Origin: Candidatus Saccharimonadota bacterium
GTDB taxonomy: Bacteria; Patescibacteriota; Saccharimonadia; Saccharimonadales; UBA4665
Length of the DNA stretch: 16,601 nt
Direction: 5' to 3'
Assembly: GCA_027314795.1 (NCBI GenBank)
Contig: DAHVAE010000005.1
Coordinates: 1-16,601, forward strand
Numbering within the stretch: position 1 is the first letter of the stretch; each line of letters opens with the position of its first letter. This document shows, in pieces, positions 1 to 16,601 of the stretch. A program made the position numbers and the translations under genes. The notes below the pieces were generated by a model that saw nothing but the letters and a program-made list of their open reading frames with translations, was not told the origin of the DNA and made no database searches.

Positions 1-45
1 ATTTTCTTCTCTTCCAGTTAGAAATGGTGCACCCTTAAACTGCAC
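1..45 (-). CDS. Possible 5' end of an unidentified minus-strand gene (partial)
   Basis: A minus-strand frame is open from a stop near position 65 to the window edge. Read from a GTG at 45 it begins MQFKGAPFLTGREEN. The complement of the upstream bases contains AGAGG seven bases before the GTG, which would serve as a ribosome binding site, and a TATAAA-like element lies just upstream. Only 15 codons are visible, so no family can be assigned and chance is a real possibility. If real, it lies downstream of the membrane-protein gene that ends at 90, on the same strand. Confidence 0.25.
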   Translation of the reverse strand, partial: MQFKGAPFLTGREEN

Positions 46-89
46 TAACAAGCCTCTATTTTATAATTTACTTATGAAATCAGAATCAG

Positions 90-692
90 CTAAAAGCCAA
101 TTTTCCGAAGTACATTGTCTAGTGCGTCTCGATGAGCTGTTTCTTTTGGTAGGGCATCATTTAGAGCAGAGACGATCTTCGGCTCGATATCGCTTGTGAA
201 ATAAATGTACATATATGGCATGAACCGCTTTAAAGGAGTTAGTACGGCACTTCGGCCATCGCCATGATGAACTACTGCGAATGACCGATACTCTCCAAAT
301 TGATGGTAGCGACCGTTAACAGTAAAACCATATCTGGTTAATTGGTAATTTACTGTCCTTGGTTTCTTGGTAGCATAAACACCAATTAAGATGCCGCTAA
401 CGATTATTACCCCGGTTGTTATTTTATCTTTGGTTAATAAATAAATACTACCAGTTACAATTACCGTAACAATCAATAAGATAAGGTACCAACCGGCTTT
501 TTTACTATCAGAAAATGAATCTGGTGCAGCCCAATTAAAAAGCGGTTCATCGCCACTACCAACTTGCGCATTTTCTTGGGGCTCATGCGACTCTCCGCTG
601 TCTACGACAGGTGTATTTTGTTGCTGTTCAGCCTTATCGTTCGGGGTATATTTAAAACCATCCGTTCCGTCATCTTGTTCAGCCATAACCAT
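90..692 (-). CDS. Two-helix membrane protein of unknown function, possible PH-like domain
   Basis: I do not recognise this 200-residue protein. The first 60 residues are acidic and glutamine-rich and look disordered. Two closely spaced hydrophobic helices follow at about residues 67-87 and 91-107, separated by a short charged turn (TKDK). The rest, from about 112 to 200, is soluble; its strand-rich start (YQLTRYGFTVNGRYHQFGEY) followed by a terminal helix resembles bacterial PH-like domains behind a membrane hairpin. That resemblance is a guess from pattern only. The start is ambiguous: ATG at 692 and ATG at 686 are in frame, and only a weak AGG lies upstream. The gene is divergent from hsp20 across a 174-bp AT-rich gap. 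Topology suggests both ends of the protein are on the same side of the membrane. Confidence 0.75.
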   Translation of the reverse strand: MVMAEQDDGTDGFKYTPNDKAEQQQNTPVVDSGESHEPQENAQVGSGDEPLFNWAAPDSFSDSKKAGWYLILLIVTVIVTGSIYLLTKDKITTGVIIVSGILIGVYATKKPRTVNYQLTRYGFTVNGRYHQFGEYRSFAVVHHGDGRSAVLTPLKRFMPYMYIYFTSDIEPKIVSALNDALPKETAHRDALDNVLRKIGF

Positions 693-772
693 ATTTTAAC
701 CTATAAAACTACTTAACCCAGTATTTATTTATAAGTGTTGTATTAATTATGTTGTAAATAACCTTATTTACA

Positions 773-802
773 TTGCTTTTAGTTACTGCGCTAGGCTATA
801 GT
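773..802 (+). promoter_or_regulatory. Putative promoter of the hsp20 gene
   Basis: TTGCTT (773-778) and TATAGT (797-802) are spaced 18 bases apart and fit a housekeeping sigma-70-type promoter. The predicted start lies about 55 bases before the Hsp20 ATG. I saw no CIRCE inverted repeat, so HrcA control is not supported. Confidence 0.4.
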
Positions 803-866
803 ATAAGAAATACAAAAAAGCAAGTTTCTAACCAAACAAACGATATCTAAATCGGAGGGTAATAAT

Positions 867-1349
867 ATGGCGCGAAGAAATCGCGATGACGATCTTCTGC
901 TAGAAGAAGACGACGAATTAGCGGCCGCTTTTTTGGGTGAAGAAGACGTTCCTGCATCTCCTGTAGCTACAGAGCAGCCACAAGAGGGTCCGACCGCAGA
1001 AGAGTGGGACGAAGACGATAGTGTCCCAGGACAACTTGCTGTCGACGTTTATGAAACAAGAGAGAAGTTAGTAGTAAAAGCTCGTACAGCTGGTGTTAAC
1101 AAAAACGAGCTTGATGTTAGCATCTCTGACAACCAACTGACTATCCGCGGCACTTTAAGTGCGGGCAGTGAAGATGATGTTGAAAATTACTTCTTGCAAG
1201 AATGTTATTGGGGGGAGTTTTCAAGGACTATAGCCCTACCAGTACCAGTTAAAGAAGAAGAGATTGAAGCTGTACTAAAGGATGGTGTTTTAACCATCAG
1301 CTTTGGTAAAGTAAAACAAGACACGGTTAAAAAGATTGAGGTTCTCTAA
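867..1349 (+). CDS. Hsp20 / alpha-crystallin family small heat-shock protein
   Basis: This is an ATP-independent holdase that binds unfolding proteins and keeps them soluble in the cytoplasm. The 160-residue length is typical. The N-terminal 50 residues are very acidic (LLLEEDDELAAAFLGEEDVP). The alpha-crystallin domain spans roughly 55-150 and is recognisable from VDVYETREKLVVKARTAGVN, a DNQLTIRGTL strand and the family ending DGVLTISFGK. The tail KIEVL supplies an I-x-V motif of the kind that bridges sHsp oligomers. The start is well set: GGAGG at 854-858 lies eight bases before the ATG. The gene appears monocistronic or weakly linked to the following glycosyltransferase, since a hairpin and short T-run sit between them. 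The acidic N-terminus is the only unusual feature. Confidence 0.93.
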   Translation: MARRNRDDDLLLEEDDELAAAFLGEEDVPASPVATEQPQEGPTAEEWDEDDSVPGQLAVDVYETREKLVVKARTAGVNKNELDVSISDNQLTIRGTLSAGSEDDVENYFLQECYWGEFSRTIALPVPVKEEEIEAVLKDGVLTISFGKVKQDTVKKIEVL

Positions 1350-1365
1350 AAACAACTAAAGTTGC

Positions 1366-1390
1366 AGCTATCTACGTGAGGTGGCTTTTT
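1366..1390 (+). terminator. Hairpin with short T-run overlapping the next gene's ribosome binding site
   Basis: AGCTATCT (1366-1373) can pair with AGGTGGCT (1379-1386) across a five-base loop, giving eight pairs of which two are G-U. Four further T residues follow (1387-1390). This resembles a weak intrinsic terminator after hsp20. The 3' arm is also the Shine-Dalgarno sequence of the downstream gene, and the T-run forms part of its TTG start, so it may act as a translational switch rather than a terminator. Confidence 0.35.
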
Positions 1391-2633
1391 GAAAGCAAAT
1401 ATATTCCAGAAAAAAACTATAGTTATTGATAGAAAGCTAGCCAGAACAGTAGCTATATTTATTATCCCGGTTGTTTTATACCTAACCTTAATCTCTATTG
1501 GATTAGTAGGCGAGGGCAGTCAACAATTTTCGCAACTTGCAGAGTCCTTTGTCCACGGCCATACCTACTTCTTGCATCCTATTGGCGGTGTCGGTGAGGA
1601 CCCAGTCTTTTACCATGGCAAGGTTTATTGGGACGAAGGGCCATTCCCATCTATTGTTTTAATGCCATTTGTCGCTGTTTTTAATATTTGGCACAGCTTC
1701 TTTTATCAGGGGTACGTTAAGTGGCTACTAGTTTTACTGATAAGCTTATTTGTTTATAAGCTGGCTAGAAAGCTAAACTTTACAAAAAGTGACAGTTTAA
1801 TTTGGATGTTTGGCTTTACTTTGGGTTCAGTATTTATGGGTATTGCTAGCGTGTCTAGTGGTTGGTTGTTTGCCCAAATAATTGGAGCGCTCCTGACTTT
1901 TTGGGGCCTATATGAATATATGACTAAAAGACGCTGGTGGTTAATTGGTCTGCTGACTGCTTGCTTACTTCTAACCAGAATCCCGGCAGCTGCTATTGTA
2001 GTATTTTATCTACTGGTTATATTTCTGGCTAAGACCGACTGGAAGACTAAGCGCAAACAGTTATTTCAACTGTTAATCTTCTCGGTTATTGCAATAGCGT
2101 TACTTGGTGCCTATAACTGGCAAAGATTTGGTAGCCCACTAGATAATGGCAACCAGTACCAACTATTGTCTCTAGCTTCTTCAGAGGCTAGGTCAATGGG
2201 TGTAGTATCTCCAAGCCATATTCCGACAAACCTTTATACAATACTGCTCCGTGCTCCAACACCAGTGTTAATTAACAATGTCTCTTGGAGTTTAAAAGCC
2301 CCTTGGGTTGAAAATAATCCGTTAGGGGTTAGTATATTTATCACCTCACCATGGTTGCTTTATCTATTTACTAAACGTTGGTCAAAATATCCTAGAGATG
2401 CTAAATATTTAGTAATTGCTTCGCTTGTTATATTGGTCTTACTACTATGTTATTTTGGTGACGGTGCTGATCAGATGGGTTATAGATATGCTATGGACTT
2501 TATGCCAGGACTGTTTTTAGCACTCATGATGATTTACCGAAAGAATACCGGTGCTATTAGCACTGGGATGAAAATCTTACTACTTGGATCAGGGGTGACT
2601 AACTTTTATTTGTTGGTCAGTTATATCCGTTAA
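1389..2633 (+). CDS. Polytopic GT-C type glycosyltransferase (PMT/ArnT-like)
   Basis: This 414-residue protein is an integral membrane protein with about ten hydrophobic segments, the first near residues 20-40. The large outward loop after it contains HGKVYWDEGPFPSIVLMPF (about 76-94), very like the HG(K/R)xYxxxxPG-type loop of dolichyl/undecaprenyl-phosphate-mannose protein mannosyltransferases and other GT-C enzymes. The late segment GYRYAMDFMPGLFLALM is also typical. Such enzymes move a sugar from a lipid-phosphate carrier onto a protein or glycan on the outer face of the membrane. Donor and acceptor cannot be told from sequence. The start is a TTG with AGGTGG (1379-1384) four bases upstream; no better start precedes the first helix. 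The gene converges on the pilin array and overlaps its last gene by four bases at a shared TTAA. Confidence 0.75.
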   Translation: MKANIFQKKTIVIDRKLARTVAIFIIPVVLYLTLISIGLVGEGSQQFSQLAESFVHGHTYFLHPIGGVGEDPVFYHGKVYWDEGPFPSIVLMPFVAVFNIWHSFFYQGYVKWLLVLLISLFVYKLARKLNFTKSDSLIWMFGFTLGSVFMGIASVSSGWLFAQIIGALLTFWGLYEYMTKRRWWLIGLLTACLLLTRIPAAAIVVFYLLVIFLAKTDWKTKRKQLFQLLIFSVIAIALLGAYNWQRFGSPLDNGNQYQLLSLASSEARSMGVVSPSHIPTNLYTILLRAPTPVLINNVSWSLKAPWVENNPLGVSIFITSPWLLYLFTKRWSKYPRDAKYLVIASLVILVLLLCYFGDGADQMGYRYAMDFMPGLFLALMMIYRKNTGAISTGMKILLLGSGVTNFYLLVSYIR

Positions 2634-3070
2634 GCTCCGGATTGAGCGCCAATGTTGCTGGCCGTACCTAGGACATAGTGAACAATAAGCTGTGCTAGCA
2701 CAACAATTACTAAACCAATGATGGCATATATCAAGGTGCTTTTGGCACTTGAGACGCTCCCGCTTTCGCCTCCAGAAGTAATATACCTAAAACCAGCGTA
2801 GATGATCATGATGACAGAGATAATACCGACTACTACTGAAAAGATGTCAACGACTGTTTTCGCTAAACCTTTTATTCCTGAGGTTATGCTGCCAGAAGTA
2901 CCACATGAATATGATCCACTGGATCCACCGCCAGAAGTAGCATTAATACCACTACCAACATCGCTGCCAATATTGCCGCAAGCTGCTGCTCCGACAGGTA
3001 TAAATACCGGCATAGATAGTGTTAAAAAAGCAAGTAATATAATGATTTTGTTCTTCAAAACGTTTAACAT
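2630..3070 (-). CDS. TrbC/VirB2-like pilin-type membrane protein (array member 6, last transcribed)
   Basis: The 146-residue protein has a signal-like helix (about 8-25, ending VGAAAC), a Gly/Ser-rich exported segment with two cysteines (C31 and C56, the only ones), and a two-helix hairpin at about 73-94 and 112-134. The hairpin carries the array signature GFRYITSGG, a VxxAKxTLIYA turn and a GLVIVVLAQ helix. This is the architecture of VirB2/TrbC pilin subunits of type IV secretion systems. An unusually strong GAGGGGG lies just before the ATG. A 74-bp gap separates it from the preceding array gene, so it may have its own promoter. It shares long identical nucleotide stretches with its neighbour at 3145-3618, implying recent duplication. 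Its stop overlaps that of the convergent glycosyltransferase by four bases. Confidence 0.82.
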   Translation of the reverse strand: MLNVLKNKIIILLAFLTLSMPVFIPVGAAACGNIGSDVGSGINATSGGGSSGSYSCGTSGSITSGIKGLAKTVVDIFSVVVGIISVIMIIYAGFRYITSGGESGSVSSAKSTLIYAIIGLVIVVLAQLIVHYVLGTASNIGAQSGA

Positions 3071-3095
3071 ATTCCCCCTCTAATTAGTTTTCATA

Positions 3096-3124
3096 AGTCT
3101 ATAAACATAATAATACATAATCAA
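3096..3124 (-). promoter_or_regulatory. Possible internal promoter for the last pilin gene
   Basis: On the minus strand TTGATT (3124-3119) and TAGACT (3101-3096) are 17 bases apart. Each matches the sigma-70 consensus at four of six positions. It falls in the only sizeable gap of the array, directly before a gene with the strongest ribosome binding site of the set, so separate or boosted expression of that pilin is plausible. Confidence 0.3.
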
Positions 3125-3144
3125 TTTGAATTTTAACAGTCTTT

Positions 3145-3618
3145 TTAACTGTCGTCTCTTAGTTGGCTGCTTGTAATGCTACCGACAGCATTACTGGCGG
3201 AATTAAGCACACTATGAACAAGGATCTGCGCAAGTATGGCAATAGCCAGTCCAACCAGAGCATATATCAAGGTGTTTTTAGCACTAGCCACGGCATTGCT
3301 ATCTCCGGAAGAAATTATGTACTTAAAGCCAGCAATTATAACCATGATGACAGAGATACTCCCAACAAAGAAAGACATTATATTCACTACTTCTCTAGCA
3401 ATATTTGTAAAAGTGTTTGTAGTTGCATTTTTAGAACAACTTATCGCAGTTACGCTATTTAAACCCCCACAAACTTCTTGTTTAAATGTCGAGGCGGTTG
3501 AAAGACTCTTGATTGGAGCTAAAGTCGGCGAAGTTGTCGGGCTATCTGCTGCGACTGTAGCTAGACTTAACATACTAAAAAGTGTGGTTATCGAAATAAA
3601 TAGTTTAATGTATTTCAT
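3145..3618 (-). CDS. TrbC/VirB2-like pilin-type membrane protein (array member 5)
   Basis: This 157-residue protein has an N-terminal signal-like helix (about 5-23, followed by VAADSP), a Ser/Thr/Pro-rich exported stretch, two cysteines only (C50 and C61), then a membrane hairpin with helices at about 77-97 and 116-138. The segment GFKYIISSGD and the VASAKNTLIYALVGLA run closely match the neighbour at 2630-3070, and the two genes share blocks of identical bases. The ribosome binding site is weak (GGA about eleven bases before the ATG), and the start is 21 bases after the stop of the preceding array gene, so coupling is likely. The C-terminal tail (AVGSITSSQLRDDS) is longer than in the other members. 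The role as a pilin-like subunit of a T4SS-type apparatus is inferred from fold and context. Confidence 0.8.
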   Translation of the reverse strand: MKYIKLFISITTLFSMLSLATVAADSPTTSPTLAPIKSLSTASTFKQEVCGGLNSVTAISCSKNATTNTFTNIAREVVNIMSFFVGSISVIMVIIAGFKYIISSGDSNAVASAKNTLIYALVGLAIAILAQILVHSVLNSASNAVGSITSSQLRDDS

Positions 3619-3639
3619 CTTTAAAATTCCAATTTAATT

Positions 3640-4032
3640 TTATCCTATATGACCTAATACGAATACCACTATTGTTTCAGCTAAAACTGCAACCGCTACT
3701 CCTGCCAATGCATAGAGTAGGGTATTTCTAGCGTTAGTTATAGATTGAGCATCGCCATTGGCAATAATAAACCGAAAGCCAGCAATTAGTATGACAATTA
3801 CAGAAGCTATACCAATTATAAAAGAAATGACTTCAATAGCAGATTTAAGAGTTTTTAAAACAGGATTGCTGCCAGTTTTAGTTTGGGCATTAACTTCATT
3901 ACAAACACTAGTACTAGCAGCCTGGCCACCACATGTTTCTGAGTTGCTAAATATATTAACTGCATAAACTGGCGTAGATAACACCAGTAAGCTGAGGGCC
4001 ATAGCTGTGAGTATAATTAATATCTTTCTCAT
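3640..4032 (-). CDS. TrbC/VirB2-like pilin-type membrane protein (array member 4)
   Basis: The 130-residue protein starts with a clear signal peptide (MRKILIILTAMALSLLVLST then PVYA, a good cleavage site after residue 24). A short exported loop follows with two cysteines (C34 and C44, TCGGQ and SVC). The hairpin helices lie at about 66-86 and 104-126, with GFRFIIANGDAQS and ARNTLLYALAGVAVAVLAE between and within them. After signal removal the mature chain would be about 106 residues. The ATG overlaps the preceding gene's TGA (ATGA, 4029-4032), and AGGAAG sits three bases upstream, so translation is probably coupled. Confidence 0.8.
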   Translation of the reverse strand: MRKILIILTAMALSLLVLSTPVYAVNIFSNSETCGGQAASTSVCNEVNAQTKTGSNPVLKTLKSAIEVISFIIGIASVIVILIAGFRFIIANGDAQSITNARNTLLYALAGVAVAVLAETIVVFVLGHIG

Positions 4033-4349
4033 AATCTTCCTAGTATAAAGGCGACTATAGCCTCCGCGCTTATTGAAACGGCAAGCCCAATAACTGCATA
4101 GATAATTGTTTCTCTAGCTTTTTGGACGTTTTGAGGATTACCACCAGAAGTGATAAACATTAAAGCACCAATTATAATCATCAGCAGCGATATTACCCCT
4201 GCAATACCGAAAAATATCCCGAGTGCTGTTTTTAGCTCAGTTGAGCCAGCGTTGACTGCAGGCAGCCCAGTACTACAATCACTGCCGCCCTGTCCAGGAC
4301 AGGTGACACTTGCACCTGATGCAACTAATTTCAAAAGAATTGTTGTCAT
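4029..4349 (-). CDS. TrbC/VirB2-like pilin-type membrane protein (array member 3)
   Basis: I place the start at the ATG at 4349, giving 106 residues. There GGGAG lies nine bases upstream, and the ATG shares its A with the stop of the preceding gene (TAATG). A longer frame reaching 4400 would add an out-of-family leader with four extra cysteines and overlap the neighbour by 52 bases, so it is rejected. The protein has a short hydrophobic N-terminus with little room for a classical signal peptide, two cysteines (C17 and C25, TCPGQGGSDC), and a hairpin with helices at about 42-64 and 81-104. The signature FITSGGNPQNVQKARETIIYA is shared with the other members. It ends FILGRL, overlapping the next ATG by four bases. 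Confidence 0.8.
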   Translation of the reverse strand: MTTILLKLVASGASVTCPGQGGSDCSTGLPAVNAGSTELKTALGIFFGIAGVISLLMIIIGALMFITSGGNPQNVQKARETIIYAVIGLAVSISAEAIVAFILGRL

Positions 4350-4720
4350 TAGTGAAATCTCCCGGCAACAAAGCTCACTAGGGCAGCGGAAAGAACACAT
4401 ATTGCTAACCCTATAGCTGCTCCAAGCATTGTGCGCATAGCACGACTGGTCTGTTCTGGGTTACCTCGACTGGTAGTGTATTGGATACCTGCATAGATAA
4501 TAATGCCAACCGCAGCGATACCAGCAACTCTAAGCAAAATCTCAATCACTGCCGCAACAATTAACCAAATATCTGAAAGACTAGTTAGTTGAGGACTACA
4601 GGTACCAGATGTGTTGGTACCGTGCAAGTAATGGTACCAAGTTGGAAACCCAAAAATACTCCCACCTGAAGGTGTACAAGCAAAGTGTTGTGTAACTAAT
4701 AATTTATGTATTAAGTTCAT
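4349..4720 (-). CDS. TrbC/VirB2-like pilin-type membrane protein (array member 2)
   Basis: This 123-residue protein lacks an obvious signal peptide: the N-terminus MNLIHKLLVTQHFACTPSGG is only weakly hydrophobic. It has an aromatic stretch (FPTWYHYLHG), paired cysteines C15 and C41, and the hairpin helices at about 52-76 and 94-116. The loop YTTSRGNPEQTSRAMRTML aligns with the array signature but is more basic. A third cysteine lies inside the last helix (AICVLSA), unlike in the other members. Its ATG overlaps the stop of the preceding gene (ATGA, 4717-4720), and no independent promoter is visible. It may be a divergent or minor subunit. Function is inferred from fold and position. Confidence 0.77.
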   Translation of the reverse strand: MNLIHKLLVTQHFACTPSGGSIFGFPTWYHYLHGTNTSGTCSPQLTSLSDIWLIVAAVIEILLRVAGIAAVGIIIYAGIQYTTSRGNPEQTSRAMRTMLGAAIGLAICVLSAALVSFVAGRFH

Positions 4721-5163
4721 GGATGAAGGAACCCTCCGGGTACTACATAGTTTAATATGGCATAAGCAAATATAAAGACAAGTAATGCAATGGTCGAGCT
4801 GATTAACCTTTTAACTGCCGCCTGGGTACCATTAGGGTCACCTCTAGCGACAATATACTGAATACCGCCAACGATAACTGAGGCGATAATAACTAAACCA
4901 ACACCAGCTGATAAAAATCTAATAACTGCAAACAAAAGGTCTGTTATGGGGTTGCCTTTCTGAGAACAGCCAAAGTTTATACTTGTCGGTACCGCTGAAT
5001 AACCACTGCCACCGCCACATTGGGCTGTTAATTTAATTGATTGGTGACTTTCTTGGTTTAAAATTGGCATTGAAAATAACAGGAAAAATACTAAAATTAA
5101 TGGCCATAGGTTAAGAAAATTACCTAATTTAATTTTTGATTTTAAACTCTTCATTTTGGTCAA
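4717..5163 (-). CDS. TrbC/VirB2-like pilin-type membrane protein (array member 1, first transcribed)
   Basis: The 148-residue reading has a basic N-terminus (MTKMKSLKSKIKLG), a signal-anchor helix (about 19-35), an exported loop with two cysteines (C49 QCGGG and C66 NFGC), then a hairpin with helices at about 75-98 and 115-140. The loop GIQYIVARGDPNGT follows the array pattern; the last helix is the most divergent. Two starts compete: TTG at 5163, with AAGG seven bases upstream, or ATG at 5154. If transcription starts from the extended -10 at 5183-5175, that AAGG would not be in the message and the ATG, or near-leaderless initiation, becomes likelier. It leads the minus-strand pilin operon. 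Confidence 0.8.
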   Translation of the reverse strand: MTKMKSLKSKIKLGNFLNLWPLILVFFLLFSMPILNQESHQSIKLTAQCGGGSGYSAVPTSINFGCSQKGNPITDLLFAVIRFLSAGVGLVIIASVIVGGIQYIVARGDPNGTQAAVKRLISSTIALLVFIFAYAILNYVVPGGFLHP

Positions 5164-5174
5164 ATTATATCCTT

Positions 5175-5203
5175 ATAATAACACCACTACAAGGTGTTAT
5201 ACT
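5175..5203. promoter_or_regulatory. Dyad-symmetric bidirectional promoter/operator between pilin array and VirB4 operon
   Basis: ATAACACC (5178-5185) and GGTGTTAT (5193-5200) form a perfect inverted repeat with a seven-base centre. Each arm contributes the TG-n-TAT start of an extended -10 element: TGTTATACT on the plus strand (5195-5203) and TGTTATTAT on the minus strand (5183-5175). Each -10 lies where the other promoter's -35 would be. Predicted plus-strand transcripts start near 5210, essentially at the ATG at 5212. The repeat may be the promoter itself or a repressor operator covering both. Confidence 0.5.
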
Positions 5204-5211
5204 AGTGCTAT

Positions 5212-6186
5212 ATGGCATCATACAAACTAATTCAAGATATTGAAGCTGAAGACAAGCTTTTAGGACCACTAAGTTTCAGGCAGTTTGTCTATGCTGTTGT
5301 GGCCGCTGGTCTTTTATACTTTAGCTACCTTTTATATACCCACCATGGAGAACTTCTAGATATTATTACGATACCAATTGCCTTGTTTGCTGGCTTTTTA
5401 GCTTACCCTTTTGGTAAGGATCAACCGACTGAAGTTTGGGCTTTAGCTAAGTTAAGATTCCTATTTAAACCAAGAAGGCGTATTTGGGCTCAGAGTGGTA
5501 TCAAAGAATTAGTAACAATTAATGTTCCTAAAAGGGTCGAGATTCAATTAACTAATGGTCTTACCCAAACAGAAGTTAAGTCGCGTCTACAAGCTCTTGC
5601 AAATACTATAGATAGTCGGGGCTGGGCAACAAAAAACGTTACCAGCGTCTACCAAAACCCAATAACAAACACTGATTCGGATCGCTTAATTAGCGCCCAG
5701 ACTTTAGCCCAAAGTGTACCAGATGATGTTGTCGACTCAGTCGATCCCTATGACGAACAAACTAGCCCAATAGCTCAACAAGTTGACCAACTACTCAGTT
5801 CCAGTTCTTCTCAACACCGCCAGCAGCTCATAGAACACCTTAATGAAGTTAAAAATGACTTACATCAATCGACTGCTGCTCCAGTGGTGGAAGGACCCCA
5901 AGTCCAACCCCAAGTAAATCTGCCTCCAGAAAATATTATAGAGTCTGAACTAAAAAGGGCTTATGTTAATAGCCATTCATCTTTAAATAATATGCACGCT
6001 ATCCGTACACAAGTCGCACCGATTTCACAACCAACTCAACAACCGATAAGTCAAACTACCCCAGATCCTGTTATAATGAACTTATCTCAAAGAGACGACT
6101 TAAACGTTAACGTTATTTCAAATGAAGCTAACCGTGCGTTACCTAAAAACGGTGGCAATAATGAAGTATTAATATCTTTGCGTTAA
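5212..6186 (+). CDS. PrgI-family membrane protein of a T4SS-like apparatus
   Basis: The first 100 residues match the PrgI family found beside VirB4 in Gram-positive conjugation clusters and in CPR genomes. Two helices lie at about 24-42 and 50-67, flanked by the family-like start MASYKLIQDIEAEDKLLGPL and the segment FGKDQPTEVWALAKLRFLFKPRRR. PrgI proteins may act as a small inner-membrane component that docks VirB4, comparable to VirB3, but their exact role is not settled. The remaining 220 residues form a Gln/Ser/Asn-rich, low-complexity cytoplasmic extension that makes the protein far longer than the usual roughly 100-150. No Shine-Dalgarno is visible at normal spacing, and the extended -10 ends eight bases before the ATG, so leaderless translation is likely. 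It heads the operon with the TraC-like and VirB4 genes. Confidence 0.82.
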   Translation: MASYKLIQDIEAEDKLLGPLSFRQFVYAVVAAGLLYFSYLLYTHHGELLDIITIPIALFAGFLAYPFGKDQPTEVWALAKLRFLFKPRRRIWAQSGIKELVTINVPKRVEIQLTNGLTQTEVKSRLQALANTIDSRGWATKNVTSVYQNPITNTDSDRLISAQTLAQSVPDDVVDSVDPYDEQTSPIAQQVDQLLSSSSSQHRQQLIEHLNEVKNDLHQSTAAPVVEGPQVQPQVNLPPENIIESELKRAYVNSHSSLNNMHAIRTQVAPISQPTQQPISQTTPDPVIMNLSQRDDLNVNVISNEANRALPKNGGNNEVLISLR

Positions 6187-6202
6187 CCAAAATAGGTGGG
6201 TT

Positions 6203-7090
6203 ATGGATCCAACAAATAATTTAAACCAAACGGGCACCACTTATCCTTCACTAGATAATCCGCAAACTACCCCAGCCCCGACTGCGCCGCCACCGCCACA
6301 GTATTCTAGTGGTGGTGTTGTTAGCCCGTCGGCTGCACCCCAACCAACAGTAAAAACTAAGAGCAACCCAAACAGTACCCAAAATACCCTCCAGATTGCT
6401 GAAATTAGAGATGGGGTTGTCATTATGAACGATGGTTCGTATAGATCAGTTATTATGGTTAAAAGCATTAACTTCGATTTAATGAGCACCCAGGAACAAG
6501 AAGCTGTTGAGTACTCTTATCAAGGTTTCTTAAATTCGTTGTACTACCCAGTTCAGATCTTTGTTAGGACCCAGAAAGTTGATCTTCAACAATATATTGA
6601 TCGATTAGATAAGATTAGAACTGAACACGACAATATGCTGCTTGCACTGCTCATGGAAGACTATATAGCTTACATTGAAGACCTAAGCCAACAGACAAAC
6701 ATCATGGATAAGAAGTTTTATATTGTGATCCCATATTTTCCTGTTGAAGATGTTCAAAAAGCTTTAACTGAAAGTAAAAACTTCTTAACTGGTTTAGTTA
6801 ATTTATTTAACTCGAAGGAGCAGCATGTCGTTATCAACGAAGCCGACCTAGAACGAGCAAAGACTGAGCTCAGAAATAGAGTCCAGGCCCTTCTTGGCGG
6901 ACTTGCCCAATGTAATATTCAAGGCTTACCACTAGATACCCAAGAGCTTATTGAGCTTTACTACGATACTTACAACCCAGATACAGCCACTAGGCAACAA
7001 TTAAAGAACTTCGATGATTTATCTGCTGACGTAATCACAAAAGGTCAAGGAACTGCACCTCAAGGTCATTTGCAGCGGGAGTTAGATTAA
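6203..7090 (+). CDS. TraC-like protein, probably a detached VirB4 N-terminal domain
   Basis: The first 60 residues are rich in Pro, Ser and Gln (PAPTAPPPPQYSS), likely disordered. The domain from about 62 to 235 begins LQIAEIRDGVVIMNDGSYRS and continues with VEYSYQGFLNSLYYPVQIFV and DKKFYIVIPYFP. This is the pattern of the TraC-like N-terminal domain that usually precedes the ATPase in VirB4/TraC/TraE proteins. No Walker motifs are present. It probably forms a cytoplasmic complex with the ATPase encoded immediately downstream. AGGTGGG lies just before the ATG. Its TAA shares a base with the next ATG (TAATG at 7088-7092), so the two proteins are likely made in coupled amounts. The family assignment rests on recognition by eye. 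Confidence 0.7.
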   Translation: MDPTNNLNQTGTTYPSLDNPQTTPAPTAPPPPQYSSGGVVSPSAAPQPTVKTKSNPNSTQNTLQIAEIRDGVVIMNDGSYRSVIMVKSINFDLMSTQEQEAVEYSYQGFLNSLYYPVQIFVRTQKVDLQQYIDRLDKIRTEHDNMLLALLMEDYIAYIEDLSQQTNIMDKKFYIVIPYFPVEDVQKALTESKNFLTGLVNLFNSKEQHVVINEADLERAKTELRNRVQALLGGLAQCNIQGLPLDTQELIELYYDTYNPDTATRQQLKNFDDLSADVITKGQGTAPQGHLQRELD

Positions 7091-9054
7091 TGGCTTTTGG
7101 CAAATCTAAACCAAAAATAGACTCTATTGCTATTGCTCAACAGCACCAACAACATGAGCAGCAAGAAGTCCAGGCAGCTTTTCAAAAGGGCATAACAGCC
7201 TTAAGGGACTTCATAGCTCCAAGTTCACTAGAATATAGCTCAAGTTATTTCCAGCTTGGTACGCGTTTTGCTAGGACTTACTACGTCTATGGTTACCCAA
7301 GAAACCTCTACACCGGTTGGCTTTCTGGGATGGTCAATTTAGACGAAGTTATGGACCTTAGCTTATATGTCTACCCAGTAGAAAGCCGGGTGGTGCTAGA
7401 CAATTTACGTAAAAAAGTAACAAGACTAGAAGCTGGTATCCAAATCGATGCTGAAAAAGGCAGAGTAAGAGACCCATCTAAACAAGCTGCTATTACAGAT
7501 GCTGAAGAAATGCGAGACAAATTACAGGTTGGTGAAGAGCGCTTCTTCCGTTTTGGGTTATATTTCACAATTTACGCTAGAGACATGGAAGAGCTTGAGT
7601 TTGTTAGCCATAAAGTTGAGTCAATGCTCGGTCAGCAGCTTGTTTATTCAAAGCCAGCAAGCTCACAGCAAGAGCAGGCCTTTAACAGCACCATCCCGCA
7701 AATGGTAGATCAGCTCCAAATTAGACGGAATATGAGCACTGGTGCTTTAAGTACCAGCTTCCCATTTACTTCAGCTGATCTAAGCCAAGATAACGGCATC
7801 TTATATGGCATTAATATGCATAACTCAGGACTGGTTATTTTTGATCGTTTTTCACTTGAAAACGGTAATTCAGTCGTCTTTGCTAAGTCAGGTGCGGGTA
7901 AATCATTCTTGGTTAAACTTGAAGCTTTAAGAAGTATGATGTTCGGCACTGAGATATTTATTGTTGATCCTGAAAACGAATACCAAAGGATGTGCGATGC
8001 TGCCGGTGGCGCCTACGTTCGTTTAAGCCTTGCTTCAGCAACTAGGATTAACCCTTTTGATTTACCGGAAGTTGTTGATAATGAAGAAGCAGACAATGCT
8101 TTAAGAAGCAATCTAATAACCCTTCATGGTCTACTAAGATTAATGATGGGTGGTGCTCAAGCCCAACTTATGGGTAATGCAGCTACATTGGCGCCAGTCC
8201 TGACGCCAAGCGAGGAGGCTGATCTTGATGCGGCTTTAATTGAGACCTATGCTCGAGCTGGTATTACTAACGATCCATTAACACACAGGTCACCACCACC
8301 AACCATTTCTGACCTTTATGATACTTTGTTACATATGGGTGGCAATGGTCCATCGCTGGCCCAAAGGTTGAGGAAATATACGACTGGAACTTTCTCGGGC
8401 ATTTTCTCTCAGCAGTCTAATATAAACATAAACAACCCTTTGGCTGTCTTTAATATTCGTGATCTTGAAGACGAATTAAGGCCTGTAGCTATGTATATAG
8501 TCTTAAATTACATTTGGAATAAAACAAAAGTTGATCAAAAAAGAAGAATCTTAATTGTTGATGAAGCTTGGCAACTCATGAAATATGAAGACTCAGCTAG
8601 TTTCCTATTTAGTCTTTCTAAAAGGGCCAGGAAATATAACTTGGGTATAACTACTGTTACCCAAGATGTTGAAGACTTCATGGGATCACGTATGGGCAGG
8701 GCAGTAGTTGCCAACGCCTCAATGCAGTTTCTACTAAAACAATCTACTTCTGCAGTTGATGTTTTAGCTGACGTCTTTAAATTAACCTCAGAGGAACGTA
8801 AAAGATTAAGTCAGTTCCCGGTCGGCCAAGGATTATTCTTTGCTGGCCAAAACCACGTTCACATACAGGTCGTAGCTAGCCCTACGGAGACCAGCTTAAT
8901 TACTACGAACCCAAGTGATAATCCGCTGCCTGCGCCAGCCCAACAACTATATGATAGAGATGTTCCAGGAGCTGAACAGCAAACGATAGAATTAAATAAC
9001 ACTCCAGTTGGTCCATTACCAACTACAATTCCACCACCTCCGCCGTCAACTTAA
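7090..9054 (+). CDS. virB4: VirB4/TraC-type conjugation ATPase
   Basis: The 654-residue protein is the energy-providing ATPase of a T4SS-like system, thought to drive pilin extraction from the membrane and assembly. The P-loop is at residues 265-272 (AKSGAGKS, with Ala in place of the first Gly), and the Walker B motif ILIVDEAWQLM has its D491-E492. Downstream, a conserved TTVTQDVEDFMGS region and a QFLLKQS segment match VirB4 proteins. The N-terminal 250 residues contain a VirB4-like CagE-type region (YVYGYPRNLYTGWL). The tail is proline-rich (TTIPPPPPST). Length is shorter than full VirB4 (about 750-850) because the first domain seems to be encoded by the upstream gene. Its stop overlaps the convergent recF stop by four bases. 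Confidence 0.92.
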   Translation: MAFGKSKPKIDSIAIAQQHQQHEQQEVQAAFQKGITALRDFIAPSSLEYSSSYFQLGTRFARTYYVYGYPRNLYTGWLSGMVNLDEVMDLSLYVYPVESRVVLDNLRKKVTRLEAGIQIDAEKGRVRDPSKQAAITDAEEMRDKLQVGEERFFRFGLYFTIYARDMEELEFVSHKVESMLGQQLVYSKPASSQQEQAFNSTIPQMVDQLQIRRNMSTGALSTSFPFTSADLSQDNGILYGINMHNSGLVIFDRFSLENGNSVVFAKSGAGKSFLVKLEALRSMMFGTEIFIVDPENEYQRMCDAAGGAYVRLSLASATRINPFDLPEVVDNEEADNALRSNLITLHGLLRLMMGGAQAQLMGNAATLAPVLTPSEEADLDAALIETYARAGITNDPLTHRSPPPTISDLYDTLLHMGGNGPSLAQRLRKYTTGTFSGIFSQQSNININNPLAVFNIRDLEDELRPVAMYIVLNYIWNKTKVDQKRRILIVDEAWQLMKYEDSASFLFSLSKRARKYNLGITTVTQDVEDFMGSRMGRAVVANASMQFLLKQSTSAVDVLADVFKLTSEERKRLSQFPVGQGLFFAGQNHVHIQVVASPTETSLITTNPSDNPLPAPAQQLYDRDVPGAEQQTIELNNTPVGPLPTTIPPPPPST

Positions 9055-10091
9055 AGTTTAATGATTGCGGATTTATTGCTAGATACAACATCTGCATCAG
9101 TTGTGGTTATGAAAGTTTGATTGGTTTTCAAATAACCAGTTAGGGCCTTACGTCTAAAACTATCGAGCTCGCTATAGACGTCATCAAGCAAGACTATGGG
9201 ATTACTTTTGGCTTGGATCTTGATTATCTCAAGTTCGGTTACTTTAAGCGCTAAGATTGCAGTACGTAGTTCGCCGCGTGAGGCATAAGTGTTTGAGTAG
9301 TGATTATTAAACATAAATACTAAATCATCTCGATGTGGCCCATAGGTAGTAAAGCCAATCCTTAAATCTTCACTTAAACTTGTCTCGAGCATTTTTAAAT
9401 AATGCGACTCATATGAATTAACTGGTAGTTGGGGCTTATATATAATGGTTGTTTTGACTTTATCGCCTGAGAGTTTTGAATATATTCCTGGTAATTTGTT
9501 ATTTATTTGGGCTATATATAAATACCTTGCACTTACTATCTGACCAGCAAGTTGGCTAATTCTAATATTCCACGGAAACATTTGGTTGTTTGTTGGTTTA
9601 ACGGTATTTTTGAGTAGTGCATTGCGTTGGCTTATGGCCCTAGTATATTTTCTTAGGATCTTTCCATACTCGCTATCTATTTGCTCAATTAAATTGTCTA
9701 GATATGCTCTACGGCCTTCTGGTGGGCCATTTAATAGCCCTAGGTGGTTTGGTTCAAATAAAACTATCGGTAGCTTTAAAGCAGCTGGTAGCCTTTTATA
9801 TACCTGGGTGTTTATCTCAAAACTTTTAGGCGGGGTTTGATCTCTTTTTATCTTGATAGTCCTTTTAATGTCGTCGTCAATGCAATCAATACGAGTCCAT
9901 GTTTTATTAAAACTAATAAGATTAACGTCACTAGTACGGTAAGAACCACCAATTCTGGCTACTAAAATGGCTTCAATGATATTAGTCTTACCGGAGGCAT
10001 TAGGCCCGACTATAATATTGGCACTACTAGCAAACTTAAATAGCCTGTCTGTATAGGACCTAAAGTTTTGAAGTCTAAGACTCGCTATCAT
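9051..10091 (-). CDS. recF: DNA replication/repair protein RecF
   Basis: RecF is a cytoplasmic ABC-type ATPase that, with RecO and RecR, loads RecA at gaps and stalled forks. The 346-residue protein has Walker A GPNASGKT at 29-36, the family's YGPHRDDL at 250-257, an ABC signature region ASRGELRTAILALK at 270-283 and Walker B IVLLDDVYSELD at 299-310. All key ATPase elements are therefore present. It follows dnaN by 27 bases in the usual dnaA-dnaN-recF order. No Shine-Dalgarno is visible before the ATG, so translation may depend on coupling to dnaN. Instead of gyrB/gyrA, the next gene downstream is a convergent virB4. Confidence 0.95.
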   Translation of the reverse strand: MIASLRLQNFRSYTDRLFKFASSANIIVGPNASGKTNIIEAILVARIGGSYRTSDVNLISFNKTWTRIDCIDDDIKRTIKIKRDQTPPKSFEINTQVYKRLPAALKLPIVLFEPNHLGLLNGPPEGRRAYLDNLIEQIDSEYGKILRKYTRAISQRNALLKNTVKPTNNQMFPWNIRISQLAGQIVSARYLYIAQINNKLPGIYSKLSGDKVKTTIIYKPQLPVNSYESHYLKMLETSLSEDLRIGFTTYGPHRDDLVFMFNNHYSNTYASRGELRTAILALKVTELEIIKIQAKSNPIVLLDDVYSELDSFRRKALTGYLKTNQTFITTTDADVVSSNKSAIIKL

Positions 10092-10118
10092 AAACAGTTT
10101 TGTTTTTTAATTTTGGGT

Positions 10119-11210
10119 TTAGGCCTTAAGCGGCATTATAACATGCACATAATCAGTGGCTTTCGGATCTTTAAGTAGAACTGGCTCTAGATTGCTGTTA
10201 AAAGAAAAGACTAATTCTTCACCACTAAAGGCATTGATGCCGTCTATTAAAAACCTGGAGTTTAAAGTAATACTGCCGCTGCCCGCCACCTTAGCAGGAG
10301 CCTGGGCGTTATTTTCTCCAAGTTGTGAGGCTAAGGATTTAATCTTGACGTTCTGGTCGGCTTCATTTACTTCTATGGTTATGCTGCCGGCTGTTTCTCT
10401 GGCAAACAAACTTGATACTTTAACAATGTTAAGTAGGTCAGCTCTTTTAAGCGTAGCTTTTACAGAGCTTTTGGTTGGGATTAAGGGTTTGTAGTTTGGG
10501 TATGTGCTATCAATAAGTCTAGTAACAAGCTCAACGTCACCAAAACTAAACAAAGCTTGTTGTTCGTCTTTAACAATCTTAATCTCTTTAACCTCATCAT
10601 CAAGTATCCGTAGCAAGTCATTCATGGCTGACGCTGGGACTAAAAGCTCTATTTTAGGTACTTTAACGTTTATTGTCTTTTCAGCCAGTCTTGAGCTGTC
10701 TGTAGCGACAATAAAAAGCTTGCCTTCAAGAGAGTGGAAAAATACGCCGCTTAAAACTGGCCGACTGTCTGTTGAAGAGGCTGTAAATGCCACTTGTTGC
10801 AAGCCCTTTTTTAAGTCGGCTGCGTTAAAGGTAAGGGTTTCTCCGCTTTCAATTGCCGGCATAACAGGGAAGTCTTCAGCGGATATACCGTTTATTGTTG
10901 AGTTATATTGGTCAGTGGTAATTTTAAGTTTTTTATTCTCTAATTCGAGTTCAATAACACCACCGGGTAAGCTAGAAATAAAGCTAGCTAGCAAACCTGC
11001 AGGTACGGTTATTGCGCCGCCAGACTCAATCTTTGCACCAACAAAATGGGTAATGCCAATATTTAAATTAGTTGCGGCAACACTTAACCTGTTTTTTTCA
11101 GCCTTAATTAAAACGTTGGCAAGTATTGGCAGCGTGCCGTGAGTATCAGCAATTCTAGCAACTGAATTAAGGGCATGGTTAAAATTTTCTTGAGTGACTT
11201 GTAGCTTCAT
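10119..11210 (-). CDS. dnaN: DNA polymerase III beta subunit (sliding clamp)
   Basis: DnaN forms the dimeric ring that tethers DNA polymerase III to DNA and recruits many replication and repair factors. The 363-residue length is standard. The three-domain clamp is seen from MKLQVTQENFNHALNSVARI at the start, LPILANVLIKA, a VLSGVFFHSLEGKLFIVATDSSRLA segment in the second domain, and the C-terminal YVHVIMPLKA, which closely follows the family ending that lines the partner-binding pocket. The start ATG lacks an evident Shine-Dalgarno sequence. A possible -10 (TATAAT, 11241-11236) and two abutting DnaA-box-like 9-mers (11253-11270) lie upstream, so DnaA may influence expression. It is transcribed between dnaA and recF. 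Confidence 0.97.
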   Translation of the reverse strand: MKLQVTQENFNHALNSVARIADTHGTLPILANVLIKAEKNRLSVAATNLNIGITHFVGAKIESGGAITVPAGLLASFISSLPGGVIELELENKKLKITTDQYNSTINGISAEDFPVMPAIESGETLTFNAADLKKGLQQVAFTASSTDSRPVLSGVFFHSLEGKLFIVATDSSRLAEKTINVKVPKIELLVPASAMNDLLRILDDEVKEIKIVKDEQQALFSFGDVELVTRLIDSTYPNYKPLIPTKSSVKATLKRADLLNIVKVSSLFARETAGSITIEVNEADQNVKIKSLASQLGENNAQAPAKVAGSGSITLNSRFLIDGINAFSGEELVFSFNSNLEPVLLKDPKATDYVHVIMPLKA

Positions 11211-11235
11211 AATAATTACTTGTTATTAATTAGTT

Positions 11236-11241
11236 ATTATA
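11236..11241 (-). promoter_or_regulatory. Possible -10 element upstream of dnaN
   Basis: On the minus strand a perfect TATAAT lies 25 bases before the dnaN ATG. No good -35 is seen 16-18 bases upstream, where the adjacent DnaA-box pair begins. DnaA could act there as activator or repressor. Weak evidence on its own. Confidence 0.3.
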
Positions 11242-11252
11242 GTTATTGGGTA

Positions 11253-11270
11253 TGTGGAAAGTGTGAAAAA
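11253..11270 (-). promoter_or_regulatory. Two abutting DnaA-box-like 9-mers in the dnaN upstream region
   Basis: The minus strand reads TTTTTCACA (11270-11262), a match to TTWTNCACA, followed directly by CTTTCCACA (11261-11253), one mismatch at the first base. The two sit head to tail with no spacer, just upstream of the putative dnaN -10. They could form a secondary origin element or a DnaA-controlled operator. Confidence 0.45.
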
Positions 11271-11271
11271 A

Positions 11272-11463
11272 CTAATTATTACTCCTTAAACTCCCACCAT
11301 TTAGTGTGTTAAAAACTGTTAATAAACGGTTTAAATAATTGGTATAAAAGCCGGTATTTTCCACTTCCTTTATGTCAAAAATACTCTGAGTAGTATAACT
11401 CCGGCTGGTTACAAACAGTCTATAAGCCAAGCCTCCACAAGTTTTGAACAGGGTTTTAAGCAT
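11272..11463 (-). CDS. Possible small gene in the dnaA-dnaN gap (63 aa)
   Basis: A 63-codon frame starts at an ATG (11463) that overlaps the end of dnaA by eight bases. AAGGAG, provided by the last Lys-Glu codons of dnaA (11476-11471), lies seven bases upstream, an ideal ribosome binding site. The product begins MLKTLFKTCGGLAYRLFV and ends GGSLRSNN; I recognise no family, and there is no clear membrane segment. It fills most of an otherwise unusual 245-bp gap in a very compact region. The frame also extends upstream to an ATG at 11487, but that start has no such signal. It may still be chance: the KE codons are plausible in any DnaA terminus. Confidence 0.35.
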   Translation of the reverse strand: MLKTLFKTCGGLAYRLFVTSRSYTTQSIFDIKEVENTGFYTNYLNRLLTVFNTLNGGSLRSNN

Positions 11464-12832
11464 AAAGACGCTCCTTAATGTCTGCAATAGTTTGTCTCAG
11501 ACCTGGATCAAGCCGAGACAACTTCTCAATTTTATCGACTGAATGAATAGCTGTAGTGTGATCTTTTCGGCCCAACTCTCTAGCAATTTTAGGGAAACTT
11601 AGGTGTAACTCACTTCTTAGCATGTACATAGCAATTTGACGGGGAACAACTATATCTTTATCTCTTTTCGGCCCAACCATGTCCTCTATTGGTACCTGGA
11701 AGTGCCTCGAAGTCCGCTCAATGATTTGCTTTGCACTTAAATGCTTTGGTCTGGTCTTAGTGGTTCCAAGCAAACTCGTCGCAACCGAAAGGGAAGGCTC
11801 TAAAGAGCGTACTTCACAAAAAGCTAAAAGCTGATTTAAAGCTCCTTCAAGCTCTCTGACATTGGTCGGGATGTTAGTTGATAGATACTCAACAACCTCA
11901 TGAGATAAAGTAACTTGGTGATCTAAAGACTTTGCTTGAATGATTGCACACCTGGTTTCAAAGTCTGGAGTTTGCATATCTATACTCATGCCCCAAGTAA
12001 AGCGGCTCTTAAGCCTTTCTTCTAGGGTTGGTATATCCTTTGGGGGTTTGTCTGAACTAATAATTATTTGCTTGTTGGCTTGGTACAGTGCATTAAAGGT
12101 ATGGAAGAACTCTTCCTGAATCTTTTCTTTACCAGCTATAAACTGGATATCATCAACAATTAAAATGTCAGCCGAGCGGTAATAACTAGCAAAGTCCGCC
12201 GTCTTTCTAAACCGTAGTGCATCAACAAACTCTTGAACAAACTGTTCAGTAGATATATATAAGATTCTAAGACCCGGTTGAGTAGCAGTTAAATCGTTGC
12301 CAACTGCTTGGATAAGGTGGGTTTTACCAATACCAACACCTCCATACAAAAATAATGGGTTATACTTCATGCCTGGATTTTGGGCTATCGATTGGCAAGC
12401 TGCAAAAGCCAGTTCGTTACTAGCGCCAACAACAAAGTTTTCAAATGTGTAACGCTCATTTAACCCCTGCCGATAGGAGTGGGATAAACTACTACCATTT
12501 GCAGTTTTAACTACGTGCTCTTCCTCAATCTCTGCTGCCTTTTCACCAAATATAACTGGGTCATCATAAACCGGTTTAGTGCTAACCACAGAACTAATCT
12601 TATATTCAATAGCTTTTGGTTTAACCCCGTTTTTGCCCAAAACATCACTAATTAAACCGCTAAACTTGTGTTCAAGCTGCTCTTTAATAAAGACATTCGG
12701 TACACCAATAACAGCTACAGCCGCATCAGATTTTACTAGTTCTGTGTTTTTAAACCAGGTAATAAAACTTCCCCTAGAAACTGACAATTCAATTTCACCT
12801 AAAACAGCTTGCCATAAGCTATCATTTTGCAT
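11456..12832 (-). CDS. dnaA: Chromosomal replication initiator protein DnaA
   Basis: DnaA binds 9-bp boxes at oriC, oligomerises as an AAA+ ATPase and opens the duplex. The 458-residue protein has domain I at about 1-80, a short acidic linker domain II (about 85-125), and the AAA+ core from about 128. Walker A is GGVGIGKT (164-171), Walker B ILIVDDIQF (D228-D229), and an LKSRFTWG arginine-finger region follows. Domain IV carries the helix-turn-helix signature ELGRKDHTTAIHSVDKI near the C-terminus. AAAGGG lies six to seven bases before the ATG, supporting this start. A promoter with a DnaA box in its spacer suggests autoregulation. The last codons supply a Shine-Dalgarno for a possible small downstream gene. 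Confidence 0.98.
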   Translation of the reverse strand: MQNDSLWQAVLGEIELSVSRGSFITWFKNTELVKSDAAVAVIGVPNVFIKEQLEHKFSGLISDVLGKNGVKPKAIEYKISSVVSTKPVYDDPVIFGEKAAEIEEEHVVKTANGSSLSHSYRQGLNERYTFENFVVGASNELAFAACQSIAQNPGMKYNPLFLYGGVGIGKTHLIQAVGNDLTATQPGLRILYISTEQFVQEFVDALRFRKTADFASYYRSADILIVDDIQFIAGKEKIQEEFFHTFNALYQANKQIIISSDKPPKDIPTLEERLKSRFTWGMSIDMQTPDFETRCAIIQAKSLDHQVTLSHEVVEYLSTNIPTNVRELEGALNQLLAFCEVRSLEPSLSVATSLLGTTKTRPKHLSAKQIIERTSRHFQVPIEDMVGPKRDKDIVVPRQIAMYMLRSELHLSFPKIARELGRKDHTTAIHSVDKIEKLSRLDPGLRQTIADIKERLYA

Positions 12833-13073
12833 GTCTTACCCTTTTTCTCTCTAAGATTGTAGACTATATTATATAACTTTTCCACACCCTACTTGCAAGC
12901 CACTTTCATTAACCTAATAAATACCACCAAAATAGTCGAAGTTTTACACATTACGTTTTCTCTCCTTATGTTCTGTGGAAACAACCAAAACTAACGTGGA
13001 TAAGTAATTTAATTTAGTGTATTAAACATTGTTAAATTCACTAGAAATCTAATTTTTAGGTACAATAGGAGTT
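12833..13073. other. Probable replication origin (oriC) region between dnaA and rpmH
   Basis: This 241-bp gap lies between divergent dnaA and rpmH, a common bacterial origin position. It holds four DnaA-box-like 9-mers: TTTTCCACA (12878-12886, +), TTTTACACA (12942-12950, +), and on the minus strand GTTTCCACA (12982-12974) and TTATCCACG (13003-12995). The first two fit TTWTNCACA, the others have one mismatch each. The boxes point towards each other in two pairs. A very AT-rich stretch at about 13004-13060 could be the unwinding element. Strand asymmetry of the flanking genes, which run away from this point on both sides, fits bidirectional replication from here. Confidence 0.7.
12868..12898 (-). 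promoter_or_regulatory. dnaA promoter with embedded DnaA box
   Basis: On the minus strand TTGCAA (12898-12893) is followed after 17 bases by TATATA (12875-12870) or after 19 by TATAAT (12873-12868). The spacer contains a DnaA box whose plus-strand sequence is TTTTCCACA (12878-12886). DnaA bound there would block RNA polymerase, the classic autorepression layout. Predicted transcription starts about 30 bases before the dnaA ATG. Confidence 0.5.
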
Positions 13074-13211
13074 ATGCCAAAACGAACCTATCAGCCAAAG
13101 AAGAGACAAAGGTCTAAAGAACACGGTTTTATAAAACGGATGTCGTCTAAAGCCGGGCGCAACGTTCTAGCCAAAAAACGTGCTAAAGGCCGTAAAAAGT
13201 TAACAGCTTAA
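13074..13211 (+). CDS. rpmH: 50S ribosomal protein L34
   Basis: L34 is a small, highly basic protein of the large ribosomal subunit. The 45-residue product starts [20 protein letters not shown], continues [20 protein letters not shown] and ends KKLTA, an almost perfect fit to the family (usual length 44-47). AGGAG at 13067-13071 lies just before the ATG. It begins the rpmH-rnpA-yidC-jag cluster reading away from oriC. The closest -10-like sequence (TACAAT, 13061-13066) is too near the ribosome binding site to be the main promoter, so the true promoter is probably further upstream in the origin region. Confidence 0.97.
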
Positions 13212-13238
13212 TTTACTATCTAAGTTTAGGAGTTAAAG

Positions 13239-13589
13239 ATGATTTCTCAAGGTCATCGCTTTCATGGCCACAACAGCCTTAGCCTAGTCTATAGGAAGGG
13301 GCAAACTGTTTCCGCTAACCAGGTGAGCTTGAAGTACTTGCCGATAAAACCAGAAAAACCCTATAGGCTAGCGGTGGTTGTTAGTCGTAAAGTAGATAAA
13401 TCAGCTGTCGTTAGAAATAAAATCAGAAGAAAAATCTATGAAGCCGTGCGTATAAGAGAACCAAAACTAAACAAAAACGCAGATATCGTTATTAGCGTTC
13501 ATAATAAACATGTCGCTACTATGAAAAGCAGTGAATTAGATGAACTGCTAAATGAACTATTAACAAAATCAGCACTTATAGATCAGTAA
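13239..13589 (+). CDS. rnpA: Ribonuclease P protein component
   Basis: RnpA is the protein cofactor of RNase P; with the catalytic RNA it removes the 5' leader from pre-tRNAs. The 116-residue length is typical. The hallmark basic helix is KSAVVRNKIRRKIYEAVR (about 53-70), matching the RNR motif region that contacts P RNA, preceded by the strand LAVVVSRKVDKSA. TAGGAG (13226-13231) lies seven bases before the ATG. It follows rpmH by 27 bases, the nearly universal gene order. The RNase P RNA gene is not in this window. Confidence 0.95.
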   Translation: MISQGHRFHGHNSLSLVYRKGQTVSANQVSLKYLPIKPEKPYRLAVVVSRKVDKSAVVRNKIRRKIYEAVRIREPKLNKNADIVISVHNKHVATMKSSELDELLNELLTKSALIDQ

Positions 13590-13640
13590 ATTAACTGATC
13601 ATGATAAACTAAAAACTACAAAGGGAATTAGTTAAATCTT

Positions 13641-14582
13641 ATGTTTACAACTTTTATTGTAAAACCACTATTTAATATACTCATCTTTATCTATGCCATC
13701 TTGCCAGGGCACAACTTTGGTTTGGCTCTGATTATCTTTACCATCCTGTTTCGTCTAGCTCTTTGGCCACTAGTTAAAAAACAGCTTCACCAAGCTAAAG
13801 CTATGCGTAAACTACAGCCTGAGCTAGCCAGAATTAAAAAAGAAACTAAAGGCGACAAACAAAAAGAAGGCCAAATGATCATGGAGCTATACAAAGAAAA
13901 AGGGGTCAAACCACTTGGTACTTTGCCAATTCTAGCTATCCAGTTGGTTATATTATGGGGGCTATATGATGGCATAAGAAAATTAATATCTGATCCTCAC
14001 CAGATCATTGCTTTTTCATATTCTTGGATTCAACACCTGCCATGGATGAAAGAACTGGCAGCCAATATTCATCTCTTTGATAACACCTTATTTGGCATAG
14101 TTAACTTAAGTAAACCCGCTCTGGCCTCAGGCGGTATTTACTGGCCGGCAATGATCATTGTTGTCTTAAGCGCCGTCAGCCAATACTACCAATCTAAACA
14201 ACTAATGCCGACCACTAAGAGCCAAAAGGGTATAAGACAAATCATGAAAGAAGCTGGCTCAGGCAAGCAAGCTGATCAAAGTGAAGTTAGTGCTGCGGTC
14301 GGCAGAAGTACTCAGTACCTTCTTCCTGTTATGATCTTCATATTCACTGTTAATATTCCGTCAGCCCTAAGCCTTTATTGGTTAACTAGTGGTGTAGTCG
14401 CCTTCGTCCAACAAAAAATTGCATTAAAAGAAGATGAAGAAGAAATGGAAGAGCTTGCAGATAAACCAGTTAGAGATTTAAGTACTGTTCAAGAAGCTCA
14501 ACTAGTTGAAAAAACACCTCCTACTAAAACAACTAAACCTCCAAGCAAAAAGAAAAAGGTTAAAAAGAGGAAAAAGCGATGA
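13641..14582 (+). CDS. yidC: Membrane protein insertase YidC/Oxa1 family
   Basis: YidC inserts and folds inner-membrane proteins, alone or with SecYEG. The 313-residue protein lacks the large periplasmic domain of Gram-negative YidC and fits the shorter monoderm type, but has no lipoprotein cysteine near the start. About five hydrophobic segments are visible. The family's FTILFRLALWPL contains the conserved groove arginine (R38), and the cytoplasmic loop HQAKAMRKLQPELARIKKE is characteristic, as is PVMIFIFTVNIPSALSLYW. The C-terminus is a strongly basic tail (PPSKKKKVKKRKKR) that in other bacteria helps bind ribosomes. Its TGA overlaps the next ATG (ATGA, 14579-14582), so jag is translationally coupled. 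Confidence 0.96.
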   Translation: MFTTFIVKPLFNILIFIYAILPGHNFGLALIIFTILFRLALWPLVKKQLHQAKAMRKLQPELARIKKETKGDKQKEGQMIMELYKEKGVKPLGTLPILAIQLVILWGLYDGIRKLISDPHQIIAFSYSWIQHLPWMKELAANIHLFDNTLFGIVNLSKPALASGGIYWPAMIIVVLSAVSQYYQSKQLMPTTKSQKGIRQIMKEAGSGKQADQSEVSAAVGRSTQYLLPVMIFIFTVNIPSALSLYWLTSGVVAFVQQKIALKEDEEEMEELADKPVRDLSTVQEAQLVEKTPPTKTTKPPSKKKKVKKRKKR

Positions 14583-15046
14583 ACAGTTCAACGGAAGAAG
14601 CCATAGTTTTTGCTAAGAAATATCTAGAAGACCTACTGTCTTTTTTTGGTTTAAACACTGATGTTTATGCTACAAGTGATGACGATGTCATCCAGCTAAG
14701 TGTACCTAGTACCCATCTCAATGGTTTTCTAATTGGTCAAAGAGGTGAGAATATGCGTTCACTGCAATATTTAACCTCAACAGCCTTAAAAAACAATGAT
14801 TACGAACATACTCGAGTTAATGTCGATATTGCTGACTACAAAAAACAGCGAGCCGATCGACTAAAAGAAAAGGCTGAGGAATGGATGAAAGAGGTAAGAG
14901 ATTCAAAAAAACCAATGAAATTAGAGCCCATGAATGCCTCTGATAGAAGAGTAATCCACAAATTAGCTGCTGAATATAACATAACTAGCGAATCAGAAGG
15001 TGAAGGCAGGGACCGTCATATAGTCTTAAATCCACCAAAAGACTAA
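14579..15046 (+). CDS. jag: Jag/KhpB-like RNA-binding protein (KH and R3H domains)
   Basis: This cytoplasmic single-strand nucleic acid-binding protein is nearly always encoded beside yidC; in Gram-positive relatives it acts with KhpA in RNA binding and cell-shape control. The 155-residue chain has a KH domain (about 20-85) with the loop LIGQRGENMRSLQYL (GQRG at 53-56) and an R3H domain (about 110-152) with the R-x3-H core RRVIH (R123, H127) and a DRHIVL ending. The N-terminal Jag_N domain of Firmicutes proteins is missing, so it is a short form. Its stop overlaps the convergent glycosyltransferase by four bases. Confidence 0.93.
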   Translation: MNSSTEEAIVFAKKYLEDLLSFFGLNTDVYATSDDDVIQLSVPSTHLNGFLIGQRGENMRSLQYLTSTALKNNDYEHTRVNVDIADYKKQRADRLKEKAEEWMKEVRDSKKPMKLEPMNASDRRVIHKLAAEYNITSESEGEGRDRHIVLNPPKD

Positions 15047-16131
15047 TCTTCTAAAGCCCGTTTATATACCAAAAGAGTTTGTCTGGCCATTCTCTCCCAG
15101 GAATACTTAGAAGCTTGTTTATGGCCTCTTTTAATCAATTCTTCACGTAGTTTACGGTCTCTTAAAACTTTAGATATGGCATCACCGATATCTCCAACAT
15201 CGAGTGGATTAAAATATTCTGCGGCCTCACCATATATTTCTGGCAGGCAAGTAGCGTTACTAGATACCACTGGTGCGCTGTGAACCATAGCCTCAAGCCC
15301 AGGCAGCCCAAAACCCTCACTTAAAGAAGGGAAGATATAGGCTTGGCAGTTTTCATAAAGCCATCTAAGCTGACTTTCAGATACAAAGTCAGTAAATATA
15401 ACGTTTTTAATGCCTTTTACCTTCTTTTCAAGCTGCTCATAATTAAAGTCCTTCTTGCCAGCCAGTACTAGGTTGAGGCTTGGATACTTAACTTGCAGTA
15501 TCTCAAATGCCTCAACTAATCTACCAAGGTTTTTATGAGGAGTTGTTCTGCCAACATACATAATAAATTGTTTACCAACCAGTTTCTTGATAGGGTCAGC
15601 TTTTACTTTTATTTTGTCTGCTGCCTCATAAGTAACCGTAAACTTACCAGAAGATTGCCCAGTAAACTTCATAACATCTTTTTTAACAAATTCTGAAGGT
15701 GTTATAAGACATACTGATTTATTGGCCACTATTCTATTTACCCATTTGTACAAGAATTGTTTAATTGCATAAATAACAGGATTCTTTTCTGGGTTCTTAA
15801 ATCTAGTCCCAGTAAGATCCTGCATGGTTGTAACAACCTTACCCCTATATAAAATCGGTTGTTGAACCATCGGGAAGTGAACTAGATCAGCATCCATGCT
15901 GTTTATTTCTCTTAAGAACTTAATCTGTTCAGCGAAAGTATACTCCTTAACATTAGTTTCATGAATATAATAATTAGGGGCTATCTTTTTTAAATAATCT
16001 ACACGGTGAGCTTTAGCTATTAAGTTAATGTCGTAATCTGGATCTATCTTAGCGATATATTCGATCAACTTATCAACATATCGCCCAGTAGTAGTTCCTG
16101 ACTCTCTAGCATCAATTACTATTAAACTCAT
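15043..16131 (-). CDS. GT4-family (GT-B fold) glycosyltransferase
   Basis: The 362-residue protein is a cytoplasmic or membrane-associated retaining glycosyltransferase that uses a nucleotide sugar to extend a lipid-linked or surface glycan. The N-terminal half starts MSLIVIDARESGTTTGRYVD and holds the acceptor side; TPSEFVKKDV (144-153) is a typical linker-region motif. The C-terminal donor domain contains FIMYVGRTTPHKN (189-201), VLAGKKD, and the E-x7-E motif SEGFGLPGLEAM (E272 and E280), followed by VVSSNATCLPEIYGEAA. These are diagnostic of GT4. The sugar is not predictable, though the divergent gmd neighbour suggests GDP-mannose-derived sugars. No clear Shine-Dalgarno precedes the ATG; TATTAT sits six bases upstream, so leaderless expression is possible. 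Confidence 0.92.
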   Translation of the reverse strand: MSLIVIDARESGTTTGRYVDKLIEYIAKIDPDYDINLIAKAHRVDYLKKIAPNYYIHETNVKEYTFAEQIKFLREINSMDADLVHFPMVQQPILYRGKVVTTMQDLTGTRFKNPEKNPVIYAIKQFLYKWVNRIVANKSVCLITPSEFVKKDVMKFTGQSSGKFTVTYEAADKIKVKADPIKKLVGKQFIMYVGRTTPHKNLGRLVEAFEILQVKYPSLNLVLAGKKDFNYEQLEKKVKGIKNVIFTDFVSESQLRWLYENCQAYIFPSLSEGFGLPGLEAMVHSAPVVSSNATCLPEIYGEAAEYFNPLDVGDIGDAISKVLRDRKLREELIKRGHKQASKYSWERMARQTLLVYKRALED

Positions 16132-16158
16132 AATGAAATAATATCTTAAACTTACAAA

Positions 16159-16167
16159 TGTTATACT
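16159..16167 (+). promoter_or_regulatory. Extended -10 promoter of the GDP-mannose dehydratase gene
   Basis: TGTTATACT is an extended -10 element identical over nine bases to the one preceding the PrgI operon at 5195-5203. No matching -35 is seen, as is common for extended -10 promoters. The predicted start gives a leader of roughly 28 bases with a GAGGG ribosome binding site. Confidence 0.5.
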
Positions 16168-16201
16168 AAACTTTACTAGAGAATATAGAAAGAGGGAAGC
16201 T

Positions 16202-16601
16202 ATGCCAACAGCATTAATAACTGGGATAACTGGCCAAGATGGCCACCATTTATCTGAACTTCTAAACGAAAAAGGTTATACGGTGTACGGTATAATACGT
16301 GGCCAGTTCAACCCTAAAAAAACTAGGATTGAGCAAGAACAACCGTATATAAAACTAATTGAAGCCGACTTAACCGACCAAACCTCGCTAGTCAGAGCTA
16401 TCGAAATAGCGAACCCAGACGAGGTATATAACCTTGCTGCTGTCAGTCATGTTGGATATTCATTTAAAAACCCAGCTTTAACTGCAGAAATAACTGGTGT
16501 TGGTGTCTTGAAGATGCTGGAAGCGATACGCTTAACCGGACTAGACAAAAAGACCAGATTTTATCAGGCATCAACATCAGAAATGTTTGGAGGACTTGAC
16601 T
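16202..16601 (+). CDS. gmd: GDP-mannose 4,6-dehydratase (5' part, cut by window edge)
   Basis: The enzyme converts GDP-mannose to GDP-4-keto-6-deoxymannose, the entry step to GDP-fucose, GDP-rhamnose and related sugars. The visible 133 residues start MPTALITGITGQDGHHLSEL with the NADP-binding G-x2-G-x2-G (G8, G11, G14). YGIIRG, the segment YNLAAVSHVGYSF and the catalytic region FYQASTSEMFG follow, all matching GMD almost residue for residue. Members are usually about 320-370 residues, so roughly the first third to two-fifths is present; the frame is open to the edge. GAGGG lies about six bases before the ATG. It is divergent from the GT4 gene across 70 bp, and both likely belong to a surface-glycan locus continuing to the right. 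Confidence 0.94.
   Translation, partial: MPTALITGITGQDGHHLSELLNEKGYTVYGIIRGQFNPKKTRIEQEQPYIKLIEADLTDQTSLVRAIEIANPDEVYNLAAVSHVGYSFKNPALTAEITGVGVLKMLEAIRLTGLDKKTRFYQASTSEMFGGLD

Follow-up and report, generated by a model that had tools for sequence, protein, structure and literature searches.

Tandem arrays of VirB2-like pilin genes have already been described in Patescibacteria, among them the T4SS of Southlakia epibionticum ML1 (SEML1_0006-0019), the array of N. lyticus TM7x and 441 arrays of 2-11 genes (PMC12102498, PMC10633639, PMC12857230). Like the locus studied here, these arrays carry PF18895 pilins near PrgI/VirB4 and dnaA, with several divergent pilins each (six in Southlakia, where the pilin series is essential; PMC10633639). 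Their multiplicity has been read as suggesting versatility or antigenic variation (PMC12102498). The parts of these three papers available to us mention neither cysteine pairs nor position-by-position orthology, and we found neither feature of array pilins in print. The T4SS of these host-dependent ultrasmall bacteria is reported to be essential in the one species tested (PMC10633639); the role of its many pilins is the question addressed here.

Other systems resemble this locus in part. The TrbC/VirB2 (PF04956) and conjugative pilins share the two-helix hairpin with a basic turn and, for four of our six pilins, a signal peptide; here, in contrast, there are several position-specific genes and a cysteine-paired N-domain. 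Archaeal CedA1/TedC pili also use small two-helix subunits encoded with VirB4-/VirB6-like genes, and CedA1 of A. pernix is reported to be secreted without processing, but each pilus is described as having a single pilin type (PMC9905601), and cysteine is not mentioned in that text. In Anaplasma phagocytophilum, VirB2 is likewise encoded by tandem paralogues whose arrangement is described as largely conserved between strains (PMC3556328). However, these number 8 to 15 between strains of one species and have two hypervariable regions, one ahead of an N-terminal cysteine (PMC3556328), whereas we observed one lineage-wide set with paired cysteines.

We analyzed a window of 16,601 nucleotides from a saccharibacterial genome. 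A sequence-only reading of it had described six consecutive minus-strand pilin genes of 106-157 residues, and the ORFs confirmed this array at 2630-5163, adjoining PrgI and a split VirB4 and near dnaA. P1 (4717..5163, minus strand, 148 aa from a TTG) has a signal segment, C49/C66, the hairpin and a C-terminal PGG motif; an ATG at 5154, nine bases inside the TTG, may be its start instead. P1 is the pilin gene that adjoins PrgI. P2 (4349..4720, minus strand, 123 aa) overlaps P1 by four bases, has no clear signal segment and carries C15/C41 flanking a WYxYL motif, with an extra C108 in helix 2. P3 (4029..4349, minus strand, 106 aa) has the shortest N-region, an LP motif and C17/C25, an assignment conditional on the start at 4349. 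This start lies within the longest ORF (4029-4400), and starting at 4400 would create an overlap with the upstream gene and add four more cysteines. P4 (3640..4032, minus strand, 130 aa; signal segment, C34/C44) overlaps P3 by four bases and is followed by P5 (3145..3618, minus strand, 157 aa; signal segment, C50/C61). P6 (2630..3070, minus strand, 146 aa; signal segment, C31/C56) has a 74-base spacer upstream. On the plus strand, divergent from P1, lie the genes for a PrgI/VirB3-like protein (5212..6186; PF12666 above cut-off), the N-terminal, TrsD/VirB4-like part of the split VirB4 (6203..7090; NCBIfam matches under cut-off, a recurring neighbour) and its ATPase part (7090..9054; NF045971 CD1110-type VirB4 above cut-off, and PF19044). 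At least two tandem PF18895 pilins near virB4 define a Patescibacteria T4SS pilin array; the window holds six, with VirB4 parts at 6203-9054.

All six pilins matched PF18895 (T4SS_pilin), five of them above the curated cut-off of 26.6 bits in hmmscan; P1 scored 25.0 bits there, below the cut-off, and 26.8 bits, above it, in a six-frame search. The matched stretch is the hairpin, and the cysteine-bearing N-region falls outside the match. None of the six reached the cut-off of PF04956 (TrbC/VirB2): three matched, the best at 27.3 against 27.9, and the others gave no match. The hairpin turn, earlier given a spacing of seven residues, reads G(F/I/A)x6G(G/D/N/E) in all six pilins, so that the spacing is six and the last residue may also be E. 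The A(R/K)xTxxYA motif, said to be usual, is present in four of the six. An N-terminal hydrophobic or signal segment had been ascribed to all of them; by eye, it is clear in P1, P4, P5 and P6 and not in P2 and P3. In the family set, a 12-residue Kyte-Doolittle scan (threshold 1.8) found such a segment in 48/51 P1, 56/56 P4, 51/52 P5 and 65/67 P6, and more rarely in P2 (18/51) and P3 (12/55).

Ahead of the hairpin, every window pilin carries two cysteines and no more, at the positions already reported, and C108 of P2 is the helix cysteine noted in one member; cysteine makes up 12 of 4160 residues (0.29%) in the counted non-pilin proteins of the window. The naive probability of exactly two cysteines in all six N-regions is 1.4e-12, which is no true P value because the six pilins are paralogues; comparison across genomes is the better test of cysteine pairing. 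One locus comes from the same genus; its P2-P6 N-regions share 31-53% identity with those of the window, yet each retains two cysteines ahead of the hairpin, with the P2 sites shifted.

For the wider comparison, the 61 family loci comprised the window and one region each from 60 of a further 84 genomes with matches, taken from the best matches listed; outside the family, loci came from 54 of 123 matching genomes, plus one from another order (G308), which was excluded from gene-order counts. A further 80 loci from an overlapping genome set served for alignments A2 and A3 and not as independent counts. At each of P1, P2, P4, P5 and P6, the pair is present in almost every locus of the window's family: both columns are occupied in 56/56 family P4, and 44 aligned P2 sequences show no variation at C15 and W28. 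Across 15 other families, 31 of 34 loci have a pair in every pilin except the third. The sequence-only reading had made conservation in orthologous arrays one half of the test of its cysteines; since the pairs are kept in the window's family and 15 others, they passed it there, with exceptions for P3 in some lineages and for family f2, whose P5 and P6 often have no cysteine at all. For P3, 79 of 81 loci show either no cysteine or two (none in 46, two in 33, one in 1, four in 1), a tally that used 81 of 116 loci, the other 35, without a called P1, P2, P3, P4 or P6, being cut contigs, fusions or members of f2. The P3 pair switched between zero and two at least ten times on a tree, is missing from 22 of 43 six-gene arrays and is confined to some lineages. 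Cysteine accounts for 3.7% of N-region residues against 0.05% of hairpin residues. Odd N-region counts were found in 34/339 and 46/330 pilins; about half would be expected, against the 34/339 seen, under a Poisson model that ignores relatedness. These parity counts took all pilin ORFs of the loci kept, dropping only those of G308. Thus, apart from f2 and P3, the exported part carries even and conserved cysteines, as a disulfide-bonded exported protein should.

Even cysteine numbers by themselves do not imply disulfides, and we weighed other uses of the pairs. VKOR is encoded in 84 and Thioredoxin_4 in 80 of the 93 genomes of the window's family, and the window's own genome has both (genome locations C67 and C31, respectively), the oxidising pathway expected for disulfide-bonded exported proteins. 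DsbB was found in two of 14 VKOR-less genomes searched (two of the nine in the family and 12 of 23 from another VKOR-less set) and was absent from the other 12. If the pairs instead bound metal or heme, or acted as redox switches, genomes without the oxidases searched for would be accommodated, such as G417 (98% complete) and G397 (95%), which keep the pairs and gave no match to VKOR, Thioredoxin_4 or DsbB. Against this, the last two N-region cysteines are spaced by 4 to 40 residues, differing by position, in contrast to the fixed spacing of a metal or heme motif, and most family genomes encode VKOR and Thioredoxin_4; we regard such a function as very unlikely. It is hardly credible that the first cysteine is lipidated as a lipoprotein anchor: although C31 of the window's P6 follows AAA, near the expected cleavage site, a lipobox-like string appears in the first 45 residues of just 1/51 P1, 1/51 P2, 0/55 P3, 1/56 P4, 1/52 P5 and 1/67 P6, and the second cysteine would be left unexplained. 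The earlier description of exported, disulfide-stapled pilins is supported as regards export with paired cysteines, and from these sequence patterns we strongly infer that the pairs form intramolecular disulfides. The predicted single-chain model of P6 has low confidence in the loop (block-mean pLDDT 51-58).

Next, we compared the pilins by position in the 43 of 61 family loci with exactly six hits, which span 24 genera. For 252 of 258 pilins, the best other-genus match occupied the corresponding position of its array, and all six misses were P5 matching P6. As an operational sign of antigenic variation, chosen here, we took own paralogues being closer than other-genus orthologues; the opposite was observed in 249/258 pilins. 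A tree built from 144 hairpins of 24 genera has, for each of P1, P2 and P3, a branch that sets it apart from the rest (support 100 for P1, 98 for P2 and just 1 for P3), and the position label requires 13 changes, against a minimum of 5 and a shuffled mean of 93.3. P5 and P6 are poorly separated by the hairpin, with 25/43 P5 at the same position. Outside the family, the first three genes were called P1, P2 and P3 in 41 of 54 loci of 16 other families, or 34/35 once f2, with 7/19, is left out. These 41 arrays vary in size, with five (4 loci), six (17), seven (18), eight (1) or nine (1) pilin genes, and their extra copies were called P5- or P6-type only. The PGG tail of P1 (PGG-like in 45/51 family P1), WYxYL of P2 and LP of P3 are private to their positions. 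Gene order is reported to be conserved among Anaplasma strains as well (PMC3556328), and variation is thus compatible with a kept order. The argument here is orthology across genera.

These data bear on the two alternatives of the sequence-only reading, a heteropolymer or a swappable subunit set. In the latter, proposed for Bartonella and Anaplasma VirB2 arrays and suggested for Patescibacteria (PMC12102498), paralogues would be expressed singly or recombined to suit different hosts. Strong loop differences among positions fit this idea, as do N-regions that diverge faster than hairpins at the five positions compared within genus. However, position identity is held across 24 genera, order is kept in most other families, and added copies are confined to the P5 and P6 types. 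Neighbours are also naturally fused, P1+P2 in six loci of one genus and P2+P3 in two loci of two genera, keeping both hairpins and P2's cysteine pair; as fusions can join gene neighbours only, they indicate compatibility, not contact. The tight overlaps of P1-P4 suggest joint translation. Orthology at each position, motifs private to positions and fused genes together disfavour the swappable set; we consider this published idea unlikely, and the heteropolymer is favoured. 'Why so many pilins?' thereby becomes a testable question of separate roles.

Positional orthology and even cysteines together favour a heteromeric set of fixed composition, with disulfides inside the subunits, over interchangeable pilins, and suggest that the six are specialised components of a single surface machine, not exchangeable coats. 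Our model, which we hold to be probable, is that six position-specific, disulfide-looped VirB2-like subunits of one chromosomal T4SS machine of Saccharimonadales co-assemble in fixed roles. Each would enter the membrane as a two-helix hairpin, leaving the N-terminal ectodomain on the outer side, by a signal peptide for P1, P4, P5 and P6 and probably by N-tail insertion for P2 and P3. The two ectodomain cysteines would close one loop, oxidised by the cell's own pathway, mostly VKOR with a DsbA/MdbA-like thioredoxin and in a few cases DsbB. On the PrgI/VirB4 platform, the subunits would then form either a pilus of mixed composition or a short sleeve anchored in the membrane, with a role in host contact, which the cysteine pairs predict to be redox-dependent.

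Within this fixed-role model, P6, or P5 and P6, may form the filament as major pilin, with P1-P4 as minor subunits at the tip, at the base or in assembly, much as other pili have minor pilins; we put this forward tentatively. It is consistent with P6 hairpin identity being the highest between genera (median 73%), with more than one P6-type call in 25/41 loci outside the family, where a P5 can be called P6, and with the gap before P6, which measures 74 bases in the window and reaches 40 or more in 37/43 arrays. Shine-Dalgarno strength, in contrast, did not rank P6 highest across the 43 arrays; in that comparison, the longest ORF starts were taken for 193 pilins outside the class. A more doubtful extension is that the order P1-P2-P3-P4-P5-P6 mirrors the architecture, with about one copy of each hairpin, neighbours in that order, in a hetero-oligomer shaped as a short ring or sleeve above the VirB4/VirB6 base; a monoderm T4SS would then have a conduit of fixed composition and not a long homopolymeric pilus. 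Finally, among seven tested genomes without a PF18895 match, five also lack this VirB4, which fits the model of a single machine, and two retain it, which counts against that model.

All six genes of the reported array (P1 to P6, minus strand, 2630-5163, with P1 adjoining PrgI) are real, and all encode pilins of Pfam family PF18895. On the opposite strand lie PrgI and a VirB4 that is split into an N-terminal gene and an ATPase gene (6203-9054), which share a single base at position 7090. The best segment of the VirB4 ATPase is 76-88% identical to relatives in named records, and the two-gene VirB4 recurs among the family loci that extend that far. The genome carrying the window measures 0.68 Mb, and by Pfam the region also contains dnaA, dnaN, a RecF-type gene, rnpA, yidC and an Hsp20 gene (867-1349, PF00011). 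By our own count, an Hsp20 relative occurs in 58 of 61 family loci, mostly adjoining the P6 end of the array. All six pilins also showed sub-cut-off matches to NF045849, the Mbov_0395 pilin-like conjugation family of mycoplasmas, which bears on the statement in PMC12102498 that Gram-positive T4SS classes have no major pilin genes.

In the window's GTDB family, 85 of 93 genomes match PF18895. Together with the window, 60 loci from matching genomes gave a set of 61 loci from 32 genera with 339 pilin ORFs, of which the 43 loci with exactly six pilins (24 genera, 258 pilins) served to compare positions. When full-length best matches were restricted to other genera, 252 of 258 pilins matched the same position, all six misses being P5 matching P6, and in 249 of 258 the match from another genus exceeded the best paralogue of the own genome. 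With the hairpin only, these values were 230 and 234 of 258, with misses at P4 and P5. In the hairpin tree, P1, P2 and P3 each occupy one side of a branch (with a support of only 1 for P3), and P4-P6 are mixed together. Position-specific motifs were also present within the family: a PGG-like tail in P1 (45/51; also 1/52 in P5 and 4/67 in P6), WYxYL in P2 (40/51, and none at the remaining positions) and LP in P3 (51/55 versus 2/175 in P4-P6). Outside the family the share drops to 22/44 for the P2 motif and 23/36 for the P3 motif. The order P1-P2-P3 was called for the first three genes in 41 of 54 loci from 16 other families of the order; this comprised 7 of 19 loci in family f2, which were chosen by listed PF18895 hits so that some may be different arrays, and 34 of 35 once f2 was removed. 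Beyond the class, the position models mostly fail to separate the pilins.

The sequence-only reading had assigned each pilin a cysteine pair ahead of its two-helix hairpin, and its cysteine numbers are correct for all six; its turn motif and its signal-segment claim both needed correction. Across the family, the two columns are filled in 56/56 sequences each for P4, in 50/50 and 47/48 of the residues present for P2, and in 52/52 and 43/52 for P5. P1 has columns at 42/43 and 48/50 plus a third at 33/34, and in P6 the second column is filled in 66/67 and the first is spread across adjoining columns. Cysteine counts in the region ahead of the hairpin were odd in 34 of 339 family pilins and 46 of 330 from other families, against a Poisson expectation of about half. 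Omitting the first 24 residues and counting through the protein end gave 52/339 and 56/330, higher in part since those residues often include the first cysteine of P2 and P3. Even numbers are no general rule for the non-pilin proteins of these loci: odd counts occurred in 24/43 PrgI, 28/41 VirB4-N and 18/32 VirB4-C sequences (some cut by contig ends), in 56/59 Hsp20 proteins and in 7/12 of the protein at 1389-2633, and in only 11/45 of the protein at 90-692.

Among 81 loci, counts were even in 77 for P1, 77 for P2, 80 for P3, 79 for P4 and 81 for P6 (first 24 residues omitted for P1, P4 and P6). P3 carried no cysteine in 46 loci and two in 33; of the remaining two loci, one had four cysteines and the other a single one. 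On a tree made without P3, it switched between none and two at least 10 times. Such joint gain and loss of pairs is to be expected of a disulfide. At least two cysteines ahead of the hairpin were present in all six pilins in 20 of 43 six-gene arrays, in all but P3 in 21, in all but P2 in 1 and in all but P1 and P3 in 1; the window's pattern of exactly two in all six occurred in 5. In three loci (L195, L196 and L274), the N-region of the ORF called P1 is very long and rich in cysteine (714 aa with 14 cysteines, 263 aa with 12 and 412 aa with 18, start sites as called), as if P1 bore an additional exported domain.

Cysteine pairing belongs to this lineage. Among 193 pilins from 40 loci outside the class, 105 had no cysteine, 45 had two and 36 had an odd number, and none of these loci carried at least two in every pilin. 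Within the order, P5 and P6 of f2 frequently lack any cysteine. An internal control is provided by a second T4SS locus, found at 8 loci of the window's family including contig C56 of the window's genome (L003/L291), where a PF18895 pilin with at most one cysteine lies beside a longer protein that starts with the pilin hairpin. Neither protein has a pair ahead of the hairpin at the 8 loci, so the fold can do without it. On C56, where the pilin is small, the longer protein (474 aa) joins the hairpin to a VirB6/TrbL-like part (TrbL 23.3 bits, cut-off 25.9), a layout resembling the CedA/CedA1 homology described in PMC9905601, and the contig also encodes a second PrgI.

Our observations thus uphold the earlier description of the array and extend it to orthologous, ordered positions and coupled cysteine pairs. 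Two functions had been proposed, a heteropolymeric filament or a swappable subunit set. The latter is akin to the suggestion of antigenic variation or host adaptation in PMC12102498, made by analogy with Bartonella and Anaplasma; that paper describes 383 Patescibacteria assemblies with 441 arrays of 2-11 VirB2-like pilins and a mean identity of 25% inside arrays. With nearly every pilin matching its own position across genera, a swappable set is disfavoured. The pilins are best read as a fixed heteromeric set, probably closed by disulfides, with the filament, its stoichiometry and the bonds as predictions. PMC12857230 describes six pilins, divergent in sequence but structurally conserved, and a possible conduit, and the pilin series of the Southlakia epibionticum T4SS cluster is essential (PMC10633639). 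In TM7x, levels of two T4SS components are raised early during contact with the host (PMC10768705), and 23 of 65 activated-sludge bins have virB2 (PMC12592800). We found no literature linking cysteine pairs to these pilins among open-licence papers, which does not prove absence; in their available text, PMC12102498 does not contain "disulfide" and uses "cysteine" once, concerning VirB1, and PMC12857230 contains neither word.

Thiol-disulfide oxidoreductases and VKOR are enriched in CPR and were tied to type IV pili (PMC6744442). VKOR matched in 84 and Thioredoxin_4 in 80 of the 93 family genomes, the window's genome having both; in 55 additional genomes the numbers were 32 and 49, and DsbB was found in 2 of 14 VKOR-less genomes searched. 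G417 (98% complete, 4 contigs) and G397 (95%) gave no match to VKOR, Thioredoxin_4 or DsbB and still keep their pairs; the pathway is therefore compatible with the pairs and may act on these pilins. Two genomes of family f3 (G122 and G425) have DsbB with no VKOR found, an apparent exchange of one thiol oxidase for another inside the order; in a third (G408) neither was found. Judged from residue charge, the slightly negative N-region and positive turn would fit an N-terminus outside. In the P6 model (mean pLDDT 73.9, pTM 0.46), a signal helix and a long hairpin are seen, and a short helix lies between the two cysteines; the loop is uncertain.

VirB4 was searched in 14 genomes with few or zero PF18895 matches. 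Among the seven without a match, five were VirB4-negative (G025, G388, G399, G423 and G483) and two retained it (G006 and G014); among the seven with few, VirB4 was present in G085, G072, G060 and G430, as a fragment in G491, and only as a second type, 36% identical, in G045 and G059. Contig cuts may explain some absent arrays. The 41 non-family loci starting P1-P2-P3 carry five (4 loci), six (17), seven (18), eight (1) or nine (1) pilins, so six is typical for the window's family and no rule. In the 43 six-gene arrays, the three P1-P4 junctions have gaps of at most 5 bases, or overlaps, in 35, 39 and 43 arrays, and the P5-P6 spacer is at least 40 bases in 37. P1 and P2 are fused as a single gene at 6 loci of one genus, and P2 and P3 at 2 loci of two genera, one of them on a contig of 1,450,269 bases; the fusions keep the P2 cysteine pair and both hairpins.
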